This document shows, piece by piece, positions 1-64,000 of a stretch of 64,000 bases of DNA; within the stretch, counting starts at the first letter, position 1; each line of letters opens with the position of its first letter. Made by a program: the position numbers and the translations under genes. The stretch is from Buttiauxella selenatireducens. Lineage in GTDB: Bacteria > Pseudomonadota > Gammaproteobacteria > Enterobacterales > Enterobacteriaceae. Below the pieces are notes generated by a model that did no database searches, was not told the DNA's origin, and worked only from the letters and a program-made list of their open reading frames with translations. The stretch covers positions 2,356,001 through 2,420,000 of the forward strand of contig NZ_CP133838.1 of NCBI RefSeq assembly GCF_031432975.1. The letters are read 5' to 3'.

Positions 1-225
<225 letters not shown>

Positions 226-233
226 TATCGTCA

Positions 234-264
234 GGTATCTTTTCCCAGGGGAAAGATACCTTTT
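234..264 (+). terminator. Rho-independent terminator of cysB
   Basis: An inverted repeat of 13-base arms (GGTATCTTTTCCC and its near-complement, one G-U pair) encloses a one-base centre and is followed by TTTT. It starts 9 bases after the cysB stop codon. Confidence 0.85.
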
Positions 265-564
265 CTCATTTGCAATTAAGAATATGTTTCAATCCGCCTG
301 ATAATTAATATCCCGCCAGATCTTTATTAACCATGAATTATAAGTGGTTAATCTGTCTCAATTAAGAGACAAACGTAGATAATAATTAACCACCCTGCAA
401 ATTTAATCTTTCAATTATTTATTTGAGGTCAAAAGATTAAATCTTTTCCTGCAATTGGTAAGCAATTTCTCTGGCTTTTGTACTAGAGTTTCTTTAGGAT
501 TTATCCCAGCTGGCGATTAATTCTACCGATTGTTTGGGTTTTTATGATAAGTGGTGCCGATTGT
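265..564. other. AT-rich intergenic region upstream of ymiA
   Basis: This AT-rich stretch lies between the cysB terminator and the first small gene. It has several short near-repeats of TTAATTATTT and AATTAAGA type. No open frame has a credible ribosome site. It presumably carries the promoter for the ymiA-yciX genes, but I could not fix one -10/-35 pair with confidence. Confidence 0.4.
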
Positions 565-705
565 ATGAGGTTAGCAATGCCTTCTGGAAGTGAAGAACCG
601 CAGATGGAATCAGGGCTTAAACGTAAAGCCTGGATAGCGGTGTTTCTCGTATCAGGCCTGTTTTGGCTAGTCGTTGCGCTGGCAGCGTGGATTTACTGGG
701 GGTAA
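565..705 (+). CDS. ymiA: YmiA-like small membrane protein, 46 aa
   Basis: A 46-residue frame starts MRLAMPSGSEEP. After a basic patch (LKRKAW) it has one hydrophobic segment at about residues 24-44, ending AWIYWG. Length, sequence pattern and position between cysB and acnA match E. coli YmiA, a small inner-membrane protein of unknown function. The next small gene starts 2 bases after its stop, so the two are probably translated together. The assignment is by recall of the E. coli protein; no biochemical role is known. Confidence 0.8.
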   Translation: MRLAMPSGSEEPQMESGLKRKAWIAVFLVSGLFWLVVALAAWIYWG

Positions 706-707
706 AC

Positions 708-878
708 ATGACAACCCTGACACAGATGCAAGCACAGAAAACTGTACGTCAGCAAGATGAAAAACCACAGCAAGAGGCGAAGTCTGACGACGTTCAGATT
801 CCAGAATCGTGGCAACTGACTCAACAACAAAAAGAGTTCATCGAACTGTTTTCAACAGATGATCATATAAAACAATAA
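708..878 (+). CDS. Small hydrophilic protein, YciX position, 56 aa
   Basis: ATG 708 lies 2 bases after the ymiA stop and begins a 56-residue, Gln/Glu-rich soluble protein (MTTLTQMQAQKTV). I chose this start over upstream in-frame codons because those would overlap ymiA. E. coli has small genes yciX and ymiC between ymiA and acnA, and this one holds the yciX position, but I cannot confirm the homology from memory. No domain, signal peptide or membrane segment is visible. The function is unknown. Confidence 0.65.
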   Translation: MTTLTQMQAQKTVRQQDEKPQQEAKSDDVQIPESWQLTQQQKEFIELFSTDDHIKQ

Positions 879-1052
879 TCATTCTTTTCGTTCACCTTTA
901 TTTAACTTGCGGTTAATCACACTTTTTTATTAATTGTGACTAGTCGCTCACTCTTTACTTCATCGCTACACACAGCAATATTCAACGAGATTGAGTTTTT
1001 ATTCAGTCCCGGTGTTTTCATAAAGTGGTTATCCGAAATATGAGAGTGACTT

Positions 1053-1151
1053 ATGAATATTCACTGTAGCGTCAAGTACTGGTCGTGGTTGAGCGTATTT
1101 ACCGTTTCGTTTGTTTTTTGGGCGCAAATGGCCTGGATGCTGACAAACTAA
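1053..1151 (+). CDS. ymiC: YmiC-like 32-aa single-span membrane peptide
   Basis: A 32-codon frame encodes MNIHCSVKYW followed by a Trp/Phe-rich hydrophobic span (about residues 9-31) and the end LTN. It sits just upstream of acnA, where E. coli has the 31-residue YmiC. The assignment rests on position, size and composition. No role is known. Confidence 0.6.
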   Translation: MNIHCSVKYWSWLSVFTVSFVFWAQMAWMLTN

Positions 1152-1330
1152 TTATCTTCGACACCCTGGCCTGCTGCCCGGGTGTAAATCCATTCATCCT
1201 CCCGCTTTACATCCTCTGATTTATCAATTCGGGTTGTTATCAAATCGTTACGACATCTTTGTGTTATCTTTAATACTGTCCCTGATCTTCATCCGGGATA
1301 CCGCGATCCTAAGAAATTTAAGGAGGAGCT

Positions 1331-4006
1331 ATGTCGTTAACCCTACGCGAGGCCAGTAAGGACACTCTACAGGCGCTGAATAAAACCTATCACTATTACA
1401 GCTTGCCACTGGCCGCAAAGGAACTTGGGGATATCACCCGTTTACCCAAGTCGTTAAAAGTTCTGCTTGAAAACCTGCTGCGCTGGCAGGATGAAAACTC
1501 CGTTACTCAAGACGATATTCAAGCTTTGGCCGGTTGGCTGAAAAATGCCCATGCCGATCGCGAAATAGCTTATCGCCCCGCACGTGTATTGATGCAAGAT
1601 TTTACCGGTGTTCCCGCCGTTGTGGATTTAGCCGCGATGCGCGAAGCGGTAAAACGTCTTGGCGGCGATGTCGCCAAAGTCAATCCGCTTTCCCCCGTTG
1701 ATCTTGTTATAGACCACTCCGTGACCGTCGATCATTTCGGTGATAACGATGCTTTCGAGGAAAACGTGCGCCTCGAAATGGAACGTAACCACGAGCGATA
1801 TGTTTTCCTGCGCTGGGGCCAACAGGCATTCAGTCGTTTTAGCGTAGTGCCACCTGGCACCGGGATCTGCCACCAGGTGAACCTGGAATATCTTGGTAAA
1901 GCGGTGTGGAGTGAAATGCAGGGCGATGACCTGATCGCCTATCCGGACACGCTGGTCGGTACGGATTCCCACACCACCATGATTAACGGCCTTGGCGTAT
2001 TGGGGTGGGGCGTTGGGGGTATTGAAGCTGAAGCTGCCATGCTAGGTCAGCCAGTTTCAATGCTTATCCCGGATGTTGTCGGGTTTAAACTTGATGGTAA
2101 GTTGCGCGAAGGCATTACTGCGACAGACCTGGTTTTGACGGTTACGCAAATGCTGCGTAAGCATGGCGTTGTCGGGAAATTTGTCGAATTTTATGGTGAT
2201 GGGCTTGACTCTCTACCGCTGGCAGACCGCGCCACTATTGCCAATATGGCGCCTGAATATGGTGCGACCTGTGGTTTCTTCCCGATTGATGCGGTGACAC
2301 TCGATTACATGCGTTTAAGTGGGCGCAGCGAAGAACAAATCGCGCTGGTTGAAGCTTATGCGAAAGTGCAGGGGATGTGGCGAAACACCGGCGATGAACC
2401 GATATTTACCAGCACCCTTGCACTGGATATGAATAAAGTTGAAGCCAGTCTTGCCGGGCCGAAACGCCCGCAAGATCGTGTCTCGCTGAGTGACGTGCCG
2501 AAAGCGTTTAACGCCAGCAATGAACTCGAACTCAATACGTCGCAAAAAGACCGGGCTCCGGTTAATTACACGATGGCCGGGCATGAGTATCAGCTACCCG
2601 ATGGTGCGGTCGTCATTTCCGCAATTACGTCGTGTACTAATACTTCAAACCCCAGTGTTCTGATGGCCGCAGGGCTGTTGGCGAAAAAAGCCGTGACATT
2701 AGGATTGAAACGTCAGCCGTGGGTGAAAGCGTCTTTGGCTCCGGGTTCTAAAGTCGTTTCAGATTACCTGGCAAAAGCGGGATTAACACCTTATCTCGAT
2801 GCGCTTGGTTTTAATCTGGTGGGTTATGGCTGCACGACGTGCATTGGTAACTCAGGTCCGCTGCCTGACCCCATTGAACAAGCCATCAAGAAGGGCGACC
2901 TGACTGTGGGTGCGGTGCTATCCGGTAACCGTAACTTTGAAGGGCGCATCCACCCGCTCGTGAAAACAAACTGGCTGGCTTCGCCGCCGCTGGTGGTGGC
3001 CTACGCACTGGCTGGGAACATGAATGTTAACCTGACCACCGATCCGCTGGGGCATGATAAAAAGGGCGATCCGGTTTATCTCAAAGATATTTGGCCGAGC
3101 AGCCAGGAGATTGCCCGTGCCGTTGCGCAAGTTACAACCGAAATGTTCCGCAAAGAGTATGCGGAAGTGTTCGAAGGCACACCAGAATGGCGCAATATTG
3201 AAGTGGCTCACTCCGATACTTACGGTTGGCAGAGTGATTCTACTTACATTCGGCTGTCGCCATTCTTTGATGATATGGAAGCTGCGCCTAAACCTTTGCA
3301 GGATATCCATGGCGCGCGCGTGCTGGCCATGCTGGGTGATTCGGTCACCACTGACCATATCTCTCCAGCAGGGAGCATCAAGCCTGATAGCCCCGCTGGG
3401 CGTTACCTGCAAAATCACGGGGTTGAACGAAAAGAGTTTAACTCCTACGGTTCGCGTCGTGGCAACCATGAAGTAATGATGCGCGGGACATTTGCCAACA
3501 TCCGTATCCGCAACGAGATGGTGCCGGGAGTGGAAGGTGGCATGACACGCATGCTACCGGGAGACGAGGTGATTTCGATTTATGATGCCGCGATGCGTTA
3601 TCGGGATAAAGGTATTCCGTTGGCGGTGTTTGCCGGCAAGGAGTATGGCTCGGGTTCCAGTCGCGACTGGGCAGCAAAAGGGCCGCGTTTGTTAGGCGTA
3701 CGAGTGGTCATTGCGGAATCCTTTGAACGAATTCACCGTTCTAACCTGATTGGCATGGGCATACTTCCGTTGGAATTCCCTGAAGGTGTGACGCGCAAAA
3801 CGTTAGGTCTGACTGGCGAGGAGTTTATTGATATCAGTGGCCTCAATGACCTTAAACCGGGCATTTCGGTGCCGGTATCTTTGACTTTTGAGGACGGCAG
3901 AACAGAGGTGATTCAGTGCCGTTGCCGTATTGATACCGGCAATGAACTGACGTATTTCAAAAACGACGGCATTTTGCATTACGTGATTCGTAACATGCTG
4001 AACTAG
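1331..4006 (+). CDS. acnA: Aconitate hydratase A
   Basis: AcnA converts citrate to isocitrate through cis-aconitate in the TCA cycle. It is the stress- and stationary-phase aconitase, more resistant to oxidants than AcnB. The 891 residues equal the E. coli length. The iron-sulfur cluster cysteines are in SCTNTSNP (about residue 435) and [11 protein letters not shown] (about 500). The C-terminal swivel domain has the typical [17 protein letters not shown] motif. The start has a strong AAGGAGGAG ribosome site 6 bases upstream. The gene stands alone between small ORFs and a shared terminator with ribA. The upstream 170 bases should hold its promoters, but no operator is assigned. Confidence 0.97.
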
Positions 4007-4008
4007 CG

Positions 4009-4038
4009 AAAATTCTCCCCAGCGATGGGGGAGAAAAT
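4009..4038. terminator. Bidirectional terminator between acnA and ribA
   Basis: An 8-bp stem (TTCTCCCC / GGGGAGAA) has A-rich flanks on one side and T-rich flanks on the other. It can therefore end both converging transcripts, acnA from the left and ribA from the right. Confidence 0.8.
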
Positions 4039-4041
4039 CAC

Positions 4042-4635
4042 TTAATCTTTCGACAGCAAGTGGCCCATTTTAGCGGCTTTGGTATCCAGATAATGTGCGT
4101 TTTTCGGGTTACGGCCCACGATGAGCGGCACGCGTTCAACAATATTAATTCCCGCTTCGCTGAGAATTTCTACCTTGCTTGGGTTGTTGGTCAGCAAGCG
4201 AACGGCATCGATACCCAATAACTTAAACATATCAGCACAGAGAGTGAAGTCACGCTCATCGGCGGCAAAACCGAGTTGGTGGTTGGCTTCAACCGTATCG
4301 TAGCCCTTATCTTGCAAGGCATAGGCGCGGATTTTATTAAGTAAACCAATATTGCGGCCTTCCTGGCGGTGATACAACAGTACGCCACGACCTTCTTCGG
4401 CAATTTGGCTTAATGCAGCTTCAAGCTGAAAACCACAATCGCAGCGCAGGCTGAATAGGGCATCGCCCGTCAGACACTCTGAATGTACACGCGCCAAAAC
4501 AGAATCATTTCCGTTTACATCACCAAAAACCAAAGCAACGTGATCTTGCCCGGTTGCCAGTTCTTCAAAACCCACCATCAGGAAATCGCCCCATGGGGTT
4601 GGCAGTTTGGCCTCTGCCACACGTTTAAGCTGCAT
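4042..4635 (-). CDS. ribA: GTP cyclohydrolase II
   Basis: RibA opens GTP to 2,5-diamino-6-ribosylamino-pyrimidinone phosphate, releasing formate and pyrophosphate, the first step of riboflavin synthesis. The 197 residues start [18 protein letters not shown]. The zinc-binding C-x10-C-x-C set is visible in [20 protein letters not shown]. The RQEGRNIGL segment, and [18 protein letters not shown] further on, are standard for the family. The gene is monocistronic and convergent with acnA, as in E. coli. A conventional ATG start is used. Confidence 0.97.
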
Positions 4636-4843
4636 GTGATTCTCCAGGTACTTATCGTGGCACTCAGGGTGCCTGCCAGCAGACTGGCTTGTTTAATTAC
4701 TACTGCTTAGTTTGCCACAACGCCGACCACTTCGCCTAATAGACTGGGCAGACTCCTATTTTTACCCTTTGTGCGACTTCCCGTTTTCCCTTCGGTGCGG
4801 TTTATCGGGTATCCTTGAGATTCAAAAAGCATAAGGATAAGCA

Positions 4844-5608
4844 ATGCGAGCAATAGCAAAACGAACAACAATGGGTGCTGGATTATTGTTAGTCATGCCT
4901 TTAGCCGTGTGGATCTCAGGTTGGCAGTGGGTTCCGGGTGCGCAGGGAAGTTGGCTTAAAATGATGTATTGGATGACGGAAACCGTTACCCAACCCTGGG
5001 GCATCATTACCCACGTTTTGTTGTGCGGTTGGTTCTTATGGTGTCTAAGGTTTCGCCTAAAAGCTGCGCTCATGCTGTTTGCGATACTCGGTGCGGCTAT
5101 TCTTATTGGGCAGGGGGTTAAATCTGTCATTAAAGATGAAGTGCAAGAACCGCGTCCTTTTGTGGTATGGCTTGAAAAAACTCAACATATTCCTACAGAT
5201 GAGTTCTACAATTTAAAGCGTATGCAGCGTAGCGAGTTGGTGAAAAACCAGCTTGAATCGCAGCAGGAAATACCGGGATGGTTGCGTCAGCACTGGCAAA
5301 AAGAGACCGGTTTTGCATTCCCGTCAGGGCATACAATGTTTGCGGCAAGTTGGGCATTATTAGGTGTCGGGTTGCTGTGGCCACGTCGACGTACCTGGAC
5401 CATTGCATTGCTGTTAGTGTGGGCTACAGGGGTGATGGGCAGCCGATTAGTGCTCGGAATGCATTGGCCACGAGACTTGGTGGTTGCCACGCTCATCTCT
5501 TGGGTGTTGATAACATTGGCAACCTGGCTTGCTCAGAAACTGTGCGGTCCGTTATCTCCACCGCCGCAAGAAGCTGACGAAATAGCCGAAAGGGATGCTG
5601 AGCCTTGA
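4844..5608 (+). CDS. pgpB: Phosphatidylglycerophosphatase B / undecaprenyl-pyrophosphate phosphatase
   Basis: PgpB is an inner-membrane PAP2-family lipid phosphatase. It dephosphorylates phosphatidylglycerol phosphate and undecaprenyl pyrophosphate on the periplasmic face. The 254 residues contain all three PAP2 signature blocks: K-x6-RP (KDEVQEPRP, about 93-101), PSGH (about 162-165) and SR-x5-H-x3-D (SRLVLGMHWPRD, about 201-212). Several hydrophobic spans flank them. The length matches E. coli. It is divergent from ribA, as in E. coli. The ribosome site AAGGATAAG precedes the ATG. Confidence 0.95.
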   Translation: MRAIAKRTTMGAGLLLVMPLAVWISGWQWVPGAQGSWLKMMYWMTETVTQPWGIITHVLLCGWFLWCLRFRLKAALMLFAILGAAILIGQGVKSVIKDEVQEPRPFVVWLEKTQHIPTDEFYNLKRMQRSELVKNQLESQQEIPGWLRQHWQKETGFAFPSGHTMFAASWALLGVGLLWPRRRTWTIALLLVWATGVMGSRLVLGMHWPRDLVVATLISWVLITLATWLAQKLCGPLSPPPQEADEIAERDAEP

Positions 5609-5739
5609 GATTATTGATTTAACCCCCATTTCTTATGAATTGAACGTCGCTAATGGATTCCACGAGCAACCGGGAAATGGTAGTTTATATAGTTGGAAAA
5701 ACATTAGCGCTTAATTTATCCCCATCATCCATCAAGCTG

Positions 5740-5845
5740 TAGGGGCGCTGGCATACTCACTTACCCGAATCACGTACGAAAGTCAGTTCGTTGGGGTAAG
5801 TTAACTTGCCGCCTACCTGAAACTCGAAAGCGAATGGGTTTAGTC
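5740..5845. repeat. Putative dispersed intergenic repeat with inverted arms
   Basis: The stretch between pgpB and lapA begins AGCTGTAGGGGCGCTGGCAT and holds an inverted pair ACTTACCC (5759-5766) / GGGTAAGT (5794-5801). It then has a TTGCCGCCTACCTGAAACTC-type block. From memory, similar text recurs between genes in several enterobacteria, but there is only one copy in this window. I infer a repeat element and not a gene. Confidence 0.4.
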
Positions 5846-5872
5846 GCGTAAGACCACATAACGGGAAGTAAT

Positions 5873-6178
5873 GTGAAATATTTATTCATTTTCTTACTGG
5901 TGCTAGCGATTTTTGTGATTTCAGTCACTTTGGGCGCGCAAAACGATCAGGTTGTTAATTTCAACTACCTGTTGGCACAAGGCGAATATCGTGTCTCCAC
6001 ATTACTGGCGACTCTTTTTGCTGCCGGTTTTTTGCTTGGCTGGCTTATTTGTGGCCTGTTTTGGTTGCGTTTGCGTGTTTCGCTGGCACGCGCCGATCGT
6101 AAGATCAAACGCCTTGAGCAGCAAATTACGACGGATTCTGACGCCATAGCAGCGGCTGTACCGGCTGTTAAGGAATAA
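5873..6178 (+). CDS. lapA: Lipopolysaccharide assembly protein A
   Basis: LapA (YciS) is a small inner-membrane protein that acts with LapB in the control of lipopolysaccharide synthesis and assembly. The start is GTG (GTG AAA TAT TTA TTC), as I recall for E. coli. Two hydrophobic spans (about residues 2-20 and 43-65) are followed by a basic, helical cytosolic tail with RADRKIKRLEQQI. The 101 residues fit the family. lapB starts 6 bases after its stop, so they form one operon, with pyrF-yciH further downstream. Confidence 0.93.
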   Translation: MKYLFIFLLVLAIFVISVTLGAQNDQVVNFNYLLAQGEYRVSTLLATLFAAGFLLGWLICGLFWLRLRVSLARADRKIKRLEQQITTDSDAIAAAVPAVKE

Positions 6179-6184
6179 CCTGCC

Positions 6185-7354
6185 ATGCTGGAATTGTTGT
6201 TTCTGCTGTTGCCTATCGCCGCCGCTTACGGCTGGTATATGGGACGCAGAAGCGCGCATCAAGATAAGCAACAAGAAGCTAATCGCCTGTCACGTGACTA
6301 TGTGGCGGGGGTTAACTTCTTGCTGTCGAACCAGCAAGATAAAGCTGTAGATCTCTTTCTCGACATGCTCAAAGAGGATACCAGCACCGTTGAGGCTCAC
6401 CTCACGCTGGGTAACCTGTTCCGCTCTCGTGGTGAAGTTGACCGCGCCATTCGTATCCACCAATCATTAATGGAAAGTGCCTCGTTAACTTACGAACAAC
6501 GCTTGTTGGCAGTGCAACAGTTGGGTCGTGACTATATGGCTGCTGGCCTGTATGACCGCGCAGAAGATATGTTCGCGCAACTGATAGACGAAACCGATTT
6601 CCGCATTGGCGCGTTACAACAGTTGCTGCTTATCCATCAGGCTACCAGCGACTGGCAAAAAGCCATCGATGTGGCCGAGCGCCTGGTTAAACTTGGCAAA
6701 GATAAACAACGTACTGAAATTGCCCATTTCTATTGCGAACAGGCGCTGCAATTGATGGCCAGTGACGACCTTGATCGCGCCATGTCTCTGCTCAAAAAGG
6801 GCGCTGCTGCCGACAAAAATTGCGCCCGTGTTTCTATCATGATGGGCCGCATCTTTATGGCGCGTAATGAATACACGAAAGCCGTTGAATTGCTCCAACG
6901 CGTTATCGATCAAGATAGCGAGCTCGTCAGTGAAACTCTCGAAATGCTGCAAACCTGCTACCTGCAGTTAGACAAAACGCAGGAGTGGGAAACATTCTTG
7001 AAACGTTGTGTTGAAGAGAACACCGGTGCGGGTGCTGAGCTGATGCTTGCCGAGATCCTTGAGCGTAAAGAAGGCTCGGAGGTGGCTCAGGTTTATATTA
7101 ACCGCCAGCTTCAGCGTCACCCAACCATGCGTGTGTTCCATCGGCTGATGGATTACCACCTACAAGAGGCAGAAGAAGGGCGCGCGAAAGAGAGTCTGAT
7201 GGTGCTGCGTGACATGGTCGGCGAACAAGTTCGTACCAAACCACGTTATCGCTGCCAGAAATGTGGCTTCACTGCTTTTACACTTTACTGGCACTGCCCA
7301 TCTTGCCGGGCCTGGTCAACGATTAAACCGATTCGTGGGTTAGACGGTCAATAA
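6185..7354 (+). CDS. lapB: Lipopolysaccharide assembly protein B (TPR and rubredoxin-type zinc domain)
   Basis: LapB (YciM) is an inner-membrane adaptor. In E. coli it promotes FtsH-dependent turnover of LpxC, and so limits lipopolysaccharide synthesis. The 389 residues show an N-terminal hydrophobic anchor (about 1-18), a run of tetratricopeptide repeats (about 35-330, for example LGNLFRSRGEVDRAIRIHQ) and a C-terminal rubredoxin-like metal site, CQKCG and CPSC. Size and domain order match E. coli exactly. It is in tight operon with lapA. Confidence 0.96.
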   Translation: MLELLFLLLPIAAAYGWYMGRRSAHQDKQQEANRLSRDYVAGVNFLLSNQQDKAVDLFLDMLKEDTSTVEAHLTLGNLFRSRGEVDRAIRIHQSLMESASLTYEQRLLAVQQLGRDYMAAGLYDRAEDMFAQLIDETDFRIGALQQLLLIHQATSDWQKAIDVAERLVKLGKDKQRTEIAHFYCEQALQLMASDDLDRAMSLLKKGAAADKNCARVSIMMGRIFMARNEYTKAVELLQRVIDQDSELVSETLEMLQTCYLQLDKTQEWETFLKRCVEENTGAGAELMLAEILERKEGSEVAQVYINRQLQRHPTMRVFHRLMDYHLQEAEEGRAKESLMVLRDMVGEQVRTKPRYRCQKCGFTAFTLYWHCPSCRAWSTIKPIRGLDGQ

Positions 7355-7558
7355 CGGGCAAAGTGCGCTCATTTATAAAAAAACGCCGCACTTTAGTTAC
7401 AACATACTTATAGTTACTATGACCAGCCACTCTGAAGCACCGTGCTGTTTATGCTTAGCAAGGTACAATGGCAACTGTAATTTTGTGTCTACCGCGGGTA
7501 GAATGCTTGCCGTTTATCTCTTGCGCCGCAATGCTGCCCAACATCAGAAGGTTTAGCC

Positions 7559-8296
7559 ATGAATTCAACTGCATCCTCCTCCTCCCGTGTTGCTACCGAT
7601 TCTCCAATTGTCGTCGCACTTGATTACGATAATCGCGATAAAGCCTTAGCTTTCATTGACCGTATCGACCCGCGTGATTGCCGCCTGAAAGTGGGCAAAG
7701 AGATGTTTACTCTGTTTGGACCGCAGTTGGTGCGTGATATCCAGCAATGTGGCTTTGATGTATTCCTCGATTTGAAATTTCACGATATCCCAAACACCAC
7801 TGCACGTGCAGTCGCTGCTGCTGCGGAACTAGGCGTATGGATGGTGAACGTGCATGCCAGCGGTGGGGCGCGCATGATGAGCGCTGCGCGTGAAGTATTG
7901 CTGCCATTTGGCAAAGATGCACCGCTGCTGATTGCGGTGACCGTTCTGACCAGTATGGAAGCCAGCGATCTGGCGGATCTTGGTATTACGTCAACGCCTG
8001 CTGAATATGCTGAGCGGTTAGCTCGTTTAACGCAAAGTTGTGGTCTGGATGGTGTGGTTTGTTCTGCGCAAGAAGCGGTACGCTTCAAAAGCGAACTGGG
8101 GCAGGGTTTCAAATTAGTCACCCCCGGTATCCGTCCGGTTGGAAGTGATGCCGGTGATCAACGCCGTATCATGACACCACAACAAGCACAGACTGCGGGT
8201 GTGGACTTCATGGTGATTGGACGCCCGATCACCCAATCTGCTGATCCCGCCCAAACTCTGCGTGACATCCGCGTTTCACTACAGCAGGGGGCGTGA
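7559..8296 (+). CDS. pyrF: Orotidine 5'-phosphate decarboxylase
   Basis: PyrF converts OMP to UMP, the last step of de novo pyrimidine synthesis. The 245-residue TIM barrel carries the catalytic D-x-K-x2-D signature in [10 protein letters not shown] (about residues 71-80). It also has the phosphate-binding end TPGIRP and the GRPIT motif. Its stop overlaps the next start (TGATG), giving translational coupling to yciH, as in E. coli. Confidence 0.97.
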
Positions 8297-8622
8297 TGAA
8301 GGACGATAACAGTCGTTTAGTTTACTCAACCGAGAGTGGACGTATTGATGAGCCTAAAACAGCACCTGTTCGGCCAAAAGGGGACGGTGTAGTGCGTATC
8401 CAACGCCAGACCAGCGGGCGCAAGGGTAAGGGCGTGTGCCTGATAACCGGTATCGATGCCGATGATGCGGAATTAGCGACACTTGCAGCAGAGCTTAAAA
8501 AGAAATGCGGCTGCGGTGGTTCGCTAAAAGAGGGTGTGATTGAAATTCAGGGCGACAAACGCGATCTGATAAAATCTCTGCTGGAAGCGAAGGGAATGAA
8601 AGTTAAATTTGCAGGCGGTTGA
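8296..8622 (+). CDS. yciH: YciH, SUI1/eIF1-like translation factor family
   Basis: The 108-residue protein of the SUI1/eIF1 fold contains RPKGDGVVRIQRQTSGRKGK and the KKKCGCGG turn typical of the family. E. coli YciH resembles eukaryotic eIF1 and influences initiation fidelity in vitro; its role in vivo is unclear. I start at ATG 8296, whose A is the last base of the pyrF stop, because it gives the E. coli length. A GTG three bases earlier is possible. A terminator follows. Confidence 0.94.
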   Translation: MKDDNSRLVYSTESGRIDEPKTAPVRPKGDGVVRIQRQTSGRKGKGVCLITGIDADDAELATLAAELKKKCGCGGSLKEGVIEIQGDKRDLIKSLLEAKGMKVKFAGG

Positions 8623-8643
8623 TTCGTATATCGAAATAAATAG

Positions 8644-8671
8644 GCCACGGTATATTTACCGTGGCTTTTTT
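8644..8671 (+). terminator. Terminator of the lapAB-pyrF-yciH operon
   Basis: A 9-bp perfect stem (GCCACGGTA / TACCGTGGC) has a 4-base loop followed by six or more T. It is placed just after yciH. Confidence 0.92.
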
Positions 8672-8755
8672 ATTGTGACTGCTGAAAGTCAGACCTGAAA
8701 AATTAAATATTTTATAATTCGTTAAAGCGTTTCACGCTTCTGCTGGCATCAAGTT

Positions 8756-8974
8756 TTATTTACTTACCTGATGGCCGATAATACCACCTACAGCGGCACC
8801 GCCCAGAGTCCCCAGCGCGCTGCCGTCTGTTAAGACAGCACCACCAACAGCACCCGCGCCCGCACCAATCGCGGTGTTACGGTCACGTTTGGACCAGTTT
8901 GAACAGGCGCTCAGAGACATGGCTACGGTTAAGGCCAGCACAACGGCGGCAATTTTTTTGTTATTTAAGGTCAT
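8756..8974 (-). CDS. osmB: Osmotically inducible lipoprotein OsmB
   Basis: OsmB is a small outer-membrane lipoprotein induced by high osmolarity and stationary phase. The 72 residues show a signal peptide with a lipobox (SLSAC, Cys at about 24). A Gly/Ala-rich glycine-zipper segment follows (GAGAGAVGGAV ... GGAAVGGIIGH). Sequence and location beside yciH match E. coli. The 268 bases upstream should hold the stress promoters, but no precise element is claimed. Confidence 0.95.
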   Translation of the reverse strand: MTLNNKKIAAVVLALTVAMSLSACSNWSKRDRNTAIGAGAGAVGGAVLTDGSALGTLGGAAVGGIIGHQVSK

Positions 8975-9204
8975 AATACTTTCTCCTGAATTATTGATTC
9001 ACGGAAATAAGCTTCTCTAAAAGTATAGTGGGTTTGAATCAACTTCGAGAAAGCTTCCGTGAAACTGCATAACGATATAAGACCTAAAAGATAATTTTGG
9101 TAATTATCACTTCTTGTTACACCGCTAACAAACATTCTAATTTGAATGAAGAATTACAACAGGTAAATAGTCTTAAAGGAACGGCAGGATAATTCTGAGA
9201 AAGG

Positions 9205-9232
9205 AACTGCCTGCAGGAGAAGCAGGCAGATA
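9205..9232 (-). terminator. Possible terminator after yciT
   Basis: The stem CTGCCTGC / GCAGGCAG (9207-9214 and 9222-9229) has a 7-base loop. It lies just downstream of the leftward pflE-pflF-yciT operon. On the minus strand it is followed only by a short interrupted T run, so termination strength is uncertain. Confidence 0.5.
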
Positions 9233-9242
9233 ACTATCGTGA

Positions 9243-10001
9243 TTACTCGATGGGAAATTGTTTAACAATATTGATTTGCACGCCAGTATCCCGCAATTGC
9301 TGCCCAGTGGTTTCGTTGAGACCATCATCAGTAATCACGCGATTGATGCATGAAATTGGCCCTAGCGTGTAAGGGTGCATTGAGCCGAACTTGGTACTGT
9401 CTGTCAGAACAATGGCTTCGCAGCCTTTTTCCAACACGGTATTCACTACATCGGCGCGCATCATGTCACGGCTCGTAAATCCGGTTTCTGGCAAGAAGCC
9501 ATCAATACCGATGAACGCCTTGCTGAAATGCACTTGCTGGATAAATTGACGCGTCAGGGGCCCAACCATACTTTCGCTTTTTTTCTGATAGATACCGCCA
9601 AGTAATATGACTTCACAGTCAGTATCCTTCAGAAGATGAGCGATATAGCTGCTGACGGTGACCAGCGTAATTTTTTTCTGCTCAGCCAATGCGCGAGCGA
9701 GGAGTGCATTACAACTGCCATTTTCGATAAAGATTGTTTCGCCATCGTTGACTAAAGTCGCTGCAAAATCAGCGAGATGTCTTTTAAGCGAATAATTGTT
9801 CATCATTCGCGTTTCAACGTCTTCGCTATCCAGCGGAACGGCATAGCCATGTGTGCGTCTCAGGTAGTTCTTTTTCTCCAGAAGATTGAGATCCTGCCGA
9901 ATAGTCACTTCTGAGACGCCGGTTTTTTTAGCGAGATCGGCCACACTCATGCGACCATGATCAATCACCATCTGTAAAATAATTTGTTGTCTGGAGTTCA
10001 T
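9243..10001 (-). CDS. yciT: YciT, DeoR-family transcriptional regulator
   Basis: This DeoR-type repressor has an N-terminal winged helix ([26 protein letters not shown], about residues 18-43). Its C-terminal sugar-phosphate-sensing domain contains [25 protein letters not shown] and the ALTDSTKFG-type end ([10 protein letters not shown]). ATG 10001 gives MNSRQQ, as in E. coli, and is preferred over the TTG 9 bases upstream. It begins 43 bases after pflF on the same strand, so it is likely the last gene of the pflE-pflF operon. Its ligand and targets are not known; the neighbours suggest a sugar phosphate such as fructose 6-phosphate (inference). Confidence 0.92.
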
Positions 10002-10044
10002 GTCAGCCAAATTTTGGGCGGCGCATACCGCGCCGCCTGGATTA

Positions 10045-12477
10045 TCAAAGAGTATGTTCTGTACGGGCTATAATATCATCCTGAGCGTCTGGAGATAAGG
10101 CGGTAAAGAAAGCAGAATAACCTGCTACACGCACCACCAGATCACGATATTTATCAGGATGTTGTTTGGCATCTAACAGGGTTTCGCGGGAAACAATGTT
10201 GTATTGCACATGCCACCCTTTATGTGCCTCGAAGAAGGTACGCAACATCATCATTAACTTTTCGCGATCGCGCGGGTTATCCAGCGTCGCCGGATTCAGC
10301 TTCTGATTCAGCAACACACCGCCCAGAATTTTGCTGGTAGGCAATTTACCGACTGAACTTATCACCGCTGTTGGCCCCAGACGGTCAGTTCCTGACGCTG
10401 GGCTTGCACCCTCCGCCAGTGGAGTCTTCGCTTTACGGCCATCCGGTGTTGCCATTGTTGCGGCGCCGAAGGGGACGTTTGCTGAAATCGATGAAGTCCC
10501 TGCGTAATAGGTCCCGCCAATAGGGCCACGACCAAAGCGGGTATTGTGATATTGCTTCAGCTCGTCGATATAAGTCTGGTAAGCCCGTGCCAACAACAAA
10601 TCGACTTCATCGTCATCATTGCCATATTTTGGCGCGCTATTAATCAAGCGCTGACGCAACTGCTCACCGGTCAAACCATCAAAATCGTTAGCCAGTGCTT
10701 CAGCTAATTGCTGTTGGCCAATCGCGCCTTGTTCGAACACCAGTTTCTTCACGGCGGCAAGACTGTTACCCAGGTTGGCAATACCGACCTGCAGACCCGA
10801 AACCCAGTCATATTTTGCGCCACCTTGTTTAATACTCTTACCGCGCTCGATGCAGTCATCGACCAGAGCCGAGCAAAGAATATCGTGGGCATTTTCTTCA
10901 AGAACGGTATCAACAACGCATTCTATTTCGATAGATTTCTGGGTGTAATAACGAATCTGGGTATCCCAGGCGTCGATAACCTGGTCAAACTGTGTAAAGT
11001 TGCCGCTAGACAGTGCATGTTCCTGCGGCAGGAAGATTTTACCGCTGGTTGCATCACGTCCATGCTCCAGTGCTGCTAACATGACACGCGCGAAGTTAAT
11101 AAAACTCATGCCTGTGCAACGATAGCCCCATTTCCCCCCCACTGCGGTTTCGATACAACCGATGGCGGCATAATCGTAAGCATCTTCGCGGCTGACACCC
11201 AGCTTGATAAATTCATCGATAACGATTTCATCGTTATTAAACGCAGGCATACCGAAACCACAACGGATCACTTGAACACAAGCGTCCAGGAAGTCGTTAC
11301 TCATCCCCGCGTGATAACGCACGCTCAAGTTAGGTTGTGTTGAGCGTAACTGGCCGCATGACTCAAGGATGGCGTAAGATAGCGGGTTGACCGCATCAAC
11401 AGGTTCACCATTGACGAGCGTTTGGCCGCCAATTGTCACGTTTTGGTACAACGGGCTTCCGGCGGAAGCTTTGGAGTGAGAACCAGAACGAATTTTGTTA
11501 ACTTCCAGTAACTTCAACCAGCAGCTTTGCAGCAATTCGATAGCCTGGTCACGTCCCAGCGTTTGTTCAAGTTCAACATCACGGCGATACCATGGGTAGA
11601 GGAACTGGTCGAGACGACCGAACGAAACGGAGTGTCCGTTAGATTCAATCTGCAATACCAACTGAACAAAGTAGCTTAACTGCAATGCCTGCCAGAATGA
11701 GGTTGGTTTTTGATGGGCAATAACTTCACAATTTTCAGCCATTGCCAGCAGCTCGTCACGGCGAGATTCGCGTGTTTCTGTGCCAGCCATTTCTTTAGCA
11801 AGTGCCGCATAACGAAGGATATGATCACTTAATGCAACAAAGGTAATATCGATGGCTTTAAGGAATTGTTCTTTATGCAAATCTTCCCAATCGGTGAGAT
11901 GCAGACGTGAACGACGCTCGGCAACTTTGCTGCGTAAACCATCAATCCCCAATTCCAGTAACAGAGGGAAGTTGACCGCCAGATGCGCGTCGCCCGAGGT
12001 CATATTGCCTTCGGCTTTAATAATCCCACTTGCCAGCAACTCTTTCTGCTCGTCGGTAAACATTCCGTAGCAACGGTCTTGCACGGTCTGGCCGCGCCAC
12101 CACGGGCAAATTTCATGCATTACCGCTTTGTCTGCATCGGAAATTGAGAAGCCAGCGCCAGGACGGTCACCCAGCTCATCAATTTCAGTCTCAATCCAGC
12201 CAACTGTATATTCAGGGAAGAACGGTGCACCACGCACATGGCTTGCCTGGTTTCCGACGATCAACTCATCATGCTTAATCCAGATAGTACGTTCAGCAAG
12301 GTGGTGGGCAAGGGCGAGGGCGCGGCGCACAGGCAAAGGCTTGTCCTGATGCTGCTGATAAATCGCCGTGTAATGCTGTGCACGTTCAGTACAAACAGGC
12401 GGCTTAACGATGTGAATTAGCGCCTCTTTATGATCTTTTATGCGTTGGCTTAAGGTGTTCAGGTTCAGTTGTGTCAT
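10045..12477 (-). CDS. pflF: Glycyl-radical enzyme, PflF/YbiW type
   Basis: This 810-residue member of the pyruvate formate-lyase-like family has the same length as E. coli YbiW (PflF). The active-site cysteine is in AAIGCIET (about residue 437). The glycyl-radical site is RVAGYSAFF near the C-terminus (about residue 786). It lacks the Cys-Cys pair of true pyruvate formate-lyase. Its substrate is unknown. Some relatives are dehydratases or decarboxylases, so calling it a formate acetyltransferase would overstate the evidence. The activase gene lies 4 bases upstream on the same strand, so they form an anaerobic pair. Confidence 0.92.
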
Positions 12478-12481
12478 CGGT

Positions 12482-13381
12482 TTATCCTCTTATCCAGGCA
12501 GTCATCCCTTTTTGGCTTGCGTACTGCTCAGCAAATTGCAGCAGTTCTGGCGCATCAAGCGGTTGGTGCGCGGCCGTATAAGGGATATTCAGGAGTTTAT
12601 ATTTGTTAATACCTAAGGTGTGGTAAGGCAAAAAATGAATCGCTTTCACGCCGATTTCGTCGGCAGCAAAATCACTGATTGCACGAATAGATTGCTCATC
12701 AGCATTAAAATCAGGGATAAGCGGTACGCGAACCGTCATGTCGACATTGCGCGCAGCGAGCTTGCGGAAATTATCCAGTACGCGTTCGGCGCTGCCATCC
12801 GTCCATTCTTTGAAGCGTTGTACATCGACATGCTTCAGGTCGGCGAGCAGTAAATCGAGATGTTCGATTGACGGCTCGATATATTTCCATGGCACATGGA
12901 GGCAGGACTCGACGGCAGTATGTATCCCCGCCTCTTTGCTGTTTCTCAGCAGTTGCTCAGCCACTTCAGGCTGCATAAAAGGTTCGCCGCCAGAAAGCGT
13001 GATGCCACCGCCGCTGCGGTCATAAAATGGCTTATCACGCAGTACGGTTTTCATGATTGCATCAATACTTTGCGTTTCGCCGCATACGCTCAACGCCTGA
13101 GTAGGGCAGCAATCTGTTAACGCAGTGAGATCATCAGTACCCAGTTTTTCACGGGCGATAACCAGCGAATCATCAATGCGAGAAATAGCATGTGGAGCAA
13201 CCTGTGGGCACAACTCACAAGCAGCAAGGCATAAACGCTCATCAAACAGAACATCCCGATCGCGTGCGCGGCTCTCTGGATTCTGGCACCAGCGGCAACT
13301 TAAAGAGCAGCCTTTCAGGAACACCACGGTGCGGATGCCTGGACCATCATGTGTTGAGTAACGTTGGATATTAAATAGCAT
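12482..13381 (-). CDS. pflE: Glycyl-radical enzyme activase, PflE/YbiY type (radical SAM)
   Basis: This radical-SAM enzyme installs the glycyl radical on the adjacent PflF. The cluster motif C-x3-C-x2-C is in GCSLSCRWC (about residues 25-33). The glycine-rich SAM motif is [12 protein letters not shown] ferredoxin-like insert with cysteines (CLAACELC and CCPTQA) binds extra iron-sulfur clusters. The 299 residues are slightly shorter than I recall for E. coli YbiY. It is the first gene of the leftward operon and divergent from fsa, with about 130 bases between. Confidence 0.92.
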
Positions 13382-13416
13382 AAGCCCGCCCTTATCTTCT
13401 GTTCGTAAATTAGATT

Positions 13417-13432
13417 ACTTTCGAATGAAAGT
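13417..13432. promoter_or_regulatory. Palindrome in the pflE-fsa divergent promoter region, candidate YciT operator
   Basis: The 16 bases ACTTTCGAATGAAAGT form a perfect 6-bp inverted repeat around GAAT. They lie 36 bases upstream of pflE and 81 bases upstream of fsa. DeoR-family repressors often bind TTTC/GAAA-type palindromes, and a DeoR-family gene closes the adjacent operon. The link to YciT is inference. Confidence 0.5.
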
Positions 13433-13513
13433 TTTATTGATCCTGATCAGATAAAGAACAGACAGCGACGTTATGATGTCAGCAATGAGATAGATGACCG
13501 ATTCGGAGAGCTT

Positions 13514-14176
13514 ATGGAACTGTATTTAGATACTGCTGATGTTGCCGCAGTGAAGCGTTTAGCACGTGTTTTGCCTTTGCAGGGCGTCACAACCAACCCA
13601 TCTATTGTGGCTAAAGCAGGTATTTCTTTGTGGGAAGTGCTGCCCGCGTTGCAGGATGCACTAGGCGGTGAAGGCAAGTTATTTGCACAGGTCATTGCCG
13701 CACAAGCTGATGAAATGGTGAAAGAAGCGGAATTGTTGGTTAAGCGCGTGCCTGGTATCGTGGTGAAAGTTCCGACCACAGTAGAAGGTCTGGCTGCCAT
13801 GAAGCAATTGAAAGCGCTGGAAATTCCGACCCTCGGGACGGCGGTTTATGGCGCTGCTCAAGGGTTACTTGCGGCACTTGCTGGGGCTGAGTATGTCGCG
13901 CCATATGTGAACCGCCTGGACGCGCAGGGTGGTGATGGCATTCAAATGGTTCAGGACTTACAGCAGTTGCTGACGCTGCATGCTCCGCAATCTAAAGTTC
14001 TGGCTGCCAGTTTCCGTACGCCACATCAGGCGATGTCTTGCCTGTTGGCTGGTTGCGAAGCCATTACCTTGCCGGTGGATGTCACCGAACAACTACTGAC
14101 AACGCCTGCGGTCAATGCGGCTATTGCGACATTCGAAAAGGACTGGCAAGGGGCGTTTGGTTCACTGAGCTTGTAA
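13514..14176 (+). CDS. fsaA: Fructose-6-phosphate aldolase
   Basis: This class I aldolase of the transaldolase family splits fructose 6-phosphate into dihydroxyacetone and glyceraldehyde 3-phosphate. The 220 residues equal E. coli FsaA. The Schiff-base lysine is in VVKVPTT (about residue 85), and GVTTNPSI and [10 protein letters not shown] are present. It is divergent from the glycyl-radical operon. In E. coli K-12 fsaA is also next to ybiW-ybiY but near moeAB, so here the same cluster sits at a different locus. Confidence 0.94.
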
Positions 14177-14178
14177 AA

Positions 14179-14203
14179 CTGCGCCGGTTTTTGCCGGCGG
14201 CAG
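14179..14203. terminator. GC-rich stem-loop between fsaA and yciZ
   Basis: CGCCGG / CCGGCG around TTTTTG, extended by CTG/CAG flanks, lies between the convergent stops of fsaA and yciZ. No T run follows on either strand, so it may be a weak or RNA-stabilising hairpin. Confidence 0.45.
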
Positions 14204-14204
14204 A

Positions 14205-14387
14205 TCAAATCTCCCAGGGCGACTTTTTCAAGTCGCTCTCTTTTTGTTCTTTACCACTCGCAACATTCAGCAATTCAGCTTTCAAAATCTCCAGATTATT
14301 AATGGCTGACGCATGATCGCCTCCCACCAAAATATCCAGTACGGTGTCAATACGCTTTGCGAGTTGCAGAGGGTCCACTGAAGGCAT
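14205..14387 (-). CDS. yciZ: YciZ, UPF0509 family small protein
   Basis: The 60-residue soluble protein contains AKRIDTVLDILVGGDHASAI and the end SPWEI, matching my memory of E. coli YciZ, which lies between yciT and yciR. It has no catalytic motif. The function is unknown. It is convergent with fsaA and divergent from rpfF. Confidence 0.85.
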   Translation of the reverse strand: MPSVDPLQLAKRIDTVLDILVGGDHASAINNLEILKAELLNVASGKEQKESDLKKSPWEI

Positions 14388-14428
14388 AGTGCATCCTGTT
14401 TATTCTGAAAAAAAGTTACCGTCATAAT

Positions 14429-14474
14429 GCTAAAAAAGACTCAAAAAGAGAAGGTATTATGACTCTTTTTTAGC
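14429..14474. repeat. AT-rich inverted repeat upstream of rpfF and yciZ
   Basis: GCTAAAAAAGA (14429-14439) and TCTTTTTTAGC (14464-14474) are perfectly complementary, with 24 bases between them. The repeat lies in the shared yciZ/rpfF upstream region. It could be a terminator-like hairpin of a leader RNA or a regulator site; nothing visible decides between them. Confidence 0.45.
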
Positions 14475-14606
14475 CTTATTCATCAATCGATTATCGAACA
14501 ATATATAAGTAATAATTATTAAATGTCTCGGTACATTCATCCCAAAGCAGTAGTGCATTAGTCTGATCCTGCGCGTGACGCGCTTTCATAACATGAGGAT
14601 AAGATA

Positions 14607-15476
14607 ATGACAGTAATTAACCAGCCAACCTGCAAATTGTTCACGGATACTACTCGATTCACTCAATTGTCGGGATATTACGAAGCAGAACGCCGCACTG
14701 TGTGGATGATGTTACGAGCTCAACCTCGCCCTTGCTTCAATCACAAACTGATCGAAGAAATTATGAACCTGCGGTATTTGGTTCAACAGGAAGGGTTTGT
14801 GGTTGATTTTTGGGTGACCGGTTCATTGGTGCAAGGAATGTATAACACGGGTGGAGACTTGGGCTTCTTTGTTGAATCAATTCAGCAAGGACGGCGTGAA
14901 GCACTGCGTGCTTATGCACGTGCTTGTGTGGATTGTGTCCACGCGGCTTCCCGAGGCTTTGACAGCGGTGCGATTAGCCTTGCAATGGTGGAGGGTAGTG
15001 CATTAGGGGGAGGGTTTGAAGCCGCGCTCGCACACCATTTTATATTGGCACAACGGGACGCGCGCATGGGGTTCCCGGAAATCGCTTTTAACCTGTTCCC
15101 TGGAATGGGGGCGTATTCGCTGGTTGCACGCCGCTCAGGGATGAAACTGGCTGAGGAGCTTATTTATAAAGGTGAATCGCACACCGCAGAGTGGCATCAG
15201 CAATTTGGCCTGGTGGATGAGTTGTTTGAACCGGGTCAGGGTTATCTTGCCACTCGTACCTTCATTGATACCTTGCAACCGAAACTCAATGGCGTGCGCG
15301 CAATGTTGCGTGCCCGTCAACGTGTACTTCAGTTACCTCGTTCGGAATTAATGGATATCACAGAAGACTGGGTGGACGCCGCTTTCTGCCTGGAAGCTAA
15401 GGATATTGCGTATATGGAAAGATTAGTGCTGTTGCAAAACCGCCACACCGCGACGGTTTTACGTAAAGCCAGTTAA
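14607..15476 (+). CDS. rpfF: RpfF-type DSF synthase (crotonase family)
   Basis: The 289-residue enoyl-CoA hydratase-fold enzyme is of the RpfF group. These act on acyl-ACP as combined dehydratase and thioesterase to make cis-2-unsaturated fatty-acid signals (DSF family). The two catalytic glutamates expected for RpfF lie in GGGFEAAL (E138) and [11 protein letters not shown] (E158). The oxyanion region VEGSALGGG is intact. The last 4 bases overlap the convergent rpfR gene, whose product is the known DSF receptor in Cronobacter and Burkholderia. E. coli K-12 lacks this gene at this place. The exact signal molecule cannot be read from the sequence. Confidence 0.9.
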
Positions 15477-17464
15477 CGCGCGGTTCTTGCCTGATATCGT
15501 TTTAACCAACGTTCGAATACGGCTGCGGGCATTGGTTTAGCAAATAAGTAACCCTGCCGTTCGTTGACGCCATTCTTTGTTAGAAAGGCGTCTTCTTTTT
15601 GGTTTTCGACCCCTTCAGCAATCACCTGCAAATTCAAAGCTTGCGCAACCGCAACGATGGCACGAACAAGCGATTGGGAAACCGATTGTTTATGAATATC
15701 GCGCACAAAACTTTGGTCGAGCTTAATGGCGTCTATCGGGAAACGAGCGAGCTGAGAAAGCGAAGAATAGCCCGTGCCGAAGTCATCTAAATGCACTTGC
15801 GCACCAAGACGACTGAACTGTTGAATCACCGAAAGGGCTAACTCTTCGTTCTCAATCAAACAGCTTTCTGTCAGTTCGACATCAATCGGGCAGTATTCAA
15901 AGTCGAGATCTTTGAGAGCTTGCTTCAGATCGCTAAAGATAGTTTGGTCGGCTAACTGACGCGCAGATACGTTCACCGCAACACGTAAATTGATGCCTTT
16001 ATCGCGCCATTTCGCGACCTGTTGAACCACACTTAACATCACCCAGCGGCCAAGCGGAACAATCAGTCCGGACTCTTCGGCATAGGAGATAAAGTCCAGT
16101 GGAGGGATCAAACCACGCTCTGGTGATTGCCAGCGCACTAATGCTTCCAGGCTTCTGACTTCACCGCGCCAGGTCATTTTCGGCTGATAGTGGATGACAA
16201 GCTGGTCGTTTTCCAGAGCCTTACGCAAGTTGGTATCGAGCCACAAGTATTCAAAGACCCGCTGGTTCATTTCCGGCGAGAAGACGCAGAACTTACCGCG
16301 GCCACTCTCTTTGGCGGTATACATTGCGGTATCCGCGTTGCGAATCACGCTTTCACGGTCTTCACCGTGCTGGGGAGCCAGTGAAATACCTAATGAACAA
16401 CCGGTGTAGACTTCAATTAAACCGATGCGGAAAGGTTGCTTCAGGCGCGTCAAAATACGCGACGACATCGCTTCCAGAGTGGCTTGCGAAGTGTCGGTCG
16501 CCAACACAATAAACTCATCACCGCCAAGGCGAGCCAGAATTTGCCCGTCATCAAGACAACTTAAAATAGCTAACGAAACCGCCTGTAAAAGCTGATCGCC
16601 GAACATGTGCCCATATGCGTCGTTCACTTTTTTAAAGTTATCGAGATCCAGATAAACGATGCCTACCTGAGTTTCACCACGATTTTCAATCGAGGCGGTA
16701 ATCAAGTCATTAATGGCATTGCGATTGGGCAGACCCGTGATGGTGTCGGTATTCGCCAGAACTCGCAGACGCTCTTGTGCACGGCGTTCTTCGGTAATGT
16801 CAGTACCAGAACAGATCAGATAGATTTCGTTCTTACCGCTACCACTGTGAACGAATTTATTGCGGAATAAAAACAACCGCTGGCCCTTGCGGGTTTTTAT
16901 CCAGCGCTCAACTTCATAAGAGTTACCGTTGCGAAAGAAACCGCTGATATTGCGTTTGGATGCGGCGGCTTCACTGCGACTCATGAATAACTTAAATACG
17001 TTTTGGCCAATGACCTCTTGTTCTTTAAGACCGGTATATTCTTCACACAAGCGGTTAAAGCGTTGGATATTCCCTAATCTGTCGAGAATGACGATAACTG
17101 AGTTCGCCTCTGAGACCACCTGTTCTGCAAAAGAGAGCCCTTGCACCAAATCACGTGCAACAGAAGGGGTGTCGTTCCATGCCGACGCGGAGCCAGCCCA
17201 CTCCTTTTTTGAGACTTTACGCCCTACCAGATGCACAGAAACTTCACTGCCAAACAACGAAATTGACATGGTTACACTTGAGGTAATCACCGTCATTTGG
17301 CGAATTTGTTCAGCCTGTTCAGGAGCCAAAGCAATGACCTGGCTAACATCTGAGTCTTCACTGGCTGCTAATTGCAGCGCATTGCTATCGCCTGGCAAAC
17401 GCCAATATGGGCTGGTTGTCCCTAAATAACGGTAGAGCAGATTCTGCTCCAAATCGTCTTTCAT
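15473..17464 (-). CDS. rpfR: RpfR/PdeR: PAS-GGDEF-EAL cyclic-di-GMP enzyme, DSF receptor
   Basis: This is the homologue of E. coli YciR (Gmr, PdeR). From the ATG at 17464 (663 residues, AGGAG ribosome site) it has an N-terminal region equivalent to the RpfF-interaction domain (about 1-100), a PAS domain (about 105-225), GGDEF (about 235-395) and EAL (about 410-655). The cyclase motif is intact as LGGDEF (about 313-318), whereas I recall E. coli having PGGDEF. The EAL motif is SLEALVRW. A longer frame could start at 17512 but would run into the prophage attachment core, so I reject it. In other genera, DSF binding to the PAS domain raises phosphodiesterase activity. Confidence 0.92.
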
Positions 17465-17510
17465 GCTCTCTCCTGAACCGGGGCCGACATATCGCGTCAG
17501 TCTGATATTC

Positions 17511-17526
17511 ATATTAGCAATATAAA
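17511..17526 (+). other. Attachment core, left copy (next to integrase)
   Basis: ATATTAGCAATATAAA is identical to 48510-48525 in the same orientation. It lies 47 bases upstream of the rpfR ATG and about 90 bases from the integrase stop. The text after it differs between the two copies (GCCCGATAG against ACCGATCTC), as expected at attachment junctions. Confidence 0.85.
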
Positions 17527-17584
17527 GCCCGATAGCCCTAAATTATTGAAAACAATATTTAAAATGTATCTTATTGTTGTGGTA

Positions 17585-17602
17585 GGGGCATGCTGGGGGC
17601 AT
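17585..17602 (+). promoter_or_regulatory. Pair of GGGGCAT motifs, candidate integrase arm sites (left)
   Basis: GGGGCAT occurs at 17585-17591 and 17596-17602, 11 bases apart, between the attachment core and the integrase gene. The same motif recurs in pairs near the right attachment core. Such direct repeats at both ends are typical of arm-type integrase-binding sites. The assignment is by pattern only. Confidence 0.5.
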
Positions 17603-17617
17603 CTTATCCCAGCCAGG

Positions 17618-18841
17618 TTATCCCAGTTTTGCGTTTAACATTTCAATCTGGTCATCGCTCATCCGCGCTATCCATTTTGAGTAAACGGAATAAACCATCT
17701 GCGCATTCTCGTGCCCCATCTGGCTCGCAATAAATGAGGGGTTTGCCCCTGCAGAGAGTAACCAGCACGCATATGTATGGCGCGTGTGATACGGAGTGCG
17801 GTGGCGCACTCCTGACTTCACAATAGCCTGCTTCCACGATCTATTAATAGTATTTGTGGAATAATGCCTGCTTTGCTGTCCAAGATTTGGCCGTGGCATA
17901 AAGCAAAATCTCAGTGATTGCCGCTCCGTCTTTCCGTGCTCACGATGATAATAGATTATTTCTAGGGGACTTTTATAGTAGGTGAGCTCTTTTTGACGAA
18001 CAAGAGCCTCAAGTGCGGGTTTCAGTAGTTTAACCGTTCTGACCCCAGCGTTGGTTTTAGGCGGGCCAAATTGTTTAGCGAGAGTAATTGTTCTTCCTAT
18101 ATGTACCTCACCGTTATCAAAATCCACATCCTCCCAGGCTAGCCCTGTTAACTCACCATGGCGGAGCCCGCTGTATACGGCGAGTATCCACATATTTAAA
18201 GCAGAGCCTTTCCAGTACCTGGACAGACTCTCAAATTCATCTTTCATCAACGGGTCGGGATCACGTGATGTTTTTTTCAGCGTCTTTACATTATCATGTG
18301 GCAAGTGATGGATGTAGTTGCTCATTTGTGCAAATTTGAACATCCGGCAAAGCTGGCCGATATACAAATTAACCGTTCTAACAGTCCTTCCGCCTTTAGT
18401 CCTCGACTTAAGTTCCCCTTCCAGTAAGCGCTTTCTATAGAGCAAAACATCATTGTGTTGAATGTCTAAAAGTGGCGTATCAGGGCCAATCATCAACGTT
18501 AATAATTTACTGATTGAGCGGGTGCCTATCATCGATGATGGTGAAATCTCGATCTCTTTGACAGCATGGTAAGCATTACAAAGCTCGCTAAATGTAGAAA
18601 CGCTTTGAACGGGGGATATAAACTTCTTTAACGACTTGCTTTCAGGAAAGCGGGTTTCATATTTAAAGTTACCAAGCTGGATTTCACTGCAGATGACTGC
18701 ACGTAAATTGCCAGCTTTTTTGATGTTTGCAGGGGTAACACTCCATCCTTGCAGGACTTCTCTACACCGGGTGTTTCTGAACTTGAACGAAATCCTGATT
18801 TTTCCGTTATGAATTTCAACACCGGTTGGAAACCCTGCCAT
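17618..18841 (-). CDS. Prophage tyrosine integrase
   Basis: The 407-residue tyrosine recombinase has an N-terminal arm-binding region (MAGFPTGVEIHNGKIRISF), a core-binding SAM-like domain (about 95-190) and a catalytic domain. Catalytic residues visible are Arg in YSGLRHGEL, the H-x2-R box in TRHTYACWL with GHE further on, and the nucleophile Tyr in YSVYSKW near the C-terminus. All are present, so the enzyme may still be active. Its stop lies about 90 bases from the attachment core. The start touches the excisionase stop. Confidence 0.93.
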   Translation of the reverse strand: MAGFPTGVEIHNGKIRISFKFRNTRCREVLQGWSVTPANIKKAGNLRAVICSEIQLGNFKYETRFPESKSLKKFISPVQSVSTFSELCNAYHAVKEIEISPSSMIGTRSISKLLTLMIGPDTPLLDIQHNDVLLYRKRLLEGELKSRTKGGRTVRTVNLYIGQLCRMFKFAQMSNYIHHLPHDNVKTLKKTSRDPDPLMKDEFESLSRYWKGSALNMWILAVYSGLRHGELTGLAWEDVDFDNGEVHIGRTITLAKQFGPPKTNAGVRTVKLLKPALEALVRQKELTYYKSPLEIIYYHREHGKTERQSLRFCFMPRPNLGQQSRHYSTNTINRSWKQAIVKSGVRHRTPYHTRHTYACWLLSAGANPSFIASQMGHENAQMVYSVYSKWIARMSDDQIEMLNAKLG

Positions 18842-19056
18842 TACGCATCCTTTATGAAAATATTAATTTTCGGGTAGTTGTACCAGATTAGACCTTTATC
18901 AGAGGTGGTGAGCCCCTCAGCCGTGACGTGCTTAAAATGAACACCTTGTATCCACGCTTTGTGGCGATAACTTTTGATTTGGCCGCATGATAGGCCCGTT
19001 CTCTCAGTGAGCTTTTGCTCAACTACCCATTCTTCATTAAAGACGACCTGAGCCAT
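18841..19056 (-). CDS. Excisionase (DUF1233 family)
   Basis: The 71-residue basic protein starts MAQVVFNEEWVVEQKLTERT and contains the GLSCGQIKSYRHKAW and LIWYNYPKINIFIK blocks that I recall from lambdoid excisionases of the DUF1233 type. It would bend DNA at the attachment site to direct excision. It directly precedes the integrase with one base shared, so they are co-translated. Nothing looks damaged. Confidence 0.85.
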   Translation of the reverse strand: MAQVVFNEEWVVEQKLTERTGLSCGQIKSYRHKAWIQGVHFKHVTAEGLTTSDKGLIWYNYPKINIFIKDA

Positions 19057-19124
19057 AGCTCACCTCGGAACCAGTGCTGCAGAATACAGCACCGGATTAA
19101 GTTAAATTGATTATCAAAAATCAG

Positions 19125-19208
19125 TTAGTCGTTGCCGGGGTAGTAATAATCATCCGGATCGCAATCGATACAGATTTTGGACTGGCCGTAGTAGAGTGCG
19201 AATATCAT
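19125..19208 (-). CDS. 27-aa prophage peptide with Cys pair
   Basis: The short frame MIFALYYGQSKICIDCDPDD ends YYYPGND. Its ATG overlaps the stop of the preceding 69-residue gene as ATGA, a clear coupling signal. It contains CIDC and an acidic, Tyr-rich tail. I do not recognise it, but the overlap and its place in the early leftward operon support translation. Confidence 0.5.
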   Translation of the reverse strand: MIFALYYGQSKICIDCDPDDYYYPGND

Positions 19209-19414
19209 TTTTTCTTCCTTTTAGTGACGTTTAATTTAATTGTCGGTTTAGCAACTAAATGTCGGGCTGGTGGCTGTTCGTTAATACCTTTGCTCACTCG
19301 TAACCGGCTGCGCATATCCCACACATGCCATGCTGTCCAATCACACCCATCATCGAGAACCACTGTAGCCCCAGCCTGTAGTTCTGGCGGAGTATCGTCA
19401 TATTTATCTTCCAT
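19205..19414 (-). CDS. Small prophage protein, 69 aa, unknown
   Basis: From ATG 19414 it reads MEDKYDDTPPELQAGATVVL and ends in a basic tail (KLNVTKRKKK). The start lies 11 bases inside the end of the RecE-like gene, as usual in compact phage operons. Similar short proteins stand between recE and xis genes in enterobacterial prophages, as far as I recall. A longer frame reaching 19756 in the same phase overlaps the RecE-like gene and is rejected. The function is unknown. Confidence 0.6.
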   Translation of the reverse strand: MEDKYDDTPPELQAGATVVLDDGCDWTAWHVWDMRSRLRVSKGINEQPPARHLVAKPTIKLNVTKRKKK

Positions 19415-21224
19415 GCCCGCATTCCTGCACACTGATGACTGAATCAGCCAACCAGCTAGCCATACCCGGCAAATCATCGTATGAGGCAGTGTGTGCTGGG
19501 TTGGCACATAACCCCTGTAGGGCTGCGGTAGTGAGTTGTTGACGGTAGGTAAAGTGATGGGATAGAACAGCAGGTGTGTGAAAAAGGTTATCGGGTTTGG
19601 CATCCGTTTCAGTAGTGCTAATAGCTCGGGATTTTTCGCGATTAACCTGGCTAAAACGCCATTCTTTTGCATATGTGCACAAAGTGTCCTGGCGTAATTC
19701 GGAGTTATCATCCCATAGCTCGAGTACATCCAACATGAGATAGAAAATTTCTTCATCTGTAAGGATTGGATTCACCAGATGTTCATCAACAGTGATGAAA
19801 TCACCGATGAGACATGCCACGATATAATCCACTTTGTGATTTGAAGCTGCGATAAGTTCAGTTGCATCTTCCGGGGACATAATGTTATTAGCGCCACATA
19901 GCGCATCATTTATGGCGATAGCGACTTCAATTTCACGTTGTGACATTTCAAGGGGAGTTGGTGTTTGTACATCTTGACCGGTTTCTAATTCTTCAAGGCT
20001 AAATACAGTTCGTACAGGTCCTGGTTCCTGCGCTGGTTCGCTAGCGTTAACTGTACTTTGTTCGAGGCCGTCATTTTTTGCGTAGCCAATATCCTCAATG
20101 CCTAGATTGCTCTGATCGTCCTGTTTGGTCGCATCTTCATTTCCATTGCTCTCAGTGGATTTAATGCCACATACTGCATCAATGATTTCCTGTGCCGGAT
20201 GTTCGTGATCGGTTTCGTTCAGCAGCTTAGTTAGATACCCAATTAAGTCTCCCGGTCGAAGCCCGAGCCCTTCAGGAGCGCACTTAACGGAATAGATGGT
20301 GATGGCGCGGGAATAGTCCAGACAGCCAGGAATACTGCGCCAGGATTCAAACCATTGCGGGAAAGGTTTTTCTTTGTTGTTAATGATTTCACGGGCGCGG
20401 TTAACGACTCCGCTTGAGAGATTGTAGATATCAAAGTCCATGTTGTGACCAACGAGTCCCAGCGCAACTTCCAGTGCAAGAATATCGTGAGTCATGACGA
20501 ACCCAGCACCGCGATCGGTCTGGTTCTGTCTGCCAGCTGTTGCGCCGGATGGCGTACGCAATTTCTCATCTGCTGCTTTCTGGCGTTCTGCGTCAACGAA
20601 TGGCGCATCACGTTTATCAGCTGGCGCATCCAGTCGTTTATCTAAGAATTTTTTGTAATCTGTCCACTGTGCGCCATGCCGCACATTTTCTCGCATTGCG
20701 GTTAGCTCCACCTCCTGGCGCTCGGGATACAACGCGAAAAACCGCGATGTGCGACTAATGGCCTCGGCAATTTCACGCTCGGGGCTCGACACATCATCAT
20801 TTACCAGATCTATTACCCGGCCATATTCTGCATTGGTGAGGCGTTCTACCGGTCCGAACAGGCTAAGCACTGCACCGCGAAAATTTGGGGGCATTTCTTT
20901 TACGCTCTTCAGTTCTTCGGTGGGTATTTCAGTCGTTGTGGACTCGTTCACTCCCAGATATTCCACGTCTCCAGTTGCCTTGTTCCATACCAGGTCAGTG
21001 GACCATTCATCGAGTGCAGGGCGGTCGGTACCAGGCTTTTCTACAATGACTTTCGCGTCAAAATAGTGTTCAGCGATATCCGAGAATTTCTGGAAGAACT
21101 CGCCAGCGATAATGATTGCGGCCGTTTTTTTGTTTGGTGCATTTTTCAAAATGGAGTAGGTGGATAGGTTCAGTTTTTCTGCCGGTGATTTTTTGGGGAC
21201 TAGACAACCAATAAATAATGCCAT
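19404..21224 (-). CDS. RecE N-terminal-like protein lacking the exonuclease domain
   Basis: The 606-residue protein resembles the non-catalytic N-terminal part of exonuclease VIII (RecE) of Rac. It shares blocks such as RTPSGATAGRQNQTDRGAGF, DFDIYNLSSG and PGCLDYSRAI. The rest is acidic linker, then a helical tail with TTAALQGLCANPAH. The nuclease domain with its DVKTT-type PD-(D/E)XK core is not visible, and no recT follows. It may be a natural short variant or a deletion product. In Rac the N-terminal part of RecE is dispensable for nuclease activity, so the role here is unclear. Confidence 0.75.
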   Translation of the reverse strand: MALFIGCLVPKKSPAEKLNLSTYSILKNAPNKKTAAIIIAGEFFQKFSDIAEHYFDAKVIVEKPGTDRPALDEWSTDLVWNKATGDVEYLGVNESTTTEIPTEELKSVKEMPPNFRGAVLSLFGPVERLTNAEYGRVIDLVNDDVSSPEREIAEAISRTSRFFALYPERQEVELTAMRENVRHGAQWTDYKKFLDKRLDAPADKRDAPFVDAERQKAADEKLRTPSGATAGRQNQTDRGAGFVMTHDILALEVALGLVGHNMDFDIYNLSSGVVNRAREIINNKEKPFPQWFESWRSIPGCLDYSRAITIYSVKCAPEGLGLRPGDLIGYLTKLLNETDHEHPAQEIIDAVCGIKSTESNGNEDATKQDDQSNLGIEDIGYAKNDGLEQSTVNASEPAQEPGPVRTVFSLEELETGQDVQTPTPLEMSQREIEVAIAINDALCGANNIMSPEDATELIAASNHKVDYIVACLIGDFITVDEHLVNPILTDEEIFYLMLDVLELWDDNSELRQDTLCTYAKEWRFSQVNREKSRAISTTETDAKPDNLFHTPAVLSHHFTYRQQLTTAALQGLCANPAHTASYDDLPGMASWLADSVISVQECGHGR

Positions 21225-21240
21225 GTTAAAACCTTAATAA

Positions 21241-21444
21241 TTAATGATGAAATACAGGGCGCACACGTAGACCTGTGCGGTATATGGTGCGAGCTTTGTT
21301 TAATTCAGATTGCCTAATCTTTTCATCAAGGCATGAATCAGTGCAGTAATACCGAATGCGTCGAGTAAAACCGGAACCTGTCATGCGTGACGTCATTTCA
21401 GATACATCGCACTGCTTTCCACATTTACTGCAATTACAGGGCAT
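21241..21444 (-). CDS. Small Cys-rich (zinc-ribbon) prophage protein, YdaE-like position
   Basis: The 67-residue protein starts MPCNCSKCGKQCDVSEMT and later has CTDSCLDEKI, giving the cysteine pairs of a treble-clef or zinc-ribbon fold. A strong AAGGAGG ribosome site precedes the ATG. Position upstream of the recE-like gene matches ydaE of Rac, a small zinc-binding protein. The identity is by context. No known activity. Confidence 0.7.
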   Translation of the reverse strand: MPCNCSKCGKQCDVSEMTSRMTGSGFTRRIRYYCTDSCLDEKIRQSELNKARTIYRTGLRVRPVFHH

Positions 21445-21513
21445 GAATTCCTCCTTTTTCGGATGTGAAAATCTCTGCCGGTTAGGGCATTAATTAAAGC
21501 TGCTCGTTATTTT

Positions 21514-21696
21514 TTAATTTTGGTGAGCTATGCCATTAACGGGTTTGCATTCCGCGCTGAGAATTTGTTCTTCAAAAATAACTCGTTCACACTCCTGTAG
21601 AGATACATATATTTCCTTCATGCCTTCAGTGCATTCGGCAGTGGCTGCCGAGCAAGCTGATATAGATAAATAAAATAATAGGGCGGTGGAAGTCAT
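21514..21696 (-). CDS. Small exported prophage protein, possible lipoprotein
   Basis: From ATG 21696 the 60 residues begin MTSTALLFYLSISACSAATA, a short hydrophobic signal with a lipobox-like SISAC or a signal-peptidase I site after it. They continue with three more cysteines. A GTG 12 bases upstream is an alternative start. The ribosome site is weak. I do not recognise the family. It is co-directional with the leftward early operon. Confidence 0.42.
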   Translation of the reverse strand: MTSTALLFYLSISACSAATAECTEGMKEIYVSLQECERVIFEEQILSAECKPVNGIAHQN

Positions 21697-21803
21697 ACTA
21701 TTCGCCACTTGGATGTTTGATGTTCATTTATTTGGCTCACTTATTTTTCCACTTTGGGCATCAGTGGTATTCTCTGTGTTCTCACACAACAAGGAATATT
21801 TTG

Positions 21804-22067
21804 ATGGCTTTCAACCCATGCCCTCTTTGCGGGCTACCCTCCAAATTAAAGAAAATCAAAAGTCACAATGAAAATTTATATGCTTACCAATGTGAACTGC
21901 ACGGTAGGTTTTGTCTGACGGAATTTATTGAAAATAAAATACACCTTCCCGATAGTGCCGAATTAAGACTGAAAGTTGAACAAAAGGTATTGAAGCAAGT
22001 TTCAAATCAGTTTGCATTTAAAGATGCTCTTCAGGCCGTTGTAGTGATTCACGAAAAAGACCTTTAA
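21804..22067 (+). CDS. Small CxxC protein, 87 aa, unknown
   Basis: ATG 21804 with AAGGA 9 bases upstream gives MAFNPCPLCGLPSKLKKIKS. It has a second cysteine pair, CELHGRFC, consistent with a zinc knuckle. The tail is helical and charged. It runs opposite to its neighbours in the early region, so it may be a separately controlled moron. I do not recognise it. Confidence 0.55.
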   Translation: MAFNPCPLCGLPSKLKKIKSHNENLYAYQCELHGRFCLTEFIENKIHLPDSAELRLKVEQKVLKQVSNQFAFKDALQAVVVIHEKDL

Positions 22068-22159
22068 TTTGTGAAATCGCCATTTCAATATCCAAAGCTA
22101 AAACTGACTTCATTGGCATTTCACTTACGACTACAATGGATTGCCGTTCGGTACACGTC

Positions 22160-22489
22160 CTATGATTTCAGGCCGGTTAATAAATTTAGACACCATTTGG
22201 CGTGTGGTGAAAATGCATCTGATTCGATGTCTAAATTTATCTTAGATTCAACCAGGTGTGTGTCGCCATCAACAATTGTCAAATCACCGTAGGATTCGAA
22301 ATTAGTTAAAACGTTATCCAGAATCATTTTGTAGGCAAAATCAACTGAGCCACATATGAAATTACCTGGCTGCAAATTCATGCTCTCATTTCCCTGATGT
22401 AGGGCCTCTCCGAGCATATTTCTATCACCCAAGAACTGGGCGATTACTGCTTTGTTTTTTCCCGCCATGAACTGATTGATGTTAACCAT
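22160..22489 (-). CDS. First gene of the leftward early operon, unknown, 109 aa
   Basis: The frame runs on the minus strand from ATG 22489 (MVNINQFMAGKNKAVIAQFL); a start at 22543 is also open. It contains no recognised motif. Support comes from position: the pair of repressor operators 22568-22627 lies immediately upstream, where a leftward phage promoter is expected, so this would be the first product of that transcript. The ribosome site is poor. Confidence 0.45.
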   Translation of the reverse strand: MVNINQFMAGKNKAVIAQFLGDRNMLGEALHQGNESMNLQPGNFICGSVDFAYKMILDNVLTNFESYGDLTIVDGDTHLVESKINLDIESDAFSPHAKWCLNLLTGLKS

Positions 22490-22567
22490 CCTGACTATTT
22501 CCCATGCTCTTGAGCCGAGCCGCTGAACGTTTACCCGTCGCACGGTTGTGCTTCGATTAAATGACTA

Positions 22568-22627
22568 TAAGCATTGTGTTTATAAACATCAACACAAAAC
22601 TGTCATTATTTTTAAGTTGAATGCTTA
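22568..22627. promoter_or_regulatory. Left operator pair for the prophage repressor (OL-like)
   Basis: Two 15-bp sites of form TAAGC-N5-GCTTA occur: TAAGCATTGTGTTTA (22568-22582, one mismatch) and TAAGTTGAATGCTTA (22613-22627, one mismatch). Their starts are 45 bases apart. They match the pair between the repressor and cro genes, so the layout resembles OL and OR of lambda. Seen directly; binding is inferred. Confidence 0.7.
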
Positions 22628-22647
22628 TGTTGATGAATTTTTTGCAT

Positions 22648-22673
22648 AAAAAAACCGCCAGGTTGGCGGTTTC
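22648..22673 (-). terminator. Terminator of the repressor gene
   Basis: The stem AAACCGCC / GGCGGTTT with a 5-base loop is followed on the minus strand by a run of T. It starts 7 bases past the repressor stop. Confidence 0.88.
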
Positions 22674-22679
22674 GTTATG

Positions 22680-23066
22680 TCATTTATTTTCGTCGGCTGG
22701 GGGTGCTGCGTATTTAGTGTAAAACGTGATTAATTCTTGTAATCGCATTTCGAACGCAGCGAGCATGTTGTTCCGCTCTATTGGCGGGAGTTTATTAAAC
22801 ACCTCAAGCAGTCTCTTTTCTTCCGCTCTCAGTTCTCCAGCTTGTTCGCTCTCACCCAAAAGCCATGGGAGAGAAACATCGTACTCATTCGACAACTTAG
22901 CTGCCGCTTCCTTGCTGATGCTCCCGCGCTTAAACCATCCGTTTACCGATTGAGGGCTAACCCCCGCAACTCTTGCGAGCTCGGCTTTCGATACGCGTTT
23001 CTTTTCTATGAGTTCATTGAGCCGTTTTGTGATTAGTGGCTCTTGCTGCTGCTCTGTTTTTTTCAT
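22680..23066 (-). CDS. CI/RacR-type prophage repressor (XRE helix-turn-helix)
   Basis: The 128-residue protein has an N-terminal XRE domain with the helix pair SKAELARVAGVSPQSVNGWF (about residues 27-46). A short helical C-terminal part follows. It lacks the LexA-like self-cleaving peptidase of lambda CI, so induction would need another route, as for RacR-like short repressors. ATG 23066 is chosen over the upstream ATG at 23072. A TAAGC half-site overlaps the start. It is divergent from the cro-like gene across two operators. Confidence 0.88.
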   Translation of the reverse strand: MKKTEQQQEPLITKRLNELIEKKRVSKAELARVAGVSPQSVNGWFKRGSISKEAAAKLSNEYDVSLPWLLGESEQAGELRAEEKRLLEVFNKLPPIERNNMLAAFEMRLQELITFYTKYAAPPADENK

Positions 23067-23076
23067 AAGCAAATTA

Positions 23077-23138
23077 TAAGCAACTTGCTTACATCAATAA
23101 ATAAGCATGATATTGATTTAATGTAAGCGTTATGCTTA
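23077..23138. promoter_or_regulatory. Right operator pair between repressor and cro (OR-like)
   Basis: TAAGCAACTTGCTTA (23077-23091) and TAAGCGTTATGCTTA (23124-23138) both fit TAAGC-N5-GCTTA exactly and start 47 bases apart. Extra TAAGC half-sites lie at 23066-23070 and 23102-23106. They cover the divergent promoters of the repressor and the cro-like gene. Confidence 0.78.
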
Positions 23139-23171
23139 TATTTGTTCATGTTATCAACCTAAGGGTTATTC

Positions 23172-23423
23172 ATGAGTGGATTAAATGCAGCTATCAAGGC
23201 TGCGCGTAACCAACGCCAATTAGCAAAACTCATTGGCACATGGCCACAAACAGTAAATCGGTGGGTGGTCCGTTACGGCGGCGTTGTGCCGGCTGAATGG
23301 GTACTACCAATTTTTCGCGCAACCGGCGTAACCCCACACGAGTTACGTCCTGATCTTCACCCAACCCCAGCTAGCGGAATACCTGATCAAAATACCGCTA
23401 ACACCCAGAAGGAATCTGATTAA
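23172..23423 (+). CDS. Cro/YdaS-like DNA-binding protein
   Basis: The 83-residue protein has a helix-turn-helix of the YdaS/Cro type: RQLAKLIGTWPQTVNRWVVR, then GVVPAEWVLPIFRATGVTPHELRPD, the standard YdaS ending. It is divergent from the repressor and would compete for the same operators. Its TAA shares one base with the next ATG (TAATG), so it is coupled to the ydaT-like gene. In Rac, ydaS and ydaT form a regulatory or toxin-like pair. Confidence 0.88.
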   Translation: MSGLNAAIKAARNQRQLAKLIGTWPQTVNRWVVRYGGVVPAEWVLPIFRATGVTPHELRPDLHPTPASGIPDQNTANTQKESD

Positions 23424-23842
23424 TGGAAATCAAGCACTCTGTTGTTCGCGACACCGTCCGCGTTTGGGCTGCAAAGGAACGCCGCGGACCCGTGAGTACC
23501 AAAATTACTAACGCGTATTTTGAAATGGGTTGTAAAGGTCTGCCATTACACAAAATCGATGCTTCCGTACCTGATTGTGATTTATCAGGTGCAATTCATA
23601 TCAATCAGCAAAATATATTTCGCTGGCTGGATAGCGATTCTCAATCAGCAAAAAACAAGGTGTCGCAGTTGCTACCCGCAATTCTTTCTGTTTTGCCACA
23701 TCCCCTGAGCGCCAGAATCGTGCTGGCCAACTCAGTGGAGTATCGGGCGTTACAGCTCGCAAAAACGGCGGTGATAGATGCAACTGATGCCTACGTAGCC
23801 GCAACAGTCGTTGATGTTGTTAACCACTGGCGTGGCAATTAG
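23423..23842 (+). CDS. ydaT: YdaT-like regulator (CII position)
   Basis: The 139-residue protein matches the Rac YdaT pattern I recall, with INQQNIFRWLDSDSQSAKNK followed by QLLPAILSVLPHPLSAR. YdaT of Rac is reported as toxic when expressed and behaves like a DNA-binding early activator. The gene is coupled to the cro-like gene by TAATG. No damage is seen. Confidence 0.8.
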   Translation: MEIKHSVVRDTVRVWAAKERRGPVSTKITNAYFEMGCKGLPLHKIDASVPDCDLSGAIHINQQNIFRWLDSDSQSAKNKVSQLLPAILSVLPHPLSARIVLANSVEYRALQLAKTAVIDATDAYVAATVVDVVNHWRGN

Positions 23843-23881
23843 GTTTCTGCAACTGCAACGCTGTACTAACGGAGATTAACC

Positions 23882-24130
23882 ATGCGTGACACAGCCGAAT
23901 TACTGCAGCGGTTTAAAACCGTTCTCCAACGAAATTTACCCAACACTGCGCCACAACAACGGGTACGTGAGATTGCTGCCGGTGATCGGCTCAAGAACAG
24001 CTATGGGCGGCGCGTTACGGTGATTGCAGCCAATCAGAAAACGATTGAATTCAGGCGTGATGGATATGACATGAACTGTGCGTTAGGCCGGGATAAATTT
24101 TTGAGAGAGTTTGTAGGGGTTGTGGATTAA
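23882..24130 (+). CDS. DUF4222-family prophage protein
   Basis: The 82-residue protein has the DUF4222-type core GDRLKNSYGRRVTVIAANQK and EFRRDGYDMNC, common beside replication genes in lambdoid prophages. A GGAG ribosome site is 7 bases upstream. The stop TAA shares its last base with the start of the replication gene. The function is unknown. Confidence 0.75.
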   Translation: MRDTAELLQRFKTVLQRNLPNTAPQQRVREIAAGDRLKNSYGRRVTVIAANQKTIEFRRDGYDMNCALGRDKFLREFVGVVD

Positions 24131-24573
24131 TGGGATCGCTAATACGGCTCCTGGACAGACCTATAGCCTATCAGCCTTCATTTGCTCAGCTACGCGTTGG
24201 GAAAGTGAAGGTTGGGCCAGTTGGTGCCGTTCTGTTGTCCCAGTTAGTGTACTGGCATAACCGGATGGATGGTGTATGGCTCTATAAAACACGTAATGAG
24301 ATAGCCAAAGAAACAGGGCTGAGTCGTGATGAGCAGGAAACGGCCCGCAAAAGATTAGTGGCAATTGGTGTGCTTGAGGAACAGCTTCGCGGTGTCCCGG
24401 CAACGATGCATTTCAAAATTAATGCGGATTGCCTTGAGGCACTTTTATTGGCGCAATCCCAGACACCACGCCAGTTGGGTGCAATACACCCAACTAGATG
24501 GCGGGAACACCGCCAACAAGTAGGGTGGAACCCACCCAGCAAGTGGGCGGCAATGCACCCAACTTTCTTCTAG
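24130..24573 (+). CDS. Replication initiator, N-terminal part (helix-turn-helix), broken within iterons
   Basis: The 147 residues correspond to the N-terminal DNA-binding half of a phage replication protein (O-like). They contain the winged-helix block LYKTRNEIAKETGLSRDEQE and GVLEEQLRGVPATMHFKIN. The frame then enters the iteron cluster and stops at 24571. The C-terminal half continues in another frame from 24498. In related phages both halves are one protein, so I read this as a split gene. Confidence 0.75.
   Translation: MGSLIRLLDRPIAYQPSFAQLRVGKVKVGPVGAVLLSQLVYWHNRMDGVWLYKTRNEIAKETGLSRDEQETARKRLVAIGVLEEQLRGVPATMHFKINADCLEALLLAQSQTPRQLGAIHPTRWREHRQQVGWNPPSKWAAMHPTFF
24473..24564. repeat. 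Four tandem 23-bp iterons, candidate replication origin
   Basis: Four contiguous 23-base units lie at 24473-24495, 24496-24518, 24519-24541 and 24542-24564. Each begins AG and has an inverted core: AGTTGGGTG/CACCCAACT in the first, TGGCGG/CCGCCA in the second, GGGTG/CACCC in the third, TGGG/CCCA in the fourth. The cluster lies inside the replication gene, like the lambda origin inside gene O. Because 23 is not a multiple of 3, gain or loss of a unit shifts the reading frame. Confidence 0.85.
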
Positions 24574-25124
24574 GTGATTACACAGAGAGTACACAGAGAG
24601 ATTGTCAGGCAGACGAGCTGCCCGACGATTTCCCCGATCCTGCTCTGCGAGTTTTAAAACATCTCAATCTCACCACCAAAGCCGATTTTCGGGATGGCAA
24701 AACCACGCTTGGATTTATTAACGGGCTGCTGATGGGGGAATACGTCGCTGACGAATTAATACTGGTTATCGATCACCGTACAGCACTCTGGTCTGGTGAT
24801 TCGAAAATGTCCCAGTATCTCTGCCCAAAAACGCTATTCAATTTTGAGAATTTCGAAGGGTATTTGCCACTAGCTCGCAAGTGGGACGGGGAAGGGCGGC
24901 AACCGTTGAACAGCCAGTCTGTGGAGATTGACACAGATGAGCGGGATCGAGCCTACCGGAGTTTCACTAGCGGTACCGCCAGAACTATCCGTAGTGCTCT
25001 GGAGGTTGCTGTTCGAAAATCGGCTGCGCAGGCCGGGATAAAAAACCACCCACCTGACAGAGCTAAACAGCAATGGGATCGAATTTGGGTTGATTGCGCG
25101 AGCCGCGAACAGCCAGGCGAGTAA
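24498..25124 (+). CDS. Replication protein, C-terminal part (phage C-terminal domain)
   Basis: From the first ATG after the stop codon in this frame it reads MAGTPPTSRVEPTQQVGGNA and then the conserved phage C-terminal domain (TIGR02220-like): RVLKHLNLTTKADFRDG ... KMSQYLCPKTLF ... FEGYLPLARKW. No ribosome site precedes ATG 24498. Compared with the upstream frame it is shifted by -1. It may be silent, reinitiated, or joined to the N-terminal half by frameshifting. The tail after residue 130 is basic and probably unstructured. Confidence 0.7.
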   Translation: MAGTPPTSRVEPTQQVGGNAPNFLLGDYTESTQRDCQADELPDDFPDPALRVLKHLNLTTKADFRDGKTTLGFINGLLMGEYVADELILVIDHRTALWSGDSKMSQYLCPKTLFNFENFEGYLPLARKWDGEGRQPLNSQSVEIDTDERDRAYRSFTSGTARTIRSALEVAVRKSAAQAGIKNHPPDRAKQQWDRIWVDCASREQPGE

Positions 25125-25185
25125 AACTAAATAATTTGGGCGGGAATCATGGCTAAAAATTTCAGAGGCAACAATCCGTTCTCAA

Positions 25186-25446
25186 GTGCTGGCTTACGTC
25201 GAAGGTCATCCTGGATTAAGCGGCTGCGAAGTTGCTGATGCCATTGGTGCACTTCGATCAACCGTTCACTACGCACTCACATCGCTGGCTAATCAGGGGC
25301 AAATCACAAAAACAGGATACCCCGGCGCTATGCGTTTTCACCCGGTTGCTAGTGTCACTGCACCACAGCCCGCTGATGTTTCAAATTTTGGTATCAGCGC
25401 ACGACACAAACTGCTCAATGATTGCCTGGCGAGTGTGCTGGCATGA
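25186..25446 (+). CDS. Winged-helix prophage protein, probably with frameshifted start
   Basis: As it stands the frame opens at GTG 25186 and encodes 86 residues, with a winged helix GCEVADAIGALRSTVHYALT. A better start lies at ATG 25149, but that frame stops early. Removing one A from the run of five at 25155-25159 would give MAKISEATIRSQVLAYVEGH and a full N-terminal helix. So either a one-base insertion damaged the gene or the GTG is used. Probably a DNA-binding protein of the replication operon. The next start overlaps its stop (ATGA). Confidence 0.6.
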   Translation: MLAYVEGHPGLSGCEVADAIGALRSTVHYALTSLANQGQITKTGYPGAMRFHPVASVTAPQPADVSNFGISARHKLLNDCLASVLA

Positions 25447-25673
25447 CAACACCAGTGAATTGCCTTAAGGGTGAAAAACCCATAATCAAAACCCGCGGGC
25501 CTCGCGGGACATGGTGTGCAATCGGCTACAAGGTCATTAGCTGTCCATGCGAGTGCTTGAAGGTATCAGTCGGTTTTCACAAAGGTGGCACTACGTGGAA
25601 ACGGACTGAGGATCAGGCAATTGAATTGTGGGGTAGTGAAGTGGAAAGACTACTTCGATTAACGTACAGCTAG
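25443..25673 (+). CDS. Small prophage protein, 76 aa, unknown
   Basis: ATG 25443 overlaps the stop of the winged-helix gene as ATGA. The product, MTTPVNCLKGEKPIIKTRGP and onward, has a CPCEC cluster and a KGGTTWKRTEDQ segment. Coupling to the upstream gene supports it. No family is recognised. It is the last gene of the rightward early operon; no Q-like antiterminator, holin or endolysin follows. Confidence 0.55.
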   Translation: MTTPVNCLKGEKPIIKTRGPRGTWCAIGYKVISCPCECLKVSVGFHKGGTTWKRTEDQAIELWGSEVERLLRLTYS

Positions 25674-26163
25674 TCGTTCACTGCATAAGTTCAGTTTGAA
25701 GAAGCTCACTTCTTCGCCCATCGTTTGGTGAGTGTAGAAATGATACCTGTTGAAAACAAAATGGTAATAACTATGAAGTGGTTATAAACACCAAAGTAGG
25801 AAACTTTGAAGATGATTATTAGGTAAAGAACCAAGGTGAAGCAAAAGATACCTGAGCACCAATTATGGAGTTTTCTAAACATGTCTGCACACAAGGAAGG
25901 GTGTAAAGTTGGAGCTATGATAAGGTATTTCACTACTAAATGCGGCAAAATATGTAATGACAGGCTTCAGAATTGCAACTTAATCAGAATATGAGTTCGA
26001 TGAGGTTAACGTAGTGTTGGTTGAGGCTGTTGTAGGTATTTTAGCGCATGTACAACCAAATTTTTCTTAAGCAATACTTTATTGAATAGCTGATGGCCTA
26101 CACCGAAGTATCGCAAAAGTTGTCTGGTTGGGATGCAGATTTTTATCAGAGGGATGATGACAA
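25674..26163. other. 490-base stretch without a secure gene
   Basis: It is AT-rich after the replication operon. A minus-strand frame at 25706-25948 would encode an 80-residue protein with two hydrophobic spans (FCFTLVLYLIIIFKV and HFIVITILFSTGIIS). No ribosome site is visible for any of its possible starts, so I give it low weight. The rest shows no gene or structured repeat. Confidence 0.4.
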
Positions 26164-26580
26164 ATGAAGATTAATCAGCAGTACCTAAAAGACCTTTTAA
26201 TAGCATTCGAGGATGCTCCAAACCCCGATACTGATATAACTGAACTTAAAGAACGTGGATTCGATTACATGGATCCTGAATTTATGTTTCACATGCGCTT
26301 GCTTGAAGATCAATATTTGATTCAAAGAACTGATGGCCAGCCAGGCTTTGGTTTCTATGAAAGTCTTGGTGGTCCTGGCTCATATGCTGTAATGCCATTA
26401 AGGCTCACAGCGCAGGGGCATGATTTCATAGCAGATTTAAGGCAGCAAGAAGTGTGGAGCACAGTTAAGGAAAATTTCAAAGAAGCGAGCATGTCTAGCC
26501 TTGTTGATATAGCGAAACAGCTGGCTCAAGGGTTTGCTAAGCAAAAAATCAAACAATTAACGGGTTTTGATCCTGATTAA
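26164..26580 (+). CDS. DUF2513-family protein
   Basis: The 138-residue protein has the DUF2513 layout: FMFHMRLLEDQYLIQR, then LRLTAQGHDFIADLRQQEVW and a helical tail with SMSSLVDIAKQLAQGF. Such proteins are scattered in prophages and islands. They have a winged-helix-like fold but no known function. ATG 26164 follows a run GATGATGACAA with weak ribosome-binding potential. Confidence 0.75.
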   Translation: MKINQQYLKDLLIAFEDAPNPDTDITELKERGFDYMDPEFMFHMRLLEDQYLIQRTDGQPGFGFYESLGGPGSYAVMPLRLTAQGHDFIADLRQQEVWSTVKENFKEASMSSLVDIAKQLAQGFAKQKIKQLTGFDPD

Positions 26581-26746
26581 TTTTTCTCTGATTTCAAGTC
26601 AACCTCGCTGCTACGGCACTGTAACGGCTTCAACTGCAGGAAGCCGTTTTCTTACTTACTCTGTTCAATAGCAAATTTTGTAGTATTTATGACCAAGTTG
26701 TAGTCGTATACTTCTTGCTCATCATTACAACTTATATGGACATATT

Positions 26747-27460
26747 ATGCAGGCGTCTGATTATTTAAGGATGAAGTTTCAGAGTGATCGGCATCTGGCT
26801 GAAGTTGCGCAACGTGGTTTCATTACTGTTGTGGAATCGATGCCAGGTGTATTGGTTGATATATATTCAGGTTTTGAGCGGGCAAGTTGGTATTCGTCAT
26901 GTTTATTTCCAAAATACAATGAAGTTTGCCGCGAACTATCAGACGAGGAAGTAAGGTCTTTTAATGCCATACAATCCATATTCGAATACAATGACGTCAT
27001 TGCACATATGATTTTTTTGTACTTAAAATCAGTGAGTGATGATATCAAAGAGGGTAGCGAAAATGGATCTGCGCTTAAGCTAACCAGGAATATGGCGGGG
27101 CTGGCTGCTCATATGAATATCTCGGGTGGGACGCGTTACGCCTTTGCAGCTTCCGCCTCCGTGGCGCTATCCCGCACAGGATTTATGTCTAAAATTGCTG
27201 CTGAGCGGGCGTTGCCCAGAATGTCATGGTCAATATTTGCGATCCAGTTCTTCGGTATTCAACAACACTGCGCCCTTGCTGCCAGACATCTGAAGACAAT
27301 TTCACCAGAGTATTACCAGATTCTTTATGATGCAAAGCTGGAAATGCTTTACTATTTCGTTGAACCCATACTTAACGAAATGATTCAAAGAGTGAAGTCA
27401 CGAGATTTTTTGAATCTGGATGAATTAACCGATTTTATGCAGAGGAAGTACGGTGTTTAA
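26747..27460 (+). CDS. Unknown helical protein, 237 aa, paired with a small membrane protein
   Basis: No family is recognised. The protein (MQASDYLRMKFQSDRHLAEV) is mostly helical. It has a Gly/Ala-rich middle (NISGGTRYAFAASASVAL, about 122-141) that could be an amphipathic or membrane-inserting segment, and an acidic C-terminus. The next gene, a 58-residue two-span membrane peptide, starts within its last codons and uses its tail as ribosome site. Such a soluble plus membrane pair recalls toxin-immunity or abortive-infection pairs, but that is only inference. Confidence 0.6.
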   Translation: MQASDYLRMKFQSDRHLAEVAQRGFITVVESMPGVLVDIYSGFERASWYSSCLFPKYNEVCRELSDEEVRSFNAIQSIFEYNDVIAHMIFLYLKSVSDDIKEGSENGSALKLTRNMAGLAAHMNISGGTRYAFAASASVALSRTGFMSKIAAERALPRMSWSIFAIQFFGIQQHCALAARHLKTISPEYYQILYDAKLEMLYYFVEPILNEMIQRVKSRDFLNLDELTDFMQRKYGV

Positions 27461-27629
27461 TGTACTCATATCACTTTTACTAGAAACAGTGTTATTTCCC
27501 GCGCTGATAATAGCTTTTGGTTTTTTGTGGCTTTATTTATTTCCTGATTATTTTGTGTTGTTAACATTCATTACGGTTATCATTTTGATTTGGTTGTCTC
27601 CTTACATAAACGCTCTGTTTAAAAAATAG
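27453..27629 (+). CDS. 58-aa two-span membrane peptide
   Basis: GTG 27453 is preceded by AGAGGAAG, 4 bases before it. The frame gives MFNVLISLLLETVLFPALII, a second hydrophobic span (LLTFITVIILIWL) and a basic end ALFKK. It overlaps the end of the 237-residue gene by 8 bases in another frame, so the two are translationally coupled. Hydrophobicity over the whole frame makes chance unlikely. The function is unknown. Confidence 0.55.
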   Translation: MFNVLISLLLETVLFPALIIAFGFLWLYLFPDYFVLLTFITVIILIWLSPYINALFKK

Positions 27630-27765
27630 AACCATCGTCATGCAGGTAGCTAAGAATCATATGTATTTCGATGAGTATTTTTATCTGGAATAAATAAAAA
27701 TGAGAGTAGTATACCAGCGGGTGCTTGAGACTATCTGTCTCGAGCATTATGCAAAAGGCAGATAG

Positions 27766-27830
27766 AGAAAAGCCCCAAGTGATCGTTCAATCAACTTGAG
27801 GCCCCTCGTATGCTCGACACATGCAAGGTT
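27766..27830 (-). ncRNA. sok: Sok-like antisense RNA of the hok locus
   Basis: On the minus strand, a stem GCCTCAAGT / ACTTGGGGC (27794-27802 with 27772-27780) is followed by TTTTC. This is the usual 3' end of Sok RNA, which pairs with the hok leader over the mok start and blocks translation. Ends are approximate. Confidence 0.6.
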
Positions 27831-27923
27831 AGCCTCTTAGCGTTAGTTAATCAACTGAGAAGGTTAAAATGCCACAGAAACTCTGTATTGCTAGTTTGGT
27901 GGTGGTTTGTATCACCATCTTAA
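27810..27923 (+). CDS. mok: Mok-like overlapping leader ORF
   Basis: ATG 27810 opens a 37-residue frame (MLDTCKVSLLALVNQLRRLK) that overlaps the hok start in another frame and ends at 27923. In hok/sok loci translation of hok depends on this overlapping frame, which is the target of Sok. Seen directly by position; the role is from family knowledge. Confidence 0.65.
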   Translation: MLDTCKVSLLALVNQLRRLKCHRNSVLLVWWWFVSPS

Positions 27924-28021
27924 TTTTTACCTGGATGGTACGCGATTCGTTATGCGAACTGCATATCAAAGGGGGTAACACAGAGCTTGCGGCAATTTTA
28001 GCCTACGAAGTTAGACGTTAA
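27869..28021 (+). CDS. hok: Hok-family type I toxin
   Basis: The 50-residue toxin starts MPQKLCIASLVVVCITILIF and contains the diagnostic TWMVRDSLCELHIK block and an AAILAYE end. Hok proteins insert in the inner membrane and collapse the membrane potential when the unstable Sok RNA is lost. All conserved cysteines and the single span are intact. A GC-rich hairpin closes the transcript. The locus is on the prophage, so it could stabilise the element. Confidence 0.93.
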   Translation: MPQKLCIASLVVVCITILIFTWMVRDSLCELHIKGGNTELAAILAYEVRR

Positions 28022-28028
28022 GAGCTCC

Positions 28029-28048
28029 GGCGGGGAGTGATCCCCGCC
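28029..28048 (+). terminator. Hairpin downstream of hok
   Basis: GGCGGGGA / TCCCCGCC forms an 8-bp perfect stem right after the hok stop. No strong T run follows. It may be part of the folded, slowly processed hok mRNA 3' end. Confidence 0.5.
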
Positions 28049-28163
28049 ACTCTTCATGGAGTAGAGGAAAGAGGCGTTCTCAGGCACCCGAACTAACCCG
28101 CTACTGCGCAATGCCGATCAGTTAAGCATCGGCATTTCCTGCAACAAGTGGTGTTGTTAAAAA

Positions 28164-28367
28164 TCAATCAGGGGAATAATCATTCAACTGATCAGGTAGC
28201 AAGGCTGGCATTGCTATCGTCCTTCCTTCCTCGTCGCAAAATTCAACTAAATAGGCAAGTTCCGGGTTGGTAAATACGATAACAATAGTGCCACTCATTC
28301 CCTTGGTTAGCCCTTCATCCGGTAAATCTTCAGCTAAAACCACAACGTCATATTCAGATCGCATCAT
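28164..28367 (-). CDS. DUF4926-family protein, likely immunity protein
   Basis: The 67-residue protein reads YDVVVLAEDLPDEGLTKGMS, then VEFCDEEGRTIA and ALLPDQLND, the DUF4926 pattern. Members are small SH3-like beta proteins found beside polymorphic toxins and toxin-antitoxin loci. It lies 10 bases downstream of the DUF6966-like gene in the Hcp-toxin operon, so an immunity role is inferred. Confidence 0.7.
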   Translation of the reverse strand: MMRSEYDVVVLAEDLPDEGLTKGMSGTIVIVFTNPELAYLVEFCDEEGRTIAMPALLPDQLNDYSPD

Positions 28368-28377
28368 TGTCTATAGC

Positions 28378-28668
28378 TTAACGATTACGCCGGTTAATTA
28401 TTTCCGTTGTAACTGCCTCATAGAGTTGATCTTGAAGGGCATTCAACTCATTGTTTTCACGAACTAACATTTGCCCCTTATGATGTAGCACTAAGTCATT
28501 GAACGAGCCAGCCCCACCAAATGTATGTTTTATATCGCTCAAAGCGGTGTCGTAATCTAAATCTAGTTTTTTGCTGAGTTGTTCAAATGCAGCGGCCCAT
28601 CTTTCCTCATCGTTATTTGAAAGGAGTAAACTGATTTTTGTTAACAAATGCTGAATGTTCGTTTTCAT
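28378..28668 (-). CDS. DUF6966-like protein, likely immunity protein
   Basis: The 96-residue protein (MKTNIQHLLTKISLLLSNND) contains ERWAAAFEQL, ALSDIKHTFGGAGSFNDLVL and LNALQDQLYEAV, as I recall for DUF6966. Its start overlaps the stop of the Hcp-toxin gene by 4 bases, the position expected for cognate immunity. The function is inferred from that position. Confidence 0.68.
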   Translation of the reverse strand: MKTNIQHLLTKISLLLSNNDEERWAAAFEQLSKKLDLDYDTALSDIKHTFGGAGSFNDLVLHHKGQMLVRENNELNALQDQLYEAVTTEIINRRNR

Positions 28669-29834
28669 TTTAAGCCACCAAAATCTAATATTTGTACTCC
28701 CGGAATATCCCAGGGTGCTGGAATTAGCACTTGCTCAGCCCCACCAGAATAGATGTCGGTTTGATACCCGACCTCCCCTACATAAACTTTTGCTCCTGCG
28801 GGTATTTTCACTTCAAAGTAGCTATCAATGATTGATTTATCTCCATTCGGCCACGCAGGAAGAACTGCGCTATCGATACGCGTTTGGATTATACCGCCGG
28901 GTTTCTCGTAACTAAAAAAACGTCCCAGACTAACGCCATCCTGTCCGCCTCGATAGAAGATAGTATCCTTAGATAACGTTATCTCTTTATAAGCGCCGCC
29001 AGAAAATGTTTCGGCAAATCGGTTACTCAGTGGCCCTGGATTCATCATCGAATACTCGCCTTCAACTGTCCCCAGAACGTGGAGATTTTTCAGCTCGGAA
29101 AGCTCCTCTAACTCAGGGAATCGCATTCTTCCCATCGTTAGCCCAGCTGCAACAGACGCGCCAGCAATAAGTAAGCCTTTGTTATTCATTACCTGGGTAT
29201 AGCCTGCTTTAGTGTCACCGCCGAGTTGTACGGCGGTTTTACCAAACCCTTCAATATTCCCGTTGTAGATTCCACCTGCTGCCAATAAACGACCGGCGGC
29301 CTTGCTATTAATGGTTTGAATCGGTTTTTCAGCCTGTACGGCAGGGCTGTGGGGGCTGAATAGACTGTTGTAATTAGCAGGTAGGGCCAGGTAGCTAAAT
29401 TCAGTGCTCGCCGTCAGGTGCTTGCATAGAATGTAGTCATACCTGACTGTAATCACTTCGGTATCAAGAGTGTTATTTGAGACATTCACACTGATATCAA
29501 CCAGCGAAGCCCCACGCAGTTCGATGCTGTAATACTTCTCCCACATTCCGTACCGGCTTATTCGGTAGAAGTTGAATTCGAGAGCAAGCTTCTCGTTATT
29601 CGTAATTGCTGTAGTCAGTAATGGACTGCTTTTGTCGATTAGCTTAGTGAAACTCAGTCCCTGTAAATTAACCCCTTTACCCGTTCCCGTAATACTGCTG
29701 GACAAGCTGAATGTGAATATCTCATTCTCATGCCCCAGCTGAAACCGATTACCTATTGAGGCTTCAGTCCCGCAACCGGCTGAAATATCTCCTTGCCGCT
29801 CACCGCGCATTTTCAGATAAATAATGTCGCTCAT
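28665..29834 (-). CDS. Hcp with C-terminal toxin extension (type VI secretion effector)
   Basis: ATG 29834 gives MSDIIYLKMRGERQGDISAG, the start of an Hcp tube protein. The Hcp domain covers about residues 1-155 (IDKSSPLLTTAITNNE, FYRISRYGMWEKYYSIEL). A linker with a hydrophobic stretch follows (LLIAGASVAAGLTM, about 215-230), then a C-terminal domain (about 250-389). This last part has YRGG (R295), FFSYE and a late GGAEQVLIPAP (E367), resembling ADP-ribosyltransferase-type toxins; that reading is inference. Ordinary Hcp is about 160-170 residues. Two small immunity-type genes follow. No other type VI gene is in the window, so a chromosomal apparatus elsewhere must deliver it. Confidence 0.85.
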   Translation of the reverse strand: MSDIIYLKMRGERQGDISAGCGTEASIGNRFQLGHENEIFTFSLSSSITGTGKGVNLQGLSFTKLIDKSSPLLTTAITNNEKLALEFNFYRISRYGMWEKYYSIELRGASLVDISVNVSNNTLDTEVITVRYDYILCKHLTASTEFSYLALPANYNSLFSPHSPAVQAEKPIQTINSKAAGRLLAAGGIYNGNIEGFGKTAVQLGGDTKAGYTQVMNNKGLLIAGASVAAGLTMGRMRFPELEELSELKNLHVLGTVEGEYSMMNPGPLSNRFAETFSGGAYKEITLSKDTIFYRGGQDGVSLGRFFSYEKPGGIIQTRIDSAVLPAWPNGDKSIIDSYFEVKIPAGAKVYVGEVGYQTDIYSGGAEQVLIPAPWDIPGVQILDFGGLK

Positions 29835-30107
29835 TCCATTCCGTCCTATCCGTGTCATTAATCCATAATAAACGTATGAGAACTGGAACGAAGCTGCCAG
29901 CCAGATGATGAACAGCACCTAGGCAAAACAAACACCTGATTGAGCCAATCGCCATGCCGCAGTGATGAAGTCAGGGCAGTGGCAGCCTACCCAATGCTAG
30001 GAAATGCTAGTTCGCAGCAAAGGTCAGGAAACATATGAAAGCTCCGACACCAAAGAAGCCAAAGACCAGAGCAAAGCAAAAAGACTGCAACCTCCAGCAG
30101 CTCGCAT
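29835..30107 (+). other. Scar of degraded phage sequence
   Basis: The stretch holds pieces without a full gene. One is a short frame giving AVAAYPMLGNASSQQ. Another is a 26-residue frame at 30035-30115 (MKAPTPKKPKTRAKQKDCNL) with AGG upstream, which runs just into the next remnant. They look like the cut front ends of structural genes joined to the back part of the helicase gene by deletion. Confidence 0.4.
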
Positions 30108-33100
30108 TTAAATGAATTCCTTGGTCCAAAAGGGACCGAGACAACCGTTTCGGCAGTCGATCCGGAGATTGAGCCGTTTAGCGGTCGTATCCGGGTATTA
30201 CTCGGTTCTACGGCGAAAATGGGTGCAGGTATGAACGTCCAGGATCGTCTTGTGGCACTTCACCACCTCGATGCACCGTGGCGTCCATCCGACCTTGAGC
30301 AGCGTGAAGGCCGCATCATACGTCAGGGCAATAAGCTGTACGACGCCGATCCTGAAAACTTCCAGGTTGCCATCAATCGCTACGCCACCAAACAAACCCT
30401 CGACAGCCGTATGTGGCAGACAATTGAAGGTAAAGCTAACTTCATCGAGCAGGTCCGTAAGGGTAATAGTGATGTGCGTGAAATTGAGGATATTGCTGGA
30501 GAAGCTGCAAACGCTGCCGAGATGAAGGCCGCATCAAGTGGCAATCCACTTATTCTGGAAGAGATGTCACTGCGCCAGCAGATTCGCAAGCTGAACAACG
30601 AGCGTGTTGGCCATGACCGCGAACAATATCGCCTGCGTGATGCTATCCGGAGTGCTGAGCGCATTGAGGCAGTCGCCGATAGCCGCCTGAAAGAGTTGAA
30701 GCACGACGCGAAGCTCGAGCAGCCGAAGCAGTTTGTTATGACAATTGATGGCGAAACTTACGATAAGCGTAAGGACGCTGGCGACGCAATTCTGAAGGCC
30801 GCTATGCAGTTGTCGAAGTCGGGTAAGGATGACGCCATGATCGGTAACTATGGCGGTTTCAACATTCATGTAGAGCAGGGTGACTACACAAATAACTTCC
30901 ACCTCTCGCTTGTGGGTGAGGGTAGTTATACCACTGATTTCACCAGTGAAGCCGACCCTGTGGGCCTGGCGATGCGCGCCACGAACACAGTGAAAGACCT
31001 CGACGGTGCTGCTGAGCAGATGGAAGACGCCAAGGTACGCGCTCAGGCTGATATTCCGAAACTTCAAAAGCAAGTTAAACCTTGGCCTAAGCAGGAAGAA
31101 CTTAAAGATGCGAAGCAGCTACACGCTGATGTTCTTGAGCAGTTGAAGCCAAAAAATAAACAAGCAGCTGACGATAAGGTCGAAAAAGCCAAGGATAGCA
31201 ACCCGGATGTTCGTTATAGTCTGTTTTCTCCGTCGAAAAAGCCTGGGAACGGCATCCCATTAGCGGAGTTACAAAACGTTGTTGATGATATGGCAGCGTT
31301 ATACAACGGGAATATTCCACTGACTATTCGGGCAGTGGAAAGCATGGAGGAATTATATGGATCAGACATCTCAGAAGACGTGCGAAACGCAAAAGGATTC
31401 TATCTCCCAACCGGAGCCAGAATACCTGGAGTTACCGCATCCGATTTATATAACGTTGGGGAACAACCACAATCCGGACAGCGAGGAATGGCGGCGCTGG
31501 TTGCGAGAAACCTGCGGTCAAGAGGAGATGCCAGAGCAACGTTCCGACACGAAGTCCTTGGACACTTCGGGCCTAACACGTTTACTCCGGATGATAAGGC
31601 GGATCTTCTCAAGAGAATAAGCGAAACTCGCGACGCTAAGGAATTGCAGCCGTACTGGGATAGTATTGACAGTAGTTATGGTGATGCCACTGAATCCCTT
31701 AAAGCCGAAGAAGTGTTTGCGCGTATTGCCGAAGAGAGCGAGGCATACAAAAATCCAACCTGGCGCACGAAGGTTCTTAATTTCTTAAATAAGCTACTTC
31801 GTAAAATCGGCTTATCCAGACGTCCACTTACCCTGTGTGAATTACGTGAAACCGCCAGCGCCATATCAAAAGGCATCCGTTCTGGCGAGCGTACGCAAAA
31901 AACATTCCCTCGAAACAATCAATCTTAATTCTCAAAAGGCACAGTCGAAAATCAAGGGGCATTTGACCCGAATAATCCTGATATCCGTTACAGTCTTGCA
32001 AACCCCAAAGTCGCCAGCGATCAGCAGCTGGATGATTACCTGAAGAAAAACGTCTGGGATAAAATCAAGGATATGTCAGCTGATGCGCTGCCCCACGCAA
32101 TGCCGAAACTATTGGCTACGGTACCACTGCGTCCGTTGGTTACCGTTGAGGGCTTCTCCAGATTCGAGACCCCCGCGGCTCAACGCAAATTCATCGAACA
32201 AATGGCACGAGATAAGGATGTTACAACAGAGCATGGCGTGCTTGATGACACGAACTCAGTCAGTAAGCAGATAGACCACAAACTTTGTGGCTGATATTGA
32301 AAATATTGTTGGTGGGTTGCCCGGTGGAGATCGTATCAAAGACGAAATCTGGCAGCGCTATCTTGAAACCTAACCTGATATGTCTGTGCGCAAAAATCGC
32401 ATTCACCGTAAAGGCACCGAAGGCTTTACTAAAGATGCAATAAGGGCGTTTGCGGACCATATGTTCCACGGCTCGCACCAACTTTCGAAACTTGAGTACG
32501 CCATGGATATGGGGGAGGCCATCGACTCTGCCCGCAAGGAGGCTGCCGAAGATCGCTCAGATACTAACAGAGCGACTCATCTGGTGAATGAGGTGCAGAA
32601 GCGCAATGAGTTCATAATGAATCCCACTGGAGGTGCCGTGGCGCACGCTATTTCCCAGGCTGGCTTTATCTATCACCTGGCAGCAACACCTGCGGCGGCG
32701 ATGGTTAACCTGTCACAATCCGTGATTCTTGGTGTGCCCATCATGTCCGCATATCTGAATAAGAATAATCCGGCAGTCTCCAGTGGGAAGGTTTCAAAGC
32801 AGTTGATAAGGGCAACAGCGGACTTCACTCGCGGGAAAGGTTGGATTGAAAAGTCTAAAAAACTAACGCCTGACGAGAAGAAAGCGATGGAAGTCGGTTA
32901 TGCAACCGGCACCATTGACAGAACGCAGTCTCATGACCTGGCTGGTGTAGCGGAAAGTGGTATTTCTTATAACGCCACACGGCAGAAAGTTATGAAAGGC
33001 CTTGGCTTTGCGTTTCATCACGCAGAGCGCTTCAACCGCGAAGTGACCTTTCTGGCCTCTTACCGCCTGGCGAGACAAGAAGGTGAAAGTCATGACAAGG

Positions 33101-34152
33101 CTATCGATACCGCCAACGATCTGACGTGGAAAGTGCATTTTGACTATCAGAACACGTCCAGGCCGCGCGTAATGCAAAATGATACGGCAAAGGTTTTGCT
33201 GTTATTTAGAAACTACAGCGCCAACATGCTCTATCGACTGGCGCGCGATGTCTACAAATCCATTAACCCGAAAGATCCTGCTGAGCGTAAAGAGGCGCTA
33301 ACTCAATTTGCAGGTATAACCGGAATGATGATGCTCCATGCTGGAGTGAGAGGTACATGGTTCTTTGGTATTGCTACGGCGATTGCATCTGTCTTTATGG
33401 ATGACGGGGATGATCCCGAAGAAGAAATGAAGAAAGCGATGATAGATGCCATTGGACCAACGGCTACTGGTCTTGCGCTAAATGGGGTACCGGGGCATGC
33501 TCTGGGGTGGGATCTGAGTGGACGTATCGGGATGCCGGATCTGTGGTTCCGTTCGTCCTATAAAGAACTCGAAGGTGAAGATGCCTATAATTATTGGCTA
33601 TCTCAGGCGGCAGGTGCTGCACCATCAATGGCACTTAACGCCTTCAAGGGTATGGCTATGGCCGCGAAGGGTAATGTCTATCGTGGCATAGAGACGGCAA
33701 TGCCGAAAATCATCAAAGATCAGATGCGCGCCTACCGTTATATGACGGATGGTGCGGAAACGATGAAGGGTGATGACATCTTGCCAGAAATGACTCCGTG
33801 GGAAGGAATTAGCCAATCGCTGGGCTTTGCTCCAGCAGCTCTGTCTGAGCGCTACAAGCAAAACAGCGCCAACATGAACAAGCAGGAAGCTATTCTGGCT
33901 GCGCGTAGCAACTTGCTGAGTCAGTATTACAAAGCGGATGAGGCCAGTAATGAGGCTGAGCTGGATAAGCTCGATAAGGAAATCGATAAATTCAGTGACA
34001 AATATCCTGAGCAGAAAATCACTGGCAAAACACTAAATCGTTCAATTCGTACTCGAGAGAAAAATAGTGACCGGAATGTCGGAGGGATTAACTACAACGA
34101 GAAGCTGAAAGACCGGATCCTGAATGAACAGTCGATGTCCATCTACAGATGA
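30108..34152 (+). pseudogene. Decayed 3' part of a giant phage helicase/polyvalent protein with PLxRFG-type end
   Basis: The open part starts without its own start codon (LNEFLGPKGTETTVS). It encodes the end of an SNF2-like helicase (MGAGMNVQDRLVALHHLDAP, REGRIIRQGN), then a coiled region, a zincin-like box RHEVLGHFG (about 31,552 on), and from 32,380 the long hydrophobic tail typical of PLxRFG proteins (LLLFRNYSANMLYRLARDV). It is broken by TAA at 31926-31928 (same frame continues), by a frame change near 32270-32281, and by TAA at 32371-32373. The N-terminal methylase and helicase parts, usually thousands of residues, are missing. ATGs at 30219 and 32380 are internal. Confidence 0.82.
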
Positions 34153-34778
34153 TGGTAAGTATTGAAAGCTGTGCGCCAGGGATGGCGTATTAAAACCTGC
34201 TGTAGTGGATTCATGTGTTAGCTCAGATTTGATCTGACGCCTGTACAGCGCAGGGCTAAACCTAATCTCACAGGTAGGTCTTGCCAGAGCGGACATTGCT
34301 AATACCCGTGTGTATTTATCAATTGGGAGCAGGTCAGTTGAAATGGCTGGGATGTGCTTGGATTAAGTAAGGCACTTTTACCCAAGCCAGTCTTTGGCAG
34401 GCACTAATCTTTCCTCTGCGCAGCAACGCCAATGTGTTTTGCAGGCTTCAGAGTTTCATTTGAAATTCGGGATTGTGTTGTTTACGATGCTTTTGCTGAC
34501 TGATATTGATTTTGTCATGAGTCACCTATTACTTAAGATAGTCGTGCGTCCACTATTATGAGATGAATGCTTCGATTTTATCTGGATAATGAGTGATCTG
34601 GCCCTGCGAAACGAATAATAAACCACCATTAAAACAATGGATTAAAATAAAAATGAAAACATTACTACTGATGTTTTCGTATTTTTTTACTTTATCTAAT
34701 TGGATTTCATTAGTGACTATCAGTCAGTTATTGCTTATAAATCATCTAAGATACATATAATCAATACTAGGGGTAAAA
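34153..34778. other. 626-base junction region between phage remnant and cargo island
   Basis: No gene with a ribosome site is visible. It contains one copy of the short repeat TTGCCAGAGCGGACATTGCT (34281-34300) that recurs near 39.75 and 40.3 kb. From about 34,500 the base composition becomes strongly AT-rich, as in the following gene. It looks like the seam where foreign cargo was inserted after the phage remnant. Confidence 0.45.
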
Positions 34779-35666
34779 ATGGAACAGGAAAAAGGAGTTA
34801 GATTTGAATTGTTTGAAATATATTTAATTATCTTCGCAGTGATTGTTGCGATGTGTTTCGCAGGTATTGTTTTTTTATATGTGGTGATGAAAAGAAAAAC
34901 TATTGATGATGAGAGGTTAGATAAACTCATTCATGTTGGTAAATGGATGATTGTAAGTGTTTTCATAACTACGGCAACTTCTGCAATTAGTATTGGTTTC
35001 AAAGAGTGGGACCAGAAGTTAAAGGAGATCGAGTTTTTTGAAAAATACTCTGAAAGAATTATTAATCTTACTGGTCCATATATATGGAATAAGCGTGCTC
35101 AATATTCAGAGTACTTCTCTGCGGTAGCACCCAAAGGAAATATACGGGACGGATGGATGGGTTATAACACATTTGTCAAAGGTAATATAAATGAATTGGA
35201 GGTAATTAAAAAAGAGTTGAAGGCTTTGGAAAATAAGAATATTAATGGTGCTCTGATGAAAGATGAGAAGGAAAGAATGGATTCTCTTTCTTTAAAATAT
35301 GATGAATTAAATTTAAACTTTACAGGTAATATCACTTCACTAAATCCCCCAGCGAATAGAGAAAACTTAAATGGTCTTGTCTACATTCAGGTTTTTGGTA
35401 TAGAGCAAAAGAAAAAAATTGAGGAATTTGCAAATTCTTTACGTTCGATAGGGTTAAGTGTTCCTGGGATTGAGAATGTCGAAGATAAGGCAAAACCACC
35501 TGAAGTGACAAGTGTTAGGTATTTTTATAATGAAGATATTAATCTTGCTACGAAGCTAGCAGAGCGGCTTAAGAATAACGGCTATAAAAATGCAACTATC
35601 GTTCGTCTGAGAGGTATGGAAGTAGCTGCCGGAACAATTGAAGTATGGCTATCTAAAAGTGATTGA
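34779..35666 (+). CDS. Two-span membrane protein with LytR-C/SPOR-like end, unknown
   Basis: The 295-residue protein has two membrane spans (about 11-37 and 55-72), a charged helical middle (about 75-185) and a compact alpha/beta end (about 200-293). The end contains two halves, VYIQVFGIEQKKKIEEFANS and RYFYNEDINLATKLAERLKN, with a pattern like LytR-C or SPOR repeats. The DNA is much more AT-rich than the phage genes, a sign of separate transfer. I do not recognise a named family. Confidence 0.6.
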   Translation: MEQEKGVRFELFEIYLIIFAVIVAMCFAGIVFLYVVMKRKTIDDERLDKLIHVGKWMIVSVFITTATSAISIGFKEWDQKLKEIEFFEKYSERIINLTGPYIWNKRAQYSEYFSAVAPKGNIRDGWMGYNTFVKGNINELEVIKKELKALENKNINGALMKDEKERMDSLSLKYDELNLNFTGNITSLNPPANRENLNGLVYIQVFGIEQKKKIEEFANSLRSIGLSVPGIENVEDKAKPPEVTSVRYFYNEDINLATKLAERLKNNGYKNATIVRLRGMEVAAGTIEVWLSKSD

Positions 35667-35966
35667 TTGGAATGTTTTTTTAGACATCTCAGAAGAAGGT
35701 GAGGATCTCGTGACAAGTATATGAATTTTAGCGAGGCGGTGACTTTGCTGATTAAATCGAACTTTTGGGCGGTTACTGGATAATATTGATCCTACCTACG
35801 AAAGCAGTCGTAGACATAACATGACGTCCACACCTCACTCACAGAGGATTTTTAGCTCAGTTATCTTGTCCAATCCGTGCATATGGTGGACGTTACAAAT
35901 ACTACAGTGTATGAATAAATGGGGGCACAAGTTAGTTTCTTAGGTTCCCATATCATTGTAATTACA
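35667..35966. other. 300-base stretch without a gene
   Basis: It contains GACATCTCAGAAGA, which also occurs at about 31365 inside the giant pseudogene, so part of it may be a displaced phage fragment. ACGTCCAC and GTGGACGT lie about 60 bases apart as inverted copies. No open frame is supported. Confidence 0.35.
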
Positions 35967-36248
35967 TTATTTCTCGTTAGGGTTCCAGTAGACCTGAACG
36001 CCTGTTATCAGGGTGAAGAATTTAATGGCTGCTTCTTTTCCTTCTTCAATGGTCGAGTAGGGTTTGGAAAGATAAGCCGTACTGCGCTCTTGAGTGAATA
36101 AGTGGAGGTGCGCTGGTTTCACTTCAATACCAGTGAATGCCTTTACCTGAGTAAGGTTGCAATGAATGCGATATCCCTGATTTTTGTAGTTCTGAAGTAG
36201 ATGAACTCCCGTTGTGTTGTTTGGACGGGTACGTGCAAGGTTAGACAT
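35967..36248 (-). CDS. Small hypothetical protein, 93 aa
   Basis: The ATG at 36248 is preceded by CAGGAG at good spacing, which supports it. The product (MSNLARTRPNNTTGVHLLQN) is basic at the front with a mixed alpha/beta pattern and no membrane span. I do not recognise the family. It lies upstream of and divergent from the secreted peptide and umuDC. Confidence 0.55.
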   Translation of the reverse strand: MSNLARTRPNNTTGVHLLQNYKNQGYRIHCNLTQVKAFTGIEVKPAHLHLFTQERSTAYLSKPYSTIEEGKEAAIKFFTLITGVQVYWNPNEK

Positions 36249-36548
36249 TGTTCGGCTCCTGTATAATGCAAAATCCGCAGCGCTTCACTGCTGAAAATTA
36301 TAGTCATGACTACTCTTATTCCTTTTCGTATTATGGCAGTTCTGTAGATAAATACATCAGAATCGCTGAGTTTGGCGACTGACTGTAAAGTTTGATCGTG
36401 TGATGTATGAGAAAGCAGTCAGATCAAATCTAAGCTAAAGCAGATTTACGTCATCAGTAATAACGGGATGTTATTGTGGGAATGGCCACACTGCCAGCGC
36501 TACACTCCTTGGGCCACAAATCTGTGGTCTACACATGGAATGTATAAA
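36249..36548. other. Divergent intergenic region
   Basis: About 300 bases lie between the 93-residue gene and the small secreted protein. A TATAAT-like box read leftward is near 36,262. No SOS box and no structured RNA are visible. Confidence 0.35.
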
Positions 36549-36680
36549 ATGAAAAGGGTCTTTACTGTACTGTTAGTTATGCTGTCTTTGGGTTCGATCA
36601 CTCAAGCCTACGCTGGTAGTTGCCAGCATGACAGCGACACGGCTGCCGATGGTTCTCGATGCGGCGGTCATTCTAACTGA
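36549..36680 (+). CDS. Small secreted Cys-containing peptide, 43 aa
   Basis: From ATG 36549 it reads MKRVFTVLLVMLSLGSITQA, a clear signal peptide with cleavage near AYA-GS. The mature part is about 20 residues with two cysteines (SCQHDSDTAADGSRCGGHSN). Similar short exported proteins with a conserved SRCGG end occur in enterobacteria, function unknown. A strong terminator follows. Confidence 0.65.
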   Translation: MKRVFTVLLVMLSLGSITQAYAGSCQHDSDTAADGSRCGGHSN

Positions 36681-36712
36681 CTCGCGTCCTGCTGGTCGCT
36701 AACAAGTAATTT

Positions 36713-36735
36713 AGGCCACTCCGGTGGCCTTTTTG
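36713..36735 (+). terminator. Terminator after the small secreted peptide
   Basis: The stem AGGCCAC / GTGGCCT has a 4-base loop and TTTTT after it. Confidence 0.9.
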
Positions 36736-36794
36736 ATGCATCACCCGTTGTGTGATTTATGCAAATCACCGCTCAGAATCCTTCTTCACTTAAC

Positions 36795-36836
36795 TTGATC
36801 GGTTTCCAATGATAGATATACTGTATATAAATACAG
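36795..36836 (+). promoter_or_regulatory. umuDC promoter with LexA (SOS) box
   Basis: The -35 TTGATC (36795-36800) and -10 TATACT (36817-36822) are 16 bases apart. CTGTATATAAATACAG (36821-36836) is a perfect CTG-N10-CAG LexA operator overlapping the -10. It lies 20 bases before the umuD start. Confidence 0.92.
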
Positions 36837-36856
36837 TATTATATAAAGGCTATCAT

Positions 36857-37276
36857 ATGGAATTTATCAACCCGGTCAGGCTACGCGCTGTTGCCACCCT
36901 CCCGTTATTCAGTGACCTGGTTCAGTGTGGTTTTCCATCACCGGCTCAGGATTACATCGAACAGCGTTTAGACATTCACGACCTTATTGTTAAGCATCCC
37001 AGTACAACGTATTTCGTGCGTGCTGCAGGTGACTCGATGATTGATGGAGGCATTAACGACACAGATTTATTGGTCGTGGATTGCTCCCGCGCAGCGGAAC
37101 ACAACGATATCGTGGTTGCGTCCGTTGGCGGTGAGTTCACGGTTAAACGTCTACAGCTTCGCCCGACGGTCCAGCTCAATCCCATGAATAGCGCGTATTC
37201 TCCGATTATGATCGGCAGTGAAGAGACACTCGATATTTTTGGGGTTGTCACATTCATCATCAAATCGACGAGCTGA
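36857..37276 (+). CDS. umuD: UmuD, autoproteolytic subunit of DNA polymerase V
   Basis: From ATG 36857 the 139 residues match UmuD. The cleavage site is [11 protein letters not shown] (Cys-Gly, about 24-25), the catalytic Ser is in [10 protein letters not shown] (about 60) and the Lys in FTVKRLQL (about 97). After RecA-stimulated cleavage, UmuD' dimers bind UmuC to form translesion polymerase V. The SOS box is directly upstream and umuC starts 2 bases after the stop. Upstream in-frame ATGs overlap the operator and are rejected. Confidence 0.95.
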
Positions 37277-37278
37277 TA

Positions 37279-38547
37279 ATGTTTGCTCTGGTCGATGTAA
37301 ATTCGTTTTATGCAAGTTGCCAAACAGCTTTCAGACCTGACTTGAAAGGGAAGCCTGTGGTTGTCCTGAGTAATAACGATGGCTGTGTCATTGCGCGGTC
37401 AGCAGAAGCAAAAGCGATTGGTGTCAAAATGGGCGACCCGTATTTCAAACAGAAAGACTTGTTCAGGCGATACGGTGTTACCTGTTTCAGCTCTAACTAC
37501 GAGCTGTACGCTGATATGTCTGACAGGGTGATGACTACTCTCGAGGAGATGTCGCCACGTTGCGAAATTTACAGTATCGATGAAGCCTTCTGTGACCTGT
37601 CTGGGGTAAGGAACTGCAGGAACCTTGAGGATTTTGGCCGGGAAATCCGGTCCACGCTTTTGCTGCGCACCCATCTTACCGTTGGTGTCGGTATTGCTCA
37701 GACTAAGACACTGGCAAAGCTCGCTAATCATGCTGCTAAAAAATGGCAGCGGCAAACGGGCGGCGTCGTTGACCTTTCGAATCTTGAAAAGCAGCGCAAA
37801 CTGATGGCGTATTTCCCCGTTGATGAAGTGTGGGGGATTGGTCGGCGCATATCTAAAAAGCTGGAGGCTATGGGTATCAAAACCGTGTTGCAACTTGCCG
37901 ATACCGATATCCGATTTATCCGCAAACACTTCAATGTGGTCCTCGAGCGAACCGTTCGTGAGCTGCGTGGCGAACCCTGCCTTGAGCTCGAGGAGTTTGC
38001 ACCGACTAAGCAGGAGATTGTTTGCTCACGCTCATTCGGGGACCGGATCACTGACTACGAGCAAATGCGTCAGGCCATCTGTAGTTATGCATTCCGTGGG
38101 GCTGAGAAGCTTCGTGGAGAACATCAGTACTGCAGGTACATTTCGGCTTTCATCAAAACGAGTCCCTTTGCCCTGAATGAGCCATATTACGGGAATCAGG
38201 CCGCTGTGAAGCTGCTGACACCGACTCAGGATACAAGAGACATTATTGCTGCAGCGATACGTTGTCTGGACGTCATCTGGAAAGACGGATATCGGTATCA
38301 GAAAGCGGGGATCATGTTGGGTGACTTCTTCAGCCAGGGTGTAGCTCAGTTCAACTTGTTTGACGACAACGCGCCGAGGAAAAACAGTGCGGCGCTGATG
38401 GAAGTGTTGGATCACCTCAACCATGAGAATGGAAGAGGGGCGCTTTACTTTGCCGGGCAGGGTATCCAACAGCAATGGCAGATGAAAAGGGAAATGCTCT
38501 CTCCACGTTATACGACGAGGTGGTCTGATTTGCTGGTGGTTAGGTAA
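37279..38547 (+). CDS. umuC: UmuC, catalytic subunit of DNA polymerase V
   Basis: The Y-family polymerase of 422 residues, the family length, starts MFALVDVNSFYASCQ with the first catalytic Asp at 6. YSIDEAFCDLSG holds the second acidic pair (about 100). The helix-hairpin-helix, little finger and C-terminal UmuC-specific part are all present. No break is seen, so the prophage supplies a working mutagenic polymerase under LexA control, besides any chromosomal copy. Confidence 0.96.
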   Translation: MFALVDVNSFYASCQTAFRPDLKGKPVVVLSNNDGCVIARSAEAKAIGVKMGDPYFKQKDLFRRYGVTCFSSNYELYADMSDRVMTTLEEMSPRCEIYSIDEAFCDLSGVRNCRNLEDFGREIRSTLLLRTHLTVGVGIAQTKTLAKLANHAAKKWQRQTGGVVDLSNLEKQRKLMAYFPVDEVWGIGRRISKKLEAMGIKTVLQLADTDIRFIRKHFNVVLERTVRELRGEPCLELEEFAPTKQEIVCSRSFGDRITDYEQMRQAICSYAFRGAEKLRGEHQYCRYISAFIKTSPFALNEPYYGNQAAVKLLTPTQDTRDIIAAAIRCLDVIWKDGYRYQKAGIMLGDFFSQGVAQFNLFDDNAPRKNSAALMEVLDHLNHENGRGALYFAGQGIQQQWQMKREMLSPRYTTRWSDLLVVR

Positions 38548-38883
38548 TGGGGGAAATCTGTCCCCCTCCTACTACTAAATGCCAAAGAGAGTGAGACGTC
38601 TTACTGTCACTTTGTGTCAGACGCAAACGCTACTATCATTACGATATTTTTAATCAAATGAAGTATTTAAGTTTAGGGCTACTAAATCCCGACAGTTAAC
38701 TTAGGAATATTACGAGTTATAATAAATGTACCCATAAACAGATTGTGCCATTAGTCCATAAATTTTTTCAATGCACTGCTCTGTGCTATAATATTACTAA
38801 CAATGTATTATTAGTTTCATTTGACTTGACTTATCTATTTCTTCAGCTAGCTAGTGGTGGTCCCCAGCCCCTTTGGAGGAGTG
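38548..38883. other. 336-base AT-rich intergenic region
   Basis: There is no gene between umuC and the next membrane protein. A terminator-like hairpin is not clear. The last 20 bases hold TTTGGAGGAG, a strong ribosome site for the following gene. Confidence 0.35.
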
Positions 38884-39648
38884 ATGTCTTTTATTATTAA
38901 CTTAATGTTACTTGTTCTGGGGACCGCAAGTGCCCTTTCTGCATTTGGTGGCGAAACATGGAAAAAAAATGATGAGATGCTAATAAAGCGAATTACCCAT
39001 CGTGGATGGGTGGCTTTAATTTGCATGTTGTGTACACTAACCCTTGGAATAATTAAAGAGATAAAAAATACAAAAGCATCAGCCCAATCGATTGCAGAGC
39101 AAAAAGCCCTTAAGAAAAATCTAGATGAATCCAAACAAGAGCTTATTATTTTAACTAAGCAGTTGCGCGACACTCAAGGAAAACTCGCCTCAGTTGAGCC
39201 TAATATATTAAATGCGATGATTGTAGCTACCGCTGGAATTCGTCGTGAATTTGATTTTGCGACACCTACTTTAAATGGTGCTCATTCTCAAAAAGTAAAA
39301 TCTGGTAAAACATTTGGAGAGTTGTTTTTATATGGTGGGGATTTTATTGATTACCACATATTTTGTTCTGGGACGGAGGGGCGACGTAAAACGATAAATT
39401 CAGCCATGCCTATAATTGGTTTGGAAGTTGGTCAGACCTCTTACGATCTTGATAGTGAAGGCCGTGTAATGATTATTGGTCCAATAGGGCAGCCAATGCC
39501 GGTAGCAATTATAAACCCTGAAAGGGTTAAAGGGTGTAGTTTGAAGATATTAGTAGATTCAGCAGATAGAACTAGGCAAGACGCTCAACTCAAACCGTTA
39601 ATTAAAATGATTTTAGATGCAAAGTCTAATATATCAAGCATCAAGTAA
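38884..39648 (+). CDS. Membrane-anchored coiled-coil protein, unknown
   Basis: ATG 38884, with GGAGG six bases upstream, encodes 254 residues. There are two spans (about 2-17 and 36-53), a coiled coil (about 60-115, AEQKALKKNLDESKQELIIL), and a soluble end of beta type (about 130-250). The layout of two N-terminal spans, coil and C-terminal domain resembles the 34779-35666 gene, though the sequences differ. No family is recognised. AT-rich, so probably acquired cargo. Confidence 0.6.
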   Translation: MSFIINLMLLVLGTASALSAFGGETWKKNDEMLIKRITHRGWVALICMLCTLTLGIIKEIKNTKASAQSIAEQKALKKNLDESKQELIILTKQLRDTQGKLASVEPNILNAMIVATAGIRREFDFATPTLNGAHSQKVKSGKTFGELFLYGGDFIDYHIFCSGTEGRRKTINSAMPIIGLEVGQTSYDLDSEGRVMIIGPIGQPMPVAIINPERVKGCSLKILVDSADRTRQDAQLKPLIKMILDAKSNISSIK

Positions 39649-39745
39649 GTTATATTCTATTGGTTTTTAAGTTAAGCTCAAACCCAAAAGTTATGTTCGT
39701 TCATCGCTTAATGCGGATATTTCGCCCCCCCCTATACGTCCACTT

Positions 39746-39771
39746 CGTGCCAGAAGCGGACGTTGCTAACA
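39746..39771. repeat. Dispersed short repeat (GTGCCAGAAGCGGACGTTGC), one of three copies
   Basis: CGTGCCAGAAGCGGACGTTG (39746-39765) is closely matched by TTGCCAGAGCGGACATTGCT (34281-34300) and CGTGCCAAAAGCGAACGTAG (40296-40315). All three end in GCTAA and lie between genes of the cargo island. The flank GTCCACTT just before this copy is nearly complementary to AAGCGGAC, so it can fold. Confidence 0.55.
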
Positions 39772-39819
39772 TATATCTGAATCAATCGGTGGGGAGTAGA
39801 TCAGTTAATCTGTTCATAC

Positions 39820-40158
39820 CTAATAACCTCTAACAGCCAATACAACTCCACCGATGATACAAAGAACAATGACCCATAGAATGGCTGGCATTGGATTGCC
39901 ATTCTTAGCTTCAGATGCCAGATACGCATTAAACTCTTTTTTGCTTTGTCTGCGGCTATGAGCTGTTGAAAAATTATGTTGCCCTAAAGGAACTGTTCCA
40001 GACTCAACATATTGTTTCGCTGCTGCTAGCGTGGAAACAGGTCCAAAATCATGAGCACCATTAACATCAACAACAAGCCATCCTGAGCTATTTTTTACAA
40101 TAAAACGCCCATCATCTACTGTGTACTGCCCGGCCTGAATTCTAGTCACCTTAGCCAA
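39820..40158 (-). CDS. C-tail-anchored small membrane protein, unknown
   Basis: The 112-residue protein has a soluble beta-rich front (MAKVTRIQAGQYTVDDGRFI ... SSGWLVVDVNG), a basic linker and one C-terminal span (PAILWVIVLCIIGGVVLAV). It begins with a Met after a GGAG-type site. No family is recognised. It lies downstream of, and on the same strand as, the 300-residue Gly-rich protein and the HNH nuclease, but 190 bases away. Confidence 0.6.
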   Translation of the reverse strand: MAKVTRIQAGQYTVDDGRFIVKNSSGWLVVDVNGAHDFGPVSTLAAAKQYVESGTVPLGQHNFSTAHSRRQSKKEFNAYLASEAKNGNPMPAILWVIVLCIIGGVVLAVRGY

Positions 40159-40350
40159 TGTTTACTCCTGGTTGCTAATTGCCTATAACCCTACTGTGCA
40201 CTGATAACACTTTACTACATGATCCCTTCGCCACATTGGGCATACAGTCAATTCTGTCCACCGCAGGTTGCTTTTGACGCTTCCAACAGCCCCCTCGTGC
40301 CAAAAGCGAACGTAGCTAAGCCCGCACTGTATTAATTATAGGTGTTCGGG

Positions 40351-41253
40351 TCACGTGTTCTCGTTTTGGAAGAAACTTAAAAACTGAACGGTTTGCTGAT
40401 TCATGGTTTCGATGACCGCCAGATGCTCAGTTTTTTTCCACTTAATGCCGATGATGTGCAGCAAATCACGATAAAAAACACTGAATTTCCCCCATGGGTA
40501 AAGGATCGCTAATCCGTTATCCATTTGTTCCAACCATGTGTGGCAATGGCTATTTAATTGAATGGTGTACGTTAGTACGTCGTTATATTGCTTCTCGAGT
40601 TCTGGTTTTAGTGCGCGCAATTTTTCATGCTCTTGTTCAACGAGCGCTTCTTGGTCCTGAAAGGCGCGAGCTTTGCTCCAGGCACCTTTCGCTGCAAAAT
40701 AGATTATCGGCGCCGCGACGATCCCCCCCAGTACCAACATACCGCCGCTCATTCCCGCTCCGCCAGCAGCGAGCGCACCACCTCCGAACCAGGCAAGTGT
40801 CGCATTGGTTGCTGCTACACCTGACAACGTGCCGATGGCCGTACCCGTGGACGCGGTGCCAATGGCTGATACAAGCGCCCATGCACCCAATGCCATTGAG
40901 CCACCTACAATCCCACCAAATCCCACGCTGAGTACACCGGAATACTGTTGATTAAATCGCTCTATACTTTGCGAAGCTCGCATTGTTGGTCGGGACTGTT
41001 TGTCGAGAGAGATAGAAGTGGTTTCTAACACTTGTTCTATATGCTCCAGTCTGGCTTTTACTTTTTTTAGCGTGTCACCCAACTCACTAATACGATTATC
41101 AATTTTGTTTTTTATTCGCGTTACTTCGTCATGCGTTATTTTATAGTAAGCATGAGTGGATTCGAAACTTGCTTTCGCATGCTCTAATTCCAGCGATCCA
41201 CCGAGTGTGACAATAGCATTCGCGGTGCGAAGCCCTGCTTTTAATAATCCCAT
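40351..41253 (-). CDS. Coiled-coil protein with long Gly/Ala-rich hydrophobic segment, unknown
   Basis: The 300 residues have an N-terminal coiled coil (about 35-90, TRIKNKIDNRISELGDTLKK). Then comes a Gly/Ala-rich hydrophobic block (about 105-190) with glycine-zipper spacing (GFGGIVGGSMALGAW, AWFGGGALAAGGAGMSGG). A second coil follows (about 195-235) with a mixed end. Such blocks occur in membrane-inserting or pore-forming proteins. It starts 16 bases after the HNH-nuclease gene on the same strand, so they form a two-gene operon. A membrane effector partnered with the nuclease is a possible reading, not proven. Confidence 0.65.
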   Translation of the reverse strand: MGLLKAGLRTANAIVTLGGSLELEHAKASFESTHAYYKITHDEVTRIKNKIDNRISELGDTLKKVKARLEHIEQVLETTSISLDKQSRPTMRASQSIERFNQQYSGVLSVGFGGIVGGSMALGAWALVSAIGTASTGTAIGTLSGVAATNATLAWFGGGALAAGGAGMSGGMLVLGGIVAAPIIYFAAKGAWSKARAFQDQEALVEQEHEKLRALKPELEKQYNDVLTYTIQLNSHCHTWLEQMDNGLAILYPWGKFSVFYRDLLHIIGIKWKKTEHLAVIETMNQQTVQFLSFFQNENT

Positions 41254-41269
41254 GCTGTGCCTTGTCTGG

Positions 41270-42241
41270 TTAAACTTGGATTGCTTTTATTATTAGGTGT
41301 AAAGGGCCATACATTTCAGTAAATCTTTTCCACCGTTCGACAAGAGCTCCACGATTAACTTTGTACGCAACATGCAATTTTTTCCCATGATACCTTGTGT
41401 ATTCTTTATCTTGGATCTGCGGAGCAAAGTAAATAAGGAACGAGTCCGGTTCGATAGAAAATAGATCCAGATCGTACAAAGTGTGCATGTCACAACGTAG
41501 TAATAGCCCATTGCTTATGTGGTTGTGTGTATCATTTTTGTATGCCGTGATATGCGCAGCTTCAAGGATATCAACGATTGCACAATTACTAACTGCACAT
41601 TGAGCCGCTTGGGTTATCAAACTGTCACGAAATGCTTTTTGCCCGCGTCGTTGCTTAATTTGCCGGATAACTGCTTTTCTCTGATCTTCTGCCTCGAGAG
41701 TAGTATCATCACTGTCCGCTTCGGTAGGAGCCAATTGAATTATATCGCCAAACAGATTACTTGCCCATTCGAAATTAATTTCTTGAATTGAACTCTGAAC
41801 GTTGTAGCGTAGAGTGTTTGATATTAAATCTGTTATGGACACAGAGTTAATGGGCTTGTAGTTTTTTTTATATTCAGCTTTAAATTCCACCGCGGAAGTG
41901 TCTTCTGCATTAGGGCGATTAAATTCATGCCCATTGCTGCAGCGCCACTCTGGCTTTTTAAATTTTCGATGAGTTAACTTTGCTGGTGTGCAATTTTCAT
42001 GTGGGCACCGGTTACGAATTTTTATGTATGAAGATGATGATAAACTGTCTATAACTGATATCCCTAGGATATTTTTTCTATCCGTTATTATGACAATATC
42101 ACCTTTTTTTACCTGTTTATGGTTTGGGACAAAGTTGTCATATCTGTAAAAACTAGTTGAGTCGTCTTGATAACCATTATTCCCAAAGTACCGGAGATCA
42201 TCCTGACCAACTGCTTTAAAAGACCATGCCTTTTGATTCAT
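41270..42241 (-). CDS. HNH endonuclease with PUA/EVE-like N-terminus, candidate type IV restriction enzyme
   Basis: The 323 residues end in an HNH domain: CAVSNCAIVDILEAAHI (about 215-231, His 230), ISNGLLLRCDMHTLYDLDLF (Asn 244, His 253). This is the HNH type seen in modification-dependent enzymes. The front (about 1-70, KKGDIVIITDRKNILGISVI) looks like a PUA/EVE barrel that could read modified bases. A Cys/His knuckle lies between (CPHENC ... CSNGHEF, about 79-105). Parts are seen in sequence; the restriction role is inferred from the family layout. Confidence 0.75.
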   Translation of the reverse strand: MNQKAWSFKAVGQDDLRYFGNNGYQDDSTSFYRYDNFVPNHKQVKKGDIVIITDRKNILGISVIDSLSSSSYIKIRNRCPHENCTPAKLTHRKFKKPEWRCSNGHEFNRPNAEDTSAVEFKAEYKKNYKPINSVSITDLISNTLRYNVQSSIQEINFEWASNLFGDIIQLAPTEADSDDTTLEAEDQRKAVIRQIKQRRGQKAFRDSLITQAAQCAVSNCAIVDILEAAHITAYKNDTHNHISNGLLLRCDMHTLYDLDLFSIEPDSFLIYFAPQIQDKEYTRYHGKKLHVAYKVNRGALVERWKRFTEMYGPLHLIIKAIQV

Positions 42242-42582
42242 CCTGCTGATTCCATCATAAAAGTAGCAGTTGAATCATAAAACAATAATTAGTTGATGAA
42301 AACATGCAGTTCATCGCTTCAGCTTCAGTAGCTTAGTATCCATGACCATTAATGATAAGCCCCAACTTCCGCTCCTCGCTCATATCGGTCCTTCGACTCT
42401 TGCATACTGGTTGTACTGCGCAAGAGCAGATATAACAAACAACATCGTTAGGAAGCTAGTCATCTTAGATAAATGATGTTGGTGGTTTTCGTAGAAGTGT
42501 TCCAACGGACATTCTTTGCCACATTGGTTAGACTACGTACTACTTTTGGCTATGGTCGTAATATTTTTACTAAGGTTCAAGT
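42242..42582. other. Divergent promoter region between HNH nuclease and STAND gene
   Basis: 341 bases lie between two divergent genes of the defence block. TTGCCACATTGGTTAG near 42517-42532 resembles CGCCACATTGGGCAT at 40231-40245, another short repeated phrase of the island. A promoter could not be fixed with confidence. Confidence 0.35.
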
Positions 42583-45500
42583 GTGGCAATCTTTGATATT
42601 GAAAAAGACGAATTACTACGCCTCTCTGATACTCATCTAGAGGAGTTGATTGCTCGCCTCGCTGAAGCCGAGGTAGCCGCCAATGGCCATAGCCCTGCGT
42701 GTGTAAATTGGTCTGGCTCAATCACTGCTCCCGATGGAGGAATTGATATTCATGTTCAGGTTCCAGTCGATCAACTGAGTACTGGGTTTATCGAAAGACC
42801 TGACACGATCCTACAGGCGAAGAAACATAAGATGGCAAAGGCTGCTATCGAGAAGGAAATGGGTACCGGTAAAGAACTGTCATCGACGATTTCAGAGCAA
42901 GCTACAAGGCAAGGCAGTTACATCATTGTCAGCTTAGGTGATGATTGTTCTCCGCTAGGAAAAGCGGAGCGTCTCAAAGCAATGCGGGATGCTGTGAAAG
43001 ATGATCCCAATAAAAGCAATATTCATCTTGATTTCTACGACCGCTCCAAACTCATTCAATGGTTACGCCAGCACCCGTCGGTTATGCTCTGGGTAAAAGC
43101 TAAACTCGGTCTAGGCTCTTCCGGTTGGCAACCATACGGCGCATGGAGCAACCCACCACAAGGTGTTGTGGATACATTGATTTCAGCCCCTGGTGTTACG
43201 ATTTCTTTGCCACCAGGAAAGGGACAAAAACTCAATATAGATGATGCAATCGGCCCAATGCGAGCACTTATTAGTGCTACTCATAAGGCCGTTCGCATTA
43301 CAGGACTCTCCGGAGTTGGGAAGACTAGGATCGTTCAAGCACTCTTCGATGAAACTATTGGAACAGATGCCCTTGACCGAACGCTAGCTGTTTATGTCGA
43401 TACTGGCGCTGAACCTGAACCCTCCGCAACGGCAATGCTGGACAGGCTTATTGCAGAGGGCAGACGTGCCATTATGATCCTCGATAATTGCCCATCAGAA
43501 TTACACTCTTCGCTTGCTAGTAAAGTCTCAGCTGCGGGCAGAGAGGTCAGGCTCATCACTATTGAGTACGACATAAGAGACGACAAACCTCAAACGACCG
43601 AGGTCATCCATATTGAGGCTGTTGGACCAGAGTTGGCCGAACAGCTTCTGACCCGTCGTTTCAACGGTATCGGTCAAAACAATGTACGTCGGATTGCCGA
43701 GTTTGCTGATGGGAATGCAAGGGTATCCTTGGCAATTGCTGAACGGGTTGAGGAGGGGGAGAGTTTGGCTCAGCTTTCTGACACGCAATTGTTTAACCGC
43801 CTGTTTGAACAGCGCAATCATCCTGATGGTGATTTACGAGAGCAAGCTGAAATATTGTCTTTGGTATATTCGTTCCCGATCTCACCCTTTGACTCGGGTC
43901 CTAATGAATTGGATGTATTGGGCTCGCTCATTGGACAAACCAGTAACCAATTGTACCGAGCAGCCAGTAAGCTGTTAGTCCGCCAAATTGTGCAGAAAAG
44001 GGCTCATTGGAGGGCTATTCTGCCCCAAGCTATTGCGAATAAATTGGCAGCTTCTGCACTTGATAATATTCCAATTAGCCAGCTCAGGGAGACTTTTGAA
44101 GCCACTGGTAGACAACGCTTATTAATGTCGTTTGCACACAGGTTAGGGCTATTACACGACCATCCCGTAGCTACAGAGATCGTTGAAGCTTGGTTACAGC
44201 CTGAAGGACTGTTGGGGCGGATAACGAAGTTAGACGACATCTCGTTTCGAATGCTGAATTATATCGGCCCGGTTGCCCCTGAAGCATTACTCGATCGGCT
44301 CAATGCAGAGCTTACTTCATCGAATTTTGAAGGTATGGAGGCGGGTTACAATCCACGGCGGACGAGCATACTCAATCTTTTGCAGTTATTGGCATATGAA
44401 TCGCATGATTTTAAACGGAGTGTCAGGCTCTTAATCCGTTTAGCAGATTGCGATAACGTGAGCAAAAACAATGATTATGCTCAGAATAAGATCACGAGGT
44501 TTTACCAGGCGTATTTGTCAGGAACACACGCCTCTTTGGAACAACGTGTTGCGATCATGAATGAATGCCTTGCATCAGACATCGCCGGGCGTAGATCTCT
44601 AGGCGTTAAAATGCTTGAAACTGCTCTTGGCGGGCCACGGTGGACAGGATTCGGGGTAAATGAGTTTGGTGCTCGACCAAGAGATTATGGATTTCGTCCC
44701 AACTACAATGAACTTGCTGAGTGGCGCAGCGCCTTCATTGACGTTGCGGTGAGATTAGGAACCTCCGGTATCCCCGATTTTGAAGACGATGCGAGGATGA
44801 TCCTAGCTAATAAGTTTCAAGCGATATGGCGCCAGGAAGCCATGAGGGTAAAACTTATTGATGCGGCCCGCACATTACACGCCTACCGTCCATGGGGGGA
44901 AGGTTGGAAAGCTGTCCGCTCAACGATTTATTTTCTTCATACCAAGAATGTGAATAGGGAAGGTTTAGAGCCATTACCGGATATGCTCGCCGTATTGGAG
45001 AGAGAATTAGAACCTACTGATTTGATTCCGAAAATAATGGCTTATGTGCTTTGTAAGGGACGTGATTATTGGGCACTAAGTTCCGATTTTGCTCATGATG
45101 AGCCTAATAAATTGAGTAAAATTAGAGAGCATCTTCAAGATAAAGCATTCCTGCTGGGTCAGGACTTTGCGGCATCCAGCTATAAACTTGATGAGTTGGG
45201 CCCGAACCTATTCTTAAGTGATGGGATGCCATATCGCACTGCATTTGGTCGGGGCTTAGCGAAAGGAGCACACGACCTGCGAGTTAATTGGACGCAACTC
45301 ATCGTTCAATTGGATCTGCAACCTACTTCACTCAAAGATTTTTCGGTCATTTGCGGTTACATTGAAGAGTCTGATTCTATTGATTCAGAATTAGCGCAGG
45401 AGCTGCTTGAACAGTGTGCGCAGCATTCTGAACTTCGACGCGTATTAGTCAACTTGCACCCCAGGAGAGCATTCACTGAAATCGACTTGGATCGCTGTAT

Positions 45501-46434
45501 GGCGATTCTAAATGCGCCTGAAATTCGGCCGATTATGTATGGAGCAATCCTGTGGAGGCAGCAATATACCAATTTGCCAGAAAAACGAGTTCTCGCACTT
45601 GCACAGGGGCTCTTGAGTAAACCGAATGGTGAAGACGTTGTTTTGGAGGCTCTAAGTATGAGACTACCGGACAAAGAGGAAGCTGTTGATACTCTGGGCC
45701 ACGATCTGAGATTGGTCGGCCTAAGAGCTGCTATTCTAAAGTTCCAAAGAGATGACAACGACTCCGGCAATGGAACTGATTATAACATGGCACGAGTTGT
45801 CAGTTGCGTATTGCGTTTCGATGGTCACGAGACTGAAAAGCTGGAGTGGTTGAATACAATCTTTTCTATTGTGGATAAGCATTATGGAAACATTTATTCG
45901 TTCGAAAACTCTATCGGAATAACAGCAGCATTGATGCCAGAAGAATTCCTCAATCGCATTTTTGAGGGTACGGCAGAACAACAAAGGCGACGTTTGAATT
46001 TTATTCGTTATGATGGTTTGAGTGAGTCTCCTCTTGTCAAAATCGACATAGGCGTTTTGATTGCGTGGTGTCGGGCCAGAACTGATCCTCGCGTATGGGC
46101 TTCAGTCGCTACAGGAATATGTCTTTGGTCTGAGGATAGCGGGCAGGATGTTATTACCTTGCTAGACGAAGCTTTAATGTTCCTAGAGGTTTCACCCGAG
46201 CCACGAGCTGTGCTTGAATCTTTCGCAGAACGAGTCACACCTTCCTCATGGTCCGGTAGTCAAGCAAACGTAATGCAATTAAGAGCGAACGCCATAGGCA
46301 AGTTGGTCAAACACAAGCGAGCAGATATTGCTGAGGTAGCCAGAGCTGTGTATGAGAAACTGATTTATTGTGTTGAACTCGAAAAAGAACGTGAGCAGAG
46401 GGAAGATGAGGAACGGGAGCAAAGGTATGAATGA
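42583..46434 (+). CDS. Large nuclease-STAND ATPase, candidate antiviral protein
   Basis: The 1,283-residue protein starts at GTG 42583 (AAGG upstream). The N-terminal domain (about 1-175) has a PD-(D/E)XK-like set, PDGGIDIHVQV (D51, D55) followed by ILQAKKH (Q78, K80). A P-loop ATPase follows: GLSGVGKTR (241-249) and Walker B AIMILDNC (297-303). The remaining 900 residues are helical, probably a repeat-type sensor. A nuclease fused to a STAND ATPase and a long sensor is the design of Avs-type antiviral proteins. I cannot place it in a named subtype. The C-terminus is a charged helix. It is divergent from the HNH operon. Confidence 0.75.
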   Translation: MAIFDIEKDELLRLSDTHLEELIARLAEAEVAANGHSPACVNWSGSITAPDGGIDIHVQVPVDQLSTGFIERPDTILQAKKHKMAKAAIEKEMGTGKELSSTISEQATRQGSYIIVSLGDDCSPLGKAERLKAMRDAVKDDPNKSNIHLDFYDRSKLIQWLRQHPSVMLWVKAKLGLGSSGWQPYGAWSNPPQGVVDTLISAPGVTISLPPGKGQKLNIDDAIGPMRALISATHKAVRITGLSGVGKTRIVQALFDETIGTDALDRTLAVYVDTGAEPEPSATAMLDRLIAEGRRAIMILDNCPSELHSSLASKVSAAGREVRLITIEYDIRDDKPQTTEVIHIEAVGPELAEQLLTRRFNGIGQNNVRRIAEFADGNARVSLAIAERVEEGESLAQLSDTQLFNRLFEQRNHPDGDLREQAEILSLVYSFPISPFDSGPNELDVLGSLIGQTSNQLYRAASKLLVRQIVQKRAHWRAILPQAIANKLAASALDNIPISQLRETFEATGRQRLLMSFAHRLGLLHDHPVATEIVEAWLQPEGLLGRITKLDDISFRMLNYIGPVAPEALLDRLNAELTSSNFEGMEAGYNPRRTSILNLLQLLAYESHDFKRSVRLLIRLADCDNVSKNNDYAQNKITRFYQAYLSGTHASLEQRVAIMNECLASDIAGRRSLGVKMLETALGGPRWTGFGVNEFGARPRDYGFRPNYNELAEWRSAFIDVAVRLGTSGIPDFEDDARMILANKFQAIWRQEAMRVKLIDAARTLHAYRPWGEGWKAVRSTIYFLHTKNVNREGLEPLPDMLAVLERELEPTDLIPKIMAYVLCKGRDYWALSSDFAHDEPNKLSKIREHLQDKAFLLGQDFAASSYKLDELGPNLFLSDGMPYRTAFGRGLAKGAHDLRVNWTQLIVQLDLQPTSLKDFSVICGYIEESDSIDSELAQELLEQCAQHSELRRVLVNLHPRRAFTEIDLDRCMAILNAPEIRPIMYGAILWRQQYTNLPEKRVLALAQGLLSKPNGEDVVLEALSMRLPDKEEAVDTLGHDLRLVGLRAAILKFQRDDNDSGNGTDYNMARVVSCVLRFDGHETEKLEWLNTIFSIVDKHYGNIYSFENSIGITAALMPEEFLNRIFEGTAEQQRRRLNFIRYDGLSESPLVKIDIGVLIAWCRARTDPRVWASVATGICLWSEDSGQDVITLLDEALMFLEVSPEPRAVLESFAERVTPSSWSGSQANVMQLRANAIGKLVKHKRADIAEVARAVYEKLIYCVELEKEREQREDEEREQRYE

Positions 46435-46539
46435 AAAACAATCCATATTTCCGCTTTACGCACCTCTAGCAGCCTGTCAGGCTTAATTCCTGTTTCACAA
46501 CTCTCTTGCGGTCAAGCTGTAGCTTAGGCATGAGGCTCG

Positions 46540-47223
46540 CTACAAACTTGCTTTGTCGGTTTTTTTGATGAGTTCCGGGCTTTGGTTCTTCACATTCCCA
46601 ACCGCTAGAGAAACAGGATGCCAGGTAAATTCATCTGCCGACACCGCAGCATCATGGACCAGTTCACTGGCCTGTGCCCCAGTCGTTTCCGGATTCATCC
46701 ATTCAAGTGCTGCTCTGGATGTAAACACTAAAGGCCTGCGGTCGTGAATATCGATCAGTCCCTTATCTGCAGCTGCGGTCACAATTAAAAATCCCGCTGC
46801 CTCATCTCCCACATCAAACGGCTGCTTACCAATAGCTGCAAAGAAAAGTGGCTTTCTGTCTTTCCTGTAGATGTAATACGGCTGTTTTTTGTCACCCGCT
46901 CGCACCCACTCATACCAACCATCAGCAAACACAATTGCCCGACCATGATTCCACAGCGGCTTAAACATCCTGCTGGTGGACGCCGTTTCTACCCTGGCAT
47001 TTATCAGAGGTGCTTTGTCCCACCAACTAGGAGCGTATGACCAGATAACGGGATCGAGGTGAAGGGTACCTTCACGGTTATTTAGCAGGAGAACTTTGGT
47101 GCCGGGCGAGACGTTGTACCTCCCGATAGGCTCGGGATCGTAAGGGATTTCACTTTCAGCTTCTTCTAAAAGAAACTCGATATAGTCGTCACGAGACTGA
47201 ATTTGAGTAAAGCGTCAGCACAT
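46540..47223 (-). pseudogene. yedK: YedK-like SRAP (abasic-site crosslinking) protein, stop at codon 3
   Basis: SRAP proteins use Cys2, exposed after Met removal, to crosslink abasic sites in single-stranded DNA. Here the minus-strand frame from ATG 47223 reads M-C-stop-R-F-T-Q, where the family has MCGRFAQ. The Gly3 codon is TGA, one base from GGA. The rest, 224 codons, is open and typical (IGRYNVSPGTKVLLL, NARVETASTS, FADGWYEWV, DIHDRRPLVF, AVGNVKNQSPELI). An internal ATG (46968) would give 142 residues without the active Cys. It is either a fresh pseudogene or a base error. Confidence 0.85.
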
Positions 47224-47277
47224 AGCTAGCTCCAGTCATCTAACTTATAGTATGGGGCAATCCACCTTATTACCTAC

Positions 47278-48102
47278 TCAGAATGAGAGTGATAAATGTT
47301 CATTACTTGCGATCATCCGTTTGTTGTTGATGACTAGCAAAGAAGAAGTACCTACGCCGGTAAAAAGTGCGTCGCATTTAAAGTAAGTCTGATTCGGATT
47401 CCCAGTTAAAAGTCTGGCCATTTCAAGGTCATTCCCTTGCAGAATAACAGTTACGTTGGATTTTCGAACGCCAATGAAACTCATTCCTGCATCGCTGAGC
47501 AGCGGGGGAATACCGGATAGAGAAAAAAAGGAAAATAGTAAGAAAGCTATAATTGATAACGTGTGCTTTTTTTTATCATCTTTCTTGACTTTCTTCTCAA
47601 AATAAACATATGGAATTAAAGTAAAAAAAAGTGCAGTAGCAAATACGGATAAAAAAACTGACTGAACTTCAATTTTCCCAGCCTTAACTGCTGAATAAAC
47701 GACAAGCATACTAATAAGTGAGATTAAAAAATGTCCTGGCACGGGGTCATAAATTTTCAACAGCCTTGCCATTCTGCTTGTTCCTTTCAGTTTGTATAAC
47801 AAATCTCCAGGTTTTTTATTTTTTTTCCTGAAAATCAGTAACGTAGAATTTATAAAGAGATAGGACACGACAACGGACATGGAATACCAACACACCAGAA
47901 AAAAAAACAAAAACAGCGAAAATGAAGTTATGACCATCAGGAAAAAAATTACGTCTGTCAGGGTTAATCCGGTAGGGAAGAAATCAATCCGCATACAATA
48001 GAACATAAAAACAACTACTCCAGCCCCTGTCAGACAAAGGTAGATATTTTTTGCCATATCCATGGTCAAAATACGTTTTAATGAAATCAATTTATGTCTC
48101 AA
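47278..48102 (-). CDS. Multi-span membrane protein, unknown
   Basis: The protein has 274 residues if TTG 48102 is used; ATG 48063 gives 261. About six hydrophobic spans are visible (for example YLCLTGAGVVVFMFYCM, FFLMVITSFSLFLFFFLV, SIIAFLLFSFFSLSGI). A basic loop lies in the middle, and a soluble end contains NVTVILQGNDLEMARLL. It is AT-rich like other cargo. No family is recognised. It is the last gene before the right attachment core. The ribosome site is poor, so the start is uncertain. Confidence 0.55.
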   Translation of the reverse strand: MRHKLISLKRILTMDMAKNIYLCLTGAGVVVFMFYCMRIDFFPTGLTLTDVIFFLMVITSFSLFLFFFLVCWYSMSVVVSYLFINSTLLIFRKKNKKPGDLLYKLKGTSRMARLLKIYDPVPGHFLISLISMLVVYSAVKAGKIEVQSVFLSVFATALFFTLIPYVYFEKKVKKDDKKKHTLSIIAFLLFSFFSLSGIPPLLSDAGMSFIGVRKSNVTVILQGNDLEMARLLTGNPNQTYFKCDALFTGVGTSSLLVINNKRMIASNEHLSLSF

Positions 48103-48509
48103 TTTTTACGTCGTAATAATGTGGAATAGTGGGGGACAACCGCATATGCGGTATTGGCCTCCAGCATATAGTGTTTAAGCTGTATGAAATGCCAGCTTCG
48201 GGCACTAAGCGGCCTATCAAATCATATATAGCAACGCGGTGCGATACCAGAAATTAGCCCCTGATTTTCTGCTGAAGGTGATCAAAAAATTGGCAAAGAC
48301 CGGTCATCAAAATACGAAAGGTAGTGACAGAATAGCAAAGATTTTGGGGGCAAATTTGGGGGCAAAAAAGGGACAAATTAGTAAAAGGGGCATGGCTAGG
48401 GGCATCAAATTAGCTGATATTTGCAACTATTTGCCGTTGCGATAATTTATAACTCATTGTTTTAAAGGTAAATTAATGATTTATAAGATATTCGGAAATT
48501 GCTTTCTTT
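48103..48509. other. Right prophage arm with GGGGCA repeats, no gene
   Basis: This arm contains GGGGGCA at 48346-48352 and 48358-48364 and GGGGCAT at 48387-48393 and 48399-48405, each pair 12 bases apart. They match the GGGGCAT pair at the left end. An open frame at 48239-48445 runs across them but has no ribosome site and is rejected. The arrangement suggests arm-type integrase sites. Confidence 0.5.
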
Positions 48510-48525
48510 ATATTAGCAATATAAA
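48510..48525 (+). other. Attachment core, right copy
   Basis: ATATTAGCAATATAAA is the second copy of the 16-bp direct repeat. Host sequence leading to the rnb terminator begins right after it. Confidence 0.85.
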
Positions 48526-48710
48526 ACCGATCTCAAAGTAACAACTATATGTAAAAATGATTGTTTTTACAGAATATGTGGGAAATCTGAATCTTCGGCG
48601 CTAGATTGTCAGTTTTTTAGGCGTTATAGCAAGTAAAAAAAGTGTTACGACTCTAATCATTTCCCGGGTGTGACTATTACTCAAAATCCAATCGTGAGAG
48701 AACAACGCAA

Positions 48711-48740
48711 AAAAAAAGCTGAACATGTGTTCAGCTTTTA
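48711..48740 (-). terminator. Terminator of rnb
   Basis: AAAAGCTGAACA / TGTTCAGCTTTT is a 12-bp perfect stem around TG. On the minus strand a run of T follows. It lies 23 bases after the rnb stop. Confidence 0.93.
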
Positions 48741-48762
48741 AAGAAGATTTCTAAACTTGCGG

Positions 48763-50697
48763 TTAAATGGCAGGGCGAGCAATCACGCTACGCGTTTCCA
48801 TTCGCACTTCTGCGATTGTCACATCAATCACATCAGTGACTTTGAATGCGACTTCACCTTTGATTTGAACCGTGCCACTTTCCTGGCTGCAAACCAGTTC
48901 GTCACGAACGGTGTGCAGGAACGGGGCAGGGATAAAAGCAACCGCGCCGTTATCAACCAAACGAACACGCATCCCGCCACGGCTGACATCAATGATTTCA
49001 GCAGCAAAACGAGTATCCGTTCCAGCTTTGTCTTTCAGGAAGCGAGCATATAGCCAATCACCGACATCACGTTCTGCCATGCGGTTCAGGCGGCGACGCT
49101 CAGCCATCTGTACGGTAATTTCATCCTGTGGACGCGTCGCGGTTTCACCTTTGATGATCGCTTTTAACAGGCGATGGTTGATCATGTCGCCGTATTTACG
49201 AATAGGTGACGTCCAGGTTGCATAAGCTTCCAGGCCAAGACCGTAATGCGGGCCAGGCTCGGTGCTGATTTCAGCAAACGACTGGTAGCGACGAATGCGG
49301 CTGTCCAGGAAACTGGTGGGTTGCGCATCGAGCTCACGGCGCAGTTTGCAGAAGCCGTTCAGGGTCAGCACTTCTTGCGCATCAACTTCCAGTCCATGGC
49401 CTTGCAGCATGGTTGCGAGTTGTTCAGTATTCGCTGGGTCAAAACCGGTATGGACGTTATAAACACCGAAACCGAGTTTTTCACGCAGCACAATTGCTGC
49501 ACAGACGTTGGCAGCAATCATTGATTCTTCAACGATGCGGTTCGCGATACGACGTGGCTCCGCGACGATATCCAGCACTTCGCCTTTTTCACCCAATACA
49601 AAGCGGTAATCAGGGCGATCTTTGAACACCAGCGCATGGGTACGACGCCAGTCAGCACGGCTCTGGCAAACACGCTCTAACAGACGGATTTGCTTAGCAA
49701 TAGCCTCGCCTGGTGGCTGCCAGTCGCCTTTTTCTTCCAGCCAATCGGAAACATCGTCATAAGCCAGTTTGGCTTTTGATTCGATAGTGGCCACGAAGAA
49801 GTTAATTTGATCGTCAATTGTACCGTCTTGCGCGATAACCATGCGGCAAGCAACGACAGGGCGCGTGACATTTGGACGCAATGAACACAAGTCGTCAGAC
49901 AACTCGCGTGGCAGCATCGGGATGTTAAAGCCCGGCAAGTAGTTGGTGAATGCGCGAACTTTAGCAATATTGTCAAGCTTGCTGCCTTCTGCAATCCAGG
50001 CAGTAGGGTCGGCAATAGCAACTGTCAGTTGCAACTTGCCATCGGCCAGCTCTTCTACGAACAGCGCATCATCCATATCTTCGGTGCTGGCGCTATCAAT
50101 GGTAACGAAATCCAGGGCGGTTAAATCTTCACGCACCAGGCCTTCATCCAACATTTCAGTTGCTACACCGTTAGGGGCTTCGCGCTCCAGATTGTGGCGT
50201 GACAGTGTCACCCACCATGGCGCAAGGTGATCGTCGCCGAAGGTGATGAACTGCGTCAATTCAGCGTAGAAACCACGGTCGCCTTTAAGCGGGTGGCGCT
50301 TCATTTCTGCAACGGCCCAGTCACCATTCTGGAAGTCATGCGTCACGTTACGATCGGCGCGACACTGAATCGCATCGCGTAATAACGGATGATCCGGCAC
50401 GATAGACAGGCGGTCGTCTTTACGTTGTACACGGCCAACAAACCGGCTGAGGAACGGTTCGATAAGCTCTTCTGGCTCAGCGGTTTCGCGGTCCTTGTCG
50501 GTGTGAATCACCGCGCTCACGCGGTCACCATGCATCACTTTTTTCATCTGCGGCGGCGGAATAAAGTAACTTTTCTGGGCATCCACTTCGAGGAAGCCAA
50601 AGCCTTTTTCCGTGCCTTTAACCACGCCTTCAACACGTGGAGTTTGGGAATGCAGTTGCTGTTTAAGCTGCGCGAGCAGCGGGTTATCCTGGAACAT
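48763..50697 (-). CDS. rnb: Exoribonuclease II
   Basis: RNase II degrades single-stranded RNA processively from the 3' end. The 644 residues equal the E. coli length. There are cold-shock RNA-binding domains at the front (about 20-170), the RNB catalytic domain with [15 protein letters not shown] (about 200-215, the metal-binding Asp set), and a C-terminal S1 domain ending [14 protein letters not shown]. Host gene, intact. In E. coli it lies upstream of yciR; here the prophage sits between the two. Confidence 0.96.
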
Positions 50698-50792
50698 GTT
50701 TTTTAGTTTTCGTGGCCAAAAGAGCGGCTGACAGTTTTACGCGAAACCACCCTTTGCGGCAAGTGATGATTACCCTAAAAGCATGGGATATC

Positions 50793-51956
50793 CTATGCCT
50801 GGATGGCATTTCCCAGCCCAATTTTTAGTCGATTTAACCAACCGTATAATGCAGAGCACACCAGCAGTCGCAATGCCTCATTCTTGCTAAAACCCTGCTC
50901 GAATAAGGGTTGAAGCTGGGCTGCGCTGAAACTACCCGGTGCGCGAGTTAATACACGTACAGCCTGAATAATTGCACGCTCCCGAGGATGATTGTGACTC
51001 CAGGCCTGTAACGCACGTTCCCCATTGCGTATCGCCTCGGGCAGAGCATTTTCCCCATGCCAGTGATCCGTCGCATCGCTAAAACAACTGACACTGCCGT
51101 TTATGCGCGCCGTCAGCAGGTTCACCAGCACGAGATCGTCACGAGTTGCTGCATTGGGTGGGAATAACAGGTGGGTTAGCTGACTCAGGACAGAAAGCGG
51201 TGGCGCATCATGAGCCAGCAGCCAGCTGAGAGGGTTTAAAGCACGTTGTGCCAGGCTAACGTTCACCACCTCCAGCTGATAAGTGTTCGCGTAACGTTGC
51301 TCGACAGGCGGTAATCCGGGCTGCCACAATTTATCCCCCTCAAGGAATAACTCCGCACTGGCATCCTGTTGGGAATCAAGCCCGGGAATCCAGCGTACAG
51401 GCAGGCCCTGAAGCGCATGGAAGAGAGCAATCACACGCGCCTGAAAGCCGATAAACCCGATCAACTGGTTAAAGGTCACTGTGTCATTCACCGAGAGGGC
51501 AACTTCATCGAGCTGTTGACGCGAAATATCATCAATCAATGTTGGCTGGCTGGCCAACTGGCGTGCGTACTGGGTAATTTGCGTCAGGCGGCGATTGCTT
51601 TCACGCGAGGAGTCAGGCCCTGGTTGTGGGGCGAGTCGGGCTGCGTAATGGTTACAAAGCCGCTGCACGCCATATACCTGTGCAACCGTCAGCGCGGTAC
51701 TCAACCGGTCATAACTGCTTAGGGTGTGTAAACGGGTGACAGGGCTGTTGTCAGGCAGCAGAGCGTCTGCGGCATCACGAGCCACGGAAAGCCAGGCGGC
51801 TTCTGCTGTGCGTTGTTCAGCACTCAATTCTACGTCGAGTAAAAAACGGTCTTCGAGGTAAGCGGCCTCGGGAACCAGTGGTAATACGGCGTCGCTGCGG
51901 CTGGACTGAGTCTCATGATACCAGTGGCCTTTGCCAGAGATTCGGCGTTGTTCCAT
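50793..51956 (-). CDS. yciW: YciW, putative AhpD-like oxidoreductase
   Basis: The 387-residue protein begins MEQRRISGKGHWYHETQSSR, as I recall for E. coli YciW, and sits between fabI and rnb as there. The family has an AhpD/carboxymuconolactone decarboxylase-like helical fold. Published E. coli work ties it to cysteine or methionine metabolism, but no reaction is established. A conventional ATG is used. Confidence 0.85.
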   Translation of the reverse strand: MEQRRISGKGHWYHETQSSRSDAVLPLVPEAAYLEDRFLLDVELSAEQRTAEAAWLSVARDAADALLPDNSPVTRLHTLSSYDRLSTALTVAQVYGVQRLCNHYAARLAPQPGPDSSRESNRRLTQITQYARQLASQPTLIDDISRQQLDEVALSVNDTVTFNQLIGFIGFQARVIALFHALQGLPVRWIPGLDSQQDASAELFLEGDKLWQPGLPPVEQRYANTYQLEVVNVSLAQRALNPLSWLLAHDAPPLSVLSQLTHLLFPPNAATRDDLVLVNLLTARINGSVSCFSDATDHWHGENALPEAIRNGERALQAWSHNHPRERAIIQAVRVLTRAPGSFSAAQLQPLFEQGFSKNEALRLLVCSALYGWLNRLKIGLGNAIQA

Positions 51957-52178
51957 GGTCGTTCCTTGGTCAAAGAGTTTACAAGCCCGGGGAAACCCCT
52001 GACGGCCTGATTCGCTGCTTTATCCTGGCGTAAGCGTGGAATGCGACAAAAGAATGATCGGTGATAATAAATATCGGAAAGGTATAACTAACAGAAATTT
52101 GTCGTGCAGAGGGGCGGATGAAGGGGGGGGCGTGATGATAACGGGGCGGACAGATGTCCACCCGCGTTGCGAACCGGA

Positions 52179-52970
52179 TTAGTCTTTCAGTTCCAGCTCG
52201 TTCATTGCAGCGATGCTGAAACCGCCGTCAACGTGCAGAACTTCACCGGAAACACCGGCAGACAGATCTGAACACAAGAATGCTGCGGAGTTACCCACAT
52301 CTTCAATGGTCACAGTACGACGAATCGGGGTAACCGCTTCGCAATGTGACAGCATTTTACGGAAATCTTTAATGCCAGACGCGGCCAACGTACGGATTGG
52401 ACCCGCAGAAATGGCATTTACGCGCACACCTTCAGGACCCATCGCGTTCGCCATGTAGCGCACGTTAGCTTCCAGAGACGCTTTAGCCAGACCCATCACG
52501 TTGTAGTTAGGGATTGCACGTTCAGCACCCAGGTAAGACAGAGTCAGCAGAGCAGAACCTGGGTTGAGCATTTCGCGGCAAACTTTAGCCATCGCGACAA
52601 AGCTGTAAGAACTGATGTCATGAGCGATTTTAAAGCCTTCACGGGTAACCGCATTCACGTAGTCGCCATCTAACTGGTCGCCAGGTGCGAATCCGATAGA
52701 GTGAACGAAGCCGTCAAACTTCGGCCAGGTTTTAGCCAACTCAGCAAACATTGCATCGATGCTCGCATCTTCAGCCACGTCGCACGGCAGCACCAGGCTT
52801 GAACCCAGATCAGCTGCGAAGCCTTCAACACGGCCTTTCAGTTTTTCATTCTGGTAAGTGAAAGCCAGTTCAGCCCCTTCACGGTGCATCGCCTGTGCGA
52901 TACCGTAGGCAATGGAGAGTTTACTGGCGACGCCAGTGATCAGAATGCGCTTACCGGTAAGAAAACCCAT
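52179..52970 (-). CDS. fabI: Enoyl-ACP reductase (NADH), triclosan target
   Basis: FabI reduces trans-2-enoyl-ACP in each round of fatty-acid elongation. The 263-residue short-chain dehydrogenase relative has the cofactor block [14 protein letters not shown] (about 13-26), [10 protein letters not shown], and the catalytic Tyr-x6-Lys arrangement in [20 protein letters not shown] (Tyr about 146 and 156, Lys about 163). It is monocistronic, as in E. coli. Confidence 0.97.
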
Positions 52971-53222
52971 AGCTTTGAATCCTTATAGTTTCTGCTTATT
53001 TTATGACTGTAAAATCATTAAGTTACGATTGATTAGTCACAATTTTTCAACACGAAAGTGAAATTATATCCCACTCGGCGTCTGTTGTGTCACCTTATTT
53101 TTACGACCCTTACTGACTGGTTATCACGTCACCAGAGGTCGGAACAGCCAGAGTATGATTAACGTACTACGCTTTAGGGGATAATTTTTGTGTCCTGGTC
53201 ACCCAGCATGTGGAGCGTAATG

Positions 53223-53630
53223 ATGAAGATCAATGTCGAAACACGGGTTGACGCGCCCGTTGAGAAGGTTTGGCAGGCTTATATCGATCCGGAAGCCATA
53301 AAGCAGTGGAATACCGCATCTCCCGACTGGCACACGCCGACGGCCGCAGTAGATTTTCGTGAAGGTGGGCCATTCTCATTTCGCATGGAAGCCAAAGACG
53401 GCAGTATGGGTTTTGATTTTGCAGGTGTTTATACCCAGATTGTGCCGTATGAATTAATCGAATATCAGTTTGGTGAAAGAGAGGCGCGGATCGAATTTAC
53501 GCCAGCAGAAAAGGGAGTTGATGTGCGTCTGGAATTCGACCCTGACGGCCAATATCCCGTTGAGCATCAAAAGAACGGTTGGCAGGCGATTCTGGATAAC
53601 TTTGCGCGCTATGTTGAGGCGCAGTCTTAA
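53223..53630 (+). CDS. SRPBCC/AHSA1-family protein
   Basis: From ATG 53223 (GGAG seven bases upstream) the 135 residues form an AHSA1-type START-like fold: MKINVETRVDAPVEKVWQAY, WNTASPDWHTPTAAVDFREG, and the C-terminal helix GWQAILDNFARYVEA. Such proteins bind small hydrophobic ligands or resemble Hsp90 activators; no function is assigned. An ATG three bases upstream is equally open. It lies between fabI and sapF, where E. coli K-12 has nothing similar as far as I recall. Confidence 0.8.
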   Translation: MKINVETRVDAPVEKVWQAYIDPEAIKQWNTASPDWHTPTAAVDFREGGPFSFRMEAKDGSMGFDFAGVYTQIVPYELIEYQFGEREARIEFTPAEKGVDVRLEFDPDGQYPVEHQKNGWQAILDNFARYVEAQS

Positions 53631-53632
53631 TG

Positions 53633-53666
53633 TTTGCAGGGAGGGTAGTTTTATCCTCCCTGCAAA
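53633..53666. terminator. Bidirectional terminator between the SRPBCC gene and sapF
   Basis: TTTGCAGGGAGG / CCTCCCTGCAAA is a 12-bp perfect stem with a 10-base loop. It lies between convergent genes and serves both. Confidence 0.85.
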
Positions 53667-53680
53667 CCATCTGGCGTATG

Positions 53681-53704
53681 CCGGGTGAGCGAAGCGTCAC
53701 CTGG
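53681..53704. repeat. REP-like palindrome
   Basis: CCGGGTGA / TCACCTGG arms around GCGAAGCG, preceded by GCGTATG, fit the palindromic extragenic repeat type of enterobacteria. It lies right after the terminator at the sapF end. Confidence 0.6.
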
Positions 53705-53713
53705 AATTAATCG

Positions 53714-54520
53714 TTACCGGTCTTTGCGCCACGCATCTGCCGTCAGGGCCTCGCCAAAGTGGCTGGCAATCAGGCGTTTGGTCAAATCGTGGAGCGGGGA
53801 GGCGAGAACATCAGCAGTACTTCCACGTTCCACCACTTCACCCTGATGCAACACCATCACCTGGTCGCTGATGTGTTTCATCATGCCGATGTGCTGCGTC
53901 ACGTAGATGTAGGCTATGCCCTGTTTTTCCTGAAGTTCTAACATCAGATTAATCAGCTGCGAACGCATCGACATATCGAGCGAGGCGAGCGCTTCATCGG
54001 CAATAATGACTTTCGGACGCAGAATTAATGCCCGGGCCAGCCCCAAACGCTGCTTTTGCCCAGGAGCAAGCATGTGCGGATAATAACTGGCATGGTCTGG
54101 AAGTAACCCCACCATTCTTAGCGTCTCGATAATCTGCTTCTGGCGCGCTTCCGGCTCCAGATTGGTGTTCAGACGCAACGGGAAATCGAGGATCTGTGAA
54201 ATGCGCTGGCGGGGATTCAGCGAAGTGCTGGGATCCTGGAAAATCATACGAATATGCTGGCTTCGGTAGGTGTAGTCACCGTAATGCAGCAAATGGTCGT
54301 TAATGACCACTTCTCCCGTCGTCGGCTCCACCATGCCAGCGAGCATTTTAGCCAGCGTGGATTTGCCTGAGCCGTTTTCGCCAATAATCGCCAGCGTTTG
54401 TTTTTCACGTAAGGTGAAACTCAACGGTTTTACTGCGTCGACATGCTGACGACGGAACAGGCCCGTTCGGTAACGAAACGTTTTACTTAAGTTACGGACT
54501 TCGAGTAGCGTTTCGACCAT
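53714..54520 (-). CDS. sapF: SapF, ABC transporter ATPase
   Basis: The 268-residue ATPase of the peptide/opine/nickel subfamily has Walker A GENGSGKSTLAK (about 46-57). Its signature LAPGQKQRLGLARAL is of the degenerate P-G-Q form typical of SapF, and Walker B is KVIIADEALASLDMS. With SapD it powers the SapBC channel. The Sap system is linked to antimicrobial-peptide resistance, and in E. coli SapBCDF also to putrescine export. Last gene of the operon; its start shares one base with the sapD stop. Confidence 0.95.
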   Translation of the reverse strand: MVETLLEVRNLSKTFRYRTGLFRRQHVDAVKPLSFTLREKQTLAIIGENGSGKSTLAKMLAGMVEPTTGEVVINDHLLHYGDYTYRSQHIRMIFQDPSTSLNPRQRISQILDFPLRLNTNLEPEARQKQIIETLRMVGLLPDHASYYPHMLAPGQKQRLGLARALILRPKVIIADEALASLDMSMRSQLINLMLELQEKQGIAYIYVTQHIGMMKHISDQVMVLHQGEVVERGSTADVLASPLHDLTKRLIASHFGEALTADAWRKDR

Positions 54521-55512
54521 TACTGACTCTCCATATTCAGCGGGAAGTGGCAGGCATAAAGATGTGTTTTAGCCCCGGTCAGGCGCGGTGTTTCGATACA
54601 TTCACGTTGCGCATAAGGGCAACGAGGCCCGAGTCGACAGCCCATCGGCAAATGTTCCAGTAACGGGATGGCACCTGGCATCGTATTCAAGCGGCTTTTA
54701 TGCGGCATTGAACGACCAAAGTCGGGAATGGCACGGATAAGCGCCTGAGTATACGGGTGATGCGGGGTGGTAATCAGTTCTTCACTGGGCGCACTTTCCA
54801 CCGTTTGTCCGCAGTACATCACGTTAATTTTATCCGCCCACTGGCTCAGCATCTGCAAGTCGTGGCTTATCAGCAAAATTGTCGTGTTGTTGTACTGATT
54901 CAGGCGCGTCAGCAATTTGAAAATCTGCAATTGCGTCGTCGGTTCCATCGCGTTTGTCGGCTCATCGGCAATCAACAAACGTGGCTGGTTTGCCAGCGCA
55001 ATGGCGATCATCACCTTCTGACACTCTCCGTCTGTCAGTTCGTAGGGATAACTGCGCATTGCATCTTTATGGTCTTTAATTCCGACGCGGTGTAACAGTT
55101 CGATGGCTCGACGTTTACGCCAACCAAAACGTTTCCACCAGCGGCCTTTAAACGTCCAGCCGGGGATGTTTTGCATCAACTGGCGACCCACGCGCTCGGA
55201 GGGATCAAGACAGGATTGTGGTTCCTGGAAGATCATCGAAACGTTATGTCCAACCAGGCGTCGGCGCTCTCGACCGCTCAGGCGTAACAAGTCGATGTCA
55301 TCAAAACGCATGCGGTCCGCGGTGACGCGCCAGTTGTCTTTCGTGACGCCGCAAATCGCTTTTGCAATCAGGCTTTTTCCTGAGCCTGATTCGCCCACCA
55401 AACCGCGAATTTCCCCTTCATTCAGGGTCATACTGACACGGTCAACGGCCTTGACCCACCCCTCGGAAGTCATAAATTCGATGGTGAGATTTCGGATATC
55501 AAGTAATGGCAT
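54520..55512 (-). CDS. sapD: SapD, ABC transporter ATPase
   Basis: The 330-residue ATPase has Walker [13 protein letters not shown] (about 40-51), signature [13 protein letters not shown] and Walker [14 protein letters not shown]. The C-terminal oligopeptide-transport extension carries Cys residues ([14 protein letters not shown]). SapD is also known in E. coli as TrkE, an ATP-binding factor for Trk potassium uptake. It overlaps sapC by one base. Confidence 0.95.
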
Positions 55513-56402
55513 TATTGCACCCCCGCATTGATTGCGCGGCGTAATCCATCGCCCAGCAGGTTGACCAGTAACACACTGATCATTATAGCAACTCCGGGCA
55601 ACATCACGGTCCAGGGCGCCACATAAATCAACTCCAGCGCATCACCCAACATCGCGCCCCATTCAGGTGACGGAAGCTGGGCTCCTAAATCGAGAAAACC
55701 TAACGCAGCAATATCCAGAATTGCCATGGAGAGTGCGCGGGTGATTTCGGTAATCAGGATTGAGGCGGTATTAGGCATGACCGCGAACCACAGAATATTG
55801 AGCGTTGAAGCGCCGTCCAGACGAGCGGCAACGACGTAATCTTTTTCCAGTTCGTCATGCACGGCGCTATAGACCGAACGCACCATTCGCGGCAGCAGCG
55901 CCAGCCACACGGCAAACATGGCGTGAACCAAATGCGGGCCCACAAACGCCACGACAATAATGGCCAGCAGTAGGGTAGGAATCGATAACAACGTATCCAG
56001 AATGTGGTTAAGAACCGCAGAACGCAGGCCATGTGTGGAGCCCGCAATGACACCCAGAATGATCCCGAATACGGCTGCGGCCAGCGTCACAACAAACGCG
56101 CCACCGACGGTCGGAGCAGCGCCATTTAACAAGCGGCTTAATACATCGCGCCCAAGGTCATCCGTACCGAGGAAGAACGACACATCGCCATAGCGTGACC
56201 AGGACGGTGGCAACAACTGATAACCCAGGAATTGCTGGTCGATCCCATAAGGGGCGAAAACGCTGCCAAACACGCACAACAGTACCAGCGCGCCGCAACC
56301 ATACAGGCCAATCATCGCCGTGGTGTCGCCGTAAAATTTTCGCCAGGTCAGTCGCAGCGTACTCGGCGGGCGCTTCTCGCGATAGACGCTATCGTAAGGC
56401 AT
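55512..56402 (-). CDS. sapC: SapC, ABC transporter permease
   Basis: The 296-residue inner-membrane permease of the DppC/OppC type starts [20 protein letters not shown]. It has about six spans and the EAA-like loop [19 protein letters not shown]. It forms the channel with SapB. Its start lies 14 bases inside the sapB gene. Confidence 0.95.
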
Positions 56403-57354
56403 ACCATTCCTTATGTGTCAGTGGGTTAGCCATAGCCCCCAAAATATCGGAGATAACGTTCACGATGATTACCAATGAACCAATGACCATCACGCCAGCA
56501 GAAATGGCCGTGTAGTCTTGTTGACGAATGGCATTGATAAGCCAACGTCCAAGCCCCGGCCAGCTGAACACCACTTCGGTGATCATCGCCAGCGTTAACA
56601 TCGTTGAAAACTGTAACCCCAGACGTGGGATCACCGGAGGCAGGGCATTGTGAAGCACGTGGCGATGCAAAATGGTCAGTCGCGATAAACCACGCGTCGC
56701 CGCCGCTTTAATATAGTTTTGGTCGAACACGTCAATGGTGCTGAGGCGCATTAAACGAATCACTTCCGTGGTCGGGGCGACGGCAAGAGTGGCGACCGGT
56801 AAAATCATATGGCGTATAGCGCTGATGATCATTTCGTCACGATACGGCGAGTCAGATAGCCAGGCGTCAACCAGTGCAAAACCGGTAACCGACTTCACTT
56901 CGTAGAGTAAATCGAAACGGCCTGAGACGGGAAGCCAGCCTAACGTCAGTGAGAAAAACATCGTCAGTAGCAGCGCAAACCAAAATACCGGAATCGAGAA
57001 ACCGACCAGCGCCAGAGCGCTGATAAGCTTATCCTGCCATTTGTTATGCATGATCCCCGCCAGCATCCCCACAGGAATACCGATGAGCAGTGCCAGGCCA
57101 AATGCCAGCAAACAGAGTTCCATGGTAGCAGGGAACACGATACTCAACTGTTCGTTAATCGACTGACCATTAATACTGGATACGCCGAAATCCCAGTGCA
57201 GGATACTTTCAAACCAGAATACCCATGCGTTCCACAGCGACGCTCCTTGCAATGGCGCGTGCGGCGTGAAGTAGTTGAGGCTAAAGCCAATAAAGGTCAG
57301 AAAAAACAACGTCACCAGCAGCAACAGCAGGCGGCGCAAGGTATAGATGATCAT
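56389..57354 (-). CDS. sapB: SapB, ABC transporter permease
   Basis: The 321-residue permease of the DppB/OppB type starts [20 protein letters not shown]. The conserved permease loop is [20 protein letters not shown], and [17 protein letters not shown] follows. It overlaps sapA by 4 bases and sapC by 14, so the operon is tightly coupled. Confidence 0.95.
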
Positions 57355-59003
57355 GGTTTTTTCACCTCAACATTTTCACGGAAAACACCCGCAAACGATG
57401 CGTTACCAAACGGACTCAGCACCAGCCCTTTAATGTCGTAGCGATAAGCTTGCAGGCGCAGCGATGATGCCAGTGGCAGCACCGGCAACTGCTCTGCCAG
57501 AATATCCTGCGCTTCCCGGTAAGCCTCAATACGCGACGCCAGTTGTTGAGAAGACAACGCTTTTTGCAGCACTTCATCAAATTCAGGATTACACCAGCGA
57601 GCATAGTTGGTCTGCGAACGAATCGCCGCGCAACTTAGCATCGGGCGAAAGAAGCTATCTGGATCGTTACTGTCTGTGGCCCAGCCCGCGAGGGTAAGAT
57701 CGTGGTTCATATCCATCAAACGAGCTTCCTGGAAGCGACCTTCGACCGGCACAATAATCACTTTCACGCCAATTTGCGCCATATCCGCCTGAATAAGCTC
57801 TGCCGTTTTCAACGGACTTGGGTTCCACGCCTGCGAACTGGTTGGCACCCACAAGCGCAATTCCAGATTATTGAGCCCCAGCGCTTTTAATTGCTGGCGG
57901 GCTTTGGCGGGATTGTATTCGGTGATTTTGGAGTCGCTGTCATAGGCCCATGATGCGCGAGGCAAAATAGACGCGGCAGTTTCAGCGGTACCGTAGTAAA
58001 TCGACTGCATCAGGCGCTGGTTATTAATCGCCAGTGCCAGCGCATGGCGAACTTCAGGATTATTTAATGGCGCTTTATTGGTATTGAACGCCAGATACGC
58101 AATATTCATCCCCGAACGCAACGTAAGACGCAAACGCGGATCATCACGCAAAATCGTCAGCTGGCTGGCGGCAGGATAGGCGAGTACATCGCATTCGCCG
58201 GTGATAAGTTTCGACAAGCGCCCTGTACCACCCGAGCCCAAATCCAACACCACTTGCGGCATTAACGGCACGCCGCGCCAGAATTTAGGGTGACGCGCGA
58301 GGCGAATATACTGCCCGGAACGATATTCACTAATCTGGAACGGGCCGGTGCCAACCGGCTCGCGGTCCATCATCTCTTTTCGATCGGACTTAGCCAGTTG
58401 CGCGGCGTATTCCGCAGACATAACGGATGCGTAATGCGTTGCCATGTGCCACAGGAACGACGCATCTGGTTTTTCAAGACGGAACTCAACGGTATTGCTG
58501 TCCAGTTTACGGATGCTTTTTACGGAGTCCGGGAACTGAAGGCTGTCAAAATAAGGGTAATTGCCACCGTTCACACTGTGCCAAGGGTGGTTGCGGTTAA
58601 ATACACGCTGGAAACTGAACACCACATCATCGGCATTAAGTGCACGAGTCGGTTTAAACCATGGTGTCGTCTGGAATTGAACATTAGGGCGTAGATGGAA
58701 ACGGTAGGTTGCGCCGTTATCCAGCACTTCCCAGCTTTCGGCCAACTCAGGTACAAGGCGGTAAGTATAAGGATCAACATCTAATAACCGGTCATACAAC
58801 TGTGCGGCAAGGGTGTCCACAGTCAACCCGCCGCTCGCCATCTGCGGATTAAAGGTGTTGACCTGACCGCTGACACAATAAACAAATCCGCTGTTACGGA
58901 TATCTGCTGGCTTTTGGACAGGTGTTACCGCTGGGGGAGCAGCAAAAGCTACGCCACTCAGGCAGCTAACTGCCAGTAACAGGGAAGATACAATTGCGCG
59001 CAT
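57351..59003 (-). CDS. sapA: SapA, periplasmic peptide-binding protein
   Basis: This is the SBP_bac_5 family receptor of the Sap system. From ATG 59003 the 550 residues begin with a signal peptide, [20 protein letters not shown] with cleavage after AFA, close to the E. coli length. Family blocks are [39 protein letters not shown] and [17 protein letters not shown]. An in-frame GTG at 59021 and TTG at 59063 would only lengthen the front. First gene of the operon. Confidence 0.94.
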
Positions 59004-59253
59004 AAGTTTTTGAGTTTTCACGGGTGATAGCCAAAGTGTATCGTACTCTTGAGGGCTTCCCAAAATATGTCAGGCTATTTTGCTTTTTTTATAAACAATG
59101 CCTGCAAAAAAGGCAGGGGAATGCTGCTTTTTACAGCGTTTACGGCCTTCAGTGAGGCACTTCAAGCCGCATCGTTTGGTGAATTAAACGGCATCACGCT
59201 CCACGAAAACAGAAGCTGCGTTGGCCAGCCATTCGTACGCTGGCTCATTTTTA

Positions 59254-60237
59254 TCAGGATTCAGATTGCACAATCTGGTGTTTTTTAAGCAAAGCACGCA
59301 GTTGATGGTAAGTCAGTCCGAGCAAATCAGCGGCTTTACGCTGATTAAATCTCGCCTCTTTGAGGCTTTGTTCCACCAGCATTTTCTCTTGTTCATTTTG
59401 CCAGGCACGCAAATCCATCGGTAAAATCAGTGGGTTTTTATCATCCTGCGCGGACGGGGCGGGTTGCCGTGCAAAAGGGTCAAGAATGACGTCATCAACG
59501 GGCTCATCGCTTGTGCCATGGCGATAAACTGAACGTTCCACCACGTTTTTCAGCTCACGAATATTGCCAGGCCAGCGGTAATTAAGCAGCGTTAATTGCG
59601 CTTGCTCAGTAAATCCGGGGAAAAGGGGGAGTTGTAGCTCGCGGCACATCTGAATCGCAAAATGCTCGGCCATTAACATGATGTCGGGCTGGCGCTCGCG
59701 TAATGGTGGGAGTTTGACGACATCAAATGCCAGTCTGTCGAGTAAATCGGCGCGGAACTTACCTTCTTCTGCAAGTTTTGGCAGGTCAGCATTGGTTGCG
59801 CAAACCAAACGCACATTCACCTGCAACGGCTGACTCCCGCCGACACGCTCCAGTTCGCCGTATTCCACTACACGCAGCAGCTTTTCCTGCACCATCATCG
59901 GCGCGGTTGCCAGTTCATCCAGAAACAGCGTACCTCCATCGGCACGTTCAAAACGTCCCGGATGACGTTTTTGCGCACCAGTAAAGGCACCGGCTTCATG
60001 GCCAAACAGCTCGGAATCCAGCAAATTATCATTCAGAGCCGCACAGTTAAGTGAAATAAACGGCCCTTGCCAACGGCGTGACAGGAAGTGAAGGCGGTTA
60101 GCAATCAACTCCTTACCGGTACCGCGCTCACCAATCACTAACACGGGCTTTTCGAGGGGGGCCAGCCGCGAGACTTGTTCCAGAACCTCAAGAAAACTGT
60201 TTGCCTCGCCAATCAGGTTATCTTTGCTATCTGCCAT
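59254..60237 (-). CDS. pspF: PspF, sigma-54 enhancer-binding activator of the phage-shock response
   Basis: PspF drives the pspA promoter and is held in check by PspA. From ATG 60237 the 327 residues have no receiver domain. The AAA+ part has Walker A GERGTGKE, the GAFTGA sigma-54 contact loop (ELFGHEAGAFTGAQKRHPGR) and Walker B GGTLFLDELA. The C-terminal helix-turn-helix is RKAADLLGLTYHQLRALLKK. The longer frame with five extra residues is rejected against the E. coli start. Divergent from pspA. Confidence 0.95.
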   Translation of the reverse strand: MADSKDNLIGEANSFLEVLEQVSRLAPLEKPVLVIGERGTGKELIANRLHFLSRRWQGPFISLNCAALNDNLLDSELFGHEAGAFTGAQKRHPGRFERADGGTLFLDELATAPMMVQEKLLRVVEYGELERVGGSQPLQVNVRLVCATNADLPKLAEEGKFRADLLDRLAFDVVKLPPLRERQPDIMLMAEHFAIQMCRELQLPLFPGFTEQAQLTLLNYRWPGNIRELKNVVERSVYRHGTSDEPVDDVILDPFARQPAPSAQDDKNPLILPMDLRAWQNEQEKMLVEQSLKEARFNQRKAADLLGLTYHQLRALLKKHQIVQSES

Positions 60238-60335
60238 GATTAAATTAACCAATAGTTAGTGAATTTAACCACTATAACCGTTATGAATGATGAGTCAAAT
60301 TTAATTATTTTCTTTAAAATCAATGAAATAAAAAG

Positions 60336-60352
60336 TTGGCATACCCATTGCA
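60336..60352 (+). promoter_or_regulatory. Sigma-54 promoter of pspA
   Basis: TTGGCATACCCATTGCA fits the -24/-12 consensus TGGCA-N6-TTGCA, with GG and GC at correct spacing. It lies 72 bases before the pspA start. The region to pspF (60238-60335) should hold PspF and IHF sites, not marked individually. Confidence 0.9.
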
Positions 60353-60423
60353 ATATGTACTTCGTGAAAGTGTTTCGAGCAAGGTGCCAGGCACCTGAAA
60401 TAATGACTAAAGAGGATTGAATT

Positions 60424-61095
60424 ATGGGTATTTTTTCTCGTTTTGCCGACATCGTGAATGCCAACATCAACTCACTGCTTGAGAAAGCAGAAGACCCGCA
60501 GAAGCTGGTGCGCCTGATGATTCAGGAAATGGAAGACACATTGGTTGAAGTACGTTCCACATCGGCACGTGCGTTGGCTGAAAAGAAACAGCTTTCCCGT
60601 CGTGTAGAACAAGCAACCGCACAGCAAGCGGAATGGCAAGAAAAAGCGGAGTTGGCGCTGCGTAAAGATAAAGAAGATTTGGCTCGTGCAGCGTTAATCG
60701 AAAAACAAAAAATGACCGACATGATCGCCACCCTGGAAGATGAAGTGGTGCATGTTGATGAAACACTGGCGCGTATGAAAAAAGAGATTGGCGAGCTTGA
60801 GAATAAACTCAGCGAAACCCGCGCGCGCCAGCAAGCATTGACGCTGCGTCATCAGGCGGCATCTTCTTCACGTGATGTTCGTCGCCAGTTAGACAGCGGA
60901 AAAATCGACGAAGCGATGGCACGTTTTGAATCCTTCGAGCGCCGTATCGATCAGATGGAATCTGAAGCGGAAAGCCACAGTTTTGGCAAACAAAAAAGCC
61001 TCGATTCGCAGTTTGCTGAACTTAAAGCAGACGATGAAATCAGCGAACAACTGGCTGCGCTGAAAGCTAAAATGAACAATCAGGATCGTGGTTAA
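60424..61095 (+). CDS. pspA: PspA, membrane-stress effector and PspF inhibitor
   Basis: The 223-residue, almost wholly coiled-coil protein of the ESCRT-III/IM30 family starts [20 protein letters not shown] with the amphipathic N-terminal helix and [19 protein letters not shown]-type core. It binds PspF to block activation and, on membrane stress, coats and protects the inner membrane. Intact, with ribosome site AGAGGA. First gene of the psp operon. Confidence 0.97.
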
Positions 61096-61150
61096 TTTTT
61101 AGCAACTGCGGCGTATGCCGCAGTTCGCCTGACTTGTAAAAGGAGTACAC

Positions 61151-61378
61151 ATGAGCGCGCTTTTTATTGCCATCCCGTTAACGATTTTTGTGTTGTTTGT
61201 CGCTCCCATCTGGCTGTGGTTGCATTACAACAACCGCGCTGAAAACGGCGGGCATCTTTCTCAGGGCGAACAACAACGATTGGCACAACTGACTGACGAT
61301 GCTCGTCGTATGCGTGAACGTATTCAGGCGCTGGAGCAGATCCTGGATGCAGAACATCCGAACTGGAGAGACAAATAA
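61151..61378 (+). CDS. pspB: PspB, phage-shock membrane sensor
   Basis: The 75-residue protein has one N-terminal span (FIAIPLTIFVLFVAPIWLWL) and a leucine-zipper-like helix (RMRERIQALEQILD). With PspC it relays membrane stress to PspA. Its TAA shares one base with the pspC ATG. Confidence 0.95.
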   Translation: MSALFIAIPLTIFVLFVAPIWLWLHYNNRAENGGHLSQGEQQRLAQLTDDARRMRERIQALEQILDAEHPNWRDK

Positions 61379-61737
61379 TGGTTAATTCATTTTCCGGTCG
61401 TAAATTATGGCGTATCCCAGAAAAAGGGATGGTGAAAGGGGTGTGTGCAGGTATCGCACAATACCTTGATGTTCCGGTGAAACTGGTACGCCTGATTACT
61501 TTTTTAGCGATGATTTTTGGCCTGTTCTTTTTTGTCATCGTGGCCTACATCGCCCTGACTTTCATCCTTGATCCGATGCCTGCGGGTGCAGACCAGGTAA
61601 AGCCGCAACCGACTAGCCGTGATTTACTCGACGAAGTCGATGCCCAATTAGCGGCGGGTGAACAACGTTTGCGTTCTATGGAGCGCTATATAACTTCTGA
61701 TACTTTCACGTTACGTAGCCGTTTTCGTCAGTTGTAG
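61378..61737 (+). CDS. pspC: PspC, phage-shock membrane sensor
   Basis: The 119-residue PspC-domain protein shows GRKLWRIPEKGMVKGVCAGI, then the span FLAMIFGLFFFVIVAYIALT. The C-terminal helix is DLLDEVDAQLAAGEQRLRSM. Coupled to pspB (TAATG). Confidence 0.95.
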   Translation: MVNSFSGRKLWRIPEKGMVKGVCAGIAQYLDVPVKLVRLITFLAMIFGLFFFVIVAYIALTFILDPMPAGADQVKPQPTSRDLLDEVDAQLAAGEQRLRSMERYITSDTFTLRSRFRQL

Positions 61738-61738
61738 A

Positions 61739-61852
61739 CCATCCTCACCCTAACCCTCTCCTTGAAGGAGAGGGAATAGACCGGATTTCTCCCTTGAAGG
61801 TGAGATTCTCCCTCTCCTGGGGGAGAGGGCCGGGGTGAGGGCGACCTGGCAA
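61739..61852. repeat. Intergenic repeat with nested hairpins between pspC and pspD
   Basis: The repeat is bounded by CCTCACCCTAACCCTCTCC and its near-complement GGAGAGGGCCGGGGTGAGG. Inside are two hairpins CCCTCTCC / GGAGAGGG (61753-61773 and 61810-61829) and a TTCTCCCTTGAAGGTGAGA unit. This CTCACCC...GGGTGAG type is common between genes in gamma-proteobacteria. It splits the psp operon. Confidence 0.7.
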
Positions 61853-61890
61853 GATCACAGCAGCATTTCAACACTCGGAGACTCAATCCC

Positions 61891-62121
61891 ATGGCAACAT
61901 TTCGCACCACGGCGCAGAAAGCCAAACCCGGCCTGAAAATTGTCGGCAAATTAGTGTTGCTGACGGCCCTGCGTTACGGTCCGGCAGGCGTCGCGGGATG
62001 GGCGGTTAAATCCGTGGCGCGTCGTCCACTGAAAATGCTGCTGGCGCTCATTCTTGAACCCATGATGGCAAAAATTTTGCGCAAAGTTTCAGCGCGTTAC
62101 AACAGCCCATCGGTGAAGTAA
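61891..62121 (+). CDS. pspD: PspD, phage-shock peripheral membrane protein
   Basis: The 76-residue protein starts [20 protein letters not shown] with amphipathic, basic helices and a hydrophobic middle ([17 protein letters not shown]). It matches E. coli PspD in length and place. Its role is minor. Separated from pspC by the intergenic repeat. Confidence 0.9.
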
Positions 62122-62137
62122 CGCTCCATGCCTGCCC

Positions 62138-62160
62138 GTTCCGCTCGTTTTGAGCGGAAC
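62138..62160 (+). terminator. Stem-loop after pspD
   Basis: GTTCCGCTC / GAGCGGAAC is a 9-bp perfect stem with a 5-base loop. It lies 16 bases after pspD. No T run follows, so it may be a weak or processing hairpin. pspE, which follows pspD in E. coli, is absent. Confidence 0.5.
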
Positions 62161-62310
62161 AATCCCCGATCTACCTTTCCTTTCTCTGCCGTTTCATTTT
62201 AATTTGCGTTACCTCACAAATATTAATCTTCAGTTCTCGCTGCGTTGACAGAAAAATAAACCGGGAGTAGTCTCGCTTTCCGTGGTACCGCTCCCATGAG
62301 AAAACTTAAG

Positions 62311-63996
62311 ATGCAAAAAATTAAAGAATTACTGTCTTCAATTTATGACGACACGTTAAATAAATCAGTTACAGACGCTTTTATTTCGCGGGTAGAGCAG
62401 GGCAAGCATGTCAGTATGAAAACCCGCAAGCAAGATTGGGATGAAAGCGATGTCGTGCTCATTACCTATGCTGATCAATTTCATCACCAGAATGATAAAA
62501 CCTTAAAAACGCTGGGTGATTTTTATAGCCAATGGCTAAGTAAGAGTTTCTCACATATACATCTTCTGCCATTTTATCCATGGTCATCAGATGATGGTTT
62601 TTCGGTAATTGATTATCATCAGGTTGACCCTGTATGTGGCGGTTGGGACGATATTGCAAAGTTAAATAAATCAACCAGGCTCATGTTTGATTTTGTTTGC
62701 AATCATATATCAGCGAAAAGCAGTTGGTTCCAGCAATATCTGGAAGGGAACCCTGAGTTTAAGAATTTCTTTATATCGGTTGATCCAGAATCTGACTTAT
62801 CAGCCGTTACACGCCCTCGTGCATTACCACTGTTATCACCATTTACTCTTTCAGATGGCACAAAACAACATATCTGGACCACCTTCAGCGACGACCAAAT
62901 CGACCTCAATTTTGCCAATCCGCAGGTACTGCTGGCAATGGTTGATGTCTTGCTGCATTACCTGCAAGCAGGGGCAGAATATGTTCGCCTGGATGCAGTG
63001 GGATATATGTGGAAAACGCCCGGCACCCGCTGTATTCACCTTGAAAAAACGCATCAACTCGTTAAGCTTTTCCGCGCTGTTGTCGATGAAGTCGCGCCTG
63101 GCACAGTGCTGATTACCGAAACCAACGTTCCGCACAAAGACAATATTTCCTACCTCGGTAACGGCCATGACGAAGCGCATATGGTGTACCAGTTCCCACT
63201 GCCGCCGTTGATACTGCATGCTATCCACACCGGCTCGGCTCAGGTGCTAAGTCAATGGGCTACGTCTTTAGAAACCGCTGAAAACAGCAATACCACCTGG
63301 TTTAACTTCCTTGCTTCACACGACGGTATTGGCCTCAATCCGTTACGCGGAATATTGCCTGAAGAAGACATCCTGAACCTGGTGAATGAGTTGCAGGAGC
63401 AGGGCGCATTAGTTAACTGGAAGAATAATCCGGACGGCACACGTAGCCCGTATGAAGTTAATGTGACTTATATGGATGCGTTGAATCGACGGGATAGCAG
63501 TGACGAAGAGCGTCTTGCGAGATTTATCCTTGCGCACGCTATTTTACTGGCATTCCCCGGCGTTCCGGCAATATACATTCAAAGTATTCTTGGTTCGCGT
63601 AACGATTATGCGGGTGTTGAACGCCTGGGTTACAATCGGGCGATAAATCGCCAAAAATATAACCTGCAAGATATAGAAAACCAATTATCCGGTGAAAATG
63701 AATTACGTGAACAGGTCTATAAAAAATTATCACACCTGATTAATGTTCGTAAAAAACAGGACGTTTTCCATCCTGATAGTTCTTTCGAAACGCAATGTAT
63801 GAACAACAGCTTGCTGGTCATTAAACGTCGTTCAGTAAAGGGTAATAATGTCCTGGCGCTATTTAATTTAAGTCGCGAGCCACAGCGCTACATGCTGCCA
63901 GATAATAATTTTGAAGATTTAATTACCGGGCTGGAAATAAACGGAAAGCAATCTTACGACATGCAGCCTTTTCAGGTGTTATGGCTTAGCTATTAA
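62311..63996 (+). CDS. ycjM: Glucosylglycerate phosphorylase-like GH13 enzyme (YcjM)
   Basis: The GH13_18 family (sucrose-phosphorylase-like) protein has 561 residues from ATG 62311, close to E. coli YcjM, reported as a glucosylglycerate phosphorylase. It contains HLLPFYPWSSDDGFSVIDYH near the front, the nucleophile Asp in EYVRLDAVGY, the acid/base Glu in LITETNVPHKD and the third acid in FLASHDGIGL. An ATG 15 bases upstream is also open. Neither start has a strong ribosome site. In E. coli it begins the ycj sugar operon next to psp, so the same order holds here. Confidence 0.92.
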   Translation: MQKIKELLSSIYDDTLNKSVTDAFISRVEQGKHVSMKTRKQDWDESDVVLITYADQFHHQNDKTLKTLGDFYSQWLSKSFSHIHLLPFYPWSSDDGFSVIDYHQVDPVCGGWDDIAKLNKSTRLMFDFVCNHISAKSSWFQQYLEGNPEFKNFFISVDPESDLSAVTRPRALPLLSPFTLSDGTKQHIWTTFSDDQIDLNFANPQVLLAMVDVLLHYLQAGAEYVRLDAVGYMWKTPGTRCIHLEKTHQLVKLFRAVVDEVAPGTVLITETNVPHKDNISYLGNGHDEAHMVYQFPLPPLILHAIHTGSAQVLSQWATSLETAENSNTTWFNFLASHDGIGLNPLRGILPEEDILNLVNELQEQGALVNWKNNPDGTRSPYEVNVTYMDALNRRDSSDEERLARFILAHAILLAFPGVPAIYIQSILGSRNDYAGVERLGYNRAINRQKYNLQDIENQLSGENELREQVYKKLSHLINVRKKQDVFHPDSSFETQCMNNSLLVIKRRSVKGNNVLALFNLSREPQRYMLPDNNFEDLITGLEINGKQSYDMQPFQVLWLSY

Positions 63997-64000
63997 TATA

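Follow-up and report, generated by a model that had tools for sequence, protein, structure and literature searches.

A partnerless homologue of PD-lambda-4 component A in Buttiauxella selenatireducens with the probable role of an Avs-like receptor

Results

The window, that is, the whole 64-kb stretch of DNA analysed here, contains a gene (hereafter A) whose product, judged by its sequence, is a full-length homologue of the already named component A of PD-lambda-4, and the partner gene B was detected neither beside it nor elsewhere in the genome. We consider it probable that this orphan A works as a prokaryotic receptor of the NLR/Avs kind. In such a receptor the C-terminal solenoid would bind something made by the phage, whereupon the central STAND ATPase could take up ATP and form an oligomer that gathers the N-terminal Mrr-like nuclease domains; these would then cut DNA, so that either the phage would be stopped or the infected cell killed. 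What the sequence and the structural models suggest is an alarm, set off by a phage, that activates a DNA-cutting enzyme. Both phage protection by this particular copy and its ability to function without B are inferred. The family as such is already known; noteworthy are the frequent occurrence of A on its own and the look of an Avs-type receptor combined with a possibly different kind of sensor.

The gene and its family

A is an open reading frame of 1,283 codons with a GTG start on the plus strand, its stop codon ending at 46434; the frame of 1,283 residues given in the preliminary description proved to be real and fully open. We assign the following features to it:

42583..46434, plus strand: PD-lambda-4 component A homologue, 1,283 aa, with the predicted order nuclease, STAND ATPase, helical solenoid (ORF; PADLOC PDLC03991; identity to the E. 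coli copies L053/L054)
42583..43122, plus strand: residues 1-180, Mrr-like PD-(D/E)XK nuclease-type domain with D51, D55, Q78 and K80 (invariant residues; hhalign to Mrr_cat)
43123..44262, plus strand: residues 181-560, STAND-type P-loop ATPase and the following mostly helical region, Walker A 241-249, Walker B 296-303 (AlphaFold2; Foldseek; Pfam)
44263..46431, plus strand: residues 561-1283, nearly all-helical HEAT/armadillo-like solenoid, putative sensor (AlphaFold2; Foldseek; VIA; lower identity)

The PADLOC profile PDLC03991 (PD-Lambda-4_A) matches residues 2-1283 of 1283 with 2255 bits, and all three PADLOC profiles that match at E <= 1 bear the name PD-Lambda-4_A; component A is present at full length. 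Over 1,283 residues the window's A shares 73% identity with the E. coli copies L053 and L054. The protein had earlier been put forward as a candidate new antiviral protein, but the end-to-end match to an already named family rules out a new one. A promoter scan upstream of A yielded two sites, both on the minus strand, against 1.4 expected.

The translation has D51, D55, Q78 and K80, with GLSGVGKTR as its P-loop (241-249) and AIMILDNC as its Walker B stretch (296-303). In the alignment of 35 rows (the window's protein and 34 relatives) there is no variation at the four single residues, throughout 241-249 or at D301-N302-C303 (35/35 rows); the motifs named in the preliminary description are confirmed in this respect, except that in the Walker B stretch only L300 (nearly invariant) and the three residues after it are so conserved, positions 296-299 not being invariant. 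As full-length alignable relatives are found in many Pseudomonadota, the gene and its motifs are beyond chance.

We ascribe PD-lambda-4 to Vassallo et al. 2022 (PMC9519451) by its PADLOC name and the citing review PMC10952713; the string lambda-4 is absent from the main text of PMC9519451. That paper describes how E. coli DNA was put through a functional selection, with T4, lambda-vir or T7 as the selecting phage; 21 candidates were then cloned as an ORF or operon, each of them lowering plaquing, and a homologue entered the count only when every component was there. In the passage that names PD-lambda-4, the review PMC10952713 gives it a P-loop NTPase domain and no other, and the system appears in a DefenseFinder listing in PMC13268207. 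The literature searched contained no mechanism for PD-lambda-4 and no paper uniting Avs, STAND, CoiA, retron and nuclease effector.

The carrying element

A is situated near the right end of an element of approximately 31 kb with the following landmarks:

17508..17529, no strand: left attachment-type repeat (22-bp imperfect repeat; empty site in a same-species genome)
48507..48528, no strand: right attachment-type repeat (22-bp imperfect repeat; empty site in a same-species genome)
17618..18841, minus strand: integrase of the carrying element (phrog_1 integrase, E 7.7e-65)

By eye, the flanks of the element resemble pdeR and rnb. In another genome of the same species (G009) the two flanks meet with an overlap of 22 bp, and hence the element is absent there. 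Its matches to PHROGs comprise the integrase, an exonuclease-like gene, repressor-, CII- and Kil-like genes, replication genes, a UmuD-like protein, a DNA polymerase and two separate DarB-like fragments. None of the 20 element proteins scanned against PHROGs (several smaller ORFs lay outside the scan) fell into a head, packaging or tail category, and the element is integrated, both of which agree with the earlier claim that A is carried by a prophage without portal or terminase genes. The element looks like a decayed lambdoid-type remnant; the E. coli copy L054 of PD-lambda-4 is situated at ssrA instead. With such decay, and with nothing structural in the set of 20 proteins scanned, the missing portal and terminase need no special explanation, and the earlier suggestion that their absence serves to avoid self-triggering is weak. 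In the whole genome the portal model PF04860 has no match, and PF03237 has one match outside the element, barely over the cut-off (22.4 vs 22 bits); the check consisted of these two models and says little on self-avoidance.

The partner gene

In both L053 and L054 a gene of 303 aa follows A after 45 bp; the one in L053 matches PD-Lambda-4_B over positions 1-303, and Pfam finds no domain in B. A CoiA domain is mentioned in PMC9519451, where the system bearing it is not named. The corresponding place in the window is:

46435..46539, plus strand: stretch 3' of A where PD-lambda-4 B starts in the relatives having B; no B here (tblastn)

Searches with the E. coli B by tblastn produced no match in the 64-kb window and none in the whole genome (G000), the same search being positive in 13/246 genomes of the family. 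PD-lambda-4 calls for B encoded together with A, and in neither the window nor the genome was it detected. Two adjacent genes considered as stand-ins for B, the HNH gene at 41270-42241 and the SRAP gene at 46540-46968, do not match PD-Lambda-4_B. A truncated start of B 3' of A was rejected too, as tblastn gave no match and the short frame overlapping the stop of A is unlike the starts of B by eye.

Among the genome loci with at least 250 bp downstream of A (35 of 36; L037, with 102 bp, was set aside), B is present in 6/35 and not detectable in 29/35. In Enterobacterales B occurs in 6/12 loci, and outside this order in 0/23, the order of each organism being assigned by our own reading. Among the 35 loci there are near-copies (L016/L022/L028; L018/L038), and A is partial in L034 and broken in L042 and L046. 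The loci come from pattern scans built on the window's protein, hence near relatives are favoured. The counts are of matches to the E. coli B, so that a very divergent B may escape them. By this census A is frequently met without its partner, most of all in bacteria other than Enterobacterales.

The same question was considered at other scales. In the family, 18/246 genomes have a match to A (small fragments in G023 and G222), and in 9/18 of them a comparison of coordinates places a B match beside A. Among these nine, the B match is short in G052, G199 and G231, interrupted by a stop in G015 and split in G148. Full-length A at 69% identity or more is found in 11 genomes, our own included, with an adjoining B match in 7/11 and none in 4/11. 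In E. coli (n = 5,426 genomes), A-like DNA is present in 185 genomes (over most of the length of A in 165), B in 147 (over most of its length in 143), and most of the A+B stretch in 131. Thus, E. coli carriers mostly have both genes, and as B also adjoins A in half of the A-bearing family genomes, it may matter. Four more copies from E. coli have a first B frame of 248 codons instead of 303, with A still open. In the class-wide census B is found in 0/369 genomes, which is weak evidence, since close relatives of A were likewise missing from these genomes (our own excepted, the A matches there are 22-38% identical).

A tree was built from 43 A proteins by a quick method. One clade of 17 rows contains every row with B (12 in all), together with the window's A and four other B-less rows. 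The fork of the window's A is open in this tree, so that its lineage may either have lost B or have lacked it from the start. In these counts L037 stands as lacking B in spite of its short downstream sequence, and L059 as having a full B in spite of a stop in it. Overall, B would seem to have been acquired as a partner within Enterobacterales and to have been lost or shortened in some members.

There are the following alternatives for an A without B. It may quite possibly be, as we tentatively suppose, that A alone is a complete single-gene receptor distinct from Avs1-5, consisting of an Mrr-like nuclease, a STAND switch and a HEAT-type sensor and living without a partner in many Pseudomonadota, and that B is a late accessory of Enterobacterales which is sometimes lost or broken. 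If so, definitions requiring both genes would miss the B-less members, including every assessable locus outside Enterobacterales. The window's copy is a natural test case for A working alone. As the chief rival reading, the window could hold the relic of an A+B system that has lost B, in which case the open A would be inactive without it and doomed together with the decaying prophage. The placement of A inside the very clade that holds all B-bearing rows would fit such a relic, as would the truncated, split or missing B of several members, the presence of B in most E. coli carriers of A and the decay of the element itself, with its two DarB-like fragments. However, A is fully open with its catalytic-type motifs intact, and at all 23 assessable loci outside Enterobacterales it is found without detectable B, so that A evidently persists alone in other bacteria; we regard the relic as unlikely. 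The lack of a detectable B counts against the preferred reading of the orphan A as a working receptor, as does the fact that the published systems were assayed as a complete ORF or operon.

Domain architecture

Residues 1-180 contain the motifs E...DGGIDI...QAKK, in the order E...DGGxD...QAK shared with Mrr-type restriction endonucleases (PF04471, Mrr_cat). Comparison by hhalign of a 19-row profile of this region with a profile built from 13 of the 18 Mrr_cat matches listed gave a probability of 90.8 (E 1.2e-6, 63 columns), DGGID and QAK falling on the Mrr motifs, and as a control the Mrr profile was compared with the C-terminal half, yielding a probability of 0.2. The positions of DxGxD and QxK are retained in 18/18 distant rows (22-38% identity), several of which are partial and two of which (L107 and L110) derive from one gene. 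Pfam scans of the 35 rows did not detect the nuclease, bar DUF4365 at E 0.09 in 1/35, and residues 61-120 within this domain have a variability of 0.61, matching that of parts of the tail; both observations count against the preferred reading. Motifs and profile alike point to the PD-(D/E)XK-like front that the preliminary description had proposed and wished to see compared with Mrr, and the protein would have an N-terminal effector domain with predicted catalysis. Mrr_cat aligns only to residues ~11-90, the window's protein adding the ATPase and the solenoid.

For the AlphaFold2 model of residues 1-560 (pLDDT 83.0) the first Foldseek match is Avs4 with portal (13% identity), and the STAND protein 6mfv, Apaf-1 and NLRs are then among the top, the list also including ORC and clamp-loader chains. 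VIA places a Trip13 chain first and mixes STAND proteins with many RFC, ORC and NSF chains at tied Z; thus VIA alone cannot part STAND from other AAA+ proteins. At E <= 0.1 Pfam detects AAA_16 in 35/35 rows and NPHP3_N in 31/35, with the STAND models remaining below their cut-offs in these rows; nSTAND1 (PF20703) has 10 matches in the genome, the window's A not among them, and is absent from the hmmscan lists too. The sub-cut-off STAND models and the other AAA+ chains in both structural lists count against a receptor. The Foldseek comparison, proposed earlier for the ATPase against Avs1-4, nevertheless has STAND proteins in the lead, so that a STAND-class ATPase in the middle of the protein, as claimed, is probable by its fold only; its Walker A motif and the aspartate of its Walker B do not vary.

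The AlphaFold2 model of residues 500-1283 is almost all helix (mean pLDDT 85.9), consistent with the helical sensor region described before, its role as a sensor being putative. Closest to it in both Foldseek and VIA are HEAT/ARM solenoids, some of them the DNA-repair proteins FANCI/FANCD2. Neither search has an Avs chain in its 50 listed rows for this model, but a relation may exist all the same. The tail claimed at first was 900 residues long; it is indeed helical, but its length was overstated, as the repeats start around residue 500-560. By the identity table (six identical proteins were removed before both the table and the tree) the tail is on the whole less conserved than residues 1-560, which could also stem from relaxed constraint. 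With these corrections the anatomy of a nuclease-like front, a STAND-like ATPase and a helical tail largely holds.

The order of an N-terminal effector, a central STAND ATPase and a long helical C-terminus is shared with Avs1-4 and Avs5 (AVAST), and together with the first Foldseek match it bears out the earlier claim of a relation to Avs in architecture; none of the curated PADLOC Avs profiles matches A at E <= 1. The C-terminal sensors of Avs are TPR-like repeats; the model of our tail is closest to HEAT/ARM solenoids. According to PMC12931631, STAND defence proteins consist of an effector, an NTPase and a sensor, that of Avs5 being of the TPR-like kind; the nucleases of Avs1-4 act upon recognising terminase or portal, targets also given in PMC12724215, and Avs5 senses another phage protein. 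As Avs1-4 and Avs5 differ in the phage protein sensed, the ligand of the window's protein cannot be assumed. The analysis yields a concrete model for PD-lambda-4, in which A would be a nuclease-STAND receptor akin to Avs that senses through a HEAT-type solenoid.

The nuclease could also belong to a type IV-like restriction factor whose motor is of the AAA+/STAND kind and which recognises DNA directly, for example modified or foreign DNA, and then cuts it instead of sensing a phage protein, as Mrr belongs to the modified-DNA restriction enzymes and as the clamp loaders and ORC in the VIA list and the DNA-repair proteins among the tail matches would allow. In PMC9519451, 7/11 systems with a DNA-binding or cleavage component provide direct immunity and not Abi, and PD-lambda-4 may fall in either class. 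We hold this very improbable, as the Foldseek leaders for residues 1-560 are mostly STAND immune receptors, Avs and NLR proteins show the same order of effector, STAND and long helical repeats, and Pfam scans detected no separate DNA-recognition domain.

Spread and neighbours of A

Relatives of A were observed at 44 loci in the species-genome collection, among them Enterobacterales, Halomonas, Marinobacter, Shewanella, Janthinobacterium and Roseobacter-type bacteria; A is thus a conserved gene. No match was found in 50,697 phage records; plasmid records contain 43 (of 72,556), every one at <60% identity, and six putatively viral loci of IMG/VR match A.

In L010, L012, L014 and L036 the reverse transcriptase (RT) of a type VI-like retron ends ~41 bp before A, and in L017 and L046 it is shortened and split, respectively. 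The assignment is based on the RT in L010 and L036 and the small protein in L036. A conserved system of RT and A was rejected, as the arrangement is limited to 6/47 loci compared, the window not among them, and since the RT has its own small protein, we treat it as a neighbour of A. PifA-like KAP ATPases likewise adjoin relatives of A, as tested for L014 and L023; G015, G023 and G096 have an Avs2-like match within ~8 kb of A. Relatives of A adjoin other defence genes.

Neighbours of component A in related loci and genomes

In loci of other genomes carrying relatives of the PD-lambda-4 component A homologue, other genes are found by A. A retron-type reverse transcriptase lies upstream of A in L010, L012, L014 and L036, ending approximately 41 bp before it, while in L017 this gene is shortened and in L046 it is split. 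The reverse transcriptase matches PADLOC RT_VI (E about 6e-72; L010 and L036), and a small protein, SP_VI in L036, is encoded still further upstream. KAP-family ATPases are also recurrent neighbours: the gene is located 114 bp upstream of A in L023, L024, L031 and L032, and near A in L012, L013 and L014. Both ATPases tested (L014 and L023) match PADLOC PifA.

By coordinate comparison, we observed an Avs2-profile match within approximately 8 kb of A or its fragments in three genomes of the family sample (G015:C1:1193681, G096:C1:3518398 and G023:C271:8815), and this proximity suggests shared defence islands.

In four E. coli copies (L111-L114), the frame of component B comprises 248 codons, versus 303, and A is open in all of them; a 51-codon frame following the shortened B is annotated in three of the four.

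Other genes of the prophage remnant

Genes of the prophage remnant holding A

28378-28668 (-), DUF6966 protein, 96 aa
28665-29918 (-), Hcp-domain protein with a long C-terminal extension (T6SS_HCP, E 1.7e-15)
30219-31928 (+), DarB-like antirestriction fragment (profile positions 2896-3226 of 4647)
32380-34152 (+), DarB-like antirestriction fragment (profile positions 4059-4647 of 4647)
40351-41253 (-), protein matching PADLOC candidate PDC-M09A (E 3e-23)
41270-42241 (-), HNH_2 endonuclease protein (PF13391, E 2.3e-8)
46540-46968 (-), C-terminal part of a SRAP (YedK-like) protein (profile 89-214 of 214)

The HNH_2 and PDC-M09A-matching genes neighbour each other next to A; they may form a further defence module. 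The Hcp-domain gene looks like one for an Hcp-linked effector, and the adjoining DUF6966 gene possibly encodes its immunity protein.

The DarB-like fragments are two parts of a single giant antirestriction protein, and its presence as two pieces suggests that the element is decaying. Window DNA at 46906-47236 has an 84% identical stretch at C1:1199924 of the same genome.
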